NCBI RefSeq assembly: GCF_023499255.1
Contig: NZ_CP092183.1
Span: 503,501-567,500, forward strand
Length of the DNA: 64,000 nucleotides
Direction: 5' to 3'
Source: Couchioplanes caeruleus
GTDB lineage: Bacteria > Actinomycetota > Actinomycetes > Mycobacteriales > Micromonosporaceae
In this document: positions 1-64,000 of the stretch, piece after piece
How the letters are laid out: each line of letters opens with the position of its first letter
Position numbering within the stretch: position 1 is the stretch's first letter
Notes under the pieces: generated by a model
What the model saw: the letters and a program-made list of their open reading frames with translations, nothing else
Databases searched by the model: none
Told to the model about the DNA's origin: nothing
Position numbers and translations under genes: made by a program

Positions 1-611
1 CCGAGGTGCAGGTCGGCGTCGGGGGAGACGACGCCGGCCACCGACGGGTAGTCGTCGCGGTCGATGTGCGGGTCGTCGACACCCACCAGCTCCACCGAGC
101 GGCCGCCGGCCTTGAGCACCGTACGGGCGTTGTTGAGGTCCGCCCAGCCCGCGCCGGTGAACGCCGAGCGCAGGTCCTCGAACGGCAGATCGGCGCCCTG
201 GACGTACTCGCGTTGCGGCAGCAGATACTGCAGCGGGTTCTTCCACACCGGGCCGCGGTAGTCGTTGGAGCCGAACACGAACGCGCCGGGCAGGTCCAGC
301 AGCGGCCGGAGCGCCCGCTGCACGCCCGGTACGGCGTCCGGCGAGGCCATGTTGTCGCCGGTGACCACGACGAGGTCCGGGTCCGTGCCGGCCAGCGCCG
401 CGACCCAGGCCTGCTTGCGGTGCTGGCCGGGCATCATGTGCAGGTCCGACAGGTGCAGGATGCGCAACGGTTCGGCGTCGGGCTCCAGCACCGGGACGTT
501 GAAGCGGCGCAGCGTGAACAGGTTGCGTTCGATCAGGGACGCGTACGCGAATGTGGCGCCGCCGGCGGCGGTCACCGAGGCGGCCAGGGCGATAAAGGGA
601 CGCTTGCGCAT
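1..611 (-). CDS. Metallophosphoesterase, C-terminal part outside window
   Basis: The reverse strand reads from ATG at 611 without a stop to the left edge, so the gene is cut by the window. The first about 20 residues (MRKRPFIALAASVTAAGG) look like a membrane anchor or signal. Then come calcineurin-like phosphoesterase motifs: LHLSDLHM (D-x-H), VVTGDN (GDN) and FGSNDY (GN/SND), which bind the two metals. The H-bearing C-terminal motifs lie outside. This matches the metallophosphoesterase next to ponA2 in mycobacteria (Rv3683-like). The start is fixed by TACCCT on the reverse strand, 7 nt upstream, so the mRNA is probably leaderless. It is divergent from the YqeY gene, with 25 bp between start codons. 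Confidence 0.88.
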   Translation of the reverse strand, partial: MRKRPFIALAASVTAAGGATFAYASLIERNLFTLRRFNVPVLEPDAEPLRILHLSDLHMMPGQHRKQAWVAALAGTDPDLVVVTGDNMASPDAVPGVQRALRPLLDLPGAFVFGSNDYRGPVWKNPLQYLLPQREYVQGADLPFEDLRSAFTGAGWADLNNARTVLKAGGRSVELVGVDDPHIDRDDYPSVAGVVSPDADLHL

Positions 612-618
612 GACGGCA

Positions 619-628
619 AGGGTAGTTT
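619..628. promoter_or_regulatory. Divergent leaderless promoter pair with overlapping -10 boxes
   Basis: TAGTTT at 623-628 lies 8 nt before ATG 637 (+). Its neighbour AGGGTA at 619-624 is TACCCT on the reverse strand, 7 nt before ATG 611 (-). The two hexamers share the TA at 623-624, so only one can be melted at a time. Motif and spacing are seen; promoter activity is inferred. Confidence 0.6.
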
Positions 629-636
629 GACCGTCC

Positions 637-1089
637 ATGGGAACGCTGAAGGACCGCCTGAACGACGACCTGCACTCCGCCATGAAGGGCCGCGACGAGC
701 TGACCACGTCGACGCTGCGCATGGCGCTCTCCGCCCTCCGCACCGCCGAGGTGTCCGGTGACGCCGCGCGCGAGCTCTCGGACGACGAGGTGCTCGCCGT
801 GCTCACCAAGGAGGCGAAGAAGCGGCGCGAGGCCGCGACCGCCTTCCGGGACGCCGGCCGCGCGGACCAGGCCGAGAAGGAGACCGCCGAGGGGGAGATC
901 CTCGACCGCTACCTGCCGGCCCAGCTGAGCGACGAGGAGATCGCCGAGCTGGTCGCGGGCGCGCTGCGGGACGGCGGCTTCAGCGGGAAGGCCCAGATGG
1001 GCCCGGCCATGCGGGCGGTTCAGGCCGCGGTGGCGGGGCGCGCCGAGGGAGGCCGCGTGGCGGCGGAGGTACGCCGGCAGCTCGGCTGA
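637..1089 (+). CDS. GatB/YqeY domain protein
   Basis: This is a 150-residue protein of the YqeY family, the same length as typical members. It is an all-helical protein related to the tail domain of GatB, the tRNA-dependent amidotransferase subunit that binds tRNA. Recognisable family segments are the N-terminal LKDRLNDDLHSAMKGRD, the LRMALSALR helix, the KEAKKRREAATAF stretch and the EILDRYLPAQLSDEE motif that precedes the C-terminal three-helix domain. The physiological role of free-standing YqeY is not settled; an effect on tRNA-linked metabolism is only an inference. The start follows TAGTTT by 8 nt with no Shine-Dalgarno sequence. Confidence 0.9.
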   Translation: MGTLKDRLNDDLHSAMKGRDELTTSTLRMALSALRTAEVSGDAARELSDDEVLAVLTKEAKKRREAATAFRDAGRADQAEKETAEGEILDRYLPAQLSDEEIAELVAGALRDGGFSGKAQMGPAMRAVQAAVAGRAEGGRVAAEVRRQLG

Positions 1090-1103
1090 CACGCGTACGC
1101 AAG

Positions 1104-1134
1104 CGGGCGGGCCACCTCAGGGGTGACCCGCCCG
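1104..1134. terminator. Hairpin between convergent yqeY-like gene and ponA2
   Basis: CGGGCGGG (1104-1111) pairs with CCCGCCCG (1127-1134), and the inner CACC/GGTG extends the stem. There is no U-tract, as is usual for actinomycete terminators. It sits in the 65-bp gap between two converging genes and can serve both. Confidence 0.6.
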
Positions 1135-1154
1135 TCCTCGCTTCAGAACCTGTC

Positions 1155-3578
1155 CTACCGCCGCCCGGGTCTCGGCGGGATGATCGGGACGCGGGTGTCC
1201 GGCTTGGAGTCGGGTTTCTTGTCCTCTTTGCCCTTGCTGACCAGGATGCTGACGAAGCCGCCCTTGATGGTCCGGCCGTCGGGGCTGGTGCCGGCCGCGG
1301 TGCCCTTGGGGCAGTTCGACTCGACCTCCTGCCCGACGGAGGCGCTGAAGCCCGCGCTGCGCAGCCGGGCCTTGGCGCCGTCCACGGTCGCGCAGGTCAC
1401 GTCCGGGATCGACCGCTGGTCGCCGATCGAGATCTTCCGGTCGCCCGGCTTCTTGAACTGGACCTTCGGCTTGCCCTCCATGTAGTCGCGCATCGTGTCC
1501 CACACCGCGGGGTTGACGATCGCGTGCGACATGCGGTCGGAGTGGTCGGCGTAGTCCGGGTTGACCAGGTAGCCCGCCACGGTCAGCGAGTTGCTGCTGA
1601 TGATCAGCGCGGCGGTCTTGTCGTGGTCGGTGGTGCCGGTCTTGCCGTAGATCGGGTGCTTGATGATGCTGTGCGCCTGCGGCGCCGTACGGCCCTTGCA
1701 GCTGCCGAGCTGGGCGCTGTCGCCGACCGGGCAGCGGGCCGCGTCGATCGCCGCGCGCGCCACGTCCGGGGAGGTGGCGCGGGTGCAGTGCGGCTTGCCG
1801 ACGTCGATCTTCTCGCCGTCCTGCGCGGTGATCTGCTCGACGGGGGTGGGCGTGCAGTACATGCCGTCGCCGGCCAGCGTGGCGTACGCGTTCGCCATGT
1901 CCAGCGGGGTGGAGGAGGAGACGCCGAGGGTGAACGCGCCCCACTGGTGCGCGGACTGCTCGGTGGCGGCGAAGTCGGCGTCCTGTTTGGCGCGGAACTG
2001 CACGCCGAAGCGTCTCGCCACGTCGACGACCTTCTCCGCGCCGACCCGTTCCTGCAGCGGTACGAAGTACGTGTTGACCGACGCGCCGAAGCCGGTCCAC
2101 ATGTTGAAGACGCCGGCCTCGTTCTTCGCCGCGTTCGACGGGCAGTAGTACTTGCCGTTACAGGTCGAGGGGCCGGGCGCGATGATGTACTTCGACACGT
2201 ACCGGGGCGGGGCGTCGATCGGGTAGGCGAGCGGGTAGCCGTTCTCCAGCGCCGCGACCACCGTGAAGATCTTGAACACCGAGCCGGCCTGGTAACCGGT
2301 GATGTCGCCACCGCCACTGAGCAGCGGGTTCGTGGTGTTCGGGTACGTGCCCCGGATCTTCTTGCGCGCCTTGCGCGGGTCCGAGGAGATCTTGTTCTGC
2401 GGCTTGTCCGGGTCGTCGAGCTTGAAGCGGCGGTTGGCGGCGAGCGCGCGGACCTTGCCGGTGCCGGGCTGGACGCCGGCCAGGAGCAGCGCGTTCTTGT
2501 TCTTCTCCTTGATGTGGTCCCCGATGTTCTCCCGCGCCGCGCTCTGTGCGGTGATGTCCATGGAGGTCTGGATGCGGTAGCCACCGCTCTTGAGCCGCCG
2601 CTCGCGGTCGTACGTGGTGGCGCCGAACTCGTTGCGGCTCAGCCACCAGCGGTAGAAGTAGTCGCAGAAGAAGCCCCAGTGGTTCTTCGCCACCGAGACG
2701 CAGCCGTTGCCGGTCCGCTTGACCGTCTTGCTGATCTTGGTGTTGGTCGCCTTCTTGGCCTCGTCCGGGGTGATGAAGCCGAGCTCCAGCATGTCGTTGA
2801 CCACGTAGTTGCGCCGGGCCAGCGCCTGCGGGTAGCCGCTGGCGGTGGTCGGGTTGAACGCGGTGGGCGCCTTCACCATGCTGGCGAGCAGGGCGGACTC
2901 GGCGATGCTGAGGTCCTTCGGCTTCTTCTGGAAGTACACCTGGCTGGCGGCGTAGACGCCGTACGCGCCGTTGCCGAAGGGCGCCGCGTTCAGGTAGCGC
3001 TCGAGAATCTGCTCCTTGGTGAGCTCTTTCTCGACCTGCATCGCGTACTTCATCTCGGTGATCTTGCGCTTGGGGCTGTCCTTGGTGGCGTCGACGACTT
3101 CCTGCGGGTTCGTCGCCGAATAGGCCAGGGACATGCGGACGTACTGCATCGTGAGCGTCGAGGCGCCCTGCGTGGACGACTTGCCGCTGTTGTTGTTCAC
3201 GAATGCGCGGGCGACGCCTTTGAGGTCGACGCCGTTGTGCTTGTAGAACTCGTGGTCCTCGGCCGCGATGATCGCGTGCTGCATGTTGACCGAGATGTCC
3301 TTCAGCGGCGCGTCACTGCGGAACTCGTCGTAGAAGACCGAGATCTGCGTTTTGTTGTCGGACGCGAAGATCCGGCTGATCTGGGGCGCGCTGGCCTGCT
3401 TGAGTTCGCTGGGCAGGCTCGCGAAGGTCTCCCCGCCCGCCTTGGCGGCCAGGCCGGACATCGCGACGGCGGGGAATGCCGCGGCGGCCACGACGACGCC
3501 GGCCAGCAGTCCGCAGATCAGCAGCGAGGTCGCATTGGCGAAGATGTTGTGATCGCGTCTGCGCATCCAGGAGCTCAC
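1155..3578 (-). CDS. ponA2: Bifunctional class A penicillin-binding protein with PASTA domain (PonA2-like)
   Basis: An 807-residue membrane-anchored peptidoglycan synthase. One transmembrane segment lies near residues 15-40. The glycosyltransferase-51 domain follows (about 80-270), with the EDHEFYKHNGVD motif holding the catalytic Glu and the STLTMQYVR segment. The transpeptidase domain carries the SxxK nucleophile (SVFK, near 432), the SVN motif and KTGTT near 646. A single PASTA domain (about 715-780, RSIPDVTCATVDGAKA) ends the protein. It polymerises and cross-links peptidoglycan outside the membrane. GTG at 3578 is chosen because TACCCT stands 6 nt upstream. The neighbouring wblA and ArsA pair is the arrangement around mycobacterial ponA2 (Rv3682). 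Confidence 0.93.
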   Translation of the reverse strand: MSSWMRRRDHNIFANATSLLICGLLAGVVVAAAAFPAVAMSGLAAKAGGETFASLPSELKQASAPQISRIFASDNKTQISVFYDEFRSDAPLKDISVNMQHAIIAAEDHEFYKHNGVDLKGVARAFVNNNSGKSSTQGASTLTMQYVRMSLAYSATNPQEVVDATKDSPKRKITEMKYAMQVEKELTKEQILERYLNAAPFGNGAYGVYAASQVYFQKKPKDLSIAESALLASMVKAPTAFNPTTASGYPQALARRNYVVNDMLELGFITPDEAKKATNTKISKTVKRTGNGCVSVAKNHWGFFCDYFYRWWLSRNEFGATTYDRERRLKSGGYRIQTSMDITAQSAARENIGDHIKEKNKNALLLAGVQPGTGKVRALAANRRFKLDDPDKPQNKISSDPRKARKKIRGTYPNTTNPLLSGGGDITGYQAGSVFKIFTVVAALENGYPLAYPIDAPPRYVSKYIIAPGPSTCNGKYYCPSNAAKNEAGVFNMWTGFGASVNTYFVPLQERVGAEKVVDVARRFGVQFRAKQDADFAATEQSAHQWGAFTLGVSSSTPLDMANAYATLAGDGMYCTPTPVEQITAQDGEKIDVGKPHCTRATSPDVARAAIDAARCPVGDSAQLGSCKGRTAPQAHSIIKHPIYGKTGTTDHDKTAALIISSNSLTVAGYLVNPDYADHSDRMSHAIVNPAVWDTMRDYMEGKPKVQFKKPGDRKISIGDQRSIPDVTCATVDGAKARLRSAGFSASVGQEVESNCPKGTAAGTSPDGRTIKGGFVSILVSKGKEDKKPDSKPDTRVPIIPPRPGRR

Positions 3579-3882
3579 GTGAGCAGGGTACGCGAAAGAA
3601 GCGCCCGGCCAAGTGTCGAGATGGCCACGGTTCGCCCAGAATCATCCTGCCCTTACGGTCGGCAGCGCGTGGCGTTTTCTGCGAATTTCGGGGAACTTTT
3701 CGCTGTCCGGTCTGGGCGTGATGGCCGTAACTCCCGAGAGATACGTATTTGAGGGACAACGTTGCGTAATCGACCGACTACGGAGCATGATGGTCCGGCG
3801 AGCTGTCGCACGACGTCTGCACGGCTTGGGGGACATGAGCCCGCAGACGTCAGGGGGTTATGGCAAGGGGGGACGTAAACAG
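3579..3882. other. Divergent intergenic region ponA2 / wblA
   Basis: This 304-bp gap holds the leaderless ponA2 promoter at its left end and the wblA leader at its right. A run AAGGGGGG at 3865-3872 is the wblA Shine-Dalgarno. wblA-type genes often have long leaders, but I see no clear operator or -35/-10 pair that I would defend in the middle of the gap. Confidence 0.5.
3585..3590 (-). promoter_or_regulatory. -10 box, leaderless ponA2
   Basis: TACCCT on the reverse strand, followed by 6 nt and then GTG at 3578. No Shine-Dalgarno is present. Confidence 0.55.
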
Positions 3883-4185
3883 ATGGGGATGATCAGCGAC
3901 TGGCCCAGCATGGCGGCGTGTCAGAGTGGCGACCCTGACGCGCTGTTCGTGCAGGGCGCCGAGCAGAACGTGGCGAAGAGGATCTGCCGCAGCTGCCCGG
4001 TCCGCTACGAATGCCTCGCCGACGCGCTGGACAACCGGATCGAGTTCGGTGTCTGGGGAGGCATGACCGAGCGGGAGCGCCGCGCACTGCTGCGCCGGCA
4101 CCCGCACGTGGCGAGCTGGCGGAAGATGTTCGAAGCCGCGCTGCGCGAGAAGGGCGCCGACAAGGTGCTCGTCTCGACCCGCTGA
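3883..4185 (+). CDS. wblA: WhiB-family Fe-S regulator (WblA/WhiB4 type)
   Basis: A 100-residue WhiB-like protein. Four cysteines (C13, C35, C38, C44; C-x21-C-x2-C-x5-C) ligate the [4Fe-4S] cluster. The GVWGG turn (about 56-60) is followed by a basic C-terminal helix (RERRALLRRH) used for DNA or sigma-factor contact. Longer upstream reading is possible, but ATG 3883 has a good Shine-Dalgarno (AAGGGGGG) about 10 nt before it. Position between ponA2 and the ArsA pair identifies it as the WhiB4/WblA orthologue, which in mycobacteria responds to redox stress and in Streptomyces controls development and antibiotic genes. It is convergent with the ArsA gene, 11 bp apart. Confidence 0.93.
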   Translation: MGMISDWPSMAACQSGDPDALFVQGAEQNVAKRICRSCPVRYECLADALDNRIEFGVWGGMTERERRALLRRHPHVASWRKMFEAALREKGADKVLVSTR

Positions 4186-4196
4186 TTCGATGTGAT

Positions 4197-5336
4197 TCAC
4201 GCGGTCAGCGCATCGCCGATCGTTCGCAGCCCGTCGACGTCGTGGACGTCGGCGGGCTGCGCCGTCACCGCCACCGCCGGCACCTGCGGGAACGCGTCGG
4301 TGAAGCGGGCGGCGACCCGTACCTCCCGCTCGATCAGCCGGAGCAGCCCGGCGTGCACCCGCAGCGCGTCCGCGGTCGTGCGCTGATCACCCGCCGCGTC
4401 GAGCGCGGCGGCCGCCGCCTCGGCCTCGGCCGCCGGAACCGACTCCAGGGCCGCCTGATGGGTGCGGTTGAGCACCAGCCCGGCGAGCGGCATCCGCTCC
4501 GCGACCAGCCGCTCCGCGAAATACGCGGCCTCGCGGACCGCGTCGCGCTCCGGTGCTGCGACCACCAGGAACGCGGTCTGCGGGTCCTGCAGGATGCGGT
4601 ACGTCTCGTCCGCGCGCTGCCGGAAGCCGCCGAACATGGAGTCCAGGGCGGCGACGAAGCCGGACAGGTCGGTCAGCAGCTGGGCGCCGAGGATCTTCTG
4701 CACCGCCCGCGAGAAGATCCCGAACGAGGCCGTGACCAGGCTGAACATGCTGCGCCCGCCGCGCGCCGGCGCCATGAGCATGCGCAGCATCCGGCCGTCG
4801 AGGAAGCGCGACAGGCGCGCCGGGGCGTCCAGGAAGTCGAGCGCCGAGCGCGACGGCGGGGTGTCCACCACGATCAGGTCCCACTCGTCGCGGGAGCGCA
4901 GCTGACCCAGCTTCTCCATCGCCATGTACTCCTGCGTGCCGGAGAACGTCGAGCTCATGGCCTGGTAGAAGGGGTTGGCGAAGATCTCCGCGGCGCGCTG
5001 CGGCGAGGTGTGCGCCTGCACGACCTCGTCGAACGTGCGCTTCATGTCGAGCATCATGGCGTGCAGCTCGCCGCCGGTCGCCTCGGTGTCGATGCCCTTG
5101 ACCTGCCGCGGCGTGTTGTCCAGCTCGTTGAGGCCCATGGACTGGGCCAGCCGGCGGGCCGGGTCGATGGTGAGCACGACGGTGCGGCGGCCGTGCCGCT
5201 CGGCGGCCCGGAGGCCCAGGGCGGCCGCCGTCGTCGTCTTGCCCACGCCGCCCGCGCCGCAGCACACGACGATGCGGATGGCCGGGTCGGCGAGCAGGGC
5301 GTCGACGTCCAGGCGCGGAGCGGTCTGATCAGCCAC
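4197..5336 (-). CDS. ArsA/GET3-type ATPase, second of pair (Rv3680-like)
   Basis: A 379-residue cytosolic ATPase of the ArsA/GET3 family. The deviant P-loop CGAGGVGKTTTAAALG lies near the N-terminus, switch I is seen in LTIDPARRLAQ, and IVVDTPPSRSALDFLDAP is the switch II/A-loop region. The family couples ATP hydrolysis to cargo binding (tail-anchored proteins or anions); no arsenite-binding Cys triad is evident, so arsenite export is unlikely. It pairs with the next gene as in M. tuberculosis Rv3679-Rv3680. A longer reading from GTG 5357 exists, but TACGCT lies 6 nt before GTG 5336, so I place a leaderless start there. Confidence 0.88.
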   Translation of the reverse strand: MADQTAPRLDVDALLADPAIRIVVCCGAGGVGKTTTAAALGLRAAERHGRRTVVLTIDPARRLAQSMGLNELDNTPRQVKGIDTEATGGELHAMMLDMKRTFDEVVQAHTSPQRAAEIFANPFYQAMSSTFSGTQEYMAMEKLGQLRSRDEWDLIVVDTPPSRSALDFLDAPARLSRFLDGRMLRMLMAPARGGRSMFSLVTASFGIFSRAVQKILGAQLLTDLSGFVAALDSMFGGFRQRADETYRILQDPQTAFLVVAAPERDAVREAAYFAERLVAERMPLAGLVLNRTHQAALESVPAAEAEAAAAALDAAGDQRTTADALRVHAGLLRLIEREVRVAARFTDAFPQVPAVAVTAQPADVHDVDGLRTIGDALTA

Positions 5337-5342
5337 GCTTCG

Positions 5343-5348
5343 AGCGTA
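5343..5348 (-). promoter_or_regulatory. -10 box, leaderless ArsA-2
   Basis: TACGCT on the reverse strand, then CGAAGC (6 nt), then GTG 5336. The same sequence with one extra A stands before the other ArsA gene. Confidence 0.5.
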
Positions 5349-5408
5349 CTGACTCACCAGGGGCAGCGCGGGCCGGAGCGCTGCTGTCTGTGGTGGGTCA
5401 GACAGCTA

Positions 5409-6359
5409 TCAGACACTCATGAGTACAGCGGCGAGCCGATGGAGGCCGTCGCGGTCCACGCCGTCCTCCAGCATCGGCAGCTCCACCATCGGGTGGTCAG
5501 CCTCGGTCAGGTCGGCCCGCAGCGACTCCTCCAGCTCGCGCCGGGTGAGGTGCGCCTTCGCCTCGGCCTGCAACCCGGCGACCGTCGCCGGGTCGGTCGG
5601 CAGACCGGCCGCGGCCAGCCCGCGCTTCAGCTCGGTCTTGGTGACCTTGGCGCCGGCCAGCAGCGGCGGCCGGGCGCCGTTGACGATGATCCGGCCGACC
5701 GGGATGTTCAGCGCGCGCAGCTCGCCGATCGCGTCCAGGCTCTCCTGGACCGGCATCTCCTCGAGCAGCGTGACGACGTGCACCGAGGTCATCGGGGAGC
5801 GCAGCAGGGAGGCGACGCCGTCGCTCTGGGTCTTGATCGGGCCCATCTTCGCCAGCTTCGCGGTCTCGGCCGTCACGTTCAGGAACCGGCCGATCCGGCC
5901 GGTCGGTGGCGCGTCCAGCACCACCGCGTCGTACGCGCGCCGGCCGTCCGCCGAGCGCGTGGTCGCCTCCTTCACCTTGCCGGTGAGCAGGACGTCCCGC
6001 AGGCCGGGGGCGATCGTGGTGGCGAAGTCGATCGCACCGATCTTGCGCAGGGCGCGGCCGGCGGCGCCCAGCTTGTAGAACATGTCGAGGTACTCGAGCA
6101 GGGCCTCCTCGGGATCCACCGCCAGCGCCCGCACCTCGCCGTCGGCCTCAGCCGGGGTGGCGATCCGCAGCTCCTCGTACGGCAGCGGCTCGGTGCCGAA
6201 GAGCTGGGCGATGCCCTGCCGCCCCTCGACCTCGACGAGCAGCGTGCGGTGCCCGCCGGCCGCCAGCCCCAGCGCCAGCGCCGCCGCCACGGTGGTCTTG
6301 CCCGTCCCGCCCTTGCCCGTCACCACGTGCAGACGGGCGGGCCAACTGTTCCTACCCAC
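5409..6359 (-). CDS. ArsA/GET3-type ATPase, first of pair (Rv3679-like)
   Basis: A 316-residue paralogue of the following ATPase, shorter by about 60 residues. It has the deviant Walker A motif VTGKGGTGKTTVAAALA, the VEVEGRQGIAQLFG segment and VLDAPPTGRIGRFLNV as switch II. Residues DFATTIAPGLRDVLLTGKV form the variable helical region that usually contacts cargo. The two proteins probably form a heteromeric complex, as reported for the mycobacterial pair. A start at GTG 6380 is possible, but TACGCT stands 7 nt before GTG 6359, which I prefer. The gene follows the membrane protein at 6384-7259 on the same strand. Confidence 0.88.
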   Translation of the reverse strand: MGRNSWPARLHVVTGKGGTGKTTVAAALALGLAAGGHRTLLVEVEGRQGIAQLFGTEPLPYEELRIATPAEADGEVRALAVDPEEALLEYLDMFYKLGAAGRALRKIGAIDFATTIAPGLRDVLLTGKVKEATTRSADGRRAYDAVVLDAPPTGRIGRFLNVTAETAKLAKMGPIKTQSDGVASLLRSPMTSVHVVTLLEEMPVQESLDAIGELRALNIPVGRIIVNGARPPLLAGAKVTKTELKRGLAAAGLPTDPATVAGLQAEAKAHLTRRELEESLRADLTEADHPMVELPMLEDGVDRDGLHRLAAVLMSV

Positions 6360-6366
6360 GCTTTCG

Positions 6367-6372
6367 AGCGTA
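6367..6372 (-). promoter_or_regulatory. -10 box, leaderless ArsA-1
   Basis: TACGCT on the reverse strand, then CGAAAGC (7 nt), then GTG 6359. It lies at the very end of the upstream membrane-protein gene. Confidence 0.5.
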
Positions 6373-6383
6373 CGTGTCATCTC

Positions 6384-7259
6384 TCAGCCGTTGATGTCGC
6401 AGACGAGCCAGCCGGTCTTGCGGACCACCGTGAACGTCAGCTGCTGCTGGGCGGCCTTCTCGTCGTCCGTGGTCATGGTGAGCTGCACGGCCACCACGGC
6501 CTTCTTCTCGCTCTGCCCCGAGACGGCGGGCTCGGTCCACCGGAAGACCGGGGACTGGTACTCGTTGGCGTACCCCCTGATCCGGTTGATCCGCTCCTTG
6601 AGCTGGTCCTGGTCGCGGGCCTCGCGGCAGACGAGGTCGCCGGCCGCGCCCGCGTCCTGCTGGGTGTAGGCGGCGGTGAGGAACCGGTCGACGGCCGTGG
6701 CCGGGTCGGGCGAGCCCTTGCCGCTGTCGGCGTTGCGCAGCAGCATCAGCGCGGAGAGCGTGCCGCCGCCGAAGAGCAGCAGCGTCAGGACCAGGGCGAG
6801 CGCGACCCACAGCGCGGTACGCCGCCGCCTAGGCGGGCCGGCCACCACGGTCTCGGTGGTGTGCGGGTCGAACGGCACCTCCCACGGCTGCGGCAGCATG
6901 CTCAGCGGGATGGCCTCGGTGGGCTGGTCGTGCTGGATGCCGGGCTGGACCTCGGCGGGCGGGGAGTGCTCGAAGGCCAGGTGCTCGGGCGGATGCGTAC
7001 GCCACTCGCCCGGCTTCTCGTGCTTGGCGTGCCACGGCCCGGCCGGCGGCTCCTGGTGCCAGACGATCTCGCCCTCGACCGTCTCGGCCTCGACCACTGG
7101 CGTGGGCCGGTCCTCGTGGCCGGGTTCGCCGGGGTACGCCCCCAGCGGCGGCCACTGTGGTGCGCTCGGTGCCTGCGCGTCGGTGAGGTCCGACGCCGGC
7201 GCCTCCTCGGCGGCGATGGAGGACGCCCGCGGGGTCCGGCCCGGCGGCTGTTCCGTCAT
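6384..7259 (-). CDS. Membrane-anchored protein with small extracellular two-Cys domain
   Basis: A 291-residue protein I cannot name. Residues 1-145 are Pro/Glu-rich and unstructured and probably cytoplasmic, with a basic RRRRTA stop. One transmembrane helix follows (about 150-172, LWVALALVLTLLLFGGGTLSALMLL). The last about 110 residues form a compact domain (PATAVDRFLTAAYTQQD...C...WLVCDING) with two cysteines, probably a disulfide, and an NTF2/DUF4878-like pattern. The protein at 45043-45573 has the same plan (helix, AVVDNFIAAYL, Cys, WRVCG). ATG 7259 has a G-rich Shine-Dalgarno and a TAACCT hexamer further upstream. Confidence 0.75.
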   Translation of the reverse strand: MTEQPPGRTPRASSIAAEEAPASDLTDAQAPSAPQWPPLGAYPGEPGHEDRPTPVVEAETVEGEIVWHQEPPAGPWHAKHEKPGEWRTHPPEHLAFEHSPPAEVQPGIQHDQPTEAIPLSMLPQPWEVPFDPHTTETVVAGPPRRRRTALWVALALVLTLLLFGGGTLSALMLLRNADSGKGSPDPATAVDRFLTAAYTQQDAGAAGDLVCREARDQDQLKERINRIRGYANEYQSPVFRWTEPAVSGQSEKKAVVAVQLTMTTDDEKAAQQQLTFTVVRKTGWLVCDING

Positions 7260-7341
7260 CGAACCCCCTGATCAACGCCCGTTGCGGCTCACCTGAAGGT
7301 TAGTGGAATCCGGTCGGGCGCGAGGCCGCTCCGGGCGTGAC

Positions 7342-7347
7342 TAGGCT
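7342..7347 (+). promoter_or_regulatory. -10 box of the DUF4177-ridA operon
   Basis: TAGGCT preceded by TGAC, an extended -10. The transcript would have a short leader with a Shine-Dalgarno (AGGGAG) before ATG 7390. Confidence 0.45.
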
Positions 7348-7389
7348 GTCGCGCAGGCATCCGATCTACCGCAGGGAGCTGGGCGAGCA

Positions 7390-7545
7390 ATGCAGAAGTG
7401 GGAGTACGTGACCGTGCCGCTGCTGGTCCACGCGACCAAGCAGATCCTCGACAACTGGGGTGAGGACGGCTGGGAGCTGGTGCAGGTCGTGCCCGGCCCC
7501 AACCAGGAGCAGCTCGTCGCGTACATGAAGCGGGCAAAGTCGTGA
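7390..7545 (+). CDS. DUF4177 small protein
   Basis: A 51-residue protein beginning MQKWEYVTVPLLVHATKQIL, with the DNWGEDGWELVQVVPGP core typical of DUF4177, and ending in YMKRAKS. The function of the family is unknown. AGGGAG about 12 nt upstream is the ribosome-binding site. It corresponds to Rv3678A, which likewise precedes the RidA gene. The stop codon overlaps a GTG (GTGA at 7542-7545) that opens the first copy of the 59-bp duplication described next. Confidence 0.85.
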   Translation: MQKWEYVTVPLLVHATKQILDNWGEDGWELVQVVPGPNQEQLVAYMKRAKS

Positions 7546-7659
7546 TCGACTGCACGGAGCGAAGCGACGGCCAGGAGAGCACGACAACGGAGGTGCAGCC
7601 GTGATCGACTGCACGGAGCGAAGCGACGGCCAGGAGAGCACGACAACGGAGGTGCAGCC
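7542..7659 (+). repeat. 59-bp perfect tandem duplication
   Basis: The 59 bp at 7542-7600 are repeated without change at 7601-7659, directly followed by the ridA start at 7660. Each copy begins with GTGA and ends with the ribosome-binding sequence GGAGGTGCAGCC. Each copy can be read as a 20-codon frame starting GTG-ATC-GAC-TGC and stopping at a TGA that overlaps the next GTG. The duplication therefore multiplies a start-stop-coupled unit between DUF4177 and ridA. Confidence 0.95.
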
Positions 7660-7663
7660 GTGA
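7601..7663 (+). CDS. Possible 20-residue coupled mini-ORF (second repeat copy)
   Basis: GTG 7601 follows GGAGG at a good distance (within the first repeat copy), encodes VIDCTERSDGQESTTTEVQP and stops at TGA 7661-7663, overlapping the ridA GTG by 4 bp. The first copy (7542-7604) encodes the same peptide. Whether the peptide is made is unknown. The frame is preserved in both copies only because they are identical, so coding function is a guess. Confidence 0.2.
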   Translation: MIDCTERSDGQESTTTEVQP

Positions 7664-8151
7664 CGGCGCCGACTCCCGTGTCCGGTGACGGCGGCGCGGA
7701 CGCGTACGCCAAGCTGGCCGAGCTGGGCCTGACGCTTCCGACCGTGGTGCCGCCGCTGGCGTCGTACGTGCCGGCTGTGCAGTCGGGCAACTACGTGTAC
7801 GTCTCCGGGCAGCTACCGATGGTGGACGGGAAGCTGCCGTACACCGGGAAGGTCGGCGCGGACGTCACCCCGGAGCAGGGCACCGAACTGGCCCGTTACT
7901 GCGCGCTGAACGCGCTCGCGGCGATCGACGCGCTGGTCGGCCTCGGCCGGATCGTGAAGATCGTCAAGGTGACCGGGTTCGTGGCGTCGGCCGAGGGCTT
8001 CACCGGCCAGCCGGCCGTGGTCAACGGGGCGTCGAACCTGTTCGGCGACGTGCTCGGCGAGCTGGGCCGGCACGCGCGCAGCGCCGTGGGTGTCTCGGAG
8101 CTGCCCCTCGGCGCGCCGGTCGAGGTCGAGGTCATCGCGGAGATCGCCTGA
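7660..8151 (+). CDS. RidA/YjgF family protein (Rv3678c-like)
   Basis: A 163-residue RidA-fold protein. The family consists of trimeric enamine/imine deaminases that clear 2-aminoacrylate and related intermediates. Typical elements are VQSGNYVYVSGQLPMVDG near the N-terminus, the ARYCALNALAAIDALVGLG helix and the C-terminal GAPVEVEVIAEIA strand. The catalytic Arg of canonical RidA (R105 in the IVEIEAVA motif context) is not obvious, so this belongs to a divergent subgroup and its substrate cannot be stated. GTG 7660 has GGAGG 8-12 nt upstream and overlaps the preceding mini-ORF stop. Confidence 0.87.
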   Translation: MTAPTPVSGDGGADAYAKLAELGLTLPTVVPPLASYVPAVQSGNYVYVSGQLPMVDGKLPYTGKVGADVTPEQGTELARYCALNALAAIDALVGLGRIVKIVKVTGFVASAEGFTGQPAVVNGASNLFGDVLGELGRHARSAVGVSELPLGAPVEVEVIAEIA

Positions 8152-8256
8152 GCGGGCGCCCTCATTCCATGGAGTGACCGTGGGTTGACCGGGTCGCACA
8201 ATGCGTGCTCGGTCCCACGGTCCCCGGCGACGTACCATGCGCTGGGGGGTGAATCT

Positions 8257-9027
8257 GTGTCGTCGCAGGTGGAGCGGTTGCCGGAGTGGGTCACGCCGCT
8301 GCGCGCACCCAACGCGGGCCCGATGACGCTCGACGGCACCAACAGCTGGGTGCTGCGCGCCCCGGGTGCCCGCGACGCCGTGGTGATCGACCCCGGGCCG
8401 GACGACGCCGGTCACCTGGCGTCGCTCGCCGAGCACCGGCCGCTGAGCGCGATCCTGGTGACGCACGGGCACCCCGACCACGTCGAGGGCACCGAGACCC
8501 TGTCGCGGATGCTCGGCGGCGTGCCGATCCTCGCGGCCGACCCGCGGCACGGCGACCCGCTGCCGACCCGGATGCGCCTCGGCGGCCTCGACATCGAGGT
8601 TCTCGCCACGCCCGGGCACACCGCCGACTCGGTCTGTTTCGTCGTCGAGGACGCCATCTTCACCGGCGACACCGTGCTGGGCCGGGGCACCGCCGTGGTG
8701 GCGTGGCCCGACGGCGACCTCGGGGCGTACCTGGACAGCCTCGCGGCGCTGCGGGCGTACCCGATGCTCATGCTGCCCGGCCACGGCCCGGTGCGGGCCG
8801 ACTGCGCCGAGCTGGCCCGGGCCTATCTCGCCCACCGGCACGAACGACTCGAGCAGGTGCGCGCCGCGATGGCCGCCGGTGCTGACACACCGGAGGCGAT
8901 CGTTGACGCGGTGTATCCCGACGTCGATCCGACGGTGCGCTTCGCGGCCGAATGGTCCGCCCGGGCGCAACTCGACTTTCTGAGGCGGGAATCACAGCCG
9001 GGCCCGGAAGAGTTGGACCCGCTGTGA
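8257..9027 (+). CDS. MBL-fold metallohydrolase (LACTB2/Rv3677c-like)
   Basis: A 256-residue metallo-beta-lactamase-fold hydrolase. The zinc-binding motif THGHPDHVEG (HxHxDH) is intact, followed by TPGHTADSVCF (third His), the FTGDTVLGRG Asp bridge and LPGHGP (last His). The C-terminal helical region (RRHERLEQVRAAM...) resembles LACTB2-type endoribonucleases, but the substrate is unknown. GTG 8257 is chosen because GGGGGGTG lies 6-14 nt upstream; an open frame extends further but lacks a ribosome site. The stop overlaps the adenylate cyclase start by 4 bp (GTGA), so the two are translationally coupled. Confidence 0.88.
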   Translation: MSSQVERLPEWVTPLRAPNAGPMTLDGTNSWVLRAPGARDAVVIDPGPDDAGHLASLAEHRPLSAILVTHGHPDHVEGTETLSRMLGGVPILAADPRHGDPLPTRMRLGGLDIEVLATPGHTADSVCFVVEDAIFTGDTVLGRGTAVVAWPDGDLGAYLDSLAALRAYPMLMLPGHGPVRADCAELARAYLAHRHERLEQVRAAMAAGADTPEAIVDAVYPDVDPTVRFAAEWSARAQLDFLRRESQPGPEELDPL

Positions 9028-12000
9028 CCTGTCCCGTGTGTGGAACCGTGGCCGTTCCCGGCGCCCGTTTCTGCCACAACTGCGGCGCGGCGCTGCCCGC
9101 GGCCGCCACGCTGCCGGCCGCCGAACGACGGATCGTCACCGTGCTGTTCGGTGACCTTTCGGACTTCACGTCCTGGTCGGAGGACCTCGACCCGGAACGC
9201 GTCGGGGCGGTCACCGACCGTGTCCTCGCCGCGCTGGCCGGGGCGGTCAAGACCTTCGGCGGGCACGTCGACAAGCTCACCGGCGACGGCATCATGGCGG
9301 TCTTCGGCGCGCCCGTGGCCCACGAGGACGACGCCGAGCGGGCGGTGCGCGCGGCGCTCAGCATGCAGCGCGCGGTCCGGCGGGTGCTCGACGACGAGCG
9401 CGGCGGCGGTGCGCCGCTCGGGCTGCGCGTCGGCCTCAACACCGGCGAGGTCGTCGCGGGCATCCAGGCCGCGATCGAGTACACGGTCATCGGCGACACC
9501 GTGAACACCGCCGCCCGGCTGGCCGACGCCGCCGCGGTCGGCGCGGTGTACGCGGGCTCCCGGACCTCAGCGGGCACCCGGCATGTCGCCTCGTGGCGGC
9601 AGCTGCGGGCGCTGCGGCTCAAGGGCAAGCGCGAGCCGGTGCCGGCGTACGAGCTGCTCGGCCTGCACGACGCGCCCGGCACGCGCTCCGGGCTCGGCGA
9701 CGAGGCGCCGTTCGTGGGTCGCGAGACCGAGCTGGGCCGGGTCGCCGGGCGGCTCGCCGAGGTGATCGACTCCGGCGCGCCGCGGGTCATGGTGATGACC
9801 GCGGAGGCCGGCATCGGCAAGACCCGCTTCGCCGGCGAGGTGAAGCGCCTGGCGGCCGGCTACGACGTCGGCGCGGGCCGGTTCGCCGCGCACACCGGCG
9901 CGCGGGTGCTGCGGGCCCGCTGCCGGGCCTTCGGCGAGCGGCGCCGCTTCGCCCCGCTGGCCGACCTCGTGCGCAAGGCCGCCGGCCTGCCCAAGGACGT
10001 GGCCGCCACGATGACCCGTACGGTCGTCGAGGAGCGGCTGCGCAAGGTCGTCAGCCGGCTGGCCCGCGACGGCGAGACCCCGGACGTCGACCTCGACCGG
10101 CTGCTCGCGCTGCTCGGGTACGGCGAGGCGCCCGGCAACGCGGTCGGGCCGGCGGCGGTGGCCGAGTGGCAACCGACCGGTGGCGCCCGGCCGGAGACGG
10201 AGACCATCCCGATCGCGGTCGCCGGGCTGCTGACCGCGCTGTCCCGGGAGGCGCCGCTGGTCGTGATCGTGGACGACCTGCACGACGCCACCGCGGAGAC
10301 GATCGACGCGCTCGGCGGTGTGCTGTCCCGCCTGGACGGCCCGGTGGTCATGCTGCTGCTCGGCCGCCCCGAGCTGGTCCGCACGGCCGGCGCGCTGACC
10401 CGCCTCGCGGACGCCGAGATCCACAGCCTGCCCCCGCTGCGGGGCGCCGACGCGTCCCGGCTGCTGACGTCGTACCTGAACGGCGGGAAGCTGCCGCAGC
10501 AGGATGTGGACCGCCTGCTGGCCACCGCGCAGGGCAACCCGTTCTACCTCGCCGAGCTGGTCACGCTGCTGATGGAGCGCGGCGCGCTGATGCCCGCGGT
10601 CGGTGCGAACGCGGCCGGCAAGTGGCAGCTCGCCGCCGGTTCGCTGGGCAGCCAGCTGCTCTCCCGCGACCTCGCCGCCGTGCTCGCGGCCCGCATCGAC
10701 GCGCTGCCCAACGAGCCGCGGTCGGTCCTGCGCGACGCCGCGGTGGTCGGCGACACCGTGCCCACCGGCGCGATCGAGGCGCTGCGCGACCGCCGGTCCG
10801 CCGGTGACGCCCGTCCCGGTGCGGTCGCCGCGGTGGAGCTGGAACGCGCGGTCGACGAGCTGCTGCAGCGCCGCATGCTGCACCGGGTCCGCGGCGGCTA
10901 CGCGTTCGCCACTCCGCTCATGCGCGAGGCCGCGTACGCCGGCATCGGCAAGGCGGATCTCGCGGAGCGGCACGCGTACCTGGCGCGCTGGGCGGCGCCG
11001 GAGTCGATCACGACCCTCGGGTACGACGCCGCGTCCCGGCTGAGCATGGGCGAGAACGAGCGCGACGCGTTCGTGGCCGCTCACGTCGAGTGCGCGGTGG
11101 AGCTCGCCGACCAGGTGCGGCTCCGTCCCGAGGCGAGCGTCCGCGACGTCGCTCCGCTCGGGGTGGCCGCGCTCGGCCGGATGGCCCGGCGTGCCCTCGC
11201 CAACATCGAGCCCGCGGCGTCGATCGCGTACGCCGAACGCGCCGCCGCCCTCACCAAGGACGGTCTGCCGCTCTCCGACCAGCTCGTGCACGCCCGCGCG
11301 CTGCTGCGCCTGGGCCGGGCGACCGAGGCGCTGAACCACGGCGAGAAGATCGCCGAGGCGGCCGAGAACGAGCCGGTGTGCCGTGCCGAGGCCCTGCTCG
11401 TGGTGGGCCGGGCGCAGGAGGCCCTGGGCGACGTGCCCAAGGCGGTCGTCGCCTGGCAGGAGGCGCTCGACGTGGCCACCGAGGCCGAGCTCGCCCCGGA
11501 ACGCGCCAACGCGATGCGCAGGCTCGGCATGGCGGACTTCCTCGCCGGCCGGCTCAGCCAGGCCAGCAGCCGGTTCGCCTCCGCGTACCAGGTGACGCTG
11601 GCCGCCGGCGACCGGCACGGGCAGGCCTGGGCGCTGCAGAACCTGGCCTGGGTCACCACCACGCGTGGGGACTTCGCGGGCACCGACGCCGTCCTCGGGC
11701 GGGCCGCACGGCTGTTCGCCGAGCTCGGCGACCCGGTCGGCCGCTCCTGGCTGCGCGGCACGACGGCGTTCGCCCGGCTGCTCGCCGGGCGGCTGCAGGA
11801 GTCGCGGCGGCTGGCCCGGATCTTCCTGCCGTTCGGCGACCGGGTCGGCGAGGGCTGGGCGGTGGGCACGTTGCGGGCGGTCGAGGCGTACGCGGCCGCC
11901 GAGCTCGGCGACCTGGCCGAGGCGGACGGCGAGGCGCGCCGGGCGTTCAGGGACTTCGACGCGGTGTCCGACGACTGGGGCCGCGGCCTGGCGCTCGTGG

Positions 12001-12668
12001 TGCGCGGCGTGATCGCCCGCGGCCTGGGTGAGTTCGATCACGCCCACGATCTGCTCACCGACGCGCTCGGGTACGCCGACCGCACCGGCCACCCGCTGCT
12101 GCTGGGCATGGCGGGCACCCTGCGCGGCTTCGTGGCGCTGCAACGCGGCGACGGCGAGGCTGCCGAGGCCGACGCGCGCCGGGTGATGACGTCGGTGGAG
12201 CCGCACAACCCGCTCGCGCCCGCGCAGGTGGGGCCGCGGGTGCTGCTCGCCGAGGCGCGGATGCGGGCGGGCGACCCGGGTACGGCGGTCGGTCTGCTCG
12301 CGCCGATCGCCAGCGACACCGGCGGCTCGCTGCTGTTCTCCCGCCGGCACGCGCTGGCGTCGTACGCCTCGGCGCTGCTGGCCGAGGGCCGGGTGGAGGC
12401 GGCGGCCACGTGGATCCGCCGGGCCCGGGAGGTGCGCGCGGAGGACGTACGCAGCGGTGTCGTCGCCGCGATGGTGCAGGCCCGGGTGCACGCGGCTGCC
12501 GGAAACATGCCGGCGGCGCGGGACGCGGCGGAGGAGGGCGTGCTGCTCGCGTACTCCACCGAGCAGGCCAGCGAACGGGTGGCGGCGGAGGAGTTGCGGG
12601 ACGCTCTGGCACTTTCCATCGTGGAACCGGCGGAATCTGTCGCGTACGCGTCTGACGTGCCGGGATGA
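9024..12668 (+). CDS. Class III adenylate cyclase - ATPase - TPR regulator
   Basis: A 1214-residue multidomain protein. A zinc ribbon (C3, C6, C17, C20) opens it. Residues about 35-190 form a class III nucleotide cyclase: the metal Asp residues are in FGDLSDFTSW and LTGDGIMAVFG, and YTVIGDTVNTAARL supplies the base-contacting Asp and the N-x3-R transition-state pair, so it looks active. A P-loop (AEAGIGKTRFAGE, about 260-268) begins an AAA/STAND ATPase module, followed by a winged-helix-like segment and TPR-type helices to the end. It should make cAMP in response to an unknown signal sensed by the ATPase/TPR part. GTG 9024 overlaps the MBL stop. crp lies about 5 kb downstream. Confidence 0.9.
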   Translation: MTCPVCGTVAVPGARFCHNCGAALPAAATLPAAERRIVTVLFGDLSDFTSWSEDLDPERVGAVTDRVLAALAGAVKTFGGHVDKLTGDGIMAVFGAPVAHEDDAERAVRAALSMQRAVRRVLDDERGGGAPLGLRVGLNTGEVVAGIQAAIEYTVIGDTVNTAARLADAAAVGAVYAGSRTSAGTRHVASWRQLRALRLKGKREPVPAYELLGLHDAPGTRSGLGDEAPFVGRETELGRVAGRLAEVIDSGAPRVMVMTAEAGIGKTRFAGEVKRLAAGYDVGAGRFAAHTGARVLRARCRAFGERRRFAPLADLVRKAAGLPKDVAATMTRTVVEERLRKVVSRLARDGETPDVDLDRLLALLGYGEAPGNAVGPAAVAEWQPTGGARPETETIPIAVAGLLTALSREAPLVVIVDDLHDATAETIDALGGVLSRLDGPVVMLLLGRPELVRTAGALTRLADAEIHSLPPLRGADASRLLTSYLNGGKLPQQDVDRLLATAQGNPFYLAELVTLLMERGALMPAVGANAAGKWQLAAGSLGSQLLSRDLAAVLAARIDALPNEPRSVLRDAAVVGDTVPTGAIEALRDRRSAGDARPGAVAAVELERAVDELLQRRMLHRVRGGYAFATPLMREAAYAGIGKADLAERHAYLARWAAPESITTLGYDAASRLSMGENERDAFVAAHVECAVELADQVRLRPEASVRDVAPLGVAALGRMARRALANIEPAASIAYAERAAALTKDGLPLSDQLVHARALLRLGRATEALNHGEKIAEAAENEPVCRAEALLVVGRAQEALGDVPKAVVAWQEALDVATEAELAPERANAMRRLGMADFLAGRLSQASSRFASAYQVTLAAGDRHGQAWALQNLAWVTTTRGDFAGTDAVLGRAARLFAELGDPVGRSWLRGTTAFARLLAGRLQESRRLARIFLPFGDRVGEGWAVGTLRAVEAYAAAELGDLAEADGEARRAFRDFDAVSDDWGRGLALVVRGVIARGLGEFDHAHDLLTDALGYADRTGHPLLLGMAGTLRGFVALQRGDGEAAEADARRVMTSVEPHNPLAPAQVGPRVLLAEARMRAGDPGTAVGLLAPIASDTGGSLLFSRRHALASYASALLAEGRVEAAATWIRRAREVRAEDVRSGVVAAMVQARVHAAAGNMPAARDAAEEGVLLAYSTEQASERVAAEELRDALALSIVEPAESVAYASDVPG

Positions 12669-12686
12669 TCGAGGCCGCACTTCGCG

Positions 12687-12692
12687 TATTTT
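12687..12692 (+). promoter_or_regulatory. -10 box, leaderless kinase gene
   Basis: TATTTT, then CTAAGCC (7 nt), then GTG 12700. No Shine-Dalgarno. Confidence 0.55.
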
Positions 12693-12699
12693 CTAAGCC

Positions 12700-14208
12700 G
12701 TGACGGAAACCCCGCCTGGTCGCCTGCCCGTGCCCTACGTGCCAGGCATGTCCGGCTTGTCCGTCATGGCTCGCGGAGGGTACGCAACCGTGTACCGAGC
12801 GACACAGGACTCGGTCGGCCGTGAGGTCGCGATCAAGGTCGAGAACCGGACTCTGGAAAGCCCGCGGGACCAGGCCCGGTTCCTGCGCGAGGCGAAGGCG
12901 GCCGGGCGGATGTCGTCGCACCCGCACGTGGTGGACCTGTTCGACGTCGGCGTGACGGTGGACCAGCACCCGTACCTGATCATGGAGCTGTGCGACGGCT
13001 CGTACCTGGACCGCATGCGGATCTCCCCGCTCGGTGCGGTCGAGGCCCGCGACCTCGGGGTGAAGATCGCCGACGCGCTGGTGCACTCGCACGCCAACGG
13101 CGTGCTGCACCGTGACGTGAAGCCGGCCAACATCCTGTACTCGCACTTCAACCCGGCCGTGCTCGCCGACTTCGGCCTCGCCGTGCTGGGCGAGATGCGT
13201 GACTCGTCGGTGACCCTCGAGGTGCTGACCCCGGCGTATGCGCCGCCCGAGATGTTCTCGCACGCCGACCCCTCGGGCGCCGTCGACGTGTACGCGCTCA
13301 GCGCCACCCTCTACGCGGTGATGCGGGGCCGCCCGCCGCGCTGGGACGGCGACCGCAGCCCCAGCCTCATCACGCTGATGGACATGTTCAGCAAGCCGAT
13401 CCCCGACCTCCCCGGTGTTCCGCGCTCACTGACCGACGTCCTGCGCTACGGCATGGCCAACGACCCGCGGGAGCGTCCCACCGCCGAGCAGATGCGGGAC
13501 ATGCTGGCGGAGCTGCACCTCAGCCCCACCGGCCACGGTTCCGCCGGCGTCTACCGGTCCTCCACGTTCGTGCCGCCCGCCCCGCGGCCGCACCACGCCG
13601 CGCCGCCGCCCCGGCCGGTCCCGCCGGCGACCCCGACCCGGGATGCGGCCGACGAGACGCCGACGGTTCACACCGAGAACCCCAAGCGCAGCAAGCGGAA
13701 GTGGCTGTTCGGCGGCTTCGGCGTGGCCCTGCTGCTCGCGGCGTCGATCGGCGGCTCGTGGCTGGCCGCGTCGCAGGGGCCGACGGTCCGCTCGGTCGCC
13801 GCCAAGCTCGCCGCGCCGACGGCGTCCACGCTGCCCGCCACGGTGGTGCAGTTGCCCGGCTGTCCCGGGCGCTCGTACTGCCCGGGGGAGCTCGAGTGCT
13901 TCACCCTGCGGGCCGGCACGGGACCGGTGGCCCGCAAGGTGTCCTGCGCGAAGCGGCACAGCTGGGAGGTCTTCGCCGTCGGCTCGCTGCCCTCCGATGT
14001 GGATCCGCGGGACCGGGACGCCGTGACCACCGAGCCGGCCGTGCTGCGGGTGTGCAGCCGGAACGTGTTCCGGCGGACCACCGCGCGCGCCGACGCCGCG
14101 GAATGGGCGCTGTCCGTGCTTCCGCCCACCGCCGAGGACCGGACGTTCCGGTGCCTCGCGGGGCAGGGCGCGGGCCGCCTGCACGGCCCGGTGCTCAGCC
14201 GCGGCTGA
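12700..14208 (+). CDS. Membrane Ser/Thr protein kinase with Cys-rich sensor domain
   Basis: A 502-residue Hanks-type kinase. The glycine-rich loop is ARGGYATVYRA, the ATP Lys is K46 (VAIKV), the catalytic loop HRDVKPANIL spans 137-146 and DFG starts at D157. A Pro-rich linker (about 285-330) leads to one transmembrane helix (about 334-357). The extracellular tail of about 140 residues holds six cysteines (PGC, SYC, LEC, VSC, RVC, FRC), probably three disulfides; it is not a PASTA domain. The gene follows the adenylate cyclase but has its own leaderless promoter. It converges on the carboxylase gene with 2 bp between stops. Confidence 0.92.
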   Translation: MTETPPGRLPVPYVPGMSGLSVMARGGYATVYRATQDSVGREVAIKVENRTLESPRDQARFLREAKAAGRMSSHPHVVDLFDVGVTVDQHPYLIMELCDGSYLDRMRISPLGAVEARDLGVKIADALVHSHANGVLHRDVKPANILYSHFNPAVLADFGLAVLGEMRDSSVTLEVLTPAYAPPEMFSHADPSGAVDVYALSATLYAVMRGRPPRWDGDRSPSLITLMDMFSKPIPDLPGVPRSLTDVLRYGMANDPRERPTAEQMRDMLAELHLSPTGHGSAGVYRSSTFVPPAPRPHHAAPPPRPVPPATPTRDAADETPTVHTENPKRSKRKWLFGGFGVALLLAASIGGSWLAASQGPTVRSVAAKLAAPTASTLPATVVQLPGCPGRSYCPGELECFTLRAGTGPVARKVSCAKRHSWEVFAVGSLPSDVDPRDRDAVTTEPAVLRVCSRNVFRRTTARADAAEWALSVLPPTAEDRTFRCLAGQGAGRLHGPVLSRG

Positions 14209-14210
14209 GC

Positions 14211-16217
14211 CTATTCAGGGTCCAGCACCGCCAGCAGTTCGCCGGTGTCGACCTCCGCGCCCGGGTGCACCGGCAGCGACGCCACCACCCCGGCCGACGG
14301 TGCGTGCACGGGGTGTTCCAGCTTCATGGCCTCGAGCGTCAGCAGCAGCTCGCCCGCGCGGACCCGCTGGCCCGGCACGACCAGCACCCGGCGTACGGCC
14401 CCGGGCAGCGGCGCGATCAGCGACCCCTCGGTGGCCTCCGGCGCGGGCAGCGGGAAGCGGGACAGCTCGCGGAGCGTGACCGAGCCCTCGGGGCTGTCCA
14501 CGTAGGAGACGTCGCCGACCCGGTGCACCTTGAGGCTCAGCCGGATGCCGTTGACGTCGAGGTCCACGCGTGAGCCGTCGGCGTGCACCACGGTCGTGGG
14601 CGGGTGGTCGTCCAGCGTCGGCGCCTGGCCGAGGCCCGCGAGGTCCAGCTCCTCCGGATCCACCGCGCGCACCCACCAGCCCGCCAGCTCGCCGTGCCGG
14701 TTCATCCGGTAGCCCACCTCGACCGGGCCGGCCGGGCCGTCGTACACGGCTGTCTGCGAGCCGGACGGCACGTTGCGCCACCCCGACGGCAGCGAGCGCA
14801 GCACCGGGGCGTTCGCCCGCCGGGCGGCGGCGCCGGCCAGGGCGGCGGCGAGACACGAGATGCGTACGGCGTCCACGCTGGACAGCAGCGGGGCGAACAC
14901 CTCCGGGTGCCGGTCCAGGAAGCCGGTGTCGACGTCCCCGGCCCGGAACGACCCGTGCCGCAGCACCCGGACGAGCAGGTCGCGGTTCGAGACCACCCCG
15001 TGCAGTTCGGTACGGGTCAGCGCCGACGCGAGCATCCGCGCGGCCTCCTGCCGGGTGGGCGCCCACGCGACGAGCTTGGCGAGCATCGAGTCGTGCTGCC
15101 CGCCCACCACCGAGCCGTCCACCACCCCGGCGTCGAGGCGCAGGCCGGGCTGGGGCAGCGGACGGAACGAGCCCGCCACGTCCGGCACCTTGAACCGGTG
15201 CAGGGTGCCGGCCGCGGGCAGCCACGCGTACGCGGGATCCTCGGCACAGATGCGCACCTCGATGGCGTGCCCGCGGATCGGCGGCGGCCCGGGCATCGGC
15301 AGGTTGCCGCCCTCGGCGATCAGCAGCTGCAGCCGCACGAGGTCGTAACCGGACACGCACTCGGTGACGGCGTGCTCCACCTGCAGGCTCGGCGTGAGCT
15401 CGACGAACCAGAAGGAGCCGTCCTCCTCCAGCAGGAACTCGACCGCGCCGGCGCCCACGTACCCGATCGACCGGACCGCGAGGATGGCGGCCCGGCAGAG
15501 CTGCTCGCGCAGCGCGGGGTCCACCGCCGGTGACGGGGTCTCCTCGATGATCTTCTGATAGCGGCGCTGCACCGAGCACTCGCGCTCGCCGAACGGCACC
15601 ACGGCCCCGTGCGAGTCGGCCACGATCGGCACCTCGATGTGCCGCACGTTCTCCAGGTACGGCTCGCAGAAGACGTCATCGCCGGTCTCCTGGCGGGTCG
15701 TGGCGACCGCCTCGGCCAGCGTGACGGGGTCGCGGACCACCCGCATGCCCGCGCCGCCGGTGCCGCCGGCCGGCTTGATCAGCACCGGGAAGTCGGTGAC
15801 CGTCGCCGGGTCGGTCAGCGTCTGCAGCACCGGCACGCCGGCCTCCGCGACGATGCCCTTCGTCTCGATCTTGCTGTGCAGCGTGCCGAGCGTCTTGGCC
15901 GGCGCGCCGACCCAGATCATGCCCGAGTCGGCCACCTCGGCGGCGAACTCCGGGTCCTCGGCCAGCGCCCCGTTGCCGGGATGGATCGCGTTGGCGCCGG
16001 CCCGCTTCGCCGCCGCGATGATCAGGTCGCCCCGCAGGTACGTCGACGACGGCGTGCCGCCGGTGAGACGGACCGCGTAGTCCGCCTCCGTCACGTGCGG
16101 CGCGTCGGAGTCGGCATCGGAGTAGACGGCGACCGTCTCGATGCCGACCAGGCGGCACGTGGCGAAGACCCGGCGGGCGATCTCCCCACGGTCGGCCACC
16201 AGAAGACGTCGGATCAC
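14211..16217 (-). CDS. Biotin carboxylase-BCCP protein with altered catalytic motifs
   Basis: A 668-residue protein with the layout of acyl-CoA carboxylase alpha chains: biotin carboxylase (1-445), linker and a C-terminal biotinyl domain with the biotin Lys in LEAMKLEH near 631. Several carboxylase motifs deviate. ANRGEIA is ADRGEIA, HPGYGFL is HPGNGAL (about 81), the glycine-rich GGGGRGM loop is GGTGGAGM (about 154), and EMNTRLQVEH is ELTPSLQVEH (about 276). By comparison with E. coli AccC this replaces metal ligand N290 by Thr and catalytic R292 by Ser. The R338 equivalent and the E276/E288 glutamates remain. Carboxylation of biotin may be weak or lost. GTG 16217 has AAAGG upstream. Confidence 0.85.
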   Translation of the reverse strand: MIRRLLVADRGEIARRVFATCRLVGIETVAVYSDADSDAPHVTEADYAVRLTGGTPSSTYLRGDLIIAAAKRAGANAIHPGNGALAEDPEFAAEVADSGMIWVGAPAKTLGTLHSKIETKGIVAEAGVPVLQTLTDPATVTDFPVLIKPAGGTGGAGMRVVRDPVTLAEAVATTRQETGDDVFCEPYLENVRHIEVPIVADSHGAVVPFGERECSVQRRYQKIIEETPSPAVDPALREQLCRAAILAVRSIGYVGAGAVEFLLEEDGSFWFVELTPSLQVEHAVTECVSGYDLVRLQLLIAEGGNLPMPGPPPIRGHAIEVRICAEDPAYAWLPAAGTLHRFKVPDVAGSFRPLPQPGLRLDAGVVDGSVVGGQHDSMLAKLVAWAPTRQEAARMLASALTRTELHGVVSNRDLLVRVLRHGSFRAGDVDTGFLDRHPEVFAPLLSSVDAVRISCLAAALAGAAARRANAPVLRSLPSGWRNVPSGSQTAVYDGPAGPVEVGYRMNRHGELAGWWVRAVDPEELDLAGLGQAPTLDDHPPTTVVHADGSRVDLDVNGIRLSLKVHRVGDVSYVDSPEGSVTLRELSRFPLPAPEATEGSLIAPLPGAVRRVLVVPGQRVRAGELLLTLEAMKLEHPVHAPSAGVVASLPVHPGAEVDTGELLAVLDPE

Positions 16218-16263
16218 TGCTCTGCTCTACCTTTCGGGGTCCTCGCGGCCTTTGTGGCTGGCC

Positions 16264-17712
16264 TCAGGGTCGGAACACGCCGATGTGCTCGGCGCCCTCG
16301 ACGGTTGCGCTGTGCACGGCGGAAAGGCAGAGGCCGAGGACGGTACGGGTGTCCCGCGGGTCGATGATCCCGTCGTCCGGGAGCTTCCCGAGCGGTACCG
16401 AGTCGCCTGCCGGGCCCACCGGCCAGCTGAACAGGAACCGTGGCTCGTACGCGCGGCCGTAGATCCCCCCGGCCTCCTCCGCCGGGGTGCCGCCGATCAT
16501 CAGGGTCAGGTGCGGGACGGTCGACTTGGCGACCGCGTGCACCAGGGGAGCGCCGTGGCGCACGTCGGCCGCCTCGTGCTGCTCGGCCGACGGCATCCCG
16601 GTGTACTGCACGAACAGCAGGGTCGTCGCGGTGGCGTTGGCGAGCTGGATGAAGTGCACGGCCTTCTGCGTGTCCGCCGGCGAGAACGGGGCGCCCAGGT
16701 TCGCCAGCACGCCCACCGGGTAGCCGTGCAGCTCGCCCCAGCCGGTCACCAGCGCGGTGCCCTGGGCGGGCTTGAACTCGTCGAAGTCGCTGCCGTCGAG
16801 GATCCGGGCCAGCACCTCGCGCGGCTCGAACACCGAGGACGGGTCCGCGGCGGCCATGGCGAGCAGGTCCTCGGCGTCGTACTTGGGCGGCTCCGGCGGG
16901 AACGAGCGCGGCGCCGGACCGCGCTTGCGCCAGTTGAAGCGGCGTACGCACTGCCGGGCCAGCCGCAGCCCGTCCCGCTCGTCCTCGGCCAGCTGGTCCG
17001 CCGGGCCGGTCACGCCCGCCGGCACCGTCGGCGCGCTGCGCACCTCGGGGGCGGGACGGCCGTTGGCAGTGGCCGAGCGCACCGGCTGCGGGTGGATCGT
17101 CAGCATCTTCGCGTGCCCGCGCACCATGATCGTGTAGTCGGAGAGCGCCGGCAGGTACGCCGCGTCCCCGGTCGTCGCTCCGAACACCACGCACACCGTC
17201 GGCACCCGGTCGGCGGTGAGCTGGCTGAGGTCGCGGGCGATCGCGCCGCCCGGCGGCGGGCCCGCCGGCGCGGCCGCGCCGGTCGACTCCACGAGGTTCA
17301 CCAGCGGCAGGCGGTTCACCGACGCGATCCGGGCGGCCCGGCGGATCTTCTCCACCGTGTACGGGTTCACCGCGCCGCCCTCGACCGTCGGGTCGTTGGC
17401 GATGACCACGCACTCGACGCCCTCGACGACGCCGATGCCGGTGACCACGCTGGCGCCGATCGGGAACTCCGAGCCCCACGCCGCGACCGGCGACAGCTCC
17501 AGGAACGGGCTGTCCTGGTCGAGCAGCATCTCCACCCGCTCGCGGGGCAGCAGCTTGCCGCGCGCGTGGTGGCGGGTGACCGACTTCTCCCCGCCGCCGG
17601 CCCGGGCCGCCTCCAGCGCCGTCTCCAGCTCGGCCAGCCGTTCCAGCATCGCGCTGCGGCTCGCCAGGTACGCGGGGGTGCGCGGGTCGATCGCGGTGTC
17701 CAGCACCGTCAC
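16264..17712 (-). CDS. Carboxyltransferase-like subunit, divergent (AccD family)
   Basis: A 482-residue crotonase-fold carboxyltransferase of the methylcrotonyl/propionyl-CoA carboxylase beta type, with ARGKLLPRERVEMLLD, ANDPTVEGGAVNPYTVEK and YGRAYEPRFLFSWP as family signatures. The usual SGGA and AGGAY motifs, whose glycines form the N-domain oxyanion hole, read STGA and GDAAY (near 181), and the C-domain GAGNYGMCGRAY reads EEAGGIYGRAY. It is shorter than usual and lacks the MGGEQAA segment. It lies 46 bp upstream of the alpha-type gene and surely works with it. An open frame reaches 17886, but GTG 17712 begins the family-like sequence. Confidence 0.8.
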   Translation of the reverse strand: MTVLDTAIDPRTPAYLASRSAMLERLAELETALEAARAGGGEKSVTRHHARGKLLPRERVEMLLDQDSPFLELSPVAAWGSEFPIGASVVTGIGVVEGVECVVIANDPTVEGGAVNPYTVEKIRRAARIASVNRLPLVNLVESTGAAAPAGPPPGGAIARDLSQLTADRVPTVCVVFGATTGDAAYLPALSDYTIMVRGHAKMLTIHPQPVRSATANGRPAPEVRSAPTVPAGVTGPADQLAEDERDGLRLARQCVRRFNWRKRGPAPRSFPPEPPKYDAEDLLAMAAADPSSVFEPREVLARILDGSDFDEFKPAQGTALVTGWGELHGYPVGVLANLGAPFSPADTQKAVHFIQLANATATTLLFVQYTGMPSAEQHEAADVRHGAPLVHAVAKSTVPHLTLMIGGTPAEEAGGIYGRAYEPRFLFSWPVGPAGDSVPLGKLPDDGIIDPRDTRTVLGLCLSAVHSATVEGAEHIGVFRP

Positions 17713-17884
17713 GTCGTCACCCCGCTGCGCTGCACGCCCGCCACCTCGTTCAAAGCCCGCGCCCTCTCGACCGTCGTGGTGCCTCTCGACCACCTCGGTA
17801 ACGAGCGGCTGACCGGGTGCGACACGGATCTTGTGGGGGCGGCTTTGTCGCCTGATCAGGTGGACGAATGAGCATGAAGCACGC

Positions 17885-17911
17885 AAAAAGGCCGCCCCGC
17901 GGGCGGCCTTT
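17885..17911 (-). terminator. Rho-independent-like terminator of crp
   Basis: AAAGGCCGCCC (17887-17897), a 3-nt loop and GGGCGGCCTTT (17901-17911) form a perfect 11-bp stem. Read on the reverse strand it ends in a T run, as expected for a terminator 17 bp after the crp stop. Confidence 0.85.
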
Positions 17912-17927
17912 CACGGTGTGTCGGGGA

Positions 17928-18605
17928 TCAGACGCGGGCGCGGCGGGCCAGGCGCTCCGGGTCCAGGATGATCACACTCTTGCCGTCGAGGCGCAGCCAG
18001 GCCCGCGAGGCGAAGTCGGCGAGGGCCTTGTTGACCGTCTCCCGGGAGGCGCCGACGAGCTGGGCGAGCTCCTCCTGGGTGAGGTCGTGCGTCACCCGCA
18101 GCACACCGCCGTCGCGGGTGCCGAAGCGGCCGGCCATCTGCAGCAGGTTCTTCGCCACCCGGCCCGGTACGTCCGTGAAGATCAGGTCGGCGAGCGCGTC
18201 GTTCGTCCGGCGCAGCCTGCGGGCGAGCACCCGGAGCAGCTGCTCCGCGATCTCCGGGCGGTTGTTCAGCCAGGGTCGCAGCGAGGACTTCTTCAGCCGG
18301 GCCAGGCGGGTGTCCGTCACCGCGGTGGCCGTGGCCGTGCGCGGGCCCGGGTCGAACAGCGACAGCTCGCCCAGCATGTCCGACGGACCCATGATCGAGA
18401 CAAGGTTCTGCCGGCCGTCCGCGGCCCGGCGGCCGAGCTTGATCTTGCCGGAGAGAACGATGTAGAGGCTGTCACCCGCCTCGCCCTCGTTGAAGACGAT
18501 GTCGCCCTTGCGGAACTCGATCGTCTCCATCTCCTTGGCGAGCGCCTCGGCCGCCTCCGGGTCCACACCCTGGAAGATCCCGCTGCGAGCCAGTACCTCA
18601 TCCAT
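17928..18605 (-). CDS. crp: Crp/Fnr-family cAMP receptor protein
   Basis: A 225-residue regulator. Residues 1-115 are the cyclic nucleotide-binding beta-roll, with [15 protein letters not shown] as the phosphate-binding cassette (Glu and Arg contact cAMP). A long dimerisation helix follows, then a winged helix-turn-helix with [20 protein letters not shown] as recognition region. Length and sequence style fit the mycobacterial Crp (Rv3676), which binds TGTGA-N6-TCACA. A copy of such a site occurs before hpt. ATG 18605 has GGAGGT 7 nt upstream, and TAGACT further up is the -10. An adenylate cyclase in the same region can supply the ligand. Confidence 0.93.
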
Positions 18606-18643
18606 CGCTGTACCTCCGAATACGCGCTTCGCCGCGCACGATC

Positions 18644-18649
18644 AGTCTA
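18644..18649 (-). promoter_or_regulatory. -10 box of crp
   Basis: TAGACT on the reverse strand, 38 bp before the start. It gives a short leader that contains the GGAGGT ribosome site at 18612-18617. Confidence 0.5.
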
Positions 18650-18794
18650 GGCGCACGCGGGCCGGAAACGGGCGGCACCCCTCGATCCAGATCTCGCAGC
18701 GTAACCACCACGGCCGTCGGGTCGCCGAAATTCCATCGCTCTCGGTGAGCGCTGGTCGGCCGTTCGACGGTCGCGACGACTTGTCGCCCGACGG

Positions 18795-18800
18795 TATCGT
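18795..18800 (+). promoter_or_regulatory. -10 box, leaderless CapA-like gene
   Basis: TATCGT, then 8 nt, then ATG 18809. No Shine-Dalgarno. Confidence 0.5.
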
Positions 18801-18808
18801 CCGGATCG

Positions 18809-20005
18809 ATGAATTCCCAGCCCTCGCCGCAGCGACCCGGTCTGTTCGGCCGGCCGGTCCTGACCGTCACGCTCGTCGTGGCGGTCCTCGCCGGAGCCGG
18901 CCTCGGTGGCGTCGCGCTCGCCGACCGCGGCCCGGAGCGCGCCCCGGCCACCTGGCACGCCGCGCCCTCCTCGGCGCACGCCTCCGCGGCGAACCCCGTG
19001 ACCGGCGACCTCGAGGACACCGCCGCGGAGGAGCCGGACACCATCACGTTCTCGGCGACGGGCGACATCATCATGGGCAGCGCGCCGAACAGGCTGCCCG
19101 CCGGCAACGGCGAGGGCTTCTTCGACTCGGTCAAGCCCGGGCTCAAGTCCGACCTGGTCATGGGCAACCTCGAACAGCCGCTCACCGAGGACACCGGCAC
19201 GTCCAAGTGCGGCACGCCGCCGCGCGCCAACTGCTTCGCGTTCCGTTCGCCGCCCTCGTACGCCGGCCACCTCAAGGACGCCGGCTTCGAGCTGCTCAAC
19301 ACCGCGAACAACCACTCCAAGGACTTCGGCACGCAGGGATACCGCAACACCGTCCAGGCGCTCGAGGGCGCCGGTCTCAAGCACACCGGTGCCGAGGGCC
19401 AGATCACGGTCGTCGAGGTCAAGGGCGTGAAGGTCGCGGTCGTGGGCTTCTCGCCGTACGCCGGTGCGAACAACCTCAACGACATCCCGGCGGCGAAGGC
19501 GGTGATCCAGGAGGCGACCGGGCAGGCCGACGTCGTGGTGGTGCAGGTGCACATGGGTGCCGAAGGCTCCGACAAGGGCCACGTGAAGCCCGGCAACGAG
19601 CTGTTCTTCGGCGAGAACCGGGGCGACCCGATCACGTTCAGCCACGCGGTCGTCGACGCCGGCGCCGACGTGGTGGTCGGGCACGGGCCGCACGTCCTGC
19701 GGGGCATGCAGTTCTACAAGGGCAAGCTGATCGCGTACAGCCTGGGCAACTTCGCCGGGGGCGGACGCACGCTCAGCCGCGGCGGCGTCCTCGGGTACGG
19801 CGGCATCCTGCGCGTCACGGTCACCAAGGACGGCACGTTCAAGAGCGGCAAGTTCCTGTCCACGGCGATGAACTCGGCCGGGCGCCCGACCCGGGACTCC
19901 GCGAACGAGCGGGGTCGTGCGCGCGTACGGGAGCTCTCGGCGGCCGACTTCGGGGACACCGCCGCCCAGATCGACGACGACGGGCTGATCTCCGCGCCGG
20001 CCTGA
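18809..20005 (+). CDS. CapA/PgsA-family metallophosphatase-like protein
   Basis: A 398-residue exported protein of the bacterial capsule synthesis (PGA_cap, CapA) family, a branch of the calcineurin-like fold. An N-terminal membrane anchor (about 17-40, VLTVTLVVAVLAGAGLGGVALA) precedes a short linker. The family motifs are ATGDIIMG, MGNLEQPLT, TANNHSKDFG, VQVHMGAEG, VGHGPHVLRG and AYSLGNF. In Bacillus such proteins act in poly-gamma-glutamate export, but no capB/capC partner is present here, so the substrate is open. It occupies the place between crp and nth where mycobacteria have a small membrane protein (Rv3675). Confidence 0.88.
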   Translation: MNSQPSPQRPGLFGRPVLTVTLVVAVLAGAGLGGVALADRGPERAPATWHAAPSSAHASAANPVTGDLEDTAAEEPDTITFSATGDIIMGSAPNRLPAGNGEGFFDSVKPGLKSDLVMGNLEQPLTEDTGTSKCGTPPRANCFAFRSPPSYAGHLKDAGFELLNTANNHSKDFGTQGYRNTVQALEGAGLKHTGAEGQITVVEVKGVKVAVVGFSPYAGANNLNDIPAAKAVIQEATGQADVVVVQVHMGAEGSDKGHVKPGNELFFGENRGDPITFSHAVVDAGADVVVGHGPHVLRGMQFYKGKLIAYSLGNFAGGGRTLSRGGVLGYGGILRVTVTKDGTFKSGKFLSTAMNSAGRPTRDSANERGRARVRELSAADFGDTAAQIDDDGLISAPA

Positions 20006-20079
20006 CCCCGTACCGCCTGGTCACCGGGGCGGCGCGACGCGGGAGGGCTTCCGCGGCCGGGAATGTCGGTGGTGCGACG

Positions 20080-20085
20080 TACTCT
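20080..20085 (+). promoter_or_regulatory. -10 box, leaderless nth
   Basis: TACTCT, then TGCTCGC (7 nt), then GTG 20093. This decides the nth start over the upstream ATG 20063. Confidence 0.55.
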
Positions 20086-20092
20086 TGCTCGC

Positions 20093-20929
20093 GTGAGTCG
20101 TCCCCTCGTCGCCGCACCCGCCGGTGCGGCCGTCCTCGCCCGGTCGGCCAAGCGATTCGCGGGGGAGACCCCCATCGGGCGCAAACGCCGGGCCCGCAAG
20201 ATGGCCAAGGCGCTGGCCGAGACCCACCCCGACGCGCACTGCGAGCTCGACTTCACGACGCCGCTGCAGCTCGCCGTCGCCACGATCCTCTCGGCGCAGT
20301 GCACCGACAAGAAGGTCAACGAGGTCACCCCGACCGTCTTCGCCCGCTATCGGACCGCGGCCGACTATGCCGCCGCCGACCGGGCCGAGCTGGAGACGAT
20401 CCTCAAGCCCACCGGCTTCTTCCGCGCCAAGACGGACTCGCTCATCAAGCTCGGCCAGGCCCTCATCGAGCGGCACGACAGCGTCCTGCCCGGCACGCTC
20501 GACGAGCTGGTCGCGCTGCCCGGCATCGGCCGCAAGACCGCCAACGTGATCCTCGGCAACGCCTTCGACGTCCCCGGCATCACCGTCGACACCCACTTCC
20601 GCCGCCTGGTCAACCGCTTCGGCTGGGTCCGGGAGGAGGACCCGGTGAAGATCGAGTTCCAGGTCGCCGAGCTCATCGAGAAGCGCGACTGGACCATGCT
20701 GTCGCACCGCATCATCTTCCACGGCCGGCGCGTCTGCCACGCCCGCAAGCCGGCCTGCGGCGCGTGCACGCTCGCCACGATGTGCCCGTCGTACGGCACC
20801 GGCCCCACCGAGGCGGCCCCGGCGGCCAAGCTGCTCAAGGGCCCCCGCGCCCGCGACCTGGCCGCACAGGCGGGCATCGACCCCGACCTCGTCCCGGCGG
20901 CCGCGGTCGTGGCACCGGAGGCCCCATGA
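20093..20929 (+). CDS. nth: Endonuclease III (DNA glycosylase/AP lyase)
   Basis: A 278-residue base-excision repair enzyme that removes oxidised pyrimidines and cleaves abasic sites. The helix-hairpin-helix [17 protein letters not shown] holds the catalytic Lys, and [11 protein letters not shown] the catalytic Asp. The C-terminal C-x6-C-x2-C-x5-C ([17 protein letters not shown]) binds a [4Fe-4S] cluster. There is an N-terminal extension of about 30 basic residues and a C-terminal tail of about 50 beyond E. coli Nth. The stop overlaps the next start (ATGA). The order nth - thioredoxin - NUDIX - marP is that of Rv3674c to Rv3671c. Confidence 0.94.
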
Positions 20930-21774
20930 GCCGTGACCCCGCGAGCCGCCCGGCGCCCGGACCGGCACTGGCCCGGTGGCTGGCCCCACCGCTGGTGCTG
21001 CTCCTGGCCGCCTGCACGGCGACCGAGGTCACACCCGGCCCGGACCAGCCGCCCGCGCCGTTCGCGGACTGCGCGTCACTGACCCAGCCACCGTCGCCGT
21101 CGGCTTCCCCCGGCGCTTCGGGCGCGGTCCCGCCCGCGTCTGCTTCTTCGCCCGCGTCTGCTTCGCCCGCGCCTGCTTCGGCGGTGCCTGCTTCGGCCGC
21201 GCCTGCTTCGGCCGCGTCTGCTTCGGCGGTGCCTGCTTCGGCCGCGCCTGCTTCGGCCGCGTCTGCTTCGGCGGTGCCTGCTTCGGCCGTGCCTGCCTCT
21301 TCGGCCGTGGCCGCTTCTTCCTCCGGGCCGGCTGCGGGCCCGTCCGGCGGCGTGCCGGATCTGCCGGATCTCTCGCTGCCCTGCTTCACCGGCGGGGCTC
21401 CCGTGCGCCTCACCGCCCTGCGCGGCCCGGCCGTCATCAACCTGTGGGGCTCGTGGTGCGCCCCGTGCCGCGAAGAACTCCCGCTCATGCAGGAGCTCGC
21501 CGACGCCACGGCCGGCCGCCTGCGGGTCATCGGCGTCGACACCCGGGACGACCGTGATGCCGGCGCCTCGTTCGCGTCCGACCACGGCGTCACCATGCCG
21601 ACGCTCTACGACCGCGAGCAGAAGCTGCTGACCGCGCTCGAGAAGCTTCAGCTGCCGGTCACCGTGTTCCTCCGCGGGAACGGCGAACGCTTCGTCTACA
21701 CCGGCAAGGCGCTCGACAAGCCGGCCCTCGGTGCCCTCGTGCGCGACCACACCGGCGTGACGGTGGCCGGATGA
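20926..21774 (+). CDS. TlpA-like thioredoxin lipoprotein (Rv3673c-like)
   Basis: A 282-residue extracytoplasmic thiol-disulfide protein. A signal peptide with lipobox LLAAC (Cys about 29) anchors it to the membrane. Residues about 50-145 are an Ala/Ser/Pro linker built from a tandem DNA repeat. The thioredoxin fold follows, with the active site [10 protein letters not shown] near 180 and the cis-Pro loop LPVTVFL. It probably reduces or forms disulfides in envelope proteins; the MarP protease two genes downstream needs a disulfide, so a link is plausible but unproven. Start and stop both overlap neighbours by 4 bp (ATGA), giving a tight nth-tlpA-NUDIX unit. Confidence 0.9.
21181..21300 (+). 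repeat. 45-bp tandem repeat inside the thioredoxin lipoprotein gene
   Basis: 45 bp at 21181-21225 are repeated exactly at 21226-21270, followed by a partial third copy. The unit itself is three 15-bp variants of GCNTGCTTCGGCNGY. It encodes PASA-type residues of the linker ([15 protein letters not shown]), so copy-number changes of 45 bp keep the frame and alter linker length. Confidence 0.92.
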
Positions 21775-22619
21775 GTGCGCCCGAGGAGCTGCCGGGGCAG
21801 CGGGACGGGGTGAGCGCGCCCGGTCGGCGTGACGGGATGGGCACGCCTGAGGAGCGGCTGGGCCGGCGGGACGGGGGCATGCCCGGGGAGCTGCCCGGGC
21901 GGCGTGATGGCCGGTTGGGTGCGCCTTCGGGGCTGCCCGGGTGGTGGGAGCCGTTGCTGACCCGGGCGGCGTCCGCGCGTACCGAGGATTTCACCAGCCT
22001 GCGGCCCCCGGCGAGCGGCGGGCGGGCGAGTGCTGTGCTCGTACTGTTGGGGGAGGAACGTCCCGGAGAGCCGGACCTGCTCGTTTTGCAGCGCGCCGCG
22101 ACCATGCGCAACCATGCCGGTCAGGCGGCCTTTCCCGGGGGTGCGGCCGATCCGGAGGATCGCGACGCGCCCGACACGGCGTTGCGCGAGGCGCGCGAGG
22201 AGGTCGGCCTGGACCCGGCGAGCGCGACCGTGCTGGCCACCCTGCCCGACCTGTACATCCCGGTCAGCCGGTTCATGGTCACTCCCGTCCTGGCCTGGTG
22301 GCACGCCCCGCACCCGGTCCGGCCGATGGACCGGGACGAGGTCGCCCACGTCGCCCGGCTGCCGGTGGCCGAGCTGGTCGACCCCGCCAACCGCATCCGG
22401 GTACGCCACCCGAGCGGCTGGGTCGGCCCGGCGTTCCAGGTCCGCGGGATGCTGGTGTGGGGCTTCACCGCCGGGGTGATCTCCGCGCTGCTCGACATGG
22501 CCGGCTGGACCCGCCCCTGGCGCCCGGGGCCCATGATGGAGTTGCCCGACCCGCTGCTGCCCCACGGTTCCGTCCCGGCGACCTCCGCGCCGGCCGCCTC
22601 CGACGAGGTGGTGTCGTGA
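21771..22619 (+). CDS. NUDIX hydrolase (CoA pyrophosphatase-like, Rv3672c)
   Basis: A 282-residue protein with a NUDIX box GGAADPEDRDAPDTALREAREEVG (split here by description: G-x5-E-x7-REAREE). The preceding RNHAGQAAFPGG is the upstream signature of NudL/CoA-pyrophosphatase types, which split CoA into 4'-phosphopantetheine and 3',5'-ADP. About 55 extra N-terminal residues are low complexity, with four versions of LGxRDG (GQRDG, GRRDG three times). The true start may lie inside this tail, but ATG 21771 overlaps the previous stop (ATGA), which favours it. The TACCTT promoter of marP begins 11 bp after the stop. Confidence 0.88.
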   Translation: MSAPEELPGQRDGVSAPGRRDGMGTPEERLGRRDGGMPGELPGRRDGRLGAPSGLPGWWEPLLTRAASARTEDFTSLRPPASGGRASAVLVLLGEERPGEPDLLVLQRAATMRNHAGQAAFPGGAADPEDRDAPDTALREAREEVGLDPASATVLATLPDLYIPVSRFMVTPVLAWWHAPHPVRPMDRDEVAHVARLPVAELVDPANRIRVRHPSGWVGPAFQVRGMLVWGFTAGVISALLDMAGWTRPWRPGPMMELPDPLLPHGSVPATSAPAASDEVVS

Positions 22620-22629
22620 CCGTCCCTTC

Positions 22630-22635
22630 TACCTT
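22630..22635 (+). promoter_or_regulatory. -10 box, leaderless marP
   Basis: TACCTT, then GAGCGA (6 nt), then GTG 22642. Confidence 0.5.
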
Positions 22636-22641
22636 GAGCGA

Positions 22642-23823
22642 GTGCTTGTGGTCGATGGAATCCTGATCCTGCTCATGCTGGTCTTCGCGATCAGCGGATA
22701 CCGGCAGGGTTTCGTCATCGGGGCGCTGTCCTTCGGCGGCTTCTTCAGCGGCGTGCTGATCGGCCTGCAGATCGGCCCGCTGATCGCGAACCAGTTCGCC
22801 GACGGCACGGTACGGCTGGTCGTCTCGCTGGTCACCATCTTCGCGCTGGCGGTGCTCGGGCAGACCCTGGCCGGGTGGCTCGGCACGAAGCTGCGGCGGG
22901 CCATCGAGAGCCGCCCGATGCAGCGCCTCGACGATGCGGGCGGGGCGATCGTGTCGCTGGTCGCCGTGCTGCTGGTCGCCTGGCTCATCGCCGTACCCCT
23001 CGGCTCGACGCCGTTCCCGGAGATCAACCGCCAGGTCCGCAGCAGCGCGGTCCTCAACGGCATCAACAAGCTCATGCCGGACGAGGCGCAGGCGCTGTCG
23101 GCCGGCCTGCGCGAGTCGCTCAACACCAACGGCTTCCCGGACGTCTTCGGCGGCCTGACCCGCACCAACGCCCGCGAGGTGGCCGCGCCCGACCCGGCGC
23201 TGGCGAAGAGCCAGGTCGTGATCAACTCCCGCAAGTCGGTCATCAAGGTCCTGGGTACCGCCCCGAGCTGCTCACGGCGCATCGAAGGCTCCGGTTTCGT
23301 GTACGCCGCCGAGCGGGTGATGACCAACGCGCACGTGGTCGCCGGCACCCGCCAGATCGAGGTGGAAACCCAGAACGCCGGCCGCCTCCAGGGCAAAGTC
23401 GTCGTGTACGACCCCCAGCGCGACCTCGCGGTCCTCTACGTACCGGGGCTGCGGTCGCCCACCATGCCGTTCGTCAAGAAGCCGGCGGGCACCGGCGCCA
23501 ACGCGATCGTGCTGGGCTTCCCGCTCGACGGCCCGTACAACGCCCAGGGCGCCCGCGTCCGCGACGTCAGCAACATCACCGGCCCGGACATCTACGACTC
23601 GGGCAACGTGACCCGCGAGATCTACACGATCCGCGCCCTGGTCCAGAGCGGCAACAGCGGCGGCCCCCTCATCGCCCCGAACGGCGACGTCCTCGGCGTG
23701 ATCTTCGCGGCGGCGGCGGACGACCGGAACGTGGGGTTCGCGCTGACGGCAGCGGAAGCGGCAAGCACGGCAAGGCTCGGCGTCGAACGCACACGCGGCG
23801 TGAGGACGGGCGACTGCGCCTGA
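22642..23823 (+). CDS. marP: Membrane serine protease MarP (CvpA domain + trypsin-like)
   Basis: A 393-residue protein. The N-terminal CvpA-like region has four membrane segments (about 2-25, 28-50, 58-80, 98-120). A periplasmic linker leads to a chymotrypsin-fold protease with His in MTNAHVVAG, Asp in DPQRDLAVL and Ser in SGNSGGPL. Two cysteines, one at the domain start (APSCSRR) and one three residues from the end (GDCA), match the disulfide of mycobacterial MarP (Rv3671c), which protects against acid and oxidative stress by processing a wall hydrolase. It is the last gene of the nth-to-marP series. Confidence 0.92.
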   Translation: MLVVDGILILLMLVFAISGYRQGFVIGALSFGGFFSGVLIGLQIGPLIANQFADGTVRLVVSLVTIFALAVLGQTLAGWLGTKLRRAIESRPMQRLDDAGGAIVSLVAVLLVAWLIAVPLGSTPFPEINRQVRSSAVLNGINKLMPDEAQALSAGLRESLNTNGFPDVFGGLTRTNAREVAAPDPALAKSQVVINSRKSVIKVLGTAPSCSRRIEGSGFVYAAERVMTNAHVVAGTRQIEVETQNAGRLQGKVVVYDPQRDLAVLYVPGLRSPTMPFVKKPAGTGANAIVLGFPLDGPYNAQGARVRDVSNITGPDIYDSGNVTREIYTIRALVQSGNSGGPLIAPNGDVLGVIFAAAADDRNVGFALTAAEAASTARLGVERTRGVRTGDCA

Positions 23824-23897
23824 CCCGGTCGGCCTGAGCGCGGTCGGCCCTCCCGCCGCCGGTGATCATTCGCTCACCGGCCGGACGTCGCTCGCGT

Positions 23898-24051
23898 GCT
23901 GGATCGGCTCCCGGGCTGGATCGGCTCCCGGGCGGGCCCGGCTCCCGCGCTGATCGGCTCCCGAGCTGGATTCACTGCCGCGCTGGATCGGCTCGCGTGC
24001 CTGAATCGGCTCCCGTTTCTGGATCCGCTCGCGTGCTGGACCGGCTCGCCT
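23898..24051. repeat. 17-bp degenerate minisatellite
   Basis: About nine imperfect copies of GCTGGATCGGCTCCCGG, drifting in the middle (CTGGATTCACTGCCGC, CTGGATCCGCTCGCGT). Copies at the left are nearly identical and degenerate to the right. Confidence 0.85.
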
Positions 24052-24161
24052 GTAGGCCCGGTTGGGGTGCGGGACCGGCCCGCTTTGCTGGTCGGCTTGG
24101 CAGGTGCCGGCTCGCTACCGCGCCTGTCGCGCGGGCCGGATCGGGCTGACTTGGTCGATGC

Positions 24162-24422
24162 CGCGTGAGCCGCGTGGGCCGCGTGGGCCGCGTGGGCCGC
24201 GTGGGCCGGGTGGGCCGCGTGGGCCGGGTGGGCCGCTTGGGTCGAGTGAGCCGCTTGGGTCGAGTGAGCCGCTTGGGCCGCTTGGGCCGCGTGAGCCGCG
24301 TGGGCCGCGTGGGCCGCCTGGGCCGCCTGGGCCGGTTGAGTCGCTCGGTCCGGTTGAGTCGCTCGGGCCGCTTGAGCCGCCCGGGCCGCCTGAGCCGGGC
24401 CGCTCGGGTCGCTCGGGCCGGG
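24162..24422. repeat. 9-bp minisatellite, about 29 units
   Basis: 261 bp built from the 9-mer CGYNTGGGC (CGCGTGGGC, CGGGTGGGC, CGCTTGGGC, CGAGTGAGC and similar). There are higher-order repeats such as two copies of CGCTTGGGTCGAGTGAGC. Translation gives VGR or GPR triplets on the two strands, a consequence of the 9-bp period. Confidence 0.9.
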
Positions 24423-24611
24423 TGAGCAACCGAGTCGGCCGGGCTACCTGAGTCGGCCGAGCCGGCCGACGGGGTTGGCTTGGTCGATTGCGCTTGGCGG
24501 GCCACCAGATCCGCCGGCTCCCGGGAGCTGCCGAGGGGCGTCAGGTGATGTCGGCGCTGCGGCGGACCTCAGAGCCGCCGCCGACTTCCGGCTCCCGGCA
24601 GCCGAGGCGGG

Positions 24612-25925
24612 TCAGGTGATGTGGGCGAAGCGGCGGATTGTCAGGATCGTTGCCAGCACCGACACCAGGAACAATGTTGCCGCCGCCCACCACACGTGCG
24701 TCGGCTTCGCCGACCCTGCGTCGCCGTTGGCTATGGCGGCTCCGGCGTTGGAGCCGGGCGCCTGCGGTGCGCGGTTTCTGCCGGTGGTGTTCGGGGCCGA
24801 TTGCGCCTGTCCCGACGTCGGGGCGCTGCCGAAGCGGGAGATGCCCGGGGAGGCCGTCGTGTCCAGGGGGTTGCGGAGGACCGTGGGGACCTCGGCGGTC
24901 AGCGCGCCGGTCGGGTCGACCATGCCGAAGCCGTACTCGTTGTCGCGGCCGGCCGGGCCGCGGTCCTTGGCGGTACGGATGATCCGGTTGACCACCTCGC
25001 CCGCCGACATCGTGGGCCAGCGGGAGCGGACCAGGGCTGCCGTGGCGGAGACCATCGGGGCCGCGAAGCTGGTGCCCTGGACGCGCCAGTAGCCGTCCGG
25101 GCTGGCGCCGTACAGCTCGGTGGCGGGGGCCGTGACGACCGTTTCCTTGCCCGTGATCGAGCCGGACCAGAGGACGTCGCCGTCCTTCTCCATGCCGGCG
25201 ACCGCGATCACGCCGGGTTCGCGGGCCGGGTACCAGACTCCCGACGACGTGGACGAGCCGGCGTTGCCGGTGCAGGCGACCACGACCACGTCCTTGGCGA
25301 ACGCGTAGTCGAGGGCGGCGGCGAGGGCCGGGCTGCTGCCGTTGCCGCCGAGGGACAGATTGATCACGCGGGCGCCCTTGTCGACCGCCCAGCGCACGCC
25401 GCGGGCGACGATCATCGCGTCGTCGTACTTGTTCTCGCGGTCCAGCACGCGCACGGGGAGGATCTTCGCCCTGGGGGCGATGCCGACCACGCCGTCCGTG
25501 TCGTCGTTGCGGCCGGCGATGATCGCGGAGACCGTGGTGCCGTGCCCGACGAGGTCGGTGTCGCCGTCGCCCTGCGGGTCGACCAGGTCGAGGCCCTTGA
25601 GCACCTGGCCGCGCAGGTCGGGGTGGTCGGCGTCGACGCCGGAGTCGATCACGGCGACGGTGACGCCCTCGCCGGTCGAGTACGTCCAGGCGCCGGCGAC
25701 GTTCAGCGTCTTGAGGTGCCACTGCTCGGAGCGGACGGAGTCGCCGAGCAGCGGTTCGGGAGCGGTGACCGGCCCGGCAAGCGCCCCGACCCCTGCGGAA
25801 GAGGCCGCGGAAGCGGGGGAGGCCGGGAAGGCGAGAGCGGGAGCGGCGGTCAGGCCGGCGGCAACGCATGCCGCAGCGACGCGTACGGCAAGTCTCACCA
25901 ACGCGCACCGCCGCGGACCAGGCAC
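24612..25925 (-). CDS. mycP: Mycosin-type subtilisin protease of type VII secretion
   Basis: A 437-residue S8 protease. A signal peptide (about 8-33) precedes the catalytic domain with Asp in VAVIDSGVDADH, His in LVGHGTTVSAIIAG and Ser in VQGTSFAAPMVSA. A Ser/Pro/Asn-rich stalk leads to one C-terminal transmembrane helix (about 405-427, WWAAATLFLVSVLATILTI) and a short basic tail. This is the architecture of MycP, the protease that stabilises the ESX membrane complex. It lies downstream of eccC on the same strand, 199 bp away. GTG 25925 is taken as start; GTG 25898, nine codons later, is an alternative. Confidence 0.93.
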   Translation of the reverse strand: MPGPRRCALVRLAVRVAAACVAAGLTAAPALAFPASPASAASSAGVGALAGPVTAPEPLLGDSVRSEQWHLKTLNVAGAWTYSTGEGVTVAVIDSGVDADHPDLRGQVLKGLDLVDPQGDGDTDLVGHGTTVSAIIAGRNDDTDGVVGIAPRAKILPVRVLDRENKYDDAMIVARGVRWAVDKGARVINLSLGGNGSSPALAAALDYAFAKDVVVVACTGNAGSSTSSGVWYPAREPGVIAVAGMEKDGDVLWSGSITGKETVVTAPATELYGASPDGYWRVQGTSFAAPMVSATAALVRSRWPTMSAGEVVNRIIRTAKDRGPAGRDNEYGFGMVDPTGALTAEVPTVLRNPLDTTASPGISRFGSAPTSGQAQSAPNTTGRNRAPQAPGSNAGAAIANGDAGSAKPTHVWWAAATLFLVSVLATILTIRRFAHIT

Positions 25926-26124
25926 GGCGCGAGGAGGCCGCGCCGGGGTCGGCGGGACACGGGCGGTGCTTCGCTCTCAGCTCTCACGGACGGCCAGCTC
26001 TCACGAACACGGTGCCATTCTGATGCGGGACGGTCGATGGTGGGAGATTACTCCGAATAGGCTCCTCGATGCTCGGGTCTGTGGATACCGATCGCACGGC
26101 CGGTACGTCTGTGCTGGTGGCGCC

Positions 26125-29100
26125 TCAGAACGGGGGCAGATGGGACAGCTGGATGAGCCGTACGCCCTCACGACGCGTGACAAGGCGGCCACGTCCAGGC
26201 GGCATGAGGGTGGGGCGGACGGGGCCGATGAGCGCTCCTTCGTCTGACGGGCCGCTCATCACCAGGCCCGGTGAGGACAGCTCGCGCAGCCGCTGGATCA
26301 CCGGGTCGTACATGGCCCGGCTGGCACCGCCGGCGCGACGCGTGACGATCAGGTGGAGGCCCACGTCGCGCGCCTGCGGGAGGTACTCGAGGATCGGCTG
26401 CAGCGGGTTCGTCGGCGCGGAGGCGATCAGGTCGTAGTCGTCGACCAGCACGAACAGCTCGGGGCCGTTCCACCACGAGCGTTCCCGCAGTTGTTGCGCG
26501 GTCACGTCGGGGCCGGGCAGGCGGCGTTCCATGTACCCGGCGACGGACTCCATCAGCTCCAGCGTCTTCTGGGCCTGGATGCCGTACCCGATGCGGTGGT
26601 CGCTCTCCGGCAGGTCCATGAGGCTGCGCCGGTAGTCGACCAGGATGATCCGCGCCTCGGTGGGCTGGAACCGCCGGGTGATCGTCGTGGCCAGGGCCCG
26701 CAGGAACGACGACTTGCCGCACTCGGCGTCGCCGAAGAGCAGGAAGTGCGGGTCGCTCGCGAAGTCGATCTCGACGGGCTGCAGGTCGGACTCCGCGATG
26801 CCGATCGGCAGGCGCAGGCCGGTCGAGCGGTCCAGGTCGATGTCCGCGTACGGCAGGGACGGCGGCAGCAACCGCACCCGCGGCGCGACCGGTCCGGTCC
26901 AGTTGGTCGCGATCATCTTGACGAGCTCGGCGGACTCGGCGTTGGTCAGCTCCGGCCGTACGGTCAGGAAGTGCAGGGCCTTGTTCTTGTCGGTCGGGTG
27001 CTCGACGAGGCCACGGCCGGGCTTCTCCGGCACGTTGATCGCCTGCCGCCGGTTGATCGAGGAGTCGGTGGGGTCGCCGAGGCGCAGCTCCACCTTGGAG
27101 CCGAACAGGTCGCGGATCGCCGGGCGGTAGTCCATCCAGCGCGGGGCGCTGCTGACCACGTGGATGCCGTACGACAGGCCCCGGGTCGCGATGTCGGTGA
27201 TCACGCCCTCGAGTTCCTCGTAGTCCTTGCGCAGCGTGGTCCAGCCGTCGATCACGAGGAACACGTCGCCGAACGGGTCGTTGTCGGCGCCGGTGCCCAG
27301 CCCGGCCTGGGCCGCACGCCGCCGCCGGTACGAGGCCATCGAGTCGACGCCGAGCTCGCCGAAGAGCCGCTCCCGCTCGGCGAGCAGCGTGGAGACCTCG
27401 CCGACCGTACGCCGGACACCCACCGCGTCGAGTCGCTGGTAGACGCCGCCGACGTGCGGCAGGTCCCGCAGCGTGGTGAGCGAGCCGCCGCCGAAGTCGA
27501 GGCAGTAGATCTGCACCTCGGCGGGGGTGTGGGTCAGCGCCAGACCGCAGACGAGTGAGCGCAGCGCCGTCGACTTGCCGGACTGGGCGCCGCCGACGAC
27601 CGCCACGTGACCCGCGCTACCGCCCAGCTGCAGCCACATGACGTCGCGCAACTGCTCGCGCGGCTTGTCGATCAGCGCGATCGGCACCTGCAGCGCGCCG
27701 TGCAGCTCGGGGTTGGCGAAGGCCAGGCCGCGGGCGGGATCGGCGATGACCGGGCCGAGCAGCTCGTCGAGGGTCGCCGACGTGTTGAGCGGCGGCAGCC
27801 ACACCTGGTGCGCGGGCGGCCCCTGGCCGTTGAGCCGGTCGACCATCACGTCCAGCAGGCTGTCGCCGGTCTGGGTGTCCTCCGGCTTGGGCTGCACGGG
27901 CTTGACCGGTTTGGGCGCCGGCACGTAGTGGGTGGAGTAGGACAGGATCTGCGGCGCGGCGCCGTCGCGGGTGGCGCCGGGACCGCCGCTGCCGGCTTTT
28001 CGGAAGACCCCTGACACGTACGCGGCCTTGAAGCGTACGAGCGGCTCGGTGCCGAACTTGAGGTAGCCGTGACCGGGCGAGCGGGGCAGCTCGTACGCGT
28101 CCGGCACGCCCAGCACGGCGCGCGACTCCAGGGCGGAGAAGGTCCGCAGGCCGATCCGGTACGACAGGTGGGTGTCGAGCCCGCGCAGCCGCCCCTCCTC
28201 GAGCCGCTGGCTGGCGAGCAGCAGGTGCACGCCGAGCGAGCGGCCCAGCCGTCCGATCTGGACGAACAGGTCGATGAAGTCGGGCTTGGCGGAGAGCAGC
28301 TCGGAGAACTCGTCGCAGACCACCAGCAGGGACGGCAGCGGCGGCAGGGCGGCACCGCCGGCCCGGGCCTTCTCGTAGTCGCGCAGGCTCGCGTAGTTGC
28401 CCGCCTTGCGCAGCAGCTCCTGGCGGCGGATCAGCTCGCCGTCGATCGCGTCCACCATGCGGTCGACGAGGGGGAGCTCGTCGGCGAGGTTGGTGATGAC
28501 GGCGGCGGTGTGCGGCAGCCGGTCGAGGGAGGAGAACGTCGCGCCGCCCTTGAAGTCGACGAGGACGAAGTTGAGCGTCTCCGACGAATGCGTGGCGGCG
28601 AGGGCGAGCACGAGCGTGCGCAGCAGTTCCGACTTGCCGGAGCCGGTGGCGCCGATCAGCAGGCCGTGCGGGCCCATGCCGTCCTGCGCGGACTCCTTGA
28701 GGTCGAGTTCGATCGCGGAGCCGTCGGCGCCGAGGCCGATCGGCACGCGAAGCTTGTCGCGGTTGGGCCGGGGCAACCAGGCCCGGGCGACGCTGAACGA
28801 CTCCGGGTCGCCGAGGTTGAGCAGCTCGGCGAGGCCCATCTCGGTGGCCAGCGGGGTGTCGGCCGACTTCGACATCGCGGCGAGCCGCAGCGGCGCGAGG
28901 CGGCGCGCGACCGCCTCGGCCTCCGCCTCGCTGAGCCGGTCGGGGGTGCCGACCTCGGCGGCGTGGTCCATCGCGTACGTGTGCAGCTCGCGCCGGCCGC
29001 CGGCGGCCTTGACCTCCAGCACCAGCAGCGACCGGTCGAGCAGCCGCGGCGGTACGTCGTCGAGGTCGAGCACGGTGACGCCGTCGATGCCGTCGTCGAG

Positions 29101-30099
29101 CTGCGTGGCGCCCTTGAGGTCGGCGCCGTCGAGCACGATCACGACGTGCGGGCCGCTGGTGCTCACCCCGGCCGGGTTGAACCGCGGCCGGTTGCCGATC
29201 ACGTCCTCGAGCAGCTTCTCCAGGTCGGGGCCGGCGCTGGCGACCAGGCGCACCTGGCCGAGCCGGTCGGTGCGGGACGGGTGCAGGTTGTGCGGGAGCC
29301 ACTTGACCCACTCCCACGCGGCCCGGCGTTCCGGCCCGGCGCAGACGGCGATGATCAGGTCGTCGGGGGCGTGGAAGACGGCGAGCTGGGCGAGCACCGC
29401 CCGGGTCAGGGCGCGGGCGTCGGCCTCCGCGCCGGCGCCGTTGCCGCGCATGAAGACCCGGGCGAAGCCGCGCAGCGACACGGCGACCGGCAGATCCGGC
29501 ACGACCGAGTACGCGTCCAGGAACCGGCGCAGGGCCCCGGCGGTCATCGGCTCGAGGTCCTCGAGCGGCCGGGTCACCGGCGGGATCAGCGGCGTGGCCA
29601 GCGTCTGCGGGCCGACGGCCAGGCGTACGACGCCGAAGTCGGGGTCGGCGGACCGGCGCTCCCACACGCGGTAGCTGCCCGCGGTGGACCACAGCTGGGT
29701 GGGGTCGGGGTGCCGGTAGTAGAGGCCGGTGCGCTGCTTGGTGGCGGTGTCGCGGACCCGGCGGCGCAGGCTGGCGAGGTGCCGCAGGTACTCGCGCCGG
29801 GCCGCCATCATTTCGGCCTTCTTGGGCGAGCCGCCGCTGCCGAACGAGGTGGCGAGCATGGCCAGGGACGAGACGCCGAAGAGGCCACCGATCACATAGG
29901 ACATCGAGCCGCCGCTGCCCCGGCCCATCATCATGGCCATGGCGACGGACCCGCCGAGCATGGGCAGCACCATGAACGCCTGCTGCCAGCGGCCACCGAC
30001 CGCCTGCGGGATCTCGGGCGGCGGATCGACCGCGAGCTCGCCGGTCGGGATCTCGGGCGCCGGGCGACGCGCGGCCCGCTTGATCACCACCGTGCTCAT
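26125..30099 (-). CDS. eccC: Type VII secretion ATPase EccC
   Basis: A 1324-residue membrane ATPase. Two transmembrane helices lie near residues 42-85. Three FtsK/SpoIIIE ATPase domains follow with P-loops GATGSGKS (about 483), GGAQSGKS (about 840) and GDAECGKS (about 1126). Only the first has a full Walker B (LLVVCDEFSE); the others read LVIDGW and LVDDYD, the normal asymmetry of EccC, in which domain 3 binds the export signal. EccC drives export of WXG100 substrates. ATG 30099 has a Shine-Dalgarno (AAGGGAC region); 15 extra upstream codons are open but not EccC-like. It is divergent from eccD across 257 bp. Confidence 0.94.
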   Translation of the reverse strand: MSTVVIKRAARRPAPEIPTGELAVDPPPEIPQAVGGRWQQAFMVLPMLGGSVAMAMMMGRGSGGSMSYVIGGLFGVSSLAMLATSFGSGGSPKKAEMMAARREYLRHLASLRRRVRDTATKQRTGLYYRHPDPTQLWSTAGSYRVWERRSADPDFGVVRLAVGPQTLATPLIPPVTRPLEDLEPMTAGALRRFLDAYSVVPDLPVAVSLRGFARVFMRGNGAGAEADARALTRAVLAQLAVFHAPDDLIIAVCAGPERRAAWEWVKWLPHNLHPSRTDRLGQVRLVASAGPDLEKLLEDVIGNRPRFNPAGVSTSGPHVVIVLDGADLKGATQLDDGIDGVTVLDLDDVPPRLLDRSLLVLEVKAAGGRRELHTYAMDHAAEVGTPDRLSEAEAEAVARRLAPLRLAAMSKSADTPLATEMGLAELLNLGDPESFSVARAWLPRPNRDKLRVPIGLGADGSAIELDLKESAQDGMGPHGLLIGATGSGKSELLRTLVLALAATHSSETLNFVLVDFKGGATFSSLDRLPHTAAVITNLADELPLVDRMVDAIDGELIRRQELLRKAGNYASLRDYEKARAGGAALPPLPSLLVVCDEFSELLSAKPDFIDLFVQIGRLGRSLGVHLLLASQRLEEGRLRGLDTHLSYRIGLRTFSALESRAVLGVPDAYELPRSPGHGYLKFGTEPLVRFKAAYVSGVFRKAGSGGPGATRDGAAPQILSYSTHYVPAPKPVKPVQPKPEDTQTGDSLLDVMVDRLNGQGPPAHQVWLPPLNTSATLDELLGPVIADPARGLAFANPELHGALQVPIALIDKPREQLRDVMWLQLGGSAGHVAVVGGAQSGKSTALRSLVCGLALTHTPAEVQIYCLDFGGGSLTTLRDLPHVGGVYQRLDAVGVRRTVGEVSTLLAERERLFGELGVDSMASYRRRRAAQAGLGTGADNDPFGDVFLVIDGWTTLRKDYEELEGVITDIATRGLSYGIHVVSSAPRWMDYRPAIRDLFGSKVELRLGDPTDSSINRRQAINVPEKPGRGLVEHPTDKNKALHFLTVRPELTNAESAELVKMIATNWTGPVAPRVRLLPPSLPYADIDLDRSTGLRLPIGIAESDLQPVEIDFASDPHFLLFGDAECGKSSFLRALATTITRRFQPTEARIILVDYRRSLMDLPESDHRIGYGIQAQKTLELMESVAGYMERRLPGPDVTAQQLRERSWWNGPELFVLVDDYDLIASAPTNPLQPILEYLPQARDVGLHLIVTRRAGGASRAMYDPVIQRLRELSSPGLVMSGPSDEGALIGPVRPTLMPPGRGRLVTRREGVRLIQLSHLPPF

Positions 30100-30356
30100 G
30101 AAGAACTGTCCCTTTCCCTTCCAGCCGCCCCACCCGCTGCCCACAAGAGGAACGGATCGTGGCTTTCATCGGCCTTTGACCCAATTCGTCCACTGAGGCC
30201 GGTGGCGGCTGCCCCGTCCGCGGCACGACCGACCGGTCACCGCGCAGGGCTCAGGATAGGTAAAGTCCCCTGCGTTCCGCAGCCTCCCGTCCGACCGCCC
30301 CGCCCCCCACCCTAAGGTTCGACTGAAGGCTCACCATTATCGATGGGAAATAAGGC

Positions 30357-31793
30357 ATGAGCGTCGGGTTGGCCCGGGTCACCATCAGCGCGCCGTCGCG
30401 CCGCGTCGATGTGGCGCTGCCCGAGCACGTCCCGCTCGCCGAGTTGCTGCCGGAGGTCCTGCGGCACGCGGGCGAGGGGCTGGCCGACGACGGCGAGAAG
30501 CACGGCGGCTGGGTGCTGCGCCGCACCGACGGCGTGGCGCTGGCCACCGCGCAGGGACTCTTCTCGCAGGGCGTCCGCGACGGCGAGGTGCTGCACCTCG
30601 TCCCGGCCCGCGAGCAATGGCCGGAGCTGGAGTACGACGACGTCGTCGAGGCGATCGCCGAGGGCGCACGGCGGCGGGGCACGATCTGGTCGCCGTCCTC
30701 CACCCGCACGGCGACGCTGGCCGGCGCGGCGGTGTTGCTCTCGCTGGGGCTGATCGCCGTGCTCACGGCCGGTCCCGGGTGGGACGGCGCGGCCTACGTC
30801 GGCCTCGGCGTGGGACTGCTGCTCTCGCTCGCGGGCATCACCGCTTCCCGGGCGTACGGGGACGCGCGCGCCGGAGCGGCCCTGGGCGGCCTCGCACTGC
30901 CGTACGCGTTCGCGGGCGGCGCCGTGCTGGTGAGCTCCGGCGCCGCGGACCGGGCCGGGGTCTTCCCGATGCTGCCCTGGCTGGGTGGCCCGGAGCTGCT
31001 GGCCGGCTCGGTGGCGTTGCTGCTGGTGGCGGCCCTGGGCGGCGTCGGCGTGGCGGCCTCGCTGCGGATCTTCGCCGCGGGCGTGACCGCCGGCCTGCTC
31101 GGCGCGCTCACGGCGCTGGTCGGCTTCGTCACCTCGGCCGCGGGCGCCGCCGCGGTGCTCATCTCGGTCCTCGTGTGCGGCATCGGGGTGATCCCGCTAC
31201 TGGCCATCCGGTTCGGCAAGATGCCCACCCCGCCGGTGAGCCTGCCCACGGGCAGCGACGCCGAGCAGGGCTTCACCGGCGCCCGGAACACGGCCCTCGA
31301 CGCGGCCCGTGAGCTCCCCGACCGCGCGCGGGTCTTCGCCGCCGTGAGCCGTACGGAGGAGCTGCTCACCGGCATGCTGATCGGGCACGCCGCGCTGGCG
31401 GCGGCCGCGTTCGTGGTGCTGGCCTCGTCCGGCGGCCTCGCGGCCCGGATCCTCATGGGGCTGGCGATCGCCGCGCTGCTGCTGCGGTCGCGGCTGTTCG
31501 TGACGCTGCGCCAGCGCCTCCCGCTGATCGCCGCGGGCCTGTTCGGCCTGTTCACCCTCGGGATCGACCTGCTGTGGGGCGCGGGCGCGACGATGCTGCT
31601 CGCTTTGAGCGTGGTCGGGCTGCTGCTGGCGATGGCCACGGTGGCCGCAGGCGCCACGTGGTCGCGGCGGGCCCCGTCGCCGTACCTGGGGCGTGCGGCG
31701 GATCTCCTGGACAGCCTCGCGGTGATCTCGGTGATCCCGGTGGCGTGCTCGGTGGTCGGCCTCTACGGCCTCGTGAGCAACATCAGCATCTGA
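30357..31793 (+). CDS. eccD: Type VII secretion channel protein EccD
   Basis: A 478-residue protein. Residues 1-88 are a ubiquitin-like (YukD) domain (LARVTISAPSRRVDVALPEH... DGEVLHLVPA), followed by about eleven transmembrane helices from residue 120 to the end. This is the EccD plan, the central membrane pore-lining part of the ESX complex. ATG 30357 follows AAATAAGG; TAAGGT at 30313-30318 may be its -10. Together with eccC and mycP it makes a recognisable but incomplete ESX locus; no eccB, eccE or WXG100 gene of canonical type lies nearby. Confidence 0.92.
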   Translation: MSVGLARVTISAPSRRVDVALPEHVPLAELLPEVLRHAGEGLADDGEKHGGWVLRRTDGVALATAQGLFSQGVRDGEVLHLVPAREQWPELEYDDVVEAIAEGARRRGTIWSPSSTRTATLAGAAVLLSLGLIAVLTAGPGWDGAAYVGLGVGLLLSLAGITASRAYGDARAGAALGGLALPYAFAGGAVLVSSGAADRAGVFPMLPWLGGPELLAGSVALLLVAALGGVGVAASLRIFAAGVTAGLLGALTALVGFVTSAAGAAAVLISVLVCGIGVIPLLAIRFGKMPTPPVSLPTGSDAEQGFTGARNTALDAARELPDRARVFAAVSRTEELLTGMLIGHAALAAAAFVVLASSGGLAARILMGLAIAALLLRSRLFVTLRQRLPLIAAGLFGLFTLGIDLLWGAGATMLLALSVVGLLLAMATVAAGATWSRRAPSPYLGRAADLLDSLAVISVIPVACSVVGLYGLVSNISI

Positions 31794-31800
31794 GGAACGC

Positions 31801-31834
31801 AAAAGACGGCCGAGCGCGGGCTCGGCCGTCTTTT
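31801..31834. terminator. Bidirectional terminator between eccD and ppa
   Basis: AAAAGACGGCCGAGC (31801-31815), loop GCGG, GCTCGGCCGTCTTTT (31820-31834): a perfect 15-bp stem flanked by A and T runs, in the 57-bp gap between converging genes. It serves both strands. Confidence 0.92.
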
Positions 31835-31850
31835 CTGTGTCGGAATGCCG

Positions 31851-32354
31851 TCAGTGCTCGTCGTCGTGGTGCTCGGCGGCCTCGGCCCGCTTGAAGGACG
31901 CCCGGATCTCGTCCTCGGCCTCCACCCGGCCGACCCACGTCGCGCCCTCGACCGACTTGCCCGGCTCCAGGTCCTTGTAGACCGTGAAGAAGTGCTGGAT
32001 CTCCATCCGGTCGAACTCGCCGAGGTGGTGGATGTCGCGCAGGTGCTCCTGCCGCGGGTCCTCGTAGGGCACGCAGAGGACCTTGTCGTCGCGGCCCTTC
32101 TCGTCGGTCATCCGGTACATGCCGATCGCGCGGGCGCGCACGAGGCAGCCCGGGAACGTCGGCTCCTGGATGAGCACGAGGGCGTCCAACGGGTCGCCGT
32201 CCTGCCCGAGAGTGCCCTCGATGTACCCGTAGTCGGCCGGGTACTGCGTCGCGGTGAAGAGCGTCCGGTCGAGCCGGATGCGGCCGGTCTTGTGATCGAC
32301 CTCGTACTTGTTCCGCTGGCCCTTGGGGATCTCAACCAAAACGTCGAAATCCAT
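31851..32354 (-). CDS. ppa: Inorganic pyrophosphatase
   Basis: A 167-residue soluble family I pyrophosphatase that hydrolyses PPi to phosphate. Family hallmarks are [18 protein letters not shown] near the start, [23 protein letters not shown] (the D-x-D-P-x-D metal site) and [11 protein letters not shown]. The acidic/His tail (AEHHDDEH) is common in actinomycetes. ATG 32354 has GGGAG upstream. It is divergent from dacB across 153 bp, the same pairing as Rv3628/Rv3627c. Confidence 0.96.
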
Positions 32355-32465
32355 CGTTCGCTCCCTTGTTCGCCCCGGCTGAAGACCGGCTGGTGCCCGG
32401 CGACGGAGCGGGGGCCGCCCCTCAAGCCCCTCAGGATCCGTGCGCGCCGGTGTGCCGGATGTCAG

Positions 32466-32471
32466 TAGTCT
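32466..32471 (+). promoter_or_regulatory. -10 box of dacB
   Basis: TAGTCT about 36 bp before GTG 32508. The leader carries a strong Shine-Dalgarno GGAGGAGGGG at 32495-32504. Confidence 0.45.
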
Positions 32472-32507
32472 CCCCTAAGTCTGACGCCATGTACGGAGGA
32501 GGGGCGC

Positions 32508-34235
32508 GTGGGGAGGCAAGATTCACAGAACACTCCTGAGTACGACGGCGTGTCGCAGCAGAAGGACGACGGTTTTGCGGTAAGGCGACCAGATCCGGCC
32601 ACCAGTGTGCCGATTGCCCCCCGGCCGACCGGTCACACGTACGGCAGGGCGTCCGTTCCCGTGAATGACGCACAACGAGCCCAGCCTTCCCCGCCGCACC
32701 AGCCCCCGGCCGGACCCGCGGATGAGCCCGGCGGTCCCGTTCGCGGCGCCGCGGCACCGCCGAGCGGGGGTGCGCCAGCGGCGGAGCCGGCAACCCGGCG
32801 CTCGCGGCGTACCTTCCTTCTTCCGGGTCTGTCGGTCCTGGTTCTGATCGTGCTGCTGGCGGTGACGCTGGTCGTGCGGCCGGGGCCGGTGGACGGCTGG
32901 CTGTCGTCCGCTCCCACGACCCCGCCCCCGGGCACCCCGGCGCCCGACCCCACGCCGACGCCCGTGCTGCTCGCCGCGCCCACCGACGGCACCGCCCCGA
33001 CGGCCGAGGGCGTCAAGGCGGCGATCGGGCCGCTGGTGACCGCACCCGCGCTGGGCCCGCAGGTGAACGTCTCCGTGGTGGACGCGGCGACCGGCACCTC
33101 CCTGTACGAGCGCAACGCCGACACGATGACCACGCCCGCCTCCACCACGAAGGTCCTGACCGCCGCGACCGTGCTGGCCGCGCGCGGTCCCGCCTACCGG
33201 CTCACCACCCGGGCCGTGGCCGGGAACGCGCCGGGCGAGGTCGTGCTCGTGGGCGGCGGCGATCCCACGCTGTCGGTCGACGCCGACGGCCAGTTCCCGG
33301 GCGCGGCCCGGCTCGACAAGCTCGCCGCCCAGGTCAAGAAGGCTCTCGGCGGCACCAAGCCGGCCAAGGTCGTGATCGACACCTCCCTGTACGCGGGCAA
33401 GGAGACCGCCGTCGGCTGGGACGGCGACGTCATCGGCGGCGGCCAGGTCGCCCGGATCCAGGCGCTGATGACCAACGCCGGGCGCATCGAGCCGGTGCAC
33501 AACGAGTTCGGCGGCGACCCGCGGTTCAGCGACCCGGCGCTGGCGGCCGGCAAGGCGTTCGCCCGGCGGCTGGGTGTCCCGACCGGTGCGGTGACCCGGG
33601 GCACCGCGCCGGCCGCCCCCGCGCAGGCGGCTTCCTCCGCGCCCACCACCGCGGCGGCGCCGGGAACCGAGCTCGGCAAGGTGGAGTCGCCGCCGCTGGT
33701 GCACGTCATCGACTGGATGCTGCAGCAGAGCGACAACGTGATCGCCGAGGCCATGGGCCGCCAGGTCGCGCTCGCCGCGGGCGAGGAAGCCTCGTTCGAC
33801 GGCGCCGCCAAGGCCATGGTCGCCAAGCTCGCCGAGCTCGGGCTGCCGGCCGACGAGGCCAACCTGTACGACGCCAGCGGCCTGTCCCGCCACAACGGCA
33901 TCAGCCCGAAGCTGCTCACCGACGTGCTCACGCTGGCCGCCGCCGGCAAGCACCCGGAGCTGAGTAGCCTTTTCGGCGGCCTGCCGGTGGCCGGATGGTC
34001 GGGCACGCTGCGGACGCGGTTCGCCACGCCCGCCCCCAACCGGGTGGGCCAGGGGCTGGTCCGCGCCAAGACCGGCTCGCTCACCGGGGTCAACACGATC
34101 GCGGGCGAGGTGGTCACCCGGGACGGCCGGCTGCTGGTCTTCGCGATCATGGCGGATGCCACCGGCGCGTCCGGCGCGGCCCGCCAGGCCCTCGACAAGA
34201 TCGCAGCCAAGCTGGTGACCTGCGGCTGCCAGTAG
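32508..34235 (+). CDS. dacB: D-alanyl-D-alanine carboxypeptidase/endopeptidase (PBP4, DacB)
   Basis: A 575-residue class C penicillin-binding protein (peptidase S13). A Pro-rich cytoplasmic tail of about 100 residues leads to a transmembrane helix (about 103-125, FLLPGLSVLVLIVLLAVTLVV). The catalytic domain has the nucleophile in PASTTKVLT (SxxK), QQSDNVIAEAM (SxN) and RAKTGSLTG (KTG), with the family's inserted domain between SxxK and SxN. An Ala/Pro-rich insert (RGTAPAAPAQAASSAPTTAAAPGT) lies in the middle. It trims peptidoglycan stem peptides outside the membrane. Confidence 0.93.
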   Translation: MGRQDSQNTPEYDGVSQQKDDGFAVRRPDPATSVPIAPRPTGHTYGRASVPVNDAQRAQPSPPHQPPAGPADEPGGPVRGAAAPPSGGAPAAEPATRRSRRTFLLPGLSVLVLIVLLAVTLVVRPGPVDGWLSSAPTTPPPGTPAPDPTPTPVLLAAPTDGTAPTAEGVKAAIGPLVTAPALGPQVNVSVVDAATGTSLYERNADTMTTPASTTKVLTAATVLAARGPAYRLTTRAVAGNAPGEVVLVGGGDPTLSVDADGQFPGAARLDKLAAQVKKALGGTKPAKVVIDTSLYAGKETAVGWDGDVIGGGQVARIQALMTNAGRIEPVHNEFGGDPRFSDPALAAGKAFARRLGVPTGAVTRGTAPAAPAQAASSAPTTAAAPGTELGKVESPPLVHVIDWMLQQSDNVIAEAMGRQVALAAGEEASFDGAAKAMVAKLAELGLPADEANLYDASGLSRHNGISPKLLTDVLTLAAAGKHPELSSLFGGLPVAGWSGTLRTRFATPAPNRVGQGLVRAKTGSLTGVNTIAGEVVTRDGRLLVFAIMADATGASGAARQALDKIAAKLVTCGCQ

Positions 34236-34271
34236 GGGTTTTCTCGGGGTGGGCGGCTGGTCATCCGCGGG

Positions 34272-34277
34272 TACGGT
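34272..34277 (+). promoter_or_regulatory. -10 box, leaderless zincin gene
   Basis: TACGGT, then GGTCAGC (7 nt), then ATG 34285. It decides the start over the open frame from 34249. Confidence 0.55.
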
Positions 34278-34284
34278 GGTCAGC

Positions 34285-35343
34285 ATGGCGCAGTTCGTTG
34301 ACTGGGATCTGGCCGCCGCCACCGCGGGCGCGCTGTCGAAATCCGGCCCCGCGGTGTCCTACGAGGAAGCCATGCAGGTGGTCGCCCAGCTGCGCGAGCT
34401 CACCGACGAGGCGCGCAGCCACGTCGCCGCGTACACGGGGCTGACCCCGCAGGTCGAGGGTCCGCCGGTGCGGGTCGTGGACCGCAAGGACTGGGCCGCG
34501 GTGAACATCGCCGGCCTCAAGGAAGTCATCATTCCGCTGGTCAGCCGCCTCTCCGGGGATCGGCAGCCCGGCGCGCTCACCGACGCGATCGGCTCCCGGG
34601 TCACCGGCGTGCAGGCCGGCACCGTGCTGGCGTACCTGTCCGGCCGGGTCCTCGGCCAGTACGAAGTCTTCTCCGCCGAGCCGGGGCAGCTGCTGCTCAA
34701 CGCCCCGAACATCGTCGAGGTGGAGCGCAAGCTGGGCGCCGACCCGCGCGACTTCCGGCTCTGGGTGTGCCTGCACGAGGTCACCCACCTCACCCAGTTC
34801 CAGGCCGTGCCGTGGATGCGCGGCTACTTCCTCGGCGAGGTCCAGGCGTTCGTCGACGCCTCGCAGAGCGGCGAGCACATCCTCGAGCGCATGCGCCGCG
34901 GCGTGGCCACGCTGTCCGACGCGCTGCGCGACCCCGACAGCCGCTCCTCGGTGCTCGACATCGTGCAGACGCCGGCGCAGAAGGCCGTGCTCGACCGCCT
35001 CACCGCCCTCATGACGCTGCTGGAGGGGCACGCCGAGTTCGTCATGGACGGCGTGGGACCCGAGGTCATCCCGTCCGTGGACGCCATCCGCGCCAAGTTC
35101 AACCAGCGCCGCGAGAGCGGCAACCCGCTCGAGAAGGCCATCCGCCGGCTGCTGGGCATCGAGGTCAAGATGCGCCAGTACGCGGAGGGCCGCAAGTTCG
35201 TGCACGGCGTCGTGGAGCGGGTCGGGATGACCGGCTTCAACAAGATCTTCAGCTCGCCGCTGACCCTGCCCCGGCTCGAGGAGCTGGGCGACCCCGACGC
35301 GTGGGTGGCCCGGGTGCACGGCCCGGTCGGTCTCGCCTCGTAA
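34285..35343 (+). CDS. Zincin-like metallopeptidase (DUF2342, 'F420 biosynthesis-associated')
   Basis: A 352-residue protein of the actinobacterial family often labelled coenzyme F420 biosynthesis-associated (Rv3626c-like). HEVTHLTQFQ is an HExxH zinc site and LLEGHAEFVMD downstream offers further ligands, so it is probably a metallopeptidase; no substrate is known and the F420 link rests on phylogenetic co-occurrence only. The rest is helical with no signal peptide, suggesting a cytosolic protein. It stands between dacB and tilS as in mycobacteria, with tilS starting 9 bp after its stop. Confidence 0.87.
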   Translation: MAQFVDWDLAAATAGALSKSGPAVSYEEAMQVVAQLRELTDEARSHVAAYTGLTPQVEGPPVRVVDRKDWAAVNIAGLKEVIIPLVSRLSGDRQPGALTDAIGSRVTGVQAGTVLAYLSGRVLGQYEVFSAEPGQLLLNAPNIVEVERKLGADPRDFRLWVCLHEVTHLTQFQAVPWMRGYFLGEVQAFVDASQSGEHILERMRRGVATLSDALRDPDSRSSVLDIVQTPAQKAVLDRLTALMTLLEGHAEFVMDGVGPEVIPSVDAIRAKFNQRRESGNPLEKAIRRLLGIEVKMRQYAEGRKFVHGVVERVGMTGFNKIFSSPLTLPRLEELGDPDAWVARVHGPVGLAS

Positions 35344-35351
35344 CGAGCGTC

Positions 35352-36320
35352 ATGGCGCGCATCCCGCCGCCGGTGGCGACCGTCCGCTCGGCGGTCCGGG
35401 CGGCGCTCAGCGCACTGCGCGGGCCGGTGCTCGTCGCGTGTTCCGGCGGCGCCGACTCGCTGGCGCTGGCGGCCGCGGCGGCGTTCATCGGGCCGCGGTC
35501 GGGCGTGCCGGTCGGCCTCGTCACGGTTGACCACCAGCTCCAGGAGGGCTCGGCCGCGCGGGCTTCCGCCGTGGCCGCGTGGGCGCGGTCGGCGGGGCTG
35601 GCGCCGGTCGAGGTGGCGACCGTGACGGTCGGTGGGCGGCCCGGCGGACCGGAGGCGGCCGCGCGCGAGGCCAGATATGAGGCTCTTTCCTCCGTGGCGG
35701 AGCGAACCGGTGCGGCGGCCGTGCTGCTCGGTCACACCCGCGACGACCAGGCCGAGACCGTGCTCCTGGCGCTGGCCCGGGGCGCCGGGCCGCGCGGGGT
35801 GGCCGGGATGCCGTACCGCCGCGGGATCTTCCTCCGCCCGCTGCTGGACGTCCCACGTGCCGACACGCGCAAGGCCTGCGCCGCGCTGGGCCTGTCGACC
35901 TGGGACGACCCCCACAACACCGATGACGCGTACGCCCGTTCGCGGGTGCGCGCCGACGCGTTGCCGGCCCTGGTGACCACCCTCGGCCCGGCGGTGGTGG
36001 CCAACCTGGCCCGTACGGCGTCCCTGGTCGCCGCCGACGTCGCCTACCTGGACGCCGTCGCCGCCGAGGCCCTGAGTTCGGCACGCTCGGCCCACGGGCT
36101 GTCCGTGGCCGTCCTGCACGCGCTGCCGGAGGCGATCCGGGGCCGGGTGCTGCACGCCTGGGCGCGGGAGCTGGGGGCGCCGGGAACGGCCCTGTCCCAC
36201 CGGCACGTGGCGGCCCTCGACGCGCTCGTCACCGGCTGGCACGGCCAGGGACCGGCCGCGTTGCCGGGCGGGATCCACGTGGCACGCCGAGCGGGTGACC
36301 TCATGCGGACTGATCTGTGA
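35352..36320 (+). CDS. tilS: tRNA(Ile)-lysidine synthase
   Basis: A 322-residue N-type ATP pyrophosphatase that converts the wobble C34 of tRNA-Ile(CAU) to lysidine. The PP-loop SGGADSLAL lies at about 31-39, VDHQLQEGSAARA and LLGHTRDDQAETVLL are family motifs, and RPLLDVPRADTRKAC precedes the tRNA-binding helical part. The C-terminal domain found in E. coli TilS is absent, as in many actinomycetes. ATG 35352 follows the zincin stop by 8 bp; upstream codons are open but lack a better ribosome site. Confidence 0.92.
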   Translation: MARIPPPVATVRSAVRAALSALRGPVLVACSGGADSLALAAAAAFIGPRSGVPVGLVTVDHQLQEGSAARASAVAAWARSAGLAPVEVATVTVGGRPGGPEAAAREARYEALSSVAERTGAAAVLLGHTRDDQAETVLLALARGAGPRGVAGMPYRRGIFLRPLLDVPRADTRKACAALGLSTWDDPHNTDDAYARSRVRADALPALVTTLGPAVVANLARTASLVAADVAYLDAVAAEALSSARSAHGLSVAVLHALPEAIRGRVLHAWARELGAPGTALSHRHVAALDALVTGWHGQGPAALPGGIHVARRAGDLMRTDL

Positions 36321-36331
36321 CAGTTGTCACT
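36316..36331. promoter_or_regulatory. Crp-like binding site upstream of hpt
   Basis: TGTGA at 36316-36320, 6 nt, TCACT at 36327-36331: nine of ten positions of the TGTGA-N6-TCACA consensus known for mycobacterial Crp. It overlaps the tilS stop and lies about 117 bp before the hpt start. Binding is inferred from the motif only. Confidence 0.5.
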
Positions 36332-36356
36332 GAGGGTGGCGATGACCCGGTCGTCC

Positions 36357-36372
36357 GGGGCGAATTCGCCCC
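36357..36372. promoter_or_regulatory. 16-bp perfect palindrome upstream of hpt
   Basis: GGGGCGAATTCGCCCC, about 76 bp before the hpt start. It could be an operator or, if transcribed, a tilS terminator stem; no T run follows. Confidence 0.45.
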
Positions 36373-36435
36373 ATAACCAGCGCTTGTCCGGGCACCGACC
36401 GCTGCCCCCGGGGGCGGATCGCTCGCCGCATACGG

Positions 36436-36441
36436 CAGGCT
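36436..36441 (+). promoter_or_regulatory. -10 box, leaderless hpt
   Basis: CAGGCT, then AGGCGC (6 nt), then ATG 36448. The first base departs from TANNNT. Confidence 0.4.
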
Positions 36442-36447
36442 AGGCGC

Positions 36448-37023
36448 ATGGCAGACGGCTCCTGGTACGACGCCGACATCGACCGCGTGATCATCTCCGA
36501 GGAACAGATCCGCGAGAAGACCGAAGAGCTGGCCAAGCAGGTCGCCGCCGATTACGCGGACGCCGAGGGTGGCGTGCTCCTGGTCTGCGTGCTCAAGGGC
36601 GCGGTCATGTTCATGGCGGACTTCGCGCGTGCGCTGGGCCGGCAGGGTCCCCCTTGCGAGATGGAGTTCATGGCCGTCTCGTCGTACGGCTCCGGCACCA
36701 CGTCCTCCGGGGTGGTGCGCATCCTCAAGGACCTGGACCGCGACATCGCGGGCCGGCACGTGGTCATCGTCGAGGACATCGTCGACTCCGGCCTGACGCT
36801 GTCCTGGCTGATGAAGTACCTGCGGTCCCGGTCGCCGGAGAGCGTCGAGGTGGTGGCGCTGTTCCGCAAGCCCGACGCCATCAAGGTGCCCGTGCCGACC
36901 AAGTACGTCGGCTTCGACATCCCGAGCGAGTTCGTGGTCGGCTACGGCCTGGACTTCTCGGAGCGCTACCGCGAGGTGCCCTACGTGGGAGTACTCAAGC
37001 CCGAGGTGTACGCCCGTAGCTGA
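36448..37023 (+). CDS. hpt: Hypoxanthine phosphoribosyltransferase
   Basis: A 191-residue purine salvage enzyme that joins hypoxanthine or guanine to PRPP. The PRPP-binding loop is HVVIVEDIVDSGLTLSWL, the flexible loop is MAVSSYGSGTTSSG, and the purine-contacting KYVGFDIPSEFVVGYGLDF near the C-terminus is typical. It lies between tilS and ftsH, the usual actinomycete order. The 127 bp before it hold a Crp-like site and a palindrome, so its expression may depend on cAMP. Confidence 0.95.
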   Translation: MADGSWYDADIDRVIISEEQIREKTEELAKQVAADYADAEGGVLLVCVLKGAVMFMADFARALGRQGPPCEMEFMAVSSYGSGTTSSGVVRILKDLDRDIAGRHVVIVEDIVDSGLTLSWLMKYLRSRSPESVEVVALFRKPDAIKVPVPTKYVGFDIPSEFVVGYGLDFSERYREVPYVGVLKPEVYARS

Positions 37024-37404
37024 ACGGTCTCCCAGCCGACTCTCAGGAATCGGGTGAACGGCCCGGTTGCGAGGAGTATTGTCCGACTTTGCGGCGATTC
37101 TCGGCCCTCGGAAACGTGAACTGCCGGCGACGACAGGGTTCCGGCGGGCCGGGCTGACGCATTCGGAACACGCACCCACGGTGTACCGTCGAGTGACCGA
37201 TGGCGCAGTGTCACGAGCGCCGGAGGGGTCGGGTCGGTGAGGCCAAGGGCCCACGGGGTTTACCCCGGGCCCTTGAGGTTATCGATCCGGCAGTGTCCCC
37301 GTGACCCGGGCGCCCAACCGGCGACCGGTGGCGGGGACCATGTCAACCCAGGTGACCAGGACGCCGATCAGGAGGGTCCGGGCGCATCGGCGCCCGACAA
37401 CAGT
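37024..37404 (+). other. hpt-ftsH intergenic region
   Basis: This 381-bp gap probably holds the ftsH promoter and leader. TACCGT at 37184-37189 is a possible -10. A strong hairpin follows at 37245-37274. AGGAGGG near 37370 lies about 28 nt before the chosen ATG. The frame of ftsH stays open upstream to 37237, but the encoded residues are not FtsH-like. Confidence 0.5.
37245..37274 (+). promoter_or_regulatory. Stable leader hairpin upstream of ftsH
   Basis: AAGGGCCC (37245-37252) pairs with GGGCCCTT (37267-37274); inside, GGGG and CCCC pair around a TTTA loop, with two unpaired bases on one side. It has no T run, so it is not a typical terminator. It may stabilise the leader or control translation. 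Confidence 0.6.
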
Positions 37405-39438
37405 ATGGAACGTACGCGTTTCTTCCGCCGCCCGGTGGTCTGGATCATTCTGGTGATCATCGGTGCTATTGCGCTGAGCTCATTCTTCACCAGTGGTCCG
37501 AGCTACCAGCGAGTCGATACTTCCGTCGTCCTCGAGCGACTCAACCAGCCCGGCATCAAGAAGGTCATCCAGGAGGACAAGGAGCAGACGCTCCAGCTCG
37601 AACTGGCGGCCCCGGAGCGGTTCGACGGCAAGACCACGGACAAGATCGAGACCCAGTATCCGTACGAGCTGACGGACGAGATCTGGAACGACGTCCAGCA
37701 GGCGAAGACCCAGGGCCGGATCACCGGCACGATCGACGCCACGGTCTCCGGCGACAGCATCCTGCTGAGCCTGCTCGTCAACCTGCTGCCGATCGCGATC
37801 CTCGTGATCCTGCTGCTGCTGTTCATGTCGCAGATGCAGGGCGGTGGCTCCCGGGTCCTCAACTTCGGCAAGTCCAAGGCCAAGATGCTGACCAAGGACA
37901 TGCCCAAGACGACGTTCGCCGACGTGGCGGGCGCCGACGAGGCCGTCGAAGAGCTCCAGGAGATCAAGGACTTCCTGCAGAACCCGGCGAAGTACCAGGC
38001 CCTCGGCGCCAAGATCCCGAAGGGCGTGCTGCTGTTCGGCCAGCCCGGTACGGGTAAGACGCTGCTGGCCCGCGCGGTCGCCGGCGAGGCCGGGGTGCCG
38101 TTCTACTCGATCTCGGGTTCGGACTTCGTCGAGATGTTCGTCGGTGTCGGTGCGAGCCGCGTCCGCGACCTCTTCGAGCAGGCCAAGGCGAACGCGCCGG
38201 CCATCGTCTTCGTCGACGAGATCGACGCCGTCGGCCGTCACCGCGGCGCCGGCATGGGCGGCGGTCACGACGAGCGCGAGCAGACGCTGAACCAGCTCCT
38301 CGTCGAGATGGACGGCTTCGACACCAAGGGCGGCGTCATCCTCATCGCCGCCACGAACCGTCCCGACATCCTCGACCCGGCGCTGCTGCGTCCCGGCCGC
38401 TTCGACCGCCAGATCCCGGTCGACAACCCGGACATGGAAGGCCGCCGCGCCATCCTGCGGGTGCACGCCAAGGGCAAGCCGTTCACGCCGGACGTCGACC
38501 TCGACTCGGTGGCCCGGCGCACCCCCGGCTTCTCCGGCGCCGACCTGGCCAACGTCATCAACGAGGCCGCGCTGCTGACCGCCCGCAACGACAAGCGGGC
38601 GATCTCCAACTATTACCTCGAGGAGGCGATCGACCGGGTCATCGCCGGCCCCGAGCGGCGCTCCCGGGCGATGAGCGACAACGAGAAGAAGATCACCGCG
38701 TACCACGAGGGTGGGCACGCTCTGGTGGCGTACGCGCTGCCGCACTCCGCCCCGGTGCACAAGGTGACGATCCTGCCGCGTGGCCGCTCGCTCGGGCACA
38801 CGCTGGTGCTGCCGACCGAGGACAAGTACACCCAGACCCGCGCCGAGATGATCGACACCCTGGCGTACGCGCTGGGCGGCCGGGCCGCGGAGGAGCTCGT
38901 CTTCCACGAGCCCACCACCGGCGCCGGCAACGACATCGAGAAGGCGTCCGGCCTGGCCCGCGCCATGGTCACCCAGTACGGCATGAGCTCCAAGCTGGGC
39001 GCGGTCAAGTACGGCTCGAACAACGACGAGCCGTTCCTGGGCCGCTCGATGGGCCACGAGCGCGACTACTCCGACGCGGTCGCCGCCGAGATCGACTCCG
39101 AGGTGCGCGCGCTCATCGAGCTGGCGCACGACGAAGCCTGGGAGATCCTCGTCGAGTACCGCGACGTGCTCGACACCATGGTCCTGGAGCTGATGGAGAA
39201 GGAAACCATCACCCAGCAGGACATGGACCGCATCTGCGCCCGGGTGCAGAAGCGCGCGCCGATGTCGCCGTTCAACGGCTTCGGCAAGCGGCTGCCGTCC
39301 GAGGCGCCCCCGGTCCTCACCCCCGCCGAGCGCGAGAAGCTCAAGGCGCAGGCGGAGGCCGACGGGCAGATCGCGGTCGGCGGCGGGAACGCCACCGCGT
39401 CGGACATGAACCCGAACGGCAACGTGGAGGGGCACTGA
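37405..39438 (+). CDS. ftsH: ATP-dependent membrane zinc protease FtsH
   Basis: A 677-residue AAA+ protease. Two transmembrane helices (about 10-30 and 122-145) flank a small extracytoplasmic domain. The AAA module has Walker A GQPGTGKT, the [13 protein letters not shown] pore-loop helix, Walker [12 protein letters not shown] and the second region of homology [21 protein letters not shown]. The protease has the zinc motif HEGGH and the downstream Asp in [10 protein letters not shown]. It degrades damaged or short-lived membrane and cytosolic proteins. ATG 37405 gives the usual actinomycete N-terminus [10 protein letters not shown]. folE starts 26 bp after the stop. Confidence 0.95.
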
Positions 39439-39464
39439 GCACCGACGCCAGCTCGACGGAGCCC

Positions 39465-40109
39465 GTGGACTCCGACGACGAGCTCGACTACCTCGCCGCG
39501 CGTCTGGTCGACGGCAAGCTCACCGGTTCTCCGGTCGAGCAGGCCGTCGACCTGGCCCGCATCGAGAAAGCGGTCCGGGAGATCCTCCTCGCCATCGGTG
39601 AGGACCCAGACCGCGACGGTCTCCAGCGCACCCCTTCCCGGGTGGCCCGGGCGTACGCCGAACTCTTCGCCGGCCTGCGCGTCGACCCGGCCAAGGTCCT
39701 CACCACCACGTTCGAGGCCAACCACGAGGAGCTCGTGCTGGTCCGCGACATCGAAGTGATGAGCCTCTGCGAGCACCACCTGCTGCCGTTCCGCGGCGTG
39801 GCCCACATCGGCTACATCCCGGGCGTGGACGGCCGCATCACCGGCCTGTCGAAACTCGCCCGCCTCGTCGAGGTCTTCGCCCGTCGCCCCCAGGTCCAGG
39901 AACGCCTCACCTCCCAGATCGCCGACCTCCTCATGGCCAAACTCGACCCCCGCGGCGCGATCGTCGTCCTGGAATGCGAGCACATGTGCATGGAGATGCG
40001 CGGCATCCGCAAAGCGGGGGCGCGCACGGTGACATCGGCGGTGCGGGGGGCGTTCCAGAGCGACGGCAAGGTGCGCGCCGAGGCGATGGCTCTCATAAAC
40101 GCCCGCTGA
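39465..40109 (+). CDS. folE: GTP cyclohydrolase I
   Basis: A 214-residue enzyme that converts GTP to dihydroneopterin triphosphate, the first step of folate synthesis. Zinc ligands are in [11 protein letters not shown] (Cys, His) and the second Cys in [46 protein letters not shown] is the substrate-binding stretch. GTG 39465 has CGGAG just upstream. In mycobacteria folE is followed directly by folP, folB and folK; here those genes are 14.9 kb away. Confidence 0.95.
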
Positions 40110-40427
40110 GCGCTGCTGGCTCGCGCTCTGCTGGCCTGCGCCTGGTGTCCGATCTGCGCTCTGCCTGTCTGCGCTTTGCCGGTCCGGGCTCTGGCGGTCC
40201 GCGTTCCGCTCCGCGCGAGACAGCTCAGCACTCTGCCGGGCCTCCCGCCGGCCGGCGTGTGGCCGACCCGTCGTCCCTGTCGGCCTGCCGGTAACGGCCC
40301 GCGGGTCCGCCGGTGACCGCCATCGGCGGGTGATCCGCGGATCGGCGTGACCCATCGCGTCCTGCACGTCCTCCAGGGGCACCCCCTCGGCCGCGGGCGC
40401 CGGCTTCGGTTCGCCGGCCTGGGCCTA

Positions 40428-40464
40428 GCCGGTCGGTCTGGAGCCCGCCGGTCGGTCTGGAGCC
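40428..40464. repeat. 18-bp direct repeat, period 19
   Basis: GCCGGTCGGTCTGGAGCC at 40428-40445 is repeated at 40447-40464. It sits near the boundary of the inserted region. Confidence 0.85.
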
Positions 40465-40554
40465 GGCCGAGCGGCCCGGAAACCGCTGAGCGGCCCCGGC
40501 CGGGACCACCGGTCATGGCCGCGAATCTCGATGTCCGTCGCCGGCCACCGCAGA

Positions 40555-40560
40555 CATACT
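40555..40560 (+). promoter_or_regulatory. -10 box, leaderless RidA paralogue
   Basis: CATACT, then GGCGTC (6 nt), then GTG 40567. Confidence 0.45.
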
Positions 40561-40566
40561 GGCGTC

Positions 40567-40971
40567 GTGATCGAGAAGCTCAACCCGCCGACCGTCCACG
40601 ACCCGGCCGGCTACAGCCACGTCACCATCTCCACCGCCGGACGGCTGGCCCACCTGGCCGGCCAATGCCCCCTCGACCTCGCCGGCACCGTCGTCGGGGA
40701 GCCGGGCGACTACGCGGCGCAGACCGAGCAGGTGGTCGCCAACTGCCTCGCGGTCCTGGCCGCGGCCGGCGCCCGCCCCGCCGACGTCGTCCGTTCCATC
40801 GTGTACGTCGTCAGCCCGGACAGCGGGGTACTGGGGAGCGTGTGGCAGCGGCTGGCGGCCTCCGAGCTCGCCCCGGCGTTCACCACGGCCAGCACGCTGC
40901 TCGGCGTAGCGGCGCTGGGCTACGAGGGGCAGCTGGTCGAGATCGACCTGACAGCGGCGCTGCCCGGCTGA
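40567..40971 (+). CDS. RidA/YjgF family protein, second copy
   Basis: A 134-residue RidA-type protein of canonical length, unlike the longer one at 7660-8151. It has STAGRLAHLAGQCPLDLAGTVV (the usual GQ.. strand), CLAVLAAAGARPADVVRSIVYVV and the end segment YEGQLVEIDLTAALPG. The canonical catalytic Arg in the IEAVA region is not seen, so enamine deaminase activity is uncertain. The gene converges with the small helical gene, 4 bp between stops, and is the first gene of the material between folE and folP. Confidence 0.82.
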   Translation: MIEKLNPPTVHDPAGYSHVTISTAGRLAHLAGQCPLDLAGTVVGEPGDYAAQTEQVVANCLAVLAAAGARPADVVRSIVYVVSPDSGVLGSVWQRLAASELAPAFTTASTLLGVAALGYEGQLVEIDLTAALPG

Positions 40972-40975
40972 GGCC

Positions 40976-41236
40976 CTAGACGATCATCCGGTAGGTGTCG
41001 GCGCTGTCCATGGCGGCGCGGGCCAGCGTCGCCGCCTCGTCGAGCCGGGTGCGGGCCTGCTCCAGCTGCGCGATCGCCGCGGCGATCGACGGGTGCAGCG
41101 AGCCGATCGCGGTGATCCGCAGCCGGGCGAGGGCGTCGTCCAGCTGGTCGTTGACCTGCTGGATGCCCGACACGGCCCGTTGCGTGCCGTCCACCGACGC
41201 CGCCACGTTCGCCTTGATCTCCTCGACGCTGGCCAT
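40976..41236 (-). CDS. Small helical protein of the FtsK-like module (WXG100 size)
   Basis: An 86-residue protein with no signal peptide or membrane segment: MASVEEIKANVAASVDGTQR... It is predicted to be two long amphipathic helices (about 3-45 and 50-80), the size and build of WXG100/ESAT-6 proteins. No W-x-G motif is present; the inter-helix segment reads ITAIGSLHPS. It is the last gene of the unit FtsK-like ATPase - membrane protein - this gene, and GAGGAGGG precedes ATG 41236. Its place suggests it is a substrate or adaptor of the ATPase; I do not recognise a named family. Confidence 0.75.
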   Translation of the reverse strand: MASVEEIKANVAASVDGTQRAVSGIQQVNDQLDDALARLRITAIGSLHPSIAAAIAQLEQARTRLDEAATLARAAMDSADTYRMIV

Positions 41237-41245
41237 GAGCCCTCC

Positions 41246-41938
41246 TCACCGGATGAACGCGAGCAACCCCACGCCCATGCAGGTCAACAGCACCGGCGTG
41301 AGGCAGGTGATGGCGCCTACCAGGGGCGTACGGTCGACCTTCTCCGAGCCGCCCCCGTACACGAAGCCGATGGTCAGCCAGCCCAGCCCGTACGCGAGCA
41401 CCGGCAGGCTCAGCCCGCACAGCAGCGCGTACGTCGGCAGCGACCCGGACGGCGCGATCAGGTAGAGCACGATCTGCACGATGAGGACGGCCGCCGCGAA
41501 AGGCCCGTACACCAGAAGGTTGCGGGCCCAGGGCCGGAGCGGGAGCGCCGCGGCCGGGCCGGCGCTCAGCATGCCCGCGTCGGCGGCGTCTGCGGTGGCC
41601 CGGGCCTGACGCAGCGCGCCGAGGATCGCCGCCGGGCCCGCGGCCACGGTCTGGGCGGCCATCGCCTGCTCGGCCGGCTGGGGCATCAGGGCGGTCTCGG
41701 GCACGCCGAAGTCCTGCAGCAGCCGGGCACGCTGCGGCGCCAGCCGGGCGCGTACCGCGGAAAGCTCCTGCTGGGCGGCCTGCAGGGTCGCCGCCTGCTC
41801 GCCGGCGGCAGTGCTCGCGGCCCGGCGCACCGCGTCCAGGCGCTGGGCGGCCGCCAGGTAGTCGCCCCACGGGCCCACGGGCTGATCGCCGACGCCGGCC
41901 TCCCCACCGGCCGGCGCGCCCGTGTCCGGCACGCTCAT
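41246..41938 (-). CDS. Coiled-coil membrane protein of the FtsK-like module
   Basis: A 230-residue protein I cannot assign to a family. A Gly/Pro-rich start is followed by a helical, probably coiled-coil stretch (about 28-120, rich in Ala, Gln, Arg) and three or four membrane helices (about 137-162, 167-195, 204-229). The cytoplasmic helical part may dock the ATPase. ATG 41938 overlaps the ATPase stop (ATGA), so the two proteins are probably made in fixed ratio. The helical gene at 40976 follows after 9 bp. Confidence 0.75.
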   Translation of the reverse strand: MSVPDTGAPAGGEAGVGDQPVGPWGDYLAAAQRLDAVRRAASTAAGEQAATLQAAQQELSAVRARLAPQRARLLQDFGVPETALMPQPAEQAMAAQTVAAGPAAILGALRQARATADAADAGMLSAGPAAALPLRPWARNLLVYGPFAAAVLIVQIVLYLIAPSGSLPTYALLCGLSLPVLAYGLGWLTIGFVYGGGSEKVDRTPLVGAITCLTPVLLTCMGVGLLAFIR

Positions 41939-44514
41939 CGGTCCACCTCGGGCTGCACGAACGGCACGAACGTCACCGTACGGCCGGCGTGCCGGTCATG
42001 CAGCAACGCCCTGTTCTCCCGCGGCTGCCAGTCGACGGGCTGGCCCAGCATCAGCGTGACGTCCTGCTGCGGCACGTTGAGGAACACCAGGCCGGCGACG
42101 TCCTCGCGGCCGGTGCTGCCGCCGGTCTCCTCGCTGAACCGGCGCAGCCCGCGCCACCACGACAGCAGGTGCACGCCGCGGCTCGGGCCCTCGCGCAGCA
42201 GCTGACGCAGCGTGGGCAGCGTGCCCGGGCTCGCGGCGTCCATGCCGAACACCACGCGGTAGCCGGGCCGTTCCAGGTCCAGCTCGGCGGCGAGGCCGGC
42301 GGCGTCGACCACCACGACCTCCTGCCGGTGCGCGATCTCCGCGGCGAGGGCCTCGGCGAGGCCGTCACCCTCGGCGACGAGGGACGAGATCACAAATCTT
42401 GTCGTACGGGGTGCGTGGTGGGCGGCAACGCTGCGGGCCGCCGCCTCCAGGACCTCCGCACCCGTCGCCTGCGAGCCGAAGATCGCCAAGTGGCGGCCCG
42501 GGGACGCGTCGAGTGGGAACGCCGCGGTGGACAGGTTCACGTCGATCACCCGCCCGACCAGGGCCGCCGGACGTCCCGCCCGCCCCGCGAGCGCCGCCCG
42601 GTACGTCGGGTCGTCGGCGAGGTGCTGGTGGGCGTACCCGGCGAAGATCCGCGGCGGGGTCGCCTCCGGGTCGCGGGCGCCCCACAGCTTGTGCCGCAGA
42701 TCGCTGAGCACGTCTCGGTCCGCGTGCGGGTCGGGGAAGCGGACGATCCGCTCGTGCCCGCGGGTGGCGCCGCGCGGGCCGCCCAGCCCGCCCGCCGTGT
42801 TGACGACCGCGGTGCCCAGCGGCAGGCCGGCGGCCGAGTCGTTGGTGGGCTCCAGCACGTCGCCGCCGCCGGGCAGCGCGATCCGGACCGGGAACTGGCC
42901 GAAGATCGAGTCGCGCTTGGCGTACAGGGCCTCGACGCCGAGGACGGTCTGGCTGGCGAGCACCAGGTGGATGCCGTACGAGCGGCCCTTGCGCGCCAGG
43001 GACTCCAGCAGCTGCACGGCCTCGGTGGCCATCGGGTCGTTGCCGGCCAGCAGCACCTGGAACTCGTCGATGACGCAGAGCACCCGCGGCATCGGCTTGC
43101 CGCGCCCCTCCTCGGCCGCCGTCGTGCGCAGCTCGGCGAACCGGGTCACGCCCGCCCGCTTGTACGCCACCGACCGGCGGGTCATCTCGGCGTCGAGCTC
43201 GCGCAGCACGGCGAGCCCGTACTCCCGGTCGGACTCGACGCCGACGGCCCGCGCGTGCGGCAACCAGGTCCGGTCCCGCACGGTCGGCACGAACTCGGCG
43301 AACGAGACGCCTTCCTTGAAGTCCAGCAGGTACAGGTTGAGCTCGTCGGGGCTGTACCGGGCGCCCAGCCCGTACAGAACGTTGATGAGGAAGGCGGTCT
43401 TGCCGGCGCCGGACCGCCCGCCGACCATCCAATGCGGAGTGAGGTCGTTGAACTGCAGGACGACGGGGGTGTCCCCGTCATGGCCCACCGTGGTGCCCAG
43501 CCCGTCGGCGGCGTCCCCGGTCCAGAGCTCGTCCGACGGCTCCGGCAACAGGTCGGAGAGCGTCACCTGGGAAGCGGCGACCGAGTGCGCGGTCAACTCC
43601 CGGCACACTGCGTCGACCAGGTGCGGCGGCGGATCCTCGTCCAGGAAGACGGGCGCGTTGAGCCACACCGCCTCCGGCATGGACCCGAACGTCGCCCCGG
43701 GCGGATTGCCCACCACCGCGTACGGATTCCGCAGCGACACCTGAGTGGTACGCGGCAGCGGCGGCTGCATGGTGTCCGGGGTCAGCGGCGGAGGCGGCCA
43801 ACCGGCGACGATCAGATGCAGCCCGGACTCGGGGCCCTGCTGCGCCAGCCAGGCGATCCGGTTCAGTTCCCCACCCTCGGTGAGCTGCGGCAGGCACGCG
43901 ACGACGAGCAGCATCACGCGGTCCCGCCGGTTACGCCGCACCGCACCGCCCCGCGCCGGGCGCAACCACTTCTCCGCCTCGCTGAGCACATCCCGCAGCC
44001 CGCTCAGATCCTCGGCCGGCGGCGCCATCAGCCCGGCATCGGCCAGCATCGCAAACGGCGCGAAAACCGCCCCCCGCGACGCATCGACCCCGCGCACCAG
44101 CAACGACCCGGCGGGCGCGGCGGCCAGCAGGCGCACCAGCAGACAGCGGAGCAGTCCCGCCACCCGAGGATCGCGAGCGTCGGCGTCGATCGTGAGATGC
44201 CCGCTGCCGAGCAACGGAACAATCGCCGGAAAACGAGCATCGTCGAGAGGCTGGGCGACCCCGAGGCGAACGAACTGCGGAGGCTCCGTCCCGCCCAGCG
44301 GCGCAACCGCGGAAGCCGCATCCAGCGGCGACCCCAGCCACCCGGGCACGAGAGCGTTGGCGGCGGCCCGCAACTCCTCGGCCAGCCGATGCTGCTCCAA
44401 CGAATCGGCAGCGGGCGGCGCCTGCCCGTCCAACGCGGCGGCGGCGGCCGCAACGGTGGCCTCCGCCTGGCGGTGCAGGGCAGCGGCCTGCTCGATCCGC
44501 CCCGTCGACGCCAC
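41935..44514 (-). CDS. FtsK/SpoIIIE-type ATPase (EccC-like, soluble)
   Basis: An 859-residue ATPase without membrane helices. Residues 1-330 are a divergent region with an early helical hairpin (coiled-coil with Ala/Glu) and a degenerate nucleotide-binding-like fold. The FtsK domain has Walker A GGRSGAGKTAFLINVLYGLG near 370 and Walker B VLCVIDEFQVLLAG near 484, followed by LVLASQT (sensor) as in EccC and SpoIIIE. A second, P-loop-less domain follows (HLAIFGSQATGAEVLEAA). It resembles EccC more than chromosome-partition FtsK. GTG 44514 has GGAGGTGAGGCG upstream. It may energise export through its coupled membrane protein. Confidence 0.85.
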   Translation of the reverse strand: MASTGRIEQAAALHRQAEATVAAAAAALDGQAPPAADSLEQHRLAEELRAAANALVPGWLGSPLDAASAVAPLGGTEPPQFVRLGVAQPLDDARFPAIVPLLGSGHLTIDADARDPRVAGLLRCLLVRLLAAAPAGSLLVRGVDASRGAVFAPFAMLADAGLMAPPAEDLSGLRDVLSEAEKWLRPARGGAVRRNRRDRVMLLVVACLPQLTEGGELNRIAWLAQQGPESGLHLIVAGWPPPPLTPDTMQPPLPRTTQVSLRNPYAVVGNPPGATFGSMPEAVWLNAPVFLDEDPPPHLVDAVCRELTAHSVAASQVTLSDLLPEPSDELWTGDAADGLGTTVGHDGDTPVVLQFNDLTPHWMVGGRSGAGKTAFLINVLYGLGARYSPDELNLYLLDFKEGVSFAEFVPTVRDRTWLPHARAVGVESDREYGLAVLRELDAEMTRRSVAYKRAGVTRFAELRTTAAEEGRGKPMPRVLCVIDEFQVLLAGNDPMATEAVQLLESLARKGRSYGIHLVLASQTVLGVEALYAKRDSIFGQFPVRIALPGGGDVLEPTNDSAAGLPLGTAVVNTAGGLGGPRGATRGHERIVRFPDPHADRDVLSDLRHKLWGARDPEATPPRIFAGYAHQHLADDPTYRAALAGRAGRPAALVGRVIDVNLSTAAFPLDASPGRHLAIFGSQATGAEVLEAAARSVAAHHAPRTTRFVISSLVAEGDGLAEALAAEIAHRQEVVVVDAAGLAAELDLERPGYRVVFGMDAASPGTLPTLRQLLREGPSRGVHLLSWWRGLRRFSEETGGSTGREDVAGLVFLNVPQQDVTLMLGQPVDWQPRENRALLHDRHAGRTVTFVPFVQPEVDR

Positions 44515-44699
44515 CGCCTCACCTCCGTGTGTGCGCTTGAACCGTACCCTGCAAAGGTCACCCAGGCCCGCACCGCGCAGCCGCGGTCAATCTTCCCAGC
44601 CCAGGCGGACAGGGGTGACGCCCGGGCCTGCGTTCTTCCCCGCCCGGACCCGGAATCCGCGCTCGCACTGCCTGTGCCGTTCTCCCACGGTGGCCGGCG

Positions 44700-44984
44700 T
44701 CAGGCGACACCCTGAGAGACGAGCCGGCCGTCGACGAACGCGTAGACCGGTTGCGGCCGGAACCCGGCGAACAGCAGCTCCCGATGCTTCTCGATCCGCA
44801 CGTGATGCTGCTCCTGAAGCCCGACGACGAACTCGTACCGCTTCACCCGATCAACGGAAGCCAGCCGTACGGTCCGCACCACGTCAACGTCGTCCACCTT
44901 GATGGACAACCGCCCCCAGAACTTGTTGAACGAAAACTCCACCCGGTGCCGCTCACCGACGCCGACATCGAAACCCATCTGCAC
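44700..44984 (-). CDS. Conserved actinobacterial small protein, unknown
   Basis: A 94-residue beta-rich protein: QMGFDVGVGERHRVEFSFNKFWGRL, a repeated KVDDVDVVRTV pattern, KRYEFVVG and ending AFVDGRLVSQGVA. Closely similar small proteins occur in Streptomyces as far as I recall, with no known function. An open frame runs up to 45197, but the leaderless signal TACAGT-7 nt-GTG fixes 44984. It diverges from the membrane protein at 45043 with 58 bp between starts. Confidence 0.72.
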   Translation of the reverse strand: MQMGFDVGVGERHRVEFSFNKFWGRLSIKVDDVDVVRTVRLASVDRVKRYEFVVGLQEQHHVRIEKHRELLFAGFRPQPVYAFVDGRLVSQGVA

Positions 44985-44991
44985 GCCGAGC

Positions 44992-44997
44992 ACTGTA
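44992..44997 (-). promoter_or_regulatory. -10 box, leaderless small protein gene
   Basis: TACAGT on the reverse strand, 7 nt, GTG 44984. Confidence 0.5.
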
Positions 44998-45029
44998 CGG
45001 TTCACCGACCGGTCCACAGCAGAGCCCAC

Positions 45030-45035
45030 TAACCT
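45030..45035 (+). promoter_or_regulatory. -10 box, leaderless membrane protein gene
   Basis: TAACCT, then GATGGAC (7 nt), then GTG 45043. ATG 45037 lies only 1 nt after the hexamer and is therefore less likely as start. Confidence 0.5.
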
Positions 45036-45042
45036 GATGGAC

Positions 45043-45573
45043 GTGCAGCCCATCGACCCGCCCGCCCAGCCGGCGCTCCCACCCCCCACGCCGGCCGCCG
45101 CGCCTCCCAAGCCGAGAAACCGGCGGACGCGGCTGATTCTGGCGATGGTCGGGGGGATTCTGGCGCTGCTCTGCCTGGGCGGCGTAGGAGTCTTCATCTC
45201 CTTCTACGACGAGTCGACCAAAATCGAGCGGAACGCTCCGGACGCGGTGGTGGACAACTTCATCGCCGCCTACCTCGTGAATCGGAACGACGAAGAGTCG
45301 AAGCTCTATACCTGCAAGGACCCGGAGCTGTCTCAGCTCGCAGGGCTCAGGGAAGAGATGTTGAATCGGGAGCGCAAGTTCGGCGTGACGGTGACTGTCA
45401 CCTGGGAATCTTTGCGAATAGGCGCCGGACAAGACGCTAAGAACGTCGGTGTTGATCTGACGATCGCTGGTTCGACGAACGGTCAGCCGCTCAGCCGGAG
45501 AACCGAGACGTGGGATTTCCACGTCGTTGACGAAGACGGTTGGCGGGTGTGCGGGGCTGACAAGACGTCTTGA
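45043..45573 (+). CDS. Membrane-anchored protein with NTF2-like two-Cys domain
   Basis: A 176-residue protein: short Pro-rich N-terminus, one transmembrane helix (about 33-55, LILAMVGGILALLCLGGVGVFI), then a domain APDAVVDNFIAAYLVNRNDEESKLYTCKD...WDFHVVDEDGWRVCGAD. The plan and the two Cys positions parallel the protein at 6384-7259, so they are likely distant paralogues. Codons here are visibly less GC-rich (AAT, GAA, CTA, ATA in the second half) than elsewhere, hinting at a foreign origin. The stop lies 1 bp from the stop of the next gene on the other strand. Confidence 0.75.
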   Translation: MQPIDPPAQPALPPPTPAAAPPKPRNRRTRLILAMVGGILALLCLGGVGVFISFYDESTKIERNAPDAVVDNFIAAYLVNRNDEESKLYTCKDPELSQLAGLREEMLNRERKFGVTVTVTWESLRIGAGQDAKNVGVDLTIAGSTNGQPLSRRTETWDFHVVDEDGWRVCGADKTS

Positions 45574-45574
45574 G

Positions 45575-46180
45575 CTACTCCACCCAGAGGAGATGTACCG
45601 GCACTGAGAGAGTGGGCGGCGTTTTTCCGCTCCAGGCCCAGCGATACCAGTCGAGCTCCGTCGTCACGCGCGCGCAGATGTCGCCGTCGTCGCCGGTGTG
45701 GAGTTCCGTGATTGCCCTCAGATCGCGGCGTTCCCCGCCGTCCTCCAAGAGTTCGATCACCCGCCGTCCCGTGAGGCCGTCGGCGTCCAGGGCCGCCACC
45801 GGGTTGCGGCGGGGTGGTTCGTCCATGGATACGAGGCGGGACATCACGTCGGCCGACCGGGTCGCCGTGCCCGTCATGCCCAGCTCCTCCACCCACACCC
45901 GCTCGACCGGGACCAGCGGGGCGAAGACCTCGGTCTGTTCCGCCTCGGCGCGGTACCACTCGGCTTCCGGCATGACCGGTACGTAGGTCCGGCTGCCCTG
46001 CACCACCTTCTCGTCGGCGCGCAGGTCGGCGCGCCAGCCGTGGCCGGGCAGGCCGATCAGGACGCGGCGGCTCCGGAGGCGGCCGCCCATCGTGGCGGGC
46101 GTGGGCACGATCGGGCGGGGCGGATCCGGCGCCCAGTCGGATCGGCCGGTGAACGGGTCGGGCATCGAACCACCCGTCAC
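45575..46180 (-). CDS. Protein of unknown function, end of T4SS-like operon
   Basis: A 201-residue protein I do not recognise. It has no signal peptide or membrane helix. Segments such as VLIGLPGHGWRADLRADEK, PEAEWYRAEAEQTEVF and TTELDWYRWAWSGKTP suggest an alpha/beta fold with many Trp/Tyr. GTG 46180 overlaps the wall-hydrolase stop (GTGA), so it belongs to the same operon and is its last gene. Being coupled to secretion genes it may be an immunity, effector or regulatory factor; that is a guess. Confidence 0.65.
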   Translation of the reverse strand: MTGGSMPDPFTGRSDWAPDPPRPIVPTPATMGGRLRSRRVLIGLPGHGWRADLRADEKVVQGSRTYVPVMPEAEWYRAEAEQTEVFAPLVPVERVWVEELGMTGTATRSADVMSRLVSMDEPPRRNPVAALDADGLTGRRVIELLEDGGERRDLRAITELHTGDDGDICARVTTELDWYRWAWSGKTPPTLSVPVHLLWVE

Positions 46181-47319
46181 TGCGAGCCGCCCAGCGGCGC
46201 GCCGTGCTGTGCCATGAACTGCACCGGGTCGACCGCGCTGCGGCTCGAGCGGTCGTTGTTCAGGTGGACCTCGAAGTGCAGGTGGGGGCCGGACGAGTTT
46301 CCGCTCGTACCGCTCAGCGCGACGACCTGGCCGGCGGCGACCCGCTGACCCACCTGCAGACTCGGCCTTTGCACCAGGTGACAGTAGCGGGTCATGACGT
46401 TGCCGGCGTGCCGCAGCTCAAGCATCCAGCCGCAGCCGCCCTTCCCGGGGTAGCCGGGCCGGTCGCAGTCCTTCTTGCCGCTGAAGGTCTCGTCGCACTT
46501 GATGCGGGACACGACGCCGCTGGCGACGGACCGTACCGGCGTGCGGAGGCCGACGATGAGGTCGACGCCCTGGTGCTTGGGGCGGCTCGCCGTACGGAAT
46601 CCGGATCCGACGGACCACTGCTCACCCTGCGGCGCCTTCGCCGCCAGCGGGTTGGTCCAACCGGAGGCGGCGACGTCCGCCGCCGACGCGCACACCATGG
46701 ACAGCGAATTGCCGACCGCGTTCGCCGCACCGTCGGCGAGAAGGTTCACGATCTGCGTCGCAATAGGTTCATGCTTCGCGTACGCATCGGGGTAGGCGCT
46801 GATCTGCACGCGCTGCGCCGCGCGCGTCAGCGACATCGACTCCCAGCCGTCGACCGTCTTGAGCTTCTCGTAGAACTTCGTGGCGGCGTACTTGGGATCG
46901 GTGACCTCGGCGGGCGTGCCCCAGCCGCTGCTCGGCCGCTGCTGGAAGAGCCCGAGCGAGTCGTGGTCGTTGCGTTCGCCGAGGTTGCCGAGGTTCGTCA
47001 GCCGCGACTCCTGCATCGCCGTGGCGACCGCGATCACCCAGGCACGCGGCGGCATCTTCAGCTCCGCGCCGACGTTGATGATGATCGCCGCGTTCCGGAT
47101 CTGCGCGGGCCCGTACGGCCGGACGCGCGGCAGCCGCGAGTCGGGGTCGACCGGGCCGCCGGTGCCGCAGCCCGAGCTGTAGAGGGAGAGGTCGTCCTCT
47201 TTGTCGGTGAAGGCGCCGAACACCAGCGCGCTCACGGCTCCACCGCAGCAGAGCAGGGCGAACGTCGCGACCAGGGCCACCAGCAGCACGACCCGCCGGG
47301 GCCGCGGCAACGTCGTCAC
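46177..47319 (-). CDS. Bifunctional wall hydrolase: lysozyme-like + M23 peptidase
   Basis: A 380-residue membrane-anchored hydrolase. A transmembrane helix (about 8-32, VVLLVALVATFALLCCGGAVSALVFG) is followed by a lysozyme/SLT-like domain with catalytic Glu in ATAMQESRL and HDSLGLFQQRPSSGWG. The C-terminal LytM/M23 endopeptidase has the zinc motifs KHQGVDLIVG (HxxxD) and PHLHFEV (HxH). Four cysteines (IKCDE, KKDCDR, GGCGW, RYCHL) lie in the M23 part. This is the VirB1-like peptidoglycan opener expected in a Gram-positive type IV secretion system. GTG 47319 overlaps the previous stop; GGGAGG precedes it. Confidence 0.9.
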   Translation of the reverse strand: MTTLPRPRRVVLLVALVATFALLCCGGAVSALVFGAFTDKEDDLSLYSSGCGTGGPVDPDSRLPRVRPYGPAQIRNAAIIINVGAELKMPPRAWVIAVATAMQESRLTNLGNLGERNDHDSLGLFQQRPSSGWGTPAEVTDPKYAATKFYEKLKTVDGWESMSLTRAAQRVQISAYPDAYAKHEPIATQIVNLLADGAANAVGNSLSMVCASAADVAASGWTNPLAAKAPQGEQWSVGSGFRTASRPKHQGVDLIVGLRTPVRSVASGVVSRIKCDETFSGKKDCDRPGYPGKGGCGWMLELRHAGNVMTRYCHLVQRPSLQVGQRVAAGQVVALSGTSGNSSGPHLHFEVHLNNDRSSRSAVDPVQFMAQHGAPLGGSQ

Positions 47320-47870
47320 GAAGCCTCCCAGTCGACGCCGTCCACCAGCCACTTCCCGTCCGGGCCGACGAGCTGCAACGTCACCTTGCCGGAATCCACG
47401 GTCACCACCGCGTTGGCCAGCCCGTCGCCCACCGGCACGAGCGTGGGCCGCCCGATGACCCGGTCGGCCGGCACGTCCGCGGGGTCCACGCCGTCCAGTT
47501 CCTCGGCAAGGTTCTTCGTCGCGTTGGGCAGGATCCCGTCGTGCCACGTCTTCGCGGACACGTTTTTGTGGTCGACCCACGCCGACGCGAACGCGTACGC
47601 GACAGCCTCGGGCGACGCACTCCCCGGCTTCGCGGTGGGCTTCGGCGCGGGAGCGTCGTCCACGATGACGCCGTCGTCGTCGTGGCTCGGGTCGACGCTC
47701 ACCGTCGGCGCCGGCGACACCGGGTCAAGCAGTTGTCGTCTGCCGTCCCCGCCGTCGGAGAACAGCCGGCCGATGCCGACGACCGCCAGCACCAGCACGG
47801 CGATCACCACGGCAACACCCCAGCGTGACCGGAACAGCCCGGTGAGGCCGCGTTCGAGGACCCTCGCCAC
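47316..47870 (-). CDS. VirB8/TcpC-like single-pass membrane protein
   Basis: A 184-residue protein. One transmembrane helix (about 18-37, GVAVVIAVLVLAVVGIGRLF) leads via a disordered acidic linker to an NTF2-like domain starting at SPEAVAYAFASAWVDH, with the strands LVPVGDGLANAVVTVDSGKVTLQLVGPDGKWLVDGVDW. This is the build of VirB8 and TcpC, the transperiplasmic or wall-spanning scaffold of T4SS. Assignment rests on length, topology and place between the VirB6-like and wall-hydrolase genes, not on sequence motifs. GTG 47870 is 6 bp after the VirB6-like stop. Confidence 0.72.
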   Translation of the reverse strand: MARVLERGLTGLFRSRWGVAVVIAVLVLAVVGIGRLFSDGGDGRRQLLDPVSPAPTVSVDPSHDDDGVIVDDAPAPKPTAKPGSASPEAVAYAFASAWVDHKNVSAKTWHDGILPNATKNLAEELDGVDPADVPADRVIGRPTLVPVGDGLANAVVTVDSGKVTLQLVGPDGKWLVDGVDWEAS

Positions 47871-47876
47871 GGCTGA

Positions 47877-49856
47877 TCACCGGGCCTCGGTGCGCACGCG
47901 GGGCGGTACCTGCTCGCGGGTGGTGCTCCCGGTCTCCGGCCGGTAGATCGCGTACGAGGACGACGATTCGGCCACGTCCGGCTCGGTCCACGTCGACGTC
48001 CGCCGCTGCCGGGCTGCGGGCGCGCCGCCGGCCGCCGGCAGCGGGATGGGACGCCGCTCGGTTGCCGGGGCATCGTCCCGCACCGACTCCGAACCGTCGG
48101 GCCGCGTGGCCGGCGATGTGCCGCCCCGCGTCCCCGCCGGACCGGACGCCACCGCCGGACGGGAGGCCGCGGCGTGCGCCGGGTCCTCCAGCCGTGCCTC
48201 GGGCCGCAGATTGCCCTGCTCGACGTACACGGTGCGGCCCTTGCCGATCTGCGGCTCGTTTGTCCCACCGGCGTCGGCGACGTCCAGCTTCGCGGCCTCC
48301 CGCATGTCCCGGAAGAACCGCCGATGCCAGGACCCGGCGGACGTGATCGCCGCGGTGCCGTCCTTGCCGCCGAGCTGCGTGATCCGCCGGTACGGCCGCA
48401 GCAGGAGCCAGCCCACCACGCCGCAGAGCCACACCAGGACCACCTGCAGCCACCCGGGAAGGCTGGCGGTGTTCATGATCAGGTCAACGGCGAACAGGTA
48501 GATCGCCGCCCCCGTACCGAAGATCGCAATGTTGAAGATCGCCGCGACGACCGCATTGCCGAGCCGACGAATACCGGAACTGGCCGGCCGCAACAAGCCG
48601 ACAGTGCCAAGAATCGGCGCGGCGATGACCGCCCACCGGAAGATCAGGAAGCCGAGCAGGACGAGCAGAGAAGCAGTGAGATCGAACATGGCGAACATGA
48701 CGGCGGCGAGCACGGCAATGAACCCAGCCCCGATCCGATCCATCCCATTGACACCCTGCAAATACTCGTACGCCTCTGGATCCTCGGTCCGAATCTGCTC
48801 AGCAACCTTCTTCCATTGAGCCTTCTTTCGATCCAGCGTGCTTTGCCGCGTTTCCGGGTTGTCGCGCAGTCGCTGGACTTCGCCCCAGGTGAGGGAGCGG
48901 GCGTCGTAAAGTGCGCGCCCGTACTTTTGCGCGGTAGTGCTGTCCGCCGAGCCGAGGAGTCCGCGAAGCCAGTTGCGGTAGAGCATCGTGTCAGTTGCTG
49001 TGTCGCTGGCACGGACAGCCGGCGGCCTGTTGTCCTCGCAGGCCCCGGGTGTGGTGTCATCGCATTGCTGAGAGGGAGTGTTCTGGGCTCGGGGTCCGAC
49101 CGCGTCGTGTACGACACCCAGCGTGGTGATCAAGCTCTGGTCCGCGATGTTCGCGGATCTGACCGGCCATGCGGCGATAGCGGTGACTGCGACCATCACG
49201 AGAATGGCCCAACCCGCCGTCGTCGTGGCTGCGCCCATGTCGGCCTGCCGTGACCGCCAAATCAGATACAGGCCCACGACTGCCAAAGTGATGACGCCGA
49301 AGACGCTGAAGACCTTCTCGTAAACCGCCTTGGTTGCCTGCTCGACCAGTGGGTCGGCCCAACCCCACAGGGTCTGTGGGTCCCAAGCCCTCTCTCGCAA
49401 TGCGTTGGAGGCGCCGATGACCGCGGTCGCGATCATGAACTCACCGTTGGCGACTGTCGTTTCGAACTTGGAGTCCGGGGCGGTGAGCGTGGAAGCGCAG
49501 CCGCCTTCCAAGTCATAGGTCGTGTAGCTGTATCCGGCGTAGCCGTATTGGCTGTAGATGCCTTGGGGGCCGGGTTTCGTCGATGAGGCGGGCCGTTCTG
49601 CGAACCAGCCGGCGAGACCCGAGTCGGGTGCGCTTGGCGTCGGCGGGTTCAGGCATTCCACCCGGTCTCCTGCTACGTCCGCCAGGCGGGAGACGCAGGA
49701 TTTGAAGTCCTGTTTCCATTCGTCCGTGCTGCATGCTCCGCCCGGCGCCTGCAGTGGCCCCGCCATCGCCGGTGCCGGGGCTGCCACTGCCCACGCGATG
49801 CTGGCCACCACCGCGACCGCCCATGTCATGACCATCGCGCAGACCCGGCGGAGCAT
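47877..49856 (-). CDS. VirB6/TrbL-like polytopic membrane protein
   Basis: A 659-residue protein. A signal peptide (about 6-32) leads to an extracytoplasmic region with several cysteines (GACSTDEW, FKSCVS, VECLN, GGCAST). About six membrane helices follow (about 185-205, 215-235, 375-395, 398-420, 440-460, 470-490). A charged, disordered cytoplasmic tail of about 140 residues ends the protein. This matches the polytopic channel protein of T4SS. GGAGGT lies before ATG 49856, and the VirB4 stop is 1 bp upstream (TGACATG). Third codon positions are less GC-biased in the extracytoplasmic loop than in neighbouring housekeeping genes. Confidence 0.75.
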   Translation of the reverse strand: MLRRVCAMVMTWAVAVVASIAWAVAAPAPAMAGPLQAPGGACSTDEWKQDFKSCVSRLADVAGDRVECLNPPTPSAPDSGLAGWFAERPASSTKPGPQGIYSQYGYAGYSYTTYDLEGGCASTLTAPDSKFETTVANGEFMIATAVIGASNALRERAWDPQTLWGWADPLVEQATKAVYEKVFSVFGVITLAVVGLYLIWRSRQADMGAATTTAGWAILVMVAVTAIAAWPVRSANIADQSLITTLGVVHDAVGPRAQNTPSQQCDDTTPGACEDNRPPAVRASDTATDTMLYRNWLRGLLGSADSTTAQKYGRALYDARSLTWGEVQRLRDNPETRQSTLDRKKAQWKKVAEQIRTEDPEAYEYLQGVNGMDRIGAGFIAVLAAVMFAMFDLTASLLVLLGFLIFRWAVIAAPILGTVGLLRPASSGIRRLGNAVVAAIFNIAIFGTGAAIYLFAVDLIMNTASLPGWLQVVLVWLCGVVGWLLLRPYRRITQLGGKDGTAAITSAGSWHRRFFRDMREAAKLDVADAGGTNEPQIGKGRTVYVEQGNLRPEARLEDPAHAAASRPAVASGPAGTRGGTSPATRPDGSESVRDDAPATERRPIPLPAAGGAPAARQRRTSTWTEPDVAESSSSYAIYRPETGSTTREQVPPRVRTEAR

Positions 49857-49857
49857 G

Positions 49858-52800
49858 TCAGACCTCCAGGTCGGAAAGGCTGGGGATGGCCGTCGGCGCC
49901 GCCTTGGCCGCTGCCGGGGTGGTGTCGAGGTGTTCGAGGAGGCCTTCGACGTACGAGACGTCGACCCGGACCTTCTGGACGCGGCCGTCCACGTCCCGCA
50001 TCACGAATTCGCGGAAGCCGAGCCGGGCCGACGACGACGTGTCCGCCTGGGACAGTGATGCCAGCGTGGCCTCGTAGCCGTCGTGGACCGGGACCCGGAG
50101 CAGGCGTAGCGCCTCGGAGGCGATCTCCTGGTCCTCGGCGATGCGGCCGACGAAGACCGTCGACACGAGGTTCTGCACGTCGAGGCCGAGGATGTCGCGG
50201 GGGTTCTGGGAGGCGACCAGCGCGGCGAGGTTCCACTTCCGGGAGTCGCGGGCGAGGCGGACCAGGAACGAGCGGCCCGAGCGCCAGCCTTCCATGAAGT
50301 GCGCCTCGTCGAGGCCGACCATCTTGCGCGACGACATGGACCCGCCGTAGCAGCGGCGGACCGCGAGGCGGTGCGCCGTGTGCAGCATGGGGAGGGCCAG
50401 GGACTCCTCGGCCGACCAGTACTCGCGTTCGATCTTCAGGTCGGGCAGGCGCAGGCCGGCCATCGTGATGACCGTCAGCGCGGAGTCCGCGCCGAGGAGG
50501 TGCTGCGGGGGCCGGCCGAAGAACAGCAGCGCCAGCGGCATCTCCGCCGTGTCCAGCAGGAGGTTGGCCAACTCCTTGCCCTCGTCGTTGTCCAGGCTCT
50601 GGAGGGTGGCGACGACGTCGTCGAGCGTCGAGGTCTCCTCCGCGGGGACCTGCCGTACGGCGTGGCGCAGCAGCGTCGCCGTGGAGGCCTCCTTGGCGAC
50701 CTGCGGCGGGACCAGCATGGAGCAGATGTCCTGGACCAGCATGCGGCGTTCGGCGCGGGCGTTGGAGACGGCGATCTCGTACTCGCGGTCGCCGCCCGGT
50801 CCGGTCGCGAACTCGGTGCGGACCGGGGTGGGGATCAGCGCGTACGGCGCCAGCGTCCCCTGCTCGGAGCCGGTCAGGTTCAGGACCCTGGAGTACGGCC
50901 GCAGCTCCGGCATCTGGCACAGCCGGGCGAGCGGACCGGACGGGTCCAGCAGCGTCACCTGCACACCGCGGCGGGCGTTCAGGTAGCCGAGCGCGCCCAT
51001 GAGGGTGGACTTGCCACCGCCGGGCTCCGCGACGAAGACGCCGAGGCCTGAGCGCTCCCGGACCTCCATGGGGAAGTGCAGGTCGAGGAAGACCGGCCGG
51101 CGGCACGTTCCCGCCGTACGCCCGATCAGGTCTCCCCGGCGGTCGCCGACGGTCGAGGCGGCCTGCGGCAGCGCGGCCGCGAGCAGCTTGACCGGCATGC
51201 GCCGCACGTAGCCGGTGTTGGCGATCGGCTCGCCCGGGATGAACTCGCGGGCCAGCTGGTCCTGGTTCTTCGGGTGCTGCAGCGAGATCCGCAGCTCCCG
51301 CGAGTACAGCTGGATGAGCCGGCGGGCACGCTCGAGGCATTCCTCACGGGTACGCCCGCCCACCGCGATCCGGTGCCAGCCGTGCGCACGTGCGGACTCG
51401 ACCGGCAGGCCCGTGGTCATCTCGTCGCCGATCACGAGCGCGCGTTTGGCGAGACGTTCCAGCTCGGGCGGGGCGTCGATGCCGTGCTCGGCGTAGTCCA
51501 GCTGCTGGGAGCGGATCATCCGGAGCCGGTGCTCGAGGTTCTTGAACGAGCTGTTCGGCCCGAGGATGTCGATGCGCGAGGAGAGCTCCATCGGCCACGG
51601 CAGCCGCTCGTGGAAGTGCATCCACGGCTCGTGCTTCTCGGGAATCTCCAGCGGCTCCATGCGCCCGACGGACAGGACGGCGACGTGCCGCTCCTCGCCG
51701 GTCATGCGGTTGACCAGCTTGACCGTCGAACCGTACGGGGTCCGGTACCGCTCGACCTGCTCGGTCAGCGCGAGCAGGTCACCGCGTTCCCAATGTCCGT
51801 TGGAGACCGGCGAGAGCGGGCCGGGCGGCGCCATGCAGAGCGCGACCGAGCGGAACAGCAGCCATTCCAGCTCCTGCGGGGTGACCCGCCGCCCGCGCAT
51901 GCCGAACGCGTTGAGAACTTCGTCGAACTGCTCGACCGTACGGCCGAGCTTGCGTCGTTCCCCGTCGCTGGTTCCCTTGCCGAACAGCCGCAGTATCCGC
52001 TCGGAGAAGGTGTCACCGAGCGACCGCCGCGCGAACGTCACACCCAGGTACGTCTGCCCCTCGGCGTGGTTGACCGACAGCAGGTGCCGCTGGGCGGCGA
52101 CGAGGTGGTCCGACCACGAGGTCCCGCCGGCGACGTCGGGCAGCGGCTTCGCGGTGAACGAGTCCACCGTCCGGGCCCACTCGTCCGCGGGGAACGGCCG
52201 GTTGGTGCGGCGCAGGTGCAGCCGAAAGCCGGCGAGGCCCGCGTACTGCTCGGAGATCGCGGAGAGCAGCGCCTCGCGCTCGGCGTCGGGGCGGAAGGCC
52301 CACCGCACCTCGGGCAGGTAGTACCAGGCCGTGACCGTGCTCTGGGTGAACGTCAGGTGGCCGGCGATCTCGCTGATCTCGAGCTCGATGGCCGGGTCCC
52401 GGTCGCTGAACTTGAGCTTGTGCGGACGCAGCACCGCGGGCTTGGCGTCCTTCTTGTCCCGCACGGCGGGCAGGTTGTCCGGCTCGTCCCGCTTCTTCCG
52501 CCGCTTCTTCACCGCCTTCTCGGCACGCTGCGCGGGCGCCTTCTCCGGCATCGGCGCCAGGTCGGCATGGTGGTCCGGCTGCGCATCATTCACGTACGGC
52601 GTCAGCGGAGCGACCGGGTGCACGCCGGGAGCGGGGCCGGCGGCCTGCTGCCAGAGCGGCTGGGCCGGCACGGGCGCCGGGGTGATCAGGTCCGGCGCGA
52701 CGGGCTGGACCGGCGCGGCGACACCGGGGCGCGCCTGCTCGGGCCAGTCGGCGAAATCGAGGTCGTCGTCCTCGTGCCCCTCGTAGAAGTCGGCCTCGGG

Positions 52801-53940
52801 TCCGATGGGAGCCCGCATGAACGGCGAGACCGGCGCGTCCGGCGAAGCCCCGATCCTCGGACCGAAGGCCGCGGGAGAACTCGGCACAATGCCCGCGCCG
52901 AGAGGAACGTCCGGGCCGGTAGGAGCGCTAGGGCCAGGGGGAACGCCGAGGCCAGGGGAAACGCCCTGGCCGGAAGGAACGTCCGGGCTAGGGGAAACGG
53001 CGAATATCCCCGGGCCCGGGGAAACGGCCGGGCCGGGAGGCATCGTCGTCTCGAGCGGCAGAACAGGCCCGGCGGGCAGGTCGAACGCCGTGGGTGGGGC
53101 GACCGAAGGCGGCGTGACCGCAGGCGGGGCCGAGGTCGGCCGGGTGAAGGCCGGCGCCCCGGAAGTGGGCTGCGCCGGAGCAGGCGGCCCGGAAGCCGGC
53201 CGCACAGAGGCGTGGCCGCTCGGATCAGGCCGGGCGGGGGCGTGGCCGCTCGGGTCAGGCCGGGCGGGGGTGGGTGCGCCGAGGTCGGGCTGCGCGGACA
53301 TCGGCTGCTGGTCAATAACCTGCCGCGGTGGCGGTGCGGGCGACACCGGAGTGACGGGCCGCGCGCCGGTCACCAGGGGAACCGTGGGCCGCGTGTCGGA
53401 CGGCGGCATCTCCGGCTGATGACCGTTGGCCGGCGCACCCGGCGCACCCGGCGCACCCGGCGCGGGCGCGGGCGGTGGGGTCACGGATGGTTGAGGCATC
53501 GGTGCACCCGCGGCCGGTGACACGGGCCGGGCGCTCGGCACAGCAGGACCGGCATCGGGTGCAGCGGTCGCGGCCGACGATGAGGCCGGCGTTCCCGCTG
53601 CCCGGCGGGCGTCCTCGCCCTCGAAGTCGAACCCGAAGTCGAAGTCGGCGTCCGGGTCGTCCGGCGGCGTGGTGGCCGGCTGGTGCTGCGGTGCCGGGCT
53701 GCCGAACAGGTCGAGGAACGGCGAGTCGATGTCCATCGGGTCCACCGGCGGCGGCGTGCCGTTGGTGCGGGGGCGTACCGGCTGGGGAGCCTGGAAGACG
53801 GCGACTGCGCCGTGGCCGGGGCCGGCTACCTGCTCGAGGGACTCCTCCGGAGCGTAATCGTTCGGTCGCCCAGAGTTACCTTGCCTGCCCTGGGGGGACG
53901 ACTCCGCTCGGGAAGGGCCCGGCGGTGGGGTAGCGGTCAT
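49858..53940 (-). CDS. VirB4/TraC-like ATPase with very long Pro-rich N-terminus
   Basis: A 1360-residue protein. Residues 1-440 are Pro/Ala/Gly-rich and disordered, with repeated PDPSGHA and AP-type units. A basic stretch EKAVKKRRKKRDEP (about 455) precedes a folded domain. The C-terminal ATPase has Walker A VAEPGGGKSTLMGALGY near 975 and Walker B KMVGLDEAHFMEGW near 1211, plus LAALVASQNPRDIL, the VirB4 signature. It should power pilus or channel assembly. ATG 53940 is chosen (MTATPPPG); ATG 53961 is an alternative. The N-terminal tail may be a cytosolic tether. Confidence 0.88.
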   Translation of the reverse strand: MTATPPPGPSRAESSPQGRQGNSGRPNDYAPEESLEQVAGPGHGAVAVFQAPQPVRPRTNGTPPPVDPMDIDSPFLDLFGSPAPQHQPATTPPDDPDADFDFGFDFEGEDARRAAGTPASSSAATAAPDAGPAVPSARPVSPAAGAPMPQPSVTPPPAPAPGAPGAPGAPANGHQPEMPPSDTRPTVPLVTGARPVTPVSPAPPPRQVIDQQPMSAQPDLGAPTPARPDPSGHAPARPDPSGHASVRPASGPPAPAQPTSGAPAFTRPTSAPPAVTPPSVAPPTAFDLPAGPVLPLETTMPPGPAVSPGPGIFAVSPSPDVPSGQGVSPGLGVPPGPSAPTGPDVPLGAGIVPSSPAAFGPRIGASPDAPVSPFMRAPIGPEADFYEGHEDDDLDFADWPEQARPGVAAPVQPVAPDLITPAPVPAQPLWQQAAGPAPGVHPVAPLTPYVNDAQPDHHADLAPMPEKAPAQRAEKAVKKRRKKRDEPDNLPAVRDKKDAKPAVLRPHKLKFSDRDPAIELEISEIAGHLTFTQSTVTAWYYLPEVRWAFRPDAEREALLSAISEQYAGLAGFRLHLRRTNRPFPADEWARTVDSFTAKPLPDVAGGTSWSDHLVAAQRHLLSVNHAEGQTYLGVTFARRSLGDTFSERILRLFGKGTSDGERRKLGRTVEQFDEVLNAFGMRGRRVTPQELEWLLFRSVALCMAPPGPLSPVSNGHWERGDLLALTEQVERYRTPYGSTVKLVNRMTGEERHVAVLSVGRMEPLEIPEKHEPWMHFHERLPWPMELSSRIDILGPNSSFKNLEHRLRMIRSQQLDYAEHGIDAPPELERLAKRALVIGDEMTTGLPVESARAHGWHRIAVGGRTREECLERARRLIQLYSRELRISLQHPKNQDQLAREFIPGEPIANTGYVRRMPVKLLAAALPQAASTVGDRRGDLIGRTAGTCRRPVFLDLHFPMEVRERSGLGVFVAEPGGGKSTLMGALGYLNARRGVQVTLLDPSGPLARLCQMPELRPYSRVLNLTGSEQGTLAPYALIPTPVRTEFATGPGGDREYEIAVSNARAERRMLVQDICSMLVPPQVAKEASTATLLRHAVRQVPAEETSTLDDVVATLQSLDNDEGKELANLLLDTAEMPLALLFFGRPPQHLLGADSALTVITMAGLRLPDLKIEREYWSAEESLALPMLHTAHRLAVRRCYGGSMSSRKMVGLDEAHFMEGWRSGRSFLVRLARDSRKWNLAALVASQNPRDILGLDVQNLVSTVFVGRIAEDQEIASEALRLLRVPVHDGYEATLASLSQADTSSSARLGFREFVMRDVDGRVQKVRVDVSYVEGLLEHLDTTPAAAKAAPTAIPSLSDLEV

Positions 53941-53983
53941 GCGAGGGCCCCGTTCGGGCATGCAGCGAGAGTGGCGAACCTGG

Positions 53984-54346
53984 TCATACCAACTCCTCCC
54001 GTACCCGGATGCGCGTGGCGACGAGTCTGGGGTCCCGTTGCTCGACGGCCGGCTCCCTCGTCCGCTTCCAGTCGGTGAGGGCGGTGCGGATGACCATTCT
54101 CGCGGGCCGGTCGGGGTCGACGTGCCGGAAGACATAGGAGGTCGTCACCATGGCGAGGGCGATCTCCCAGGCGGGGAAGGCGTCGAACTGCCACGTGATG
54201 AGGTAGTGCAGGAAGACGAAGACTGGGACGAGGAGGACGAACATCCCGTACTGCGCGTACGGCAGGTGCATCGGCAGGGTGTATCCGGGCGGGCCGAGAT
54301 AGACCAGGCGTGCCCGGTAGATGTCGTCATCGGTGCGCAGCCGCAT
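53984..54346 (-). CDS. VirB3/PrgI-like membrane protein
   Basis: A 120-residue protein with two adjacent membrane helices (about 33-52, YGMFVLLVPVFVFLHYLITW, and 57-74, FPAWEIALAMVTTSYVF), followed by a basic cytoplasmic tail (DWKRTREPAVEQRDPR). This is the size and topology of PrgI/VirB3, which sits between the pilin-like and VirB4 genes in most T4SS operons, as here. Sequence similarity is not decisive. ATG 54346 has a weak ribosome site (GAAG); the gene starts 13 bp after the pilin stop. Confidence 0.75.
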   Translation of the reverse strand: MRLRTDDDIYRARLVYLGPPGYTLPMHLPYAQYGMFVLLVPVFVFLHYLITWQFDAFPAWEIALAMVTTSYVFRHVDPDRPARMVIRTALTDWKRTREPAVEQRDPRLVATRIRVREELV

Positions 54347-54359
54347 GGGTCTTCGGGCC

Positions 54360-54656
54360 TCAGCTGAAGATGAGGTCGATGAGGTAGTCGCCGACGAAGA
54401 AGAGCGTCGCGGCGCCGGCGATGAACGCGAGGCCGACGATGGCGATCGCGCTGCTGGTCAGCACCTTGGAGATCTCTCCGCGGCTGGCCCGGCCGATGAA
54501 GATGATGCCGAGCACGGCCAGCAGGATCGGTGCGATGTTGCTCGCGAAGAAGGTGACGACGCCTTCGGTGTTGATGCCCTTGGGCTCGGGGGCGGCAAGG
54601 GTGGCGCCGTGCTGGACCGCCGTCGCGACCTGCGCGGCGAGTTCGGTGGCGATCAT
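54360..54656 (-). CDS. VirB2/TrbC-like pilin subunit
   Basis: A 98-residue protein. A short N-terminal part (AAQVATAVQHGATLAAPEPKG) is followed by two hydrophobic helices (about 33-55, FFASNIAPILLAVLGIIFIG, and 66-95, LTSSAIAIVGLAFIAGAATLFFVGDYLIDLIF) joined by a short basic loop RASRGEISK. This fits VirB2 and TrbC pilins, though a clear signal peptidase site is missing. GGGAGG lies 8 nt before ATG 54656, and no gene precedes it on this strand, so it probably heads the T4SS-like operon. Confidence 0.72.
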   Translation of the reverse strand: MIATELAAQVATAVQHGATLAAPEPKGINTEGVVTFFASNIAPILLAVLGIIFIGRASRGEISKVLTSSAIAIVGLAFIAGAATLFFVGDYLIDLIFS

Positions 54657-54971
54657 CGGTAAACCTCCCGGGTGACCGGCGTGAGGGCGCCGGACACGCT
54701 GCAGTTGTGAAGCCTGACGGCAACGCCCATATGGTGCTACTTCCCGCTCACCGCGTCGAGTGCGCGGTCACGATCCTGAAGGGCTCTGCTGTCCTACCCA
54801 CGCCCGTCTGCTCTCTTCGGTTCAATAATGATGCCTAGCTCCGAAGCGTACGGGCCGTACTTCTTACCTACAAGCTGCCTGATTCGTTACCCAAGGTAAA
54901 GGCGTGACTGAACTTGAGTCACGCTGGATCGTACACGTGTGCGAAGATCGTCCGCCGGTAGCGTCGTCGGG
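54657..54971. promoter_or_regulatory. Divergent regulatory region, T4SS-like operon / folP
   Basis: This 315-bp, comparatively AT-rich gap has three inverted repeats: GTACGG-G-CCGTAC (54848-54860), TTACC-CAA-GGTAA (54887-54899) and GCGTGACT-GAACTTG-AGTCACGC (54902-54924). They lie 48-124 bp before the folP start and about 190-270 bp before the pilin gene. They are candidate operators; no cognate regulator is encoded nearby. ACACGTGT at 54931-54938 is a further short palindrome. Confidence 0.55.
54959..54964 (+). promoter_or_regulatory. -10 box, leaderless folP
   Basis: TAGCGT, then CGTCGGG (7 nt), then GTG 54972. Confidence 0.55.
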
Positions 54972-55865
54972 GTGAGTGAGCCGACCGGAAGCGCAACGAC
55001 CGGGCAGATCGCGGGCGACCTGCTGCTTCAGCAAGATCACCCGGTCGTGATGGGCGTGCTGAATGTGACGCCTGACTCCTTCTCCGACGGCGGCCGCTAC
55101 GCCGACCTCGATGCCGCCGTCGCGCACGGGGTGGCCCTGCGGGCGGCGGGTGCCGACATCGTCGACATCGGCGGGGAATCCACCCGTCCGGGCGCCGGCC
55201 GGGTCGATGCGGCCACCGAGACCGCCCGCGTGCTTCCGGTGATCGAGGAGCTGGTGGCGGCCGGGGTGCCGCTGAGCATCGACACGACCCGCGCCGAGGT
55301 GGCCGCCGCCGCGCTGGCGGCCGGCGCCGCGGTGGTGAACGACGTCTCGGGTGGTCTGGCTGATCCGGGCATGGCCGCCGTCGTGGCCGACGCGGGCTGC
55401 CCCTGGATCCTCATGCACTGGCGCGGGCACTCCCGCCGCATGATCGACCTCGCCGTCTACGACGACGTCGTGGCGGAGGTACGCGACGAGCTGCGGCAGC
55501 GCGTGGACGCCGCGGTGGCCGCCGGAGTGGACCCCGGCCGCCTCATCCTCGACCCGGGTCTGGGCTTCGCCAAGAAGGCGGAACACAACTGGGCGCTCAG
55601 TGCCCACCTGGACGAACTCACAGCGCTGGGCTATCCGGTGCTGTTCGCCTCGTCGCGGAAGACGTACCTGGGCCGGTTGCTGGCGGATGCGAACGGCGAG
55701 CCGCGACCGGTGGACGGCCGGGAAGCCGCCACGATTGCCACCTCGGTGCTCGCCGTCGCCGCCGGCGCGTGGGGCGTCCGGGTGCACGACGTGCGGGCCA
55801 CGGTGGATGCGCTGGCTGTCTGGCGCGCCACGGGAAGCCCGCGCCTGCAGAGGAGAGAGTCATGA
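54972..55865 (+). CDS. folP: Dihydropteroate synthase
   Basis: A 297-residue TIM-barrel enzyme that joins p-aminobenzoate to dihydropterin pyrophosphate, the target of sulfonamides. Signatures are VMGVLNVTPDSFSDGG, DIVDIGGESTRPGAG, LSIDTTRAEVAAAAL, VVNDVSGG, LILDPGLGFAKKAEHNW and LFASSRKTYLG. The last holds the Lys and Arg that contact the substrate. The start GTG 54972 follows a leaderless -10. The stop overlaps folB by 4 bp (ATGA). It has its own promoter because folE is far away. Confidence 0.95.
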   Translation: MSEPTGSATTGQIAGDLLLQQDHPVVMGVLNVTPDSFSDGGRYADLDAAVAHGVALRAAGADIVDIGGESTRPGAGRVDAATETARVLPVIEELVAAGVPLSIDTTRAEVAAAALAAGAAVVNDVSGGLADPGMAAVVADAGCPWILMHWRGHSRRMIDLAVYDDVVAEVRDELRQRVDAAVAAGVDPGRLILDPGLGFAKKAEHNWALSAHLDELTALGYPVLFASSRKTYLGRLLADANGEPRPVDGREAATIATSVLAVAAGAWGVRVHDVRATVDALAVWRATGSPRLQRRES

Positions 55866-56221
55866 CGGACCGCATTTCGCTGCGCGGGCTTCGCGTACGG
55901 GGAAACCACGGCGTATTCGACTTCGAGCGTCGCGACGGGCAGGACTTCGTCGTCGACGTGGACCTGGAACTGGATCTCGCCCCGGCGGCCGCGTCCGACC
56001 ACGTCGACGACACGGTGCACTACGGCGAACTGGCCGGCCGGCTGGTCGAGGTGATCGCGGGCGAGCCGGTGAACCTGATCGAGACGCTCGCCGACCGCCT
56101 CGCCACGGTCTGCCTGGACGACGACCGCGTCAGCGCCGCCACCGTGACGGTGCACAAGCCGCAGGCGCCGATCCCGCACGAGTTCGCCGACGTCGCCGTC
56201 ACCCTGCGGCGAACCAGGTGA
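55862..56221 (+). CDS. folB: Dihydroneopterin aldolase
   Basis: A 119-residue enzyme that splits dihydroneopterin to hydroxymethyl-dihydropterin and glycolaldehyde. MTDRISLRGLRVRGNHGVFDFERRDGQDFVVDV is the conserved start, with the Glu of NLIETLADRLATV and the catalytic Lys of VTVHKPQAPIPHEF. GAGGAGAG precedes ATG 55862. Both ends overlap folP and folK by 4 bp. Confidence 0.95.
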   Translation: MTDRISLRGLRVRGNHGVFDFERRDGQDFVVDVDLELDLAPAAASDHVDDTVHYGELAGRLVEVIAGEPVNLIETLADRLATVCLDDDRVSAATVTVHKPQAPIPHEFADVAVTLRRTR

Positions 56222-56745
56222 GCCGCGCGCTGCTGTCGATCGGCAGCAACCTGGGAGACCGGTACGCCCACCTCCGGGCCGCAGTCGAGGGGCTCGGCGA
56301 CAGCGTCCTGCTCGTCTCGGGCGTGTACGAGACACCGCCCTGGGGCGACGCCGAGCAGCCGCCGTACCTGAACGCGGTCGTGCTGGCCCTCGACCCGGCG
56401 GCGGACCCGCGCAGCTGGCTCGAGCGGTGCCGTTCGCTGGAGCAGGCCGCCGGCCGGGTACGGGACCCCCGGCGCCGCTTCGGTCCGCGCACCCTGGACG
56501 TCGACGTGATCACGGTCTGGGGCGACGACGACCAGCCGGTACTCAGCGACGACCCGGAGCTGACCCTGCCGCACCCGCGGGCCCACGAGCGGGCGTTCGT
56601 GCTCAAGCCGTGGCTGGACCTGCAGCCATACGCGCAGCTGCCCGGCCACGGTTGGGTGACCGACCTGCTCAACTCACCCGGCCTCGCCGCCGACGCCAAC
56701 GCCATGACCCCGCGTCCGGATCTGCCACTAGAGTCGGAGGAGTGA
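56218..56745 (+). CDS. folK: Hydroxymethyl-dihydropterin pyrophosphokinase
   Basis: A 175-residue enzyme that pyrophosphorylates hydroxymethyl-dihydropterin using ATP, giving the FolP substrate. SIGSNLGDRYAHLRAAV, VYETPPWGDAEQPPYLNAVV, FGPRTLDVDVI (metal Asp pair) and LTLPHPRAHERAFVLKPW are all family motifs. GTG 56218 overlaps the folB stop, and the stop overlaps the DUF3180 start (GTGA). Confidence 0.95.
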   Translation: MSRALLSIGSNLGDRYAHLRAAVEGLGDSVLLVSGVYETPPWGDAEQPPYLNAVVLALDPAADPRSWLERCRSLEQAAGRVRDPRRRFGPRTLDVDVITVWGDDDQPVLSDDPELTLPHPRAHERAFVLKPWLDLQPYAQLPGHGWVTDLLNSPGLAADANAMTPRPDLPLESEE

Positions 56746-57260
56746 GCAACAACCCCGGCGGCGCGGGCCCTGACCCGTCGCTGCGGCCGACCAGTCTCTC
56801 TGCGCTGGTCGTGGCCGCACTGGCAGCGGCGGCGGTCGGGTGGCTGCTGCTCAGCTCTTTCTACTCCGAGATGCCGCGGTTGCCGTGGCTGCCGATCATC
56901 GTGCTGGCGGCGCTGGCCGTGGCCGAGGCGTTCCTGGCGCAGAACACGGCCGCGCGGATTCAGCGCAAACCCGGTGCCCCCCGCGTCGACCCGCTCGCCG
57001 TCGCGCGGTACGTGGTCCTCGCGAAGGCGTCCTCGCTGGCCGGCGCGCTGTTCGCCGGTTTCTCCGCGGGGCTGCTCTCCTGGCTGGCGCTGGAGCCGAC
57101 CAAGGCCGCGCGGGGCGACATACCGGCCGCGATCGGCGGGGTGGTGGCCGCCCTCGCGCTCACCGCCGCGGCGCTGTGGCTGGAGCGGGCGTGCCGGGTG
57201 CCGAAGGAGCCGGACCAGAAGGACGGGGACGACTCGGGCAGGCGGGCCGGCCGGTCCTGA
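56742..57260 (+). CDS. DUF3180 membrane protein
   Basis: A 172-residue protein with four membrane helices (about 20-40, 47-63, 88-110, 125-145) and a charged C-terminal tail. DUF3180 proteins follow folK in many actinomycetes (Rv3605c). Their function is unknown; a role in folate or pterin handling is inferred only from the operon. GTG 56742 overlaps the folK stop, and GGAGGAGTG serves as ribosome site. It ends the fol operon. Confidence 0.9.
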   Translation: MSNNPGGAGPDPSLRPTSLSALVVAALAAAAVGWLLLSSFYSEMPRLPWLPIIVLAALAVAEAFLAQNTAARIQRKPGAPRVDPLAVARYVVLAKASSLAGALFAGFSAGLLSWLALEPTKAARGDIPAAIGGVVAALALTAAALWLERACRVPKEPDQKDGDDSGRRAGRS

Positions 57261-57279
57261 TTTCGCCGGGTTTCTGCAC

Positions 57280-57310
57280 TTGAACTGTAGGCCCCTCACT
57301 TCCGTATGCT
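57280..57310 (+). promoter_or_regulatory. Promoter of the permease-like gene at 57336
   Basis: TTGAAC (57280-57285) and TATGCT (57305-57310), 19 bp apart, just after the DUF3180 stop. A leader with AAGGAGG (57321-57327) follows, so this is a leadered transcript. Confidence 0.5.
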
Positions 57311-57335
57311 GAGCCGCGCGAAGGAGGTGGACGAC

Positions 57336-58589
57336 ATGGCCTACGACGAGACCACGTACCGCCGGAACACCGGTGACGACCAGGCGGAGAGCAATCCCGC
57401 GGCGTACCGGGCGGGGCTGGCGGCCACCGACTTCCGCAACCGCCGGCGTGACCTCGACGCGGACGACTCCGGAGCCCGCGTCACCGAGCCGATCGCCGAG
57501 CCCACCGCCCGCGACGACGGCCGCGACCGGCTCGGCGTCCACATCGGGTGGGAGATCGTGCTGCTGCTCGCCGTGGCAGCCGTCGCCTATCTGCTCTACC
57601 GGCTCGATCCGGCGGCGCTGCGCCGTCCCGCGCTCGACACCCTGCTGATCTCCGGCGCCACGATCGGCCTGCTCACCCTCGGTGCGGGCCTGACGCTGCG
57701 GGCCGGCGTACCCAATCTGGCGGTCGGTCCGATCGCCCTCGCCGCCGCGCTGCACTACGCGGAGAACGGCGACAAGGGCCTCGCCCAGTCGATGGTGCCG
57801 GCGCTGGCCATCGCCGCCGGTGGCGGCCTGGTGGTCGCGCTGATCGTGCTGCTGCTGCACGTGCCGGGCTGGGTGGCCTCGCTGGCCGCCGCCATGGGCG
57901 TCATCGTGTATGACCAGCTGCGCACGGCGCCCGTGGCCGTGCAGGGCACCTACGACCCGGCCAACCAGGCGTTCTACCTGTTCGGTGGCTTCGCGCTGCT
58001 GGCCGTGATCGGCGGCGCGCTCGGCACTGTCGCACCGATCCGTCGCATGGTCGGCCGGCTGCGTCCGGTCGGCGACCCGGCGGTCCGGCGCGGCGGTGCC
58101 GTGGCGGTGCCGGTGATCGCCTCGCTGGTCCTGTCGTCGGTCTTCGCGGTCGCCGCCGGCACGCTGATGGCCGCGCAGTCCAGCACGCCCATCGTGCCGG
58201 GCACCGGCCTGGAGTGGACCGGCATCGCGCTGGGAACGGCGCTGCTCGCGGGCACGAGCGCGTACGGCCGCCGCGGCGGCATCTTCGGCACGCTGCTGGC
58301 GGTCGCCGGGGTCGCACTGTTCCTCGACTACGCCGACCGGCGCAACTTCGACATCGCGCTGTTCGCCATCGCGGGTGCCCTTGTGGGCGCGGGCCTGCTG
58401 GTCACCCGGCTGGTCGAGACGTACGGCCGCCCGCTGCCGGCGCCGGGTGTGGGCGACGACTGGGTGCCCACCGGCAACGGCGCGACGTGGTCGCCGGACC
58501 TGCCCGAGACGTGGTCCCCGTCGAGCACCGCGTCGCAGGGCCGCCCGGGCGAGCAGTGGGACTCCGGGCCGTGGGGCAGCGGGCGCTGA
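57336..58589 (+). CDS. Orphan ABC permease-like membrane protein (BPD_transp_2 type)
   Basis: A 417-residue polytopic protein. After a soluble N-terminus of about 70 residues come eight to ten membrane helices. TLRAGVPNLAVGPIALAAALHYAENG resembles the NLSVGAIM segment of sugar or branched-chain amino acid permeases, but it carries no clear EAA loop and no ATPase or binding protein gene is nearby. The Gly/Trp/Ser-rich tail (WVPTGNGATWSPDLPETWSPSS) is cytoplasmic. It may be a repurposed permease. ATG 57336 has AAGGAGG 8 nt upstream. Confidence 0.7.
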   Translation: MAYDETTYRRNTGDDQAESNPAAYRAGLAATDFRNRRRDLDADDSGARVTEPIAEPTARDDGRDRLGVHIGWEIVLLLAVAAVAYLLYRLDPAALRRPALDTLLISGATIGLLTLGAGLTLRAGVPNLAVGPIALAAALHYAENGDKGLAQSMVPALAIAAGGGLVVALIVLLLHVPGWVASLAAAMGVIVYDQLRTAPVAVQGTYDPANQAFYLFGGFALLAVIGGALGTVAPIRRMVGRLRPVGDPAVRRGGAVAVPVIASLVLSSVFAVAAGTLMAAQSSTPIVPGTGLEWTGIALGTALLAGTSAYGRRGGIFGTLLAVAGVALFLDYADRRNFDIALFAIAGALVGAGLLVTRLVETYGRPLPAPGVGDDWVPTGNGATWSPDLPETWSPSSTASQGRPGEQWDSGPWGSGR

Positions 58590-58628
58590 GCGCGTCTCCG
58601 GCCTGCGCAACCCCGAACCGTCACGCCC

Positions 58629-58634
58629 TATGCT
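58629..58634 (+). promoter_or_regulatory. -10 box, leaderless 94-residue protein gene
   Basis: TATGCT, then GGCTGC (6 nt), then ATG 58641. Confidence 0.55.
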
Positions 58635-58640
58635 GGCTGC

Positions 58641-58925
58641 ATGACCGACGCGACCTTCGCCGAGCTGGACGCCCTGCCGACCGAGGAGCTGCGCGAGCGC
58701 GCCTTCGCGAAGGCGCGGGAGCGCCGCGACCTGGGCTTCTTCTGGTCTGTGTTCAAGCATCTGCCGGATTCGGACGACGCCGCCACGCTCGACGGCGCCC
58801 CCAACACCGTCGGCCCGACCGTCGACGAGGCCGTGGCGCTGTGGCGTGAACTGACCGGACACGGGTACGGGGAGCAGGAGCCGCTGCTGCGGGCCGCCTT
58901 CATCGACTACCTGCAGAAGCACTGA
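58641..58925 (+). CDS. Conserved actinobacterial small helical protein, unknown
   Basis: A 94-residue, mostly helical cytosolic protein (MTDATFAELDALPTEELRERAFAKARERRDLGFFWSVFKHLP...). I recall similar proteins in other actinomycetes but no function. The C-terminus TGHGYGEQEPLLRAAFIDYLQKH is well ordered. It has its own leaderless promoter and no operon partner. Confidence 0.78.
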   Translation: MTDATFAELDALPTEELRERAFAKARERRDLGFFWSVFKHLPDSDDAATLDGAPNTVGPTVDEAVALWRELTGHGYGEQEPLLRAAFIDYLQKH

Positions 58926-58990
58926 CTACGTACGGTCGCCCATTCACGCCCGTCGTTTGAAACTGAGCGCCCGCTGGGAATTAGCGGGCC

Positions 58991-59482
58991 ATGGCTCTCA
59001 CCAACCGTTATAAATCCGCGCCGGGTGCGGGCACGCTCGCCGCGCTCATACTCGTCCTGGTCTTCGGCAGCCCCTGGTACGCCGACTGGGCCACGGACAA
59101 CACCAACCCGGAGACCGCCGGTGGCTGGTGGCTGCGCCTGCTGGCGTGGCCGCACTGGCGGTTCGACTCCGACGACTCCCTGCGCTCGATCGTCATCGCC
59201 GACCTCAAGGCGATCCTGGTTGTCGTGCTGACCCTGCTCTTCCTCTACCTGCTGCCCGGTTCCCAGCTGGCCCGGGCCCGCGGCACGATCAGCCAGTTCT
59301 TCGCGGGCTGGGCGGCGTACATCTTCGCCGGCGGCTTCGCCGCGCTGCTCACCACGCTGTTCCTGGCCAACCCGTCGCTGCTGGGCGCCTTCCGCGCCGC
59401 CGGTGACGGAGCCGAGTACGGCCTCTTCGTCGGCTGGATCATCGGCCTGGCCACGCTCGGCGGCCGCCGCGGCACCCGTTAG
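58991..59482 (+). CDS. Four-helix membrane protein, unknown
   Basis: A 163-residue protein with four membrane helices (about 13-31, 72-92, 105-128, 143-160) and an extracytoplasmic loop rich in Trp (ETAGGWWLRLLAWPHWRFD). No motif identifies a function. ATG 58991 has no convincing Shine-Dalgarno. The gene converges on the ABC ATPase; a hairpin lies between. Confidence 0.7.
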   Translation: MALTNRYKSAPGAGTLAALILVLVFGSPWYADWATDNTNPETAGGWWLRLLAWPHWRFDSDDSLRSIVIADLKAILVVVLTLLFLYLLPGSQLARARGTISQFFAGWAAYIFAGGFAALLTTLFLANPSLLGAFRAAGDGAEYGLFVGWIIGLATLGGRRGTR

Positions 59483-59592
59483 CCCTCCTCCCGCCGGGCC
59501 GGGTGCACGCCCCCGCCATCCGAGCCCGGCGCCCACAGGCGCGGAGGTGTACCGAGCCCCCGGTCAGGCACCTCGCCGTCGCGCCGAGCCGG

Positions 59593-59616
59593 AGCCCGGA
59601 CCTCGCGGTCCGGGCT
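59593..59616. terminator. Hairpin between convergent genes (59482 / 59627)
   Basis: AGCCCGGACC (59593-59602), loop TCGC, GGTCCGGGCT (59607-59616): a perfect 10-bp stem, 10 bp past the ABC ATPase stop. There is no T run. Confidence 0.65.
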
Positions 59617-59626
59617 GCGGTGTGTC

Positions 59627-60640
59627 TCATGCCGGCGCGGCGGCCCGCTCATCGGGTACGTCGAACAGCGCCGAGCGGGCGACCGTGCCCACCGGCGTCC
59701 CGTCCTCCACCACGACCACGTTCAGCGCGTCGCTCGTGAGCATCACGCCGAGCGCGTCGTACAGGGTCCCGTCGACGTCGACGGTCGGGAGCCGTTCGAT
59801 CTCCTCGATCTGCCCGACGGGCCGCATGGTGTCGCGCAGTTTGGTGACCGCGAGCCGCCGGATGCCCCGGTCCTCGCCGACGAACTGGCTGACCGCTTCG
59901 GACGCCGGGTTGCTGAGCAGGTCGCCGGGGGTGGCGTACTGCTGCAGCCGGCCGCCCTCGCCGAGAACCGCGATCCGGTCGCCGAGGCGTACGGCTTCGT
60001 CGATGTCATGGGTGACCAGCACGATGGTCTTGCGGACCGCGGCCTGCAGCCGGAGGAACTCCTCCTGCAGGTGGGACCGGACGATCGGGTCGACTGCCGA
60101 GAACGGCTCGTCCATGAGCAGCACCAGCGGATCCGCGGCGAGCGCCCGGGCCACCCCGACCCGCTGGCGCTGGCCGCCGGACAGCTCGTGCGGATAGCGG
60201 CCGCCGTAGCGCGCGGGGTCCAGGCCGACGAGCTCCAGCAACTCCTCCGCGCGGGCGCGGGTCTTCTTCTTGTTCCAGCCGAGCAGCCGCGGGACCGTGC
60301 CGACGTTCGTACGGATCGTCTGGTGCGGGAACAGCCCGACGTTCTGGATCACGTACCCGATGTGCCGGCGCAGCTCGACCGGGTCCTGCCGGGACACGTC
60401 CTCGCCGTCGATGAGGATGCGGCCCTTCGACGGCTCGATCAGCCGGTTCAGCATGCGCAGGATCGTCGACTTGCCACAGCCGGACGGGCCGATGAGGACG
60501 ACGAGCTCGCCGGCGCCGACGTCCAGGCTGATGTCGCCGACGGCCACGGTGCCGTCGGGATAGACCTTGCCCACGTTCTCGAGCGTGATAGACGCCGCGC
60601 TCCGGCCAGCGCCGGAGTCGTTGATCGCGGTAGCGTCCAC
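59627..60640 (-). CDS. Glycine betaine/choline-type ABC transporter ATPase
   Basis: A 337-residue ATPase of the ProV/OpuCA kind. Walker A LIGPSGCGKST, the Q-loop IQNVGLFPHQT, signature HELSGGQRQRVGVARAL, Walker B VLLMDEPFSAVD and H-loop LVTHDIDEA are intact. After residue 250 come CBS-like repeats (TMRPVGQIEEIERLPTVDVDGTLYDALG... NVVVVEDGTPVGTVARSAL), which in OpuA act as ionic-strength sensors. GTG 60640 has AGGAAGG 6 nt upstream, inside the neighbouring gene. The start lies 2 bp from the start of the divergent permease gene. Confidence 0.93.
   Translation of the reverse strand: MDATAINDSGAGRSAASITLENVGKVYPDGTVAVGDISLDVGAGELVVLIGPSGCGKSTILRMLNRLIEPSKGRILIDGEDVSRQDPVELRRHIGYVIQNVGLFPHQTIRTNVGTVPRLLGWNKKKTRARAEELLELVGLDPARYGGRYPHELSGGQRQRVGVARALAADPLVLLMDEPFSAVDPIVRSHLQEEFLRLQAAVRKTIVLVTHDIDEAVRLGDRIAVLGEGGRLQQYATPGDLLSNPASEAVSQFVGEDRGIRRLAVTKLRDTMRPVGQIEEIERLPTVDVDGTLYDALGVMLTSDALNVVVVEDGTPVGTVARSALFDVPDERAAAPA
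60631..60636 (+). promoter_or_regulatory. -10 box, leaderless first permease gene
   Basis: TAGCGT, then CCACGT (6 nt), then ATG 60643. The hexamer lies within the first codons of the divergent ATPase gene. Confidence 0.5.
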
Positions 60641-60642
60641 GT

Positions 60643-61365
60643 ATGTCCTTCCTGTCGAGGGCCCCGGCGCCTGCGTGGCCCCTGGCCGCCCCCGCTGATG
60701 ACGGGCCGGGAAATCCGTGGTTCTCCTGGCGCTATGTCCACGACAACGCCGGCGAGATCCTCTCCGCCCTGCAGTTCCACGCGGGTCTCACCGCGCGCGC
60801 GGTGATCATCGCGCTCGTCGTCGCCGTGCCGCTCGCGGTCGCCGCCTACTGGTGGCGCCCGCTGACCGGCCCGATTCTTGCACTCTCCGGCGTCCTGTAC
60901 ACGATTCCGTCGCTGGCGCTTCTCGCGCTCGTCGCCCCGGCGGTGGGCACGACGAGCGACACGTCGGTCCTGATCGCGCTCGTCCTGTACGCCCTGCTCG
61001 TCCTGGTACGCAACGCCCTCGCCGGCCTGACCCAGGTCCCGAGCGAGGTGCGCGATGCGGCAGCGGGCATGGGGTACGGGCGCTTCGGCCGCCTGGTGCG
61101 CATCGAGCTGCCGCTCGCGCTGCCCGGCATCCTCACCGGGTTGCGGCTTGCCACCGTGTCGACGGTGGCGCTCGTGACCGTCGGCTCGCTGATCGGCAAG
61201 GGCGGCCTCGGCGAGATGATCCTCGGCGGGTTCCGCAACAACTTCTACAAGGCCGAGATCATGACCGGCACGATCCTGTGCGTGGGCCTCGCGCTCGTAC
61301 TGGACCTCGTGCTCGCGGGCCTCGGCCGGCTGGTGACCCCCTGGGCCCGGGAGCGGCGATCGTGA
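60643..61365 (+). CDS. Compatible-solute ABC permease 1
   Basis: A 240-residue permease with five to six membrane helices starting near residue 53. The EAA-like loop EVRDAAAGMGYGRFGRLVRIELPLALPGILTGLR contacts the ATPase. IGKGGLGEMILGGF is the usual follow-up of the OpuC/YehW-type permeases. It works with the second permease, the binding protein and the divergent ATPase. The stop overlaps the next start (GTGA). Confidence 0.9.
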   Translation: MSFLSRAPAPAWPLAAPADDGPGNPWFSWRYVHDNAGEILSALQFHAGLTARAVIIALVVAVPLAVAAYWWRPLTGPILALSGVLYTIPSLALLALVAPAVGTTSDTSVLIALVLYALLVLVRNALAGLTQVPSEVRDAAAGMGYGRFGRLVRIELPLALPGILTGLRLATVSTVALVTVGSLIGKGGLGEMILGGFRNNFYKAEIMTGTILCVGLALVLDLVLAGLGRLVTPWARERRS

Positions 61366-62075
61366 ACTACTTCCGCGAGGGGTTCGTCTGGCTGAACGAC
61401 CCCCTGAACTGGACGAACCCCGGTGGCCTGCTGGACCGGCTGGATGAGCACCTGCTGATCAGCCTGTGGGCGGTCCTGCTGGGCTGCGCCATCGGCTGGC
61501 CGCTGGGCATCTGGCTGGGACACCGCGGCCGCGGCGGCGGGGCGATCGTCACCCTCGCCAACCTGACGCTGGCGATTCCCACGCTCGCCCTGCTCACCAT
61601 CCTGCCGCTCACCCCGCTCGGCTTCGGCAAGCCGCCGGTCGTGGTGGCGCTCGCGGTGTTCGCAGTGCCGCCGCTGCTGGCCAACGCGTACACCGGGCTG
61701 CGGCAGATCGACCCGGAGACCCGCGACGCCGCGAAGGGCATGGGCCTCTCCGGCGGCCAGTTGCTGCGGCAGGTCGAGCTCCCGCTCTCCGTGCCCTATC
61801 TCGCTGCCGGATTGCGTACGGCGGCAGTGCAGGTGGTGGCGACGGCCGCGCTGGCGGCGTTCGTCAACGGCGGCGGGCTGGGCGAGATCATCTCAGCGGG
61901 ATTCGGCGTCGGCATGAGCAACGGCGGCGGCGGCCAGATCGTGGCCGGCGGCATCGTCGTGGCCCTGCTGGCGCTGCTCGTCGAGACGCTGCTGGCGGCG
62001 GTGCAACGGCTCGTGACGCCGGCCGCCCTGCGGGGAGCGCGTCGCCGGCCCACCGCAGCCGCGCCGGCGGGCTGA
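61362..62075 (+). CDS. Compatible-solute ABC permease 2
   Basis: A 237-residue permease with six membrane helices. The loop ETRDAAKGMGLSGGQLLRQVELPLSVPYLAAGLR is the EAA motif, and VNGGGLGEIISAGFGVGMSNGGGGQIVAGG follows. It begins inside the stop of permease 1. The binding-protein gene starts 224 bp later, after a long leader containing a large palindrome. Confidence 0.9.
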   Translation: MNYFREGFVWLNDPLNWTNPGGLLDRLDEHLLISLWAVLLGCAIGWPLGIWLGHRGRGGGAIVTLANLTLAIPTLALLTILPLTPLGFGKPPVVVALAVFAVPPLLANAYTGLRQIDPETRDAAKGMGLSGGQLLRQVELPLSVPYLAAGLRTAAVQVVATAALAAFVNGGGLGEIISAGFGVGMSNGGGGQIVAGGIVVALLALLVETLLAAVQRLVTPAALRGARRRPTAAAPAG

Positions 62076-62256
62076 CCCGTATTCCGCGTTTCGCCGGGAT
62101 TCGCCCTTCGGCTGGGTAACGAATCCGCATCGCCGATCCGGGGGCGGCATTAGTTGTCGTACCCCCCGGTTAGGAACGACGGTGCCGCTCCTTCCCAGGC
62201 GCGGTGCGACAACCGAAGAGTGCGGGCATCGGATCTTCGACTGCCCGTCGGACACG

Positions 62257-62280
62257 CGGCACGGCTTGCAAGCCGTGCCG
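62257..62280. promoter_or_regulatory. 24-bp perfect palindrome before the binding-protein gene
   Basis: CGGCACGGCTTG and its exact complement CAAGCCGTGCCG join without a spacer. It ends 19 bp before ATG 62300. It could be an operator dimer site or, in RNA, a hairpin next to the ribosome site (GAAGGCGG). The permease genes lie upstream on the same strand, so it may separate expression of binding protein and channel. Confidence 0.7.
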
Positions 62281-62299
62281 GGACACAGAAGGCGGCAGT

Positions 62300-63298
62300 A
62301 TGCGTCGAAACCTGCTCCTGACGGCCGGCACCCTCATGACCGCCGCCGTCATCCTCGCCGGCTGCGGCGAGTCCGGCTCCTCCGGCACCGAGGCCCCGGC
62401 CAGCTCCGCCTCGGGCGCCGGCTGCGCGCCCGTCGCCGGTGACAAGCTCGTCGTGCTCACCGACGACAAGAACCTGCAGAACACCGACAACATCGTCCCG
62501 GCCATCAACAAGAAGGCCTCGACCCCGCAGATCGTCGCGGCGCTCGACAAGGTCTCCGCCGCGCTCGACACGACCAAGCTCATCGAGCTCAACAAGGCCG
62601 TCGACATCGACCGCAAGTCGTCGAAGGCGGCCGCTCAGGAGTTCGCCACGGCCAACAACCTGACGGCGGGCCTGCAGAAGGGCTCCGGCGGCAAGCTGAC
62701 CGTCGGTGCCGCCAACTTCAGCGAGAACGCGACGCTGGGCGAGCTCTACAACATCGTCCTCACCGCGGCGGGCTACACGGTGAAGGTCCAGCAGATCGGC
62801 AACCGCGAGCTGTACGAGCCCGCCCTCGAGAAGGGCGAGATCGACGTGGTCCCCGAGTACGCGGCCACCCTCGCCACGTTCCTGTCGGGCAAGGTCAACG
62901 GCAAGGGCGCCAAGGACCCGTCCTCGTCCGACCTGAACACGACGATGACCAACCTCAAGGCCCTCGGCGACAAGGCCGGCCTCGTGTTCGGCACCCCGTC
63001 CAGCGCCCAGGACCAGAACGCCTTCGCCGCCACCCAGGCGTTCGCCGACAAGTACGGCGTGAAGACGCTCTCCGACCTGGCCGCGAAGTGCTCCGGGGCA
63101 GCCACCGTGCTCGGCGGCCCGCCGGAGTGCCCGCAGCGCCCGAAGTGCCAGCAGGGGCTCGTGGACACGTACTCCTTCCAGGCCGGCAAGTTCACGTCGC
63201 TGGACGCGGGCGGCCCGCTGACCAAGACGGGCCTGAAGCAGGGCACGATCAGCGTCGGCCTGGTGTTCAGCTCGGACGGCGCGCTGGCGGCCGGCTGA
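62300..63298 (+). CDS. Glycine betaine/choline-type substrate-binding lipoprotein, circularly permuted
   Basis: A 332-residue lipoprotein (lipobox LAGC, Cys22). Residues about 49-121 (DKLVVLTDDKNLQ...VPAINKK...LIELNKAVDIDRK...) match the usual C-terminal end of OpuBC/OpuCC proteins. The normal N-terminal half begins after a Gly-rich linker at about 130 (LTVGAANFSENATLGELYN, then EKGEIDVVPEYAATLA). The chain ends at VGLVFSSDGALAAG, the point after which LxxLxDDK normally follows. The domain order is therefore permuted, with all segments present. Cysteines near KCSG and PPECPQRPKC may form disulfides. AAGGCGG is the ribosome site. Confidence 0.9.
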   Translation: MRRNLLLTAGTLMTAAVILAGCGESGSSGTEAPASSASGAGCAPVAGDKLVVLTDDKNLQNTDNIVPAINKKASTPQIVAALDKVSAALDTTKLIELNKAVDIDRKSSKAAAQEFATANNLTAGLQKGSGGKLTVGAANFSENATLGELYNIVLTAAGYTVKVQQIGNRELYEPALEKGEIDVVPEYAATLATFLSGKVNGKGAKDPSSSDLNTTMTNLKALGDKAGLVFGTPSSAQDQNAFAATQAFADKYGVKTLSDLAAKCSGAATVLGGPPECPQRPKCQQGLVDTYSFQAGKFTSLDAGGPLTKTGLKQGTISVGLVFSSDGALAAG

Positions 63299-63325
63299 CC
63301 GTCGGCTCCCGTGCCGCGGGACCGC

Positions 63326-63351
63326 GCCCCGGTCGTTCACCCGGCCGGGGC
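63326..63351 (+). terminator. Likely terminator after the binding-protein gene
   Basis: GCCCCGG (63326-63332) pairs with CCGGGGC (63345-63351) across a 12-nt loop. GC-rich sequence and a T-run (AAGTTTTTC near 63370) follow. Confidence 0.55.
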
Positions 63352-63472
63352 CGGCCCCCCGCGTTAGACAAGTTTTTCTTCGATGCATCGGCGCGGCCGT
63401 CACCTGCCGTTACGCTCCGTCCGGGCGCTCCTGCCCGTTCTCGGCCTGTTTCGTAACCGCTGCGACTCTCGG

Positions 63473-63478
63473 TAGCAT
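63473..63478 (+). promoter_or_regulatory. -10 box, leaderless terminal gene
   Basis: TAGCAT, then 8 nt, then ATG 63487. Confidence 0.5.
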
Positions 63479-63486
63479 CTGCGGCC

Positions 63487-64000
63487 ATGTCTGACCGGGA
63501 CCCCGAGCAGCAGAGCGCCCGCCTTCTGCGGGCGCTGATCTGGGGTGGCCTCGGCCTCGCCCCGATCGCTGCGATCATCGTGCTCGCGGGCGGCAGCGGC
63601 GGTGCCGTGCGGTTCGCGGTGCTGCTGATGGCCGTCTGTGTGGTCCTGCTGGGCGCCGCGATGCTGATCCGCAACGACCCGGTGCTGCTGCGGATGGACG
63701 TCGAGGACCGGGTCGCCGCGGAGGTCGACGTGCTGCGCGGGGATCTGCGCGGCGAGATCGCCTCCGCCGCCCAGGCCACCGGGCACCGCGTCCAGGCGCT
63801 CGAGGACGAGATGGCGCAGCTGCGGGTGGGCGGTGTGCCGAGCCGATCCGGGAGCGGCCAGTTCGTGCCGTCACAGACCGGATGGCCGGAAGCCCAGCCC
63901 CACACCGGCTGGTCCGAGGTGCAGCCGCAGACCGGCTGGTCCGAGGCGGAGCCGCAGACGGGCTGGGTCGAAGCCCAGCCGCGGACCGGGACGGCGGCGG
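63487..64000 (+). CDS. Membrane protein with C-terminal 9-residue repeats, right end cut
   Basis: At least 171 residues, open at the window edge. Two membrane helices (about 14-34, IWGGLGLAPIAAIIVLAGG, and 38-60, VRFAVLLMAVCVVLLGAAML) are followed by a charged helical, probably coiled-coil region (DVEDRVAAEVDVLRGDLRGEIASAAQ...). From residue 131 a repeat TGW[SPV]E[AV][QE]P[QHR] occurs four times. It resembles other actinobacterial two-helix proteins with disordered tails; function unknown. The start follows a leaderless -10. Confidence 0.75.
   Translation, partial: MSDRDPEQQSARLLRALIWGGLGLAPIAAIIVLAGGSGGAVRFAVLLMAVCVVLLGAAMLIRNDPVLLRMDVEDRVAAEVDVLRGDLRGEIASAAQATGHRVQALEDEMAQLRVGGVPSRSGSGQFVPSQTGWPEAQPHTGWSEVQPQTGWSEAEPQTGWVEAQPRTGTAA
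63877..63984 (+). repeat. 27-bp coding tandem repeat, four copies
   Basis: Units at 63877, 63904, 63931 and 63958, each encoding TGWxEx(Q/E)Px. The array may continue past the window. Confidence 0.9.

Follow-up and report, generated by a model that had tools for sequence, protein, structure and literature searches.

A seven-gene operon on the chromosome of Couchioplanes caeruleus encodes what we read, with a probability of about 0.55, as a domesticated plasmid transfer channel, that is, a VirB-type type IV secretion system (T4SS) module that would, on our prediction, export either proteins or a short fibre of pilin. The operon is not an accessory element but a core component of Micromonosporaceae genomes, where it is under purifying selection at one conserved chromosomal place, which in the loci examined nearly always adjoins the same folate genes. 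It lies in a window of 64,000 nt (the whole stretch of DNA analysed: GCF_023499255.1, contig NZ_CP092183.1, forward strand 503,501-567,500), to which coordinates refer unless given for the genome. The preliminary description knew of no account of such an operon, and our literature search gave none beyond a VirB4-like gene mentioned in Micromonospora lupini, as far as the accessible text of that source extends (PMC4182475). That gene is probably this locus, which is present in the M. lupini strain (L147), although its locus tag was unmatched.

Composition of the operon

The genes are tightly packed on the reverse strand (45575..54656) and transcribed in the order V2-V3-V4-V6-V8-LYZ-U201 (Table 1), which bears out the earlier observation of a chromosomal VirB-type operon of seven genes.

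Table 1. Features of the operon and its surroundings (window coordinates)
Feature	Description	Position	Strand	Basis
V2	VirB2/TrbC-like, small, two TM, 98 aa; first gene	54360..54656	-	profile alignment
V3	VirB3/TcpE/PrgI-like membrane protein, 120 aa	53984..54346	-	blastp and profile
V4	VirB4 ATPase, 1360 aa; conserved core from ~52380	49858..53940	-	AAA_10, TcpF
V6	VirB6/TrbL-like polytopic membrane protein, 659 aa	47877..49856	-	hhalign
V8	VirB8-like, 184 aa; single N-terminal helix (16-38) and NTF2-like domain	47316..47870	-	
LYZ	Bifunctional wall hydrolase, 380 aa; muramidase-like and M23 endopeptidase domains	46177..47319	-	residue conservation
U201	No known family, 201 aa; last gene; predicted two SH3/Tudor-like barrels	45575..46180	-	
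Rv0361-like	Membrane protein, convergent with U201	45037..45573	+	NF051431 2.8e-5, below cut-off, longer ORF
FtsK-like	FtsK/SpoIIIE, EccC-like ATPase, 859 aa	41935..44514	-	PF01580 9e-20; EccCa 1e-27 (below cut-off)
230-aa gene	Unknown; overlaps FtsK-like gene	41246..41938	-	in 63/65 full-length loci
Spacer	V2-folP (folP divergent); conserved blocks ~54814-54878	54657..54938	.	alignment, 61 rows

V4 has a proline-rich N-terminus of about 520 aa, matches AAA_10 (4.2e-23) and TcpF (1e-20, the best named VirB4 match), and retains intact Walker motifs, in which G454, G456, K457 and D691-E692 are invariant among nine sequences; the PF03135 (CagE_TrbE_VirB) profile gave no match in the C. caeruleus genome, despite the presence of this VirB4. 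V6 aligns with a Streptosporangiales family (hhalign E 6.8e-18, 99%), of which one member (L066) matches TrbL at 2e-9, and V8 has the form expected of VirB8, an NTF2-like membrane protein. V2, found in 64 of 65 full-length loci, aligns with its Streptosporangiales counterpart (hhalign E 1.1e-5, 81.5%), one member of which matches TrbC/VirB2 at 8e-4. V3 resembles its positional counterpart on plasmid pRJH2 (blastp E 7e-15); it may belong to the TcpE family, to which its own match is weak, the strong match (9e-26) occurring only in the sister operon of Streptosporangiales. Direct family searches gave no usable match for V2, V3, V6, V8 or U201, and PDB sequence searches with VirB4 (single sequence and profile) and with VirB8, V2 and V3 profiles gave none at all. 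On these alignments the VirB assignments of the preliminary description hold for V4, V6 and V8, and with moderate support for V2 and V3. In the wall hydrolase, E104, H249, D253, H314, H346 and H348 are invariant among 30 sequences. The fold matches of U201 are weak barrels, and no function is therefore claimed from its fold.

Chromosomal setting and conservation

The VirB4 core was found in 192 of 200 sampled Micromonosporaceae genomes and in 41 of 44 genera. A survey of gene order had been suggested at the outset, and across the family 62 of the 65 full-length named loci preserve the arrangement folP-V2-V3-V4-V6-V8-lysozyme-U201-FtsK; the loci fetched were the best 80 of 221 and are therefore biased toward close kin, and a separate sample drawn from different genera had folP next to the operon in all 18 loci. 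The median identity of VirB4 (93%) exceeds that of folE (85%) and folP (77%), and in five pairs dN/dS lies at 0.018-0.097 for VirB4 and 0.10-0.23 for folP; in one pair (Spirilliplanes) VirB8 and the hydrolase reach 0.56-0.63. Neither the variable position nor the patchy presence of a conjugative element was observed and, because both place and sequence are conserved, the operon shows no sign of mobility, in line with the preliminary description.

The spacer between V2 and folP, which gave no match in an Rfam search, is the probable promoter region. At the other end, all 80 loci have the Rv0361-like gene directly downstream of U201 and oriented against the operon. The FtsK-like gene is present in 63 of 65 full-length loci and, wherever both occur (75/75 loci), is separated from the operon by a gene on the opposite strand; its family has two to seven matches per genome, and it may be a coupling ATPase. 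A 94-aa ORF at 44700-44984 is present in one of 65 loci.

As the preliminary description had noted, no relaxase or VirD4 is visible: none scored above cut-off in the operon and the neighbouring ORFs scanned, and those ORFs contain no integrase. Across the family the relaxase survey covered TrwC alone, which is absent from 151 of the 192 operon-carrying genomes; in this genome, searched throughout for TrwC and PF03432, TrwC (3073327-3074376, genome coordinates) and VirD4 (3054924-3056141) lie about 2.5 Mb from the operon, on a mobile island with its own VirB4-like, SCO6880-family, VirB8-like and lysozyme-like genes. The SCO6880-family protein of the island is the sole one above cut-off in the genome, and there is no such match among the operon proteins. 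With no relaxase or VirD4 beside it, and with so many carriers devoid of TrwC, the operon is, to judge from its gene content, not conjugative in the usual manner.

Relatives on plasmids and other chromosomes

The closest mobile relatives of the operon are actinobacterial plasmids. The 13 that we opened, 12 of them linear and all typed non-mobilizable, include examples from Streptomyces sp. (NEAU-S7GS2, SN-593 pRVR2, 891-h, NBC_01304) and Rhodococcus (pGD02.2.1). All share with the operon the order (V2-)V3-V4-V6-(V8-)hydrolase, with V3 (at the equivalent place), V4, V6 and the hydrolase recognised by profile on every one; V2 profile matches occur on seven and U201 relatives on four. Two linear plasmids have homologues of all seven genes, and the other eleven of six or five. 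Plasmid and operon VirB4 are 31-37% identical (25 best matches). The plasmid hydrolase is annotated as NlpC/P60 (eight) or M23 (five), whereas that of the operon is muramidase-like plus M23, and a ParA gene is usually near the plasmid genes, unlike the operon. A partial U201 relative was also seen on a Thermobispora plasmid, where the 32 kb opened contain phage genes and lack any gene annotated as T4SS.

An FtsK/SpoIIIE gene lies nearby on ten of the 13 plasmids. The FtsK-like protein of the window was rejected as its orthologue (blastp E 0.005); plasmid FtsK proteins have hydrophobic N-terminal stretches (four checked), while the window protein has none in its first 100 residues. The operon has the gene order V2-V3-V4-V6-V8-hydrolase of the plasmid module but not the linked plasmid-type FtsK/SpoIIIE, and we therefore propose plasmid ancestry rather than membership. 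In the VirB4 tree the family clade (100/100) is joined to the plasmid clade (80/74), and the operon was likely domesticated from a transfer module without relaxase carried by linear plasmids of actinobacteria; given the support of the joining fork (80/74) and the long branches, this direction of descent is probable rather than proven. Among 335 VirB4-matching plasmid records, many from Enterococcus and other Firmicutes, typing gave 188 as mobilizable and 11 as conjugative, and 30 of 78 V6-matching actinobacterial records are typed mobilizable, so that freedom from relaxases is not general among the plasmid relatives.

A chromosomal operon of Streptosporangiales (Actinomadura, Nonomuraea, Streptosporangium, Thermomonospora) has the same gene order and likewise encodes TrbC-, TcpE-, VirB4-, TrbL/VirB6- and VirB8-like proteins and a hydrolase. 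Its VirB4 is also strongly conserved (81-95% among the 120 best matches listed), but is about 30% identical to that of the window and forms a separate clade; its TcpE is fused to a MinD/ParA-like domain, unlike V3, its hydrolase is NlpC/P60 plus SLT (one scanned), and the U201 profile found no match in any of the 13 loci searched.

The operon also resembles Tcp/Tn916/pCW3-type (MPF-FATA) systems in the TcpF match of its VirB4, in a VirB8 fold similar to TcpC, TraM and PrgL, and in its hydrolase. Conjugation systems of this class use an FtsK-type coupling ATPase. The window operon differs from them in that no relaxase was found beside it and it is core to its family, and its proteins score below all curated cut-offs of the MPF-FATA models. 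The T4SS of Patescibacteria, described in the available text of PMC12102498 as VirB4-centred, mostly relaxase-less, equipped with VirB2-like pilins and proposed to be co-opted, belong to another phylum and have another gene arrangement; they are likened here by description. Also comparable are SLP2.19-23 and CmdABCDEF (SCO4126-4131) of Streptomyces coelicolor, the latter a six-gene set that is, like ours, a chromosomal VirB4-bearing membrane operon. Cmd has an SCO6880-type subunit (CmdC is likened to SCO6880 in the text available of PMC2782261) that lacks a counterpart in the window operon; orthology is thus unsupported, and we regard Cmd, set apart here by its published description and by the SCO6880-family search of this genome, as a distant relative of a different subfamily.

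Function and competing explanations

In the mechanism that we propose, the VirB4 ATPase would dock on VirB3 and join VirB6 and VirB8 in a membrane channel, the lysozyme-M23 enzyme would cut an opening in the peptidoglycan, and VirB2 subunits would be extracted as a short fibre or lining. Substrates could be delivered without VirD4 in the manner of Ptl, for which such protein export is known (PMC12857230, in the text available), or through the neighbouring FtsK/EccC-like ATPase, with U201 as a putative cytoplasmic adaptor. The setting may be hyphal growth or sporulation, by analogy with the distant CmdABCDEF. The protein-export or fibre role is a prediction, and the plasmid relatives and FtsK-like neighbour would fit DNA as a substrate just as easily. 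The preliminary description had taken the missing relaxase to argue against a self-transmissible element and for a protein-export or surface-fibre machine. As an argument against DNA transfer this fails: the same operon occurs on plasmids typed non-mobilizable beside FtsK-type genes, and the missing relaxase alone therefore cannot exclude such transfer.

A developmental complex for sporulation or segregation, functionally equivalent to CmdABCDEF and with secretion secondary or absent, is a serious contender at rather less than even odds, and one that overlaps with the export channel, so that the odds are not exclusive. Both chromosomal operon families occur in mycelial groups, the Micromonosporaceae and Streptosporangiales. 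According to the accessible part of PMC2782261, loss of the chromosomal, VirB4-bearing CmdABCDEF leads to defects in branching, septation and chromosome segregation, and the genes are needed for normal sporulation, while transfer of an SLP2-derived plasmid was not significantly changed. Against equivalence, the subunits differ; the SCO6880 family is absent from the operon and present on the mobile island.

We think it unlikely that the operon is a host-owned DNA mover, its VirB channel carrying double-stranded DNA, chromosomal or plasmid, from hypha to hypha or through septa, for which the neighbouring FtsK/EccC-like ATPase would pump the DNA and make a relaxase dispensable. The window ATPase is EccC-like rather than an orthologue of plasmid FtsK and stands beyond an opposite-strand gene, and purifying selection this strong across a family is, in our judgement, seldom seen for DNA-transfer genes. 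More speculative still is that operon and linear-plasmid relatives together form an undescribed transfer class, a complete but relaxase-less VirB channel fed dsDNA by FtsK/SpoIIIE motors, of which the Micromonosporaceae copy would be a permanent organ moving DNA across septa or between hyphae.

The preliminary description would have counted itself refuted if the operon were served by a relaxase and a coupling protein encoded at another site of the genome. Such a pair does exist on the same chromosome, at 3.05-3.07 Mb, but service in trans is very improbable given the island's own channel genes and the many carriers without TrwC, the only relaxase surveyed across the family. That the operon is an ordinary integrated conjugative element, or a decaying one, might be suggested by its homology with plasmid transfer genes, but is scarcely credible in view of the fixed place and order, the purifying selection and the lack of an integrase in the neighbouring ORFs scanned.

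A complete VirB-type machine would thus be among the core genes of a large actinomycete family, where it likely escaped notice, as most of its genes have no family match. Transfer of the linear plasmids pVAPN and pNSL1 is stated to be T4SS-independent in the available text of PMC6852188; that view would be put in doubt by the presence of this operon next to FtsK-type motors on linear plasmids whose typing is non-mobilizable, and the movement of linear actinobacterial plasmids becomes a directly testable question. Conserved copies on the chromosomes of two lineages would give a clear example of how a conjugation channel becomes a host organ.

A core operon of the Micromonosporaceae

The seven genes of the VirB-like operon listed in the table are a core component of Micromonosporaceae genomes and are not mobile. 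The preliminary description had taken the operon to be chromosomal rather than self-transmissible, and the survey of gene order agrees with this. Of 200 sampled genomes of the family, 192 match the VirB4 core, among them 179 of the 184 rated good, and 41 of 44 genera are represented; identities are 82-100% among the family matches listed. The core is 100% identical in Nucisporomicrobium flavum, to which the source genome of the window is close. Across the class, 57 of 296 genomes matched, of which three are Micromonosporaceae, three match at 37-40%, and the remainder give hits of about 32%, weaker hits or short ones.

Features of the operon and its surroundings (window positions)
Feature	Position	Strand	Length	Remark
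Seven-gene operon	45575-54656	-		intergenic gaps -4 to 43 bases
V2 (VirB2/TrbC-like)		-	98 aa	operon member
V3 (VirB3/TcpE/PrgI-like)		-	120 aa	operon member
V4 (VirB4 ATPase)	ATG at 53940	-	1360 aa	operon member
V4 N-terminal extension	52381-53940		~520 aa	Pro-rich
V6 (VirB6/TrbL-like)		-	659 aa	operon member
V8 (VirB8-like)		-	184 aa	operon member
LYZ (muramidase-like + M23 wall hydrolase)	GTG at 47319	-	380 aa	operon member
U201 (without known family)		-	201 aa	operon member
Rv0361-like gene	45037-45573	+		
FtsK-like neighbour (FtsK/SpoIIIE, EccC-like ATPase)	41935-44514	-		
Partner gene	41246-41938	-	230 aa	overlaps FtsK-like gene
Conserved block, V2-folP spacer	54814-54878			alignment of 61 rows

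A named locus scan yielded 221 loci, from which the best 80 were kept and the 65 exceeding 22 kb used for gene order. The order folP-V2-V3-V4-V6-V8-LYZ-U201-FtsK is kept in 62 of these; of the three exceptions, two are without a match for FtsK and the third is missing folP, V2 and V3. The best 80 are the most similar loci, and a second set of 18 was therefore chosen across genera: here folP adjoins V2 in every locus and U201 is found in 17; of the 17 long loci, 14 include FtsK in the stretch, and in two more it lies, by coordinates, just beyond.

In the window, whose source genome is a single contig of 8.42 Mb, U201 is followed by a gene on the opposite strand and then by the FtsK-like unit, a gene for an endoribonuclease L-PSP, and folE; a divergent folP-folB-folK group (names assigned from sequence) lies past V2. 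The FtsK/EccC-like ATPase, its partner and the Rv0361-like gene (41246-45573) accompany the operon in nearly all loci, and are not in line with it despite travelling together. The conserved block in the V2-folP spacer sits in a sequence that has no match in Rfam. The V4 N-terminal extension is poorly conserved, being matched in 54 of 65 loci at a median query coverage of 0.16.

Median identity is 93% for VirB4, 88% for V3, 79% for V2, 71% for V6, 66% for U201, 59% for LYZ and 52% for V8, the controls being folE (85%, 43 loci), ftsH (83%, 36 loci, partial matches) and folP (77%, 64 loci). Five pairwise dN/dS estimates range from 0.018 to 0.097 for VirB4, against 0.10-0.23 for folP; in a Spirilliplanes pair, V8 and LYZ reach 0.56-0.63. 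Constraint on the chromosomal copy is host-like.

Relaxases and other secretion loci

As first described, the operon has no relaxase or VirD4 beside it: none exceeded the cut-off in the ORFs scanned around it, and the TraG-D_C match of the FtsK-like neighbour (8e-4) falls below. It had been allowed that a relaxase and coupling protein elsewhere might serve the operon. TrwC and VirD4 are both encoded on an island 2.5 Mb distant (3.03-3.11 Mb), but this island has its own 556-aa VirB4-like ATPase, besides a SCO6880-family protein (9e-89; a type that a CmdABCDEF subunit of Streptomyces resembles) and its own VirB8- and lysozyme-like genes, and 151 of the 192 V4 carriers have no TrwC (41 do). In the set of 200 family genomes as a whole, 43 have TrwC, two of them (G347, G378) without V4. 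The island (on the source chromosome, G000:C1; loci L084-L087 and L090) also has a primase gene, and is probably a separate ICE. PF03432 relaxases are absent from the genome, and a protein search at E 1e-3 found no second copy of the operon's VirB4 there. A third T4SS-like locus lies at 2.396 Mb of the same chromosome (L091, ~2.394-2.398 Mb); here a VirB4-like ORF of 582 aa overlaps with a long ORF whose C-terminus is VirD4-like by eye.

Plasmid relatives

A tblastn search with the VirB4 core matched 335 plasmid records (188 typed mobilizable, 136 non-mobilizable, 11 conjugative), none above 60% identity; 146 are from Enterococcus, and the best 25 are actinobacterial at 31-37%. Thirteen of these 25 were opened, 12 linear and one circular, all typed non-mobilizable in PLSDB. 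Every one carries 2-3 small ORFs followed, whether as frames or as annotated genes, by VirB4, V6, V8 and a wall hydrolase. Profiles place V3, V4, V6 and LYZ in order on all 13 and detect V8 on nine, V2 on seven, U201 on four and all seven genes on two (L180, L183). U201 relatives occur in only five of 72,556 plasmid records, four being opened plasmids; the other record, a plasmid carrying phage genes, matches in part. Since 30 of 78 V6-matching records are typed mobilizable, freedom from relaxases is no rule for the whole group.

Within 15 kb of the operon, 10 of the 13 have an annotated FtsK/SpoIIIE gene and 11 a ParA gene. Of the three without an annotated FtsK/SpoIIIE gene, the first carries a gene annotated as a conjugative DNA-transfer ATPase (PF02534 at only 0.021), the second has an ORF without annotation immediately upstream of V2, and the third has no such gene within reach. 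Comparison with four plasmid FtsK proteins ruled out the FtsK-like neighbour as their orthologue. On the opened Rhodococcus linear plasmids the VirB-like operon adjoins FtsK, whereas a review calls transfer of pVAPN and pNSL1 T4SS-independent (PMC6852188). Records of R. equi (Prescottella equi), such as NZ_KF439868.1, match VirB6 at ~25%.

In a VirB4 tree of 31 rows the Micromonosporaceae form a single clade (100/100) that joins the plasmid clade at 80/74, with the Streptosporangiales clade separate; deeper joins are unsure because of long branches. The Streptosporangiaceae loci (L066:14293-18351 and 12 more, L065 and L067-L077) present a TcpE-family VirB3, a long linker and then a MinD/ParA-like domain with a degenerate Walker A (GGAGQT). 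This domain is in 13/13 loci and TcpE in 10/13 stretches, both on one ORF in all three loci viewed in full (L066, L067, L073).

Export, DNA movement and development

We predict that the operon encodes a channel which has been domesticated and exports protein or a pilin fibre, and place the probability of this explanation as a whole at roughly 0.55. Its main rival, movement of DNA through the same channel, we consider less likely. The preliminary description took the missing relaxase to argue against a self-transmissible element. The lack of one does not in itself preclude DNA transfer: TraB of Streptomyces transports double-stranded DNA without depending on the remaining T4SS subunits (PMC12857230), and in M. 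avium five linear plasmids that have been sequenced bear T7/T4 hybrid genes and no relaxases (PMC12803027), although the latter study detects relaxases on 32 of its 78 putative linear plasmids. On the side of export are the host-like constraint on the chromosomal copy, the protein export without VirD4 established for Ptl (PMC12857230), and the relaxase-less co-option proposed for Patescibacteria (PMC12102498). That relaxase-free VirB channels fed double-stranded DNA by FtsK/SpoIIIE motors might form a class of transfer machine seems unlikely, and the mobilizable plasmids among VirB4- and V6-matching records lower its probability slightly.

For the predicted export channel, a developmental setting like that of Cmd would be likely. 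CmdABCDEF is an example of a chromosomal VirB4-bearing operon that can be required for normal sporulation (PMC2782261), although it belongs to a different subfamily from the operon of the window.
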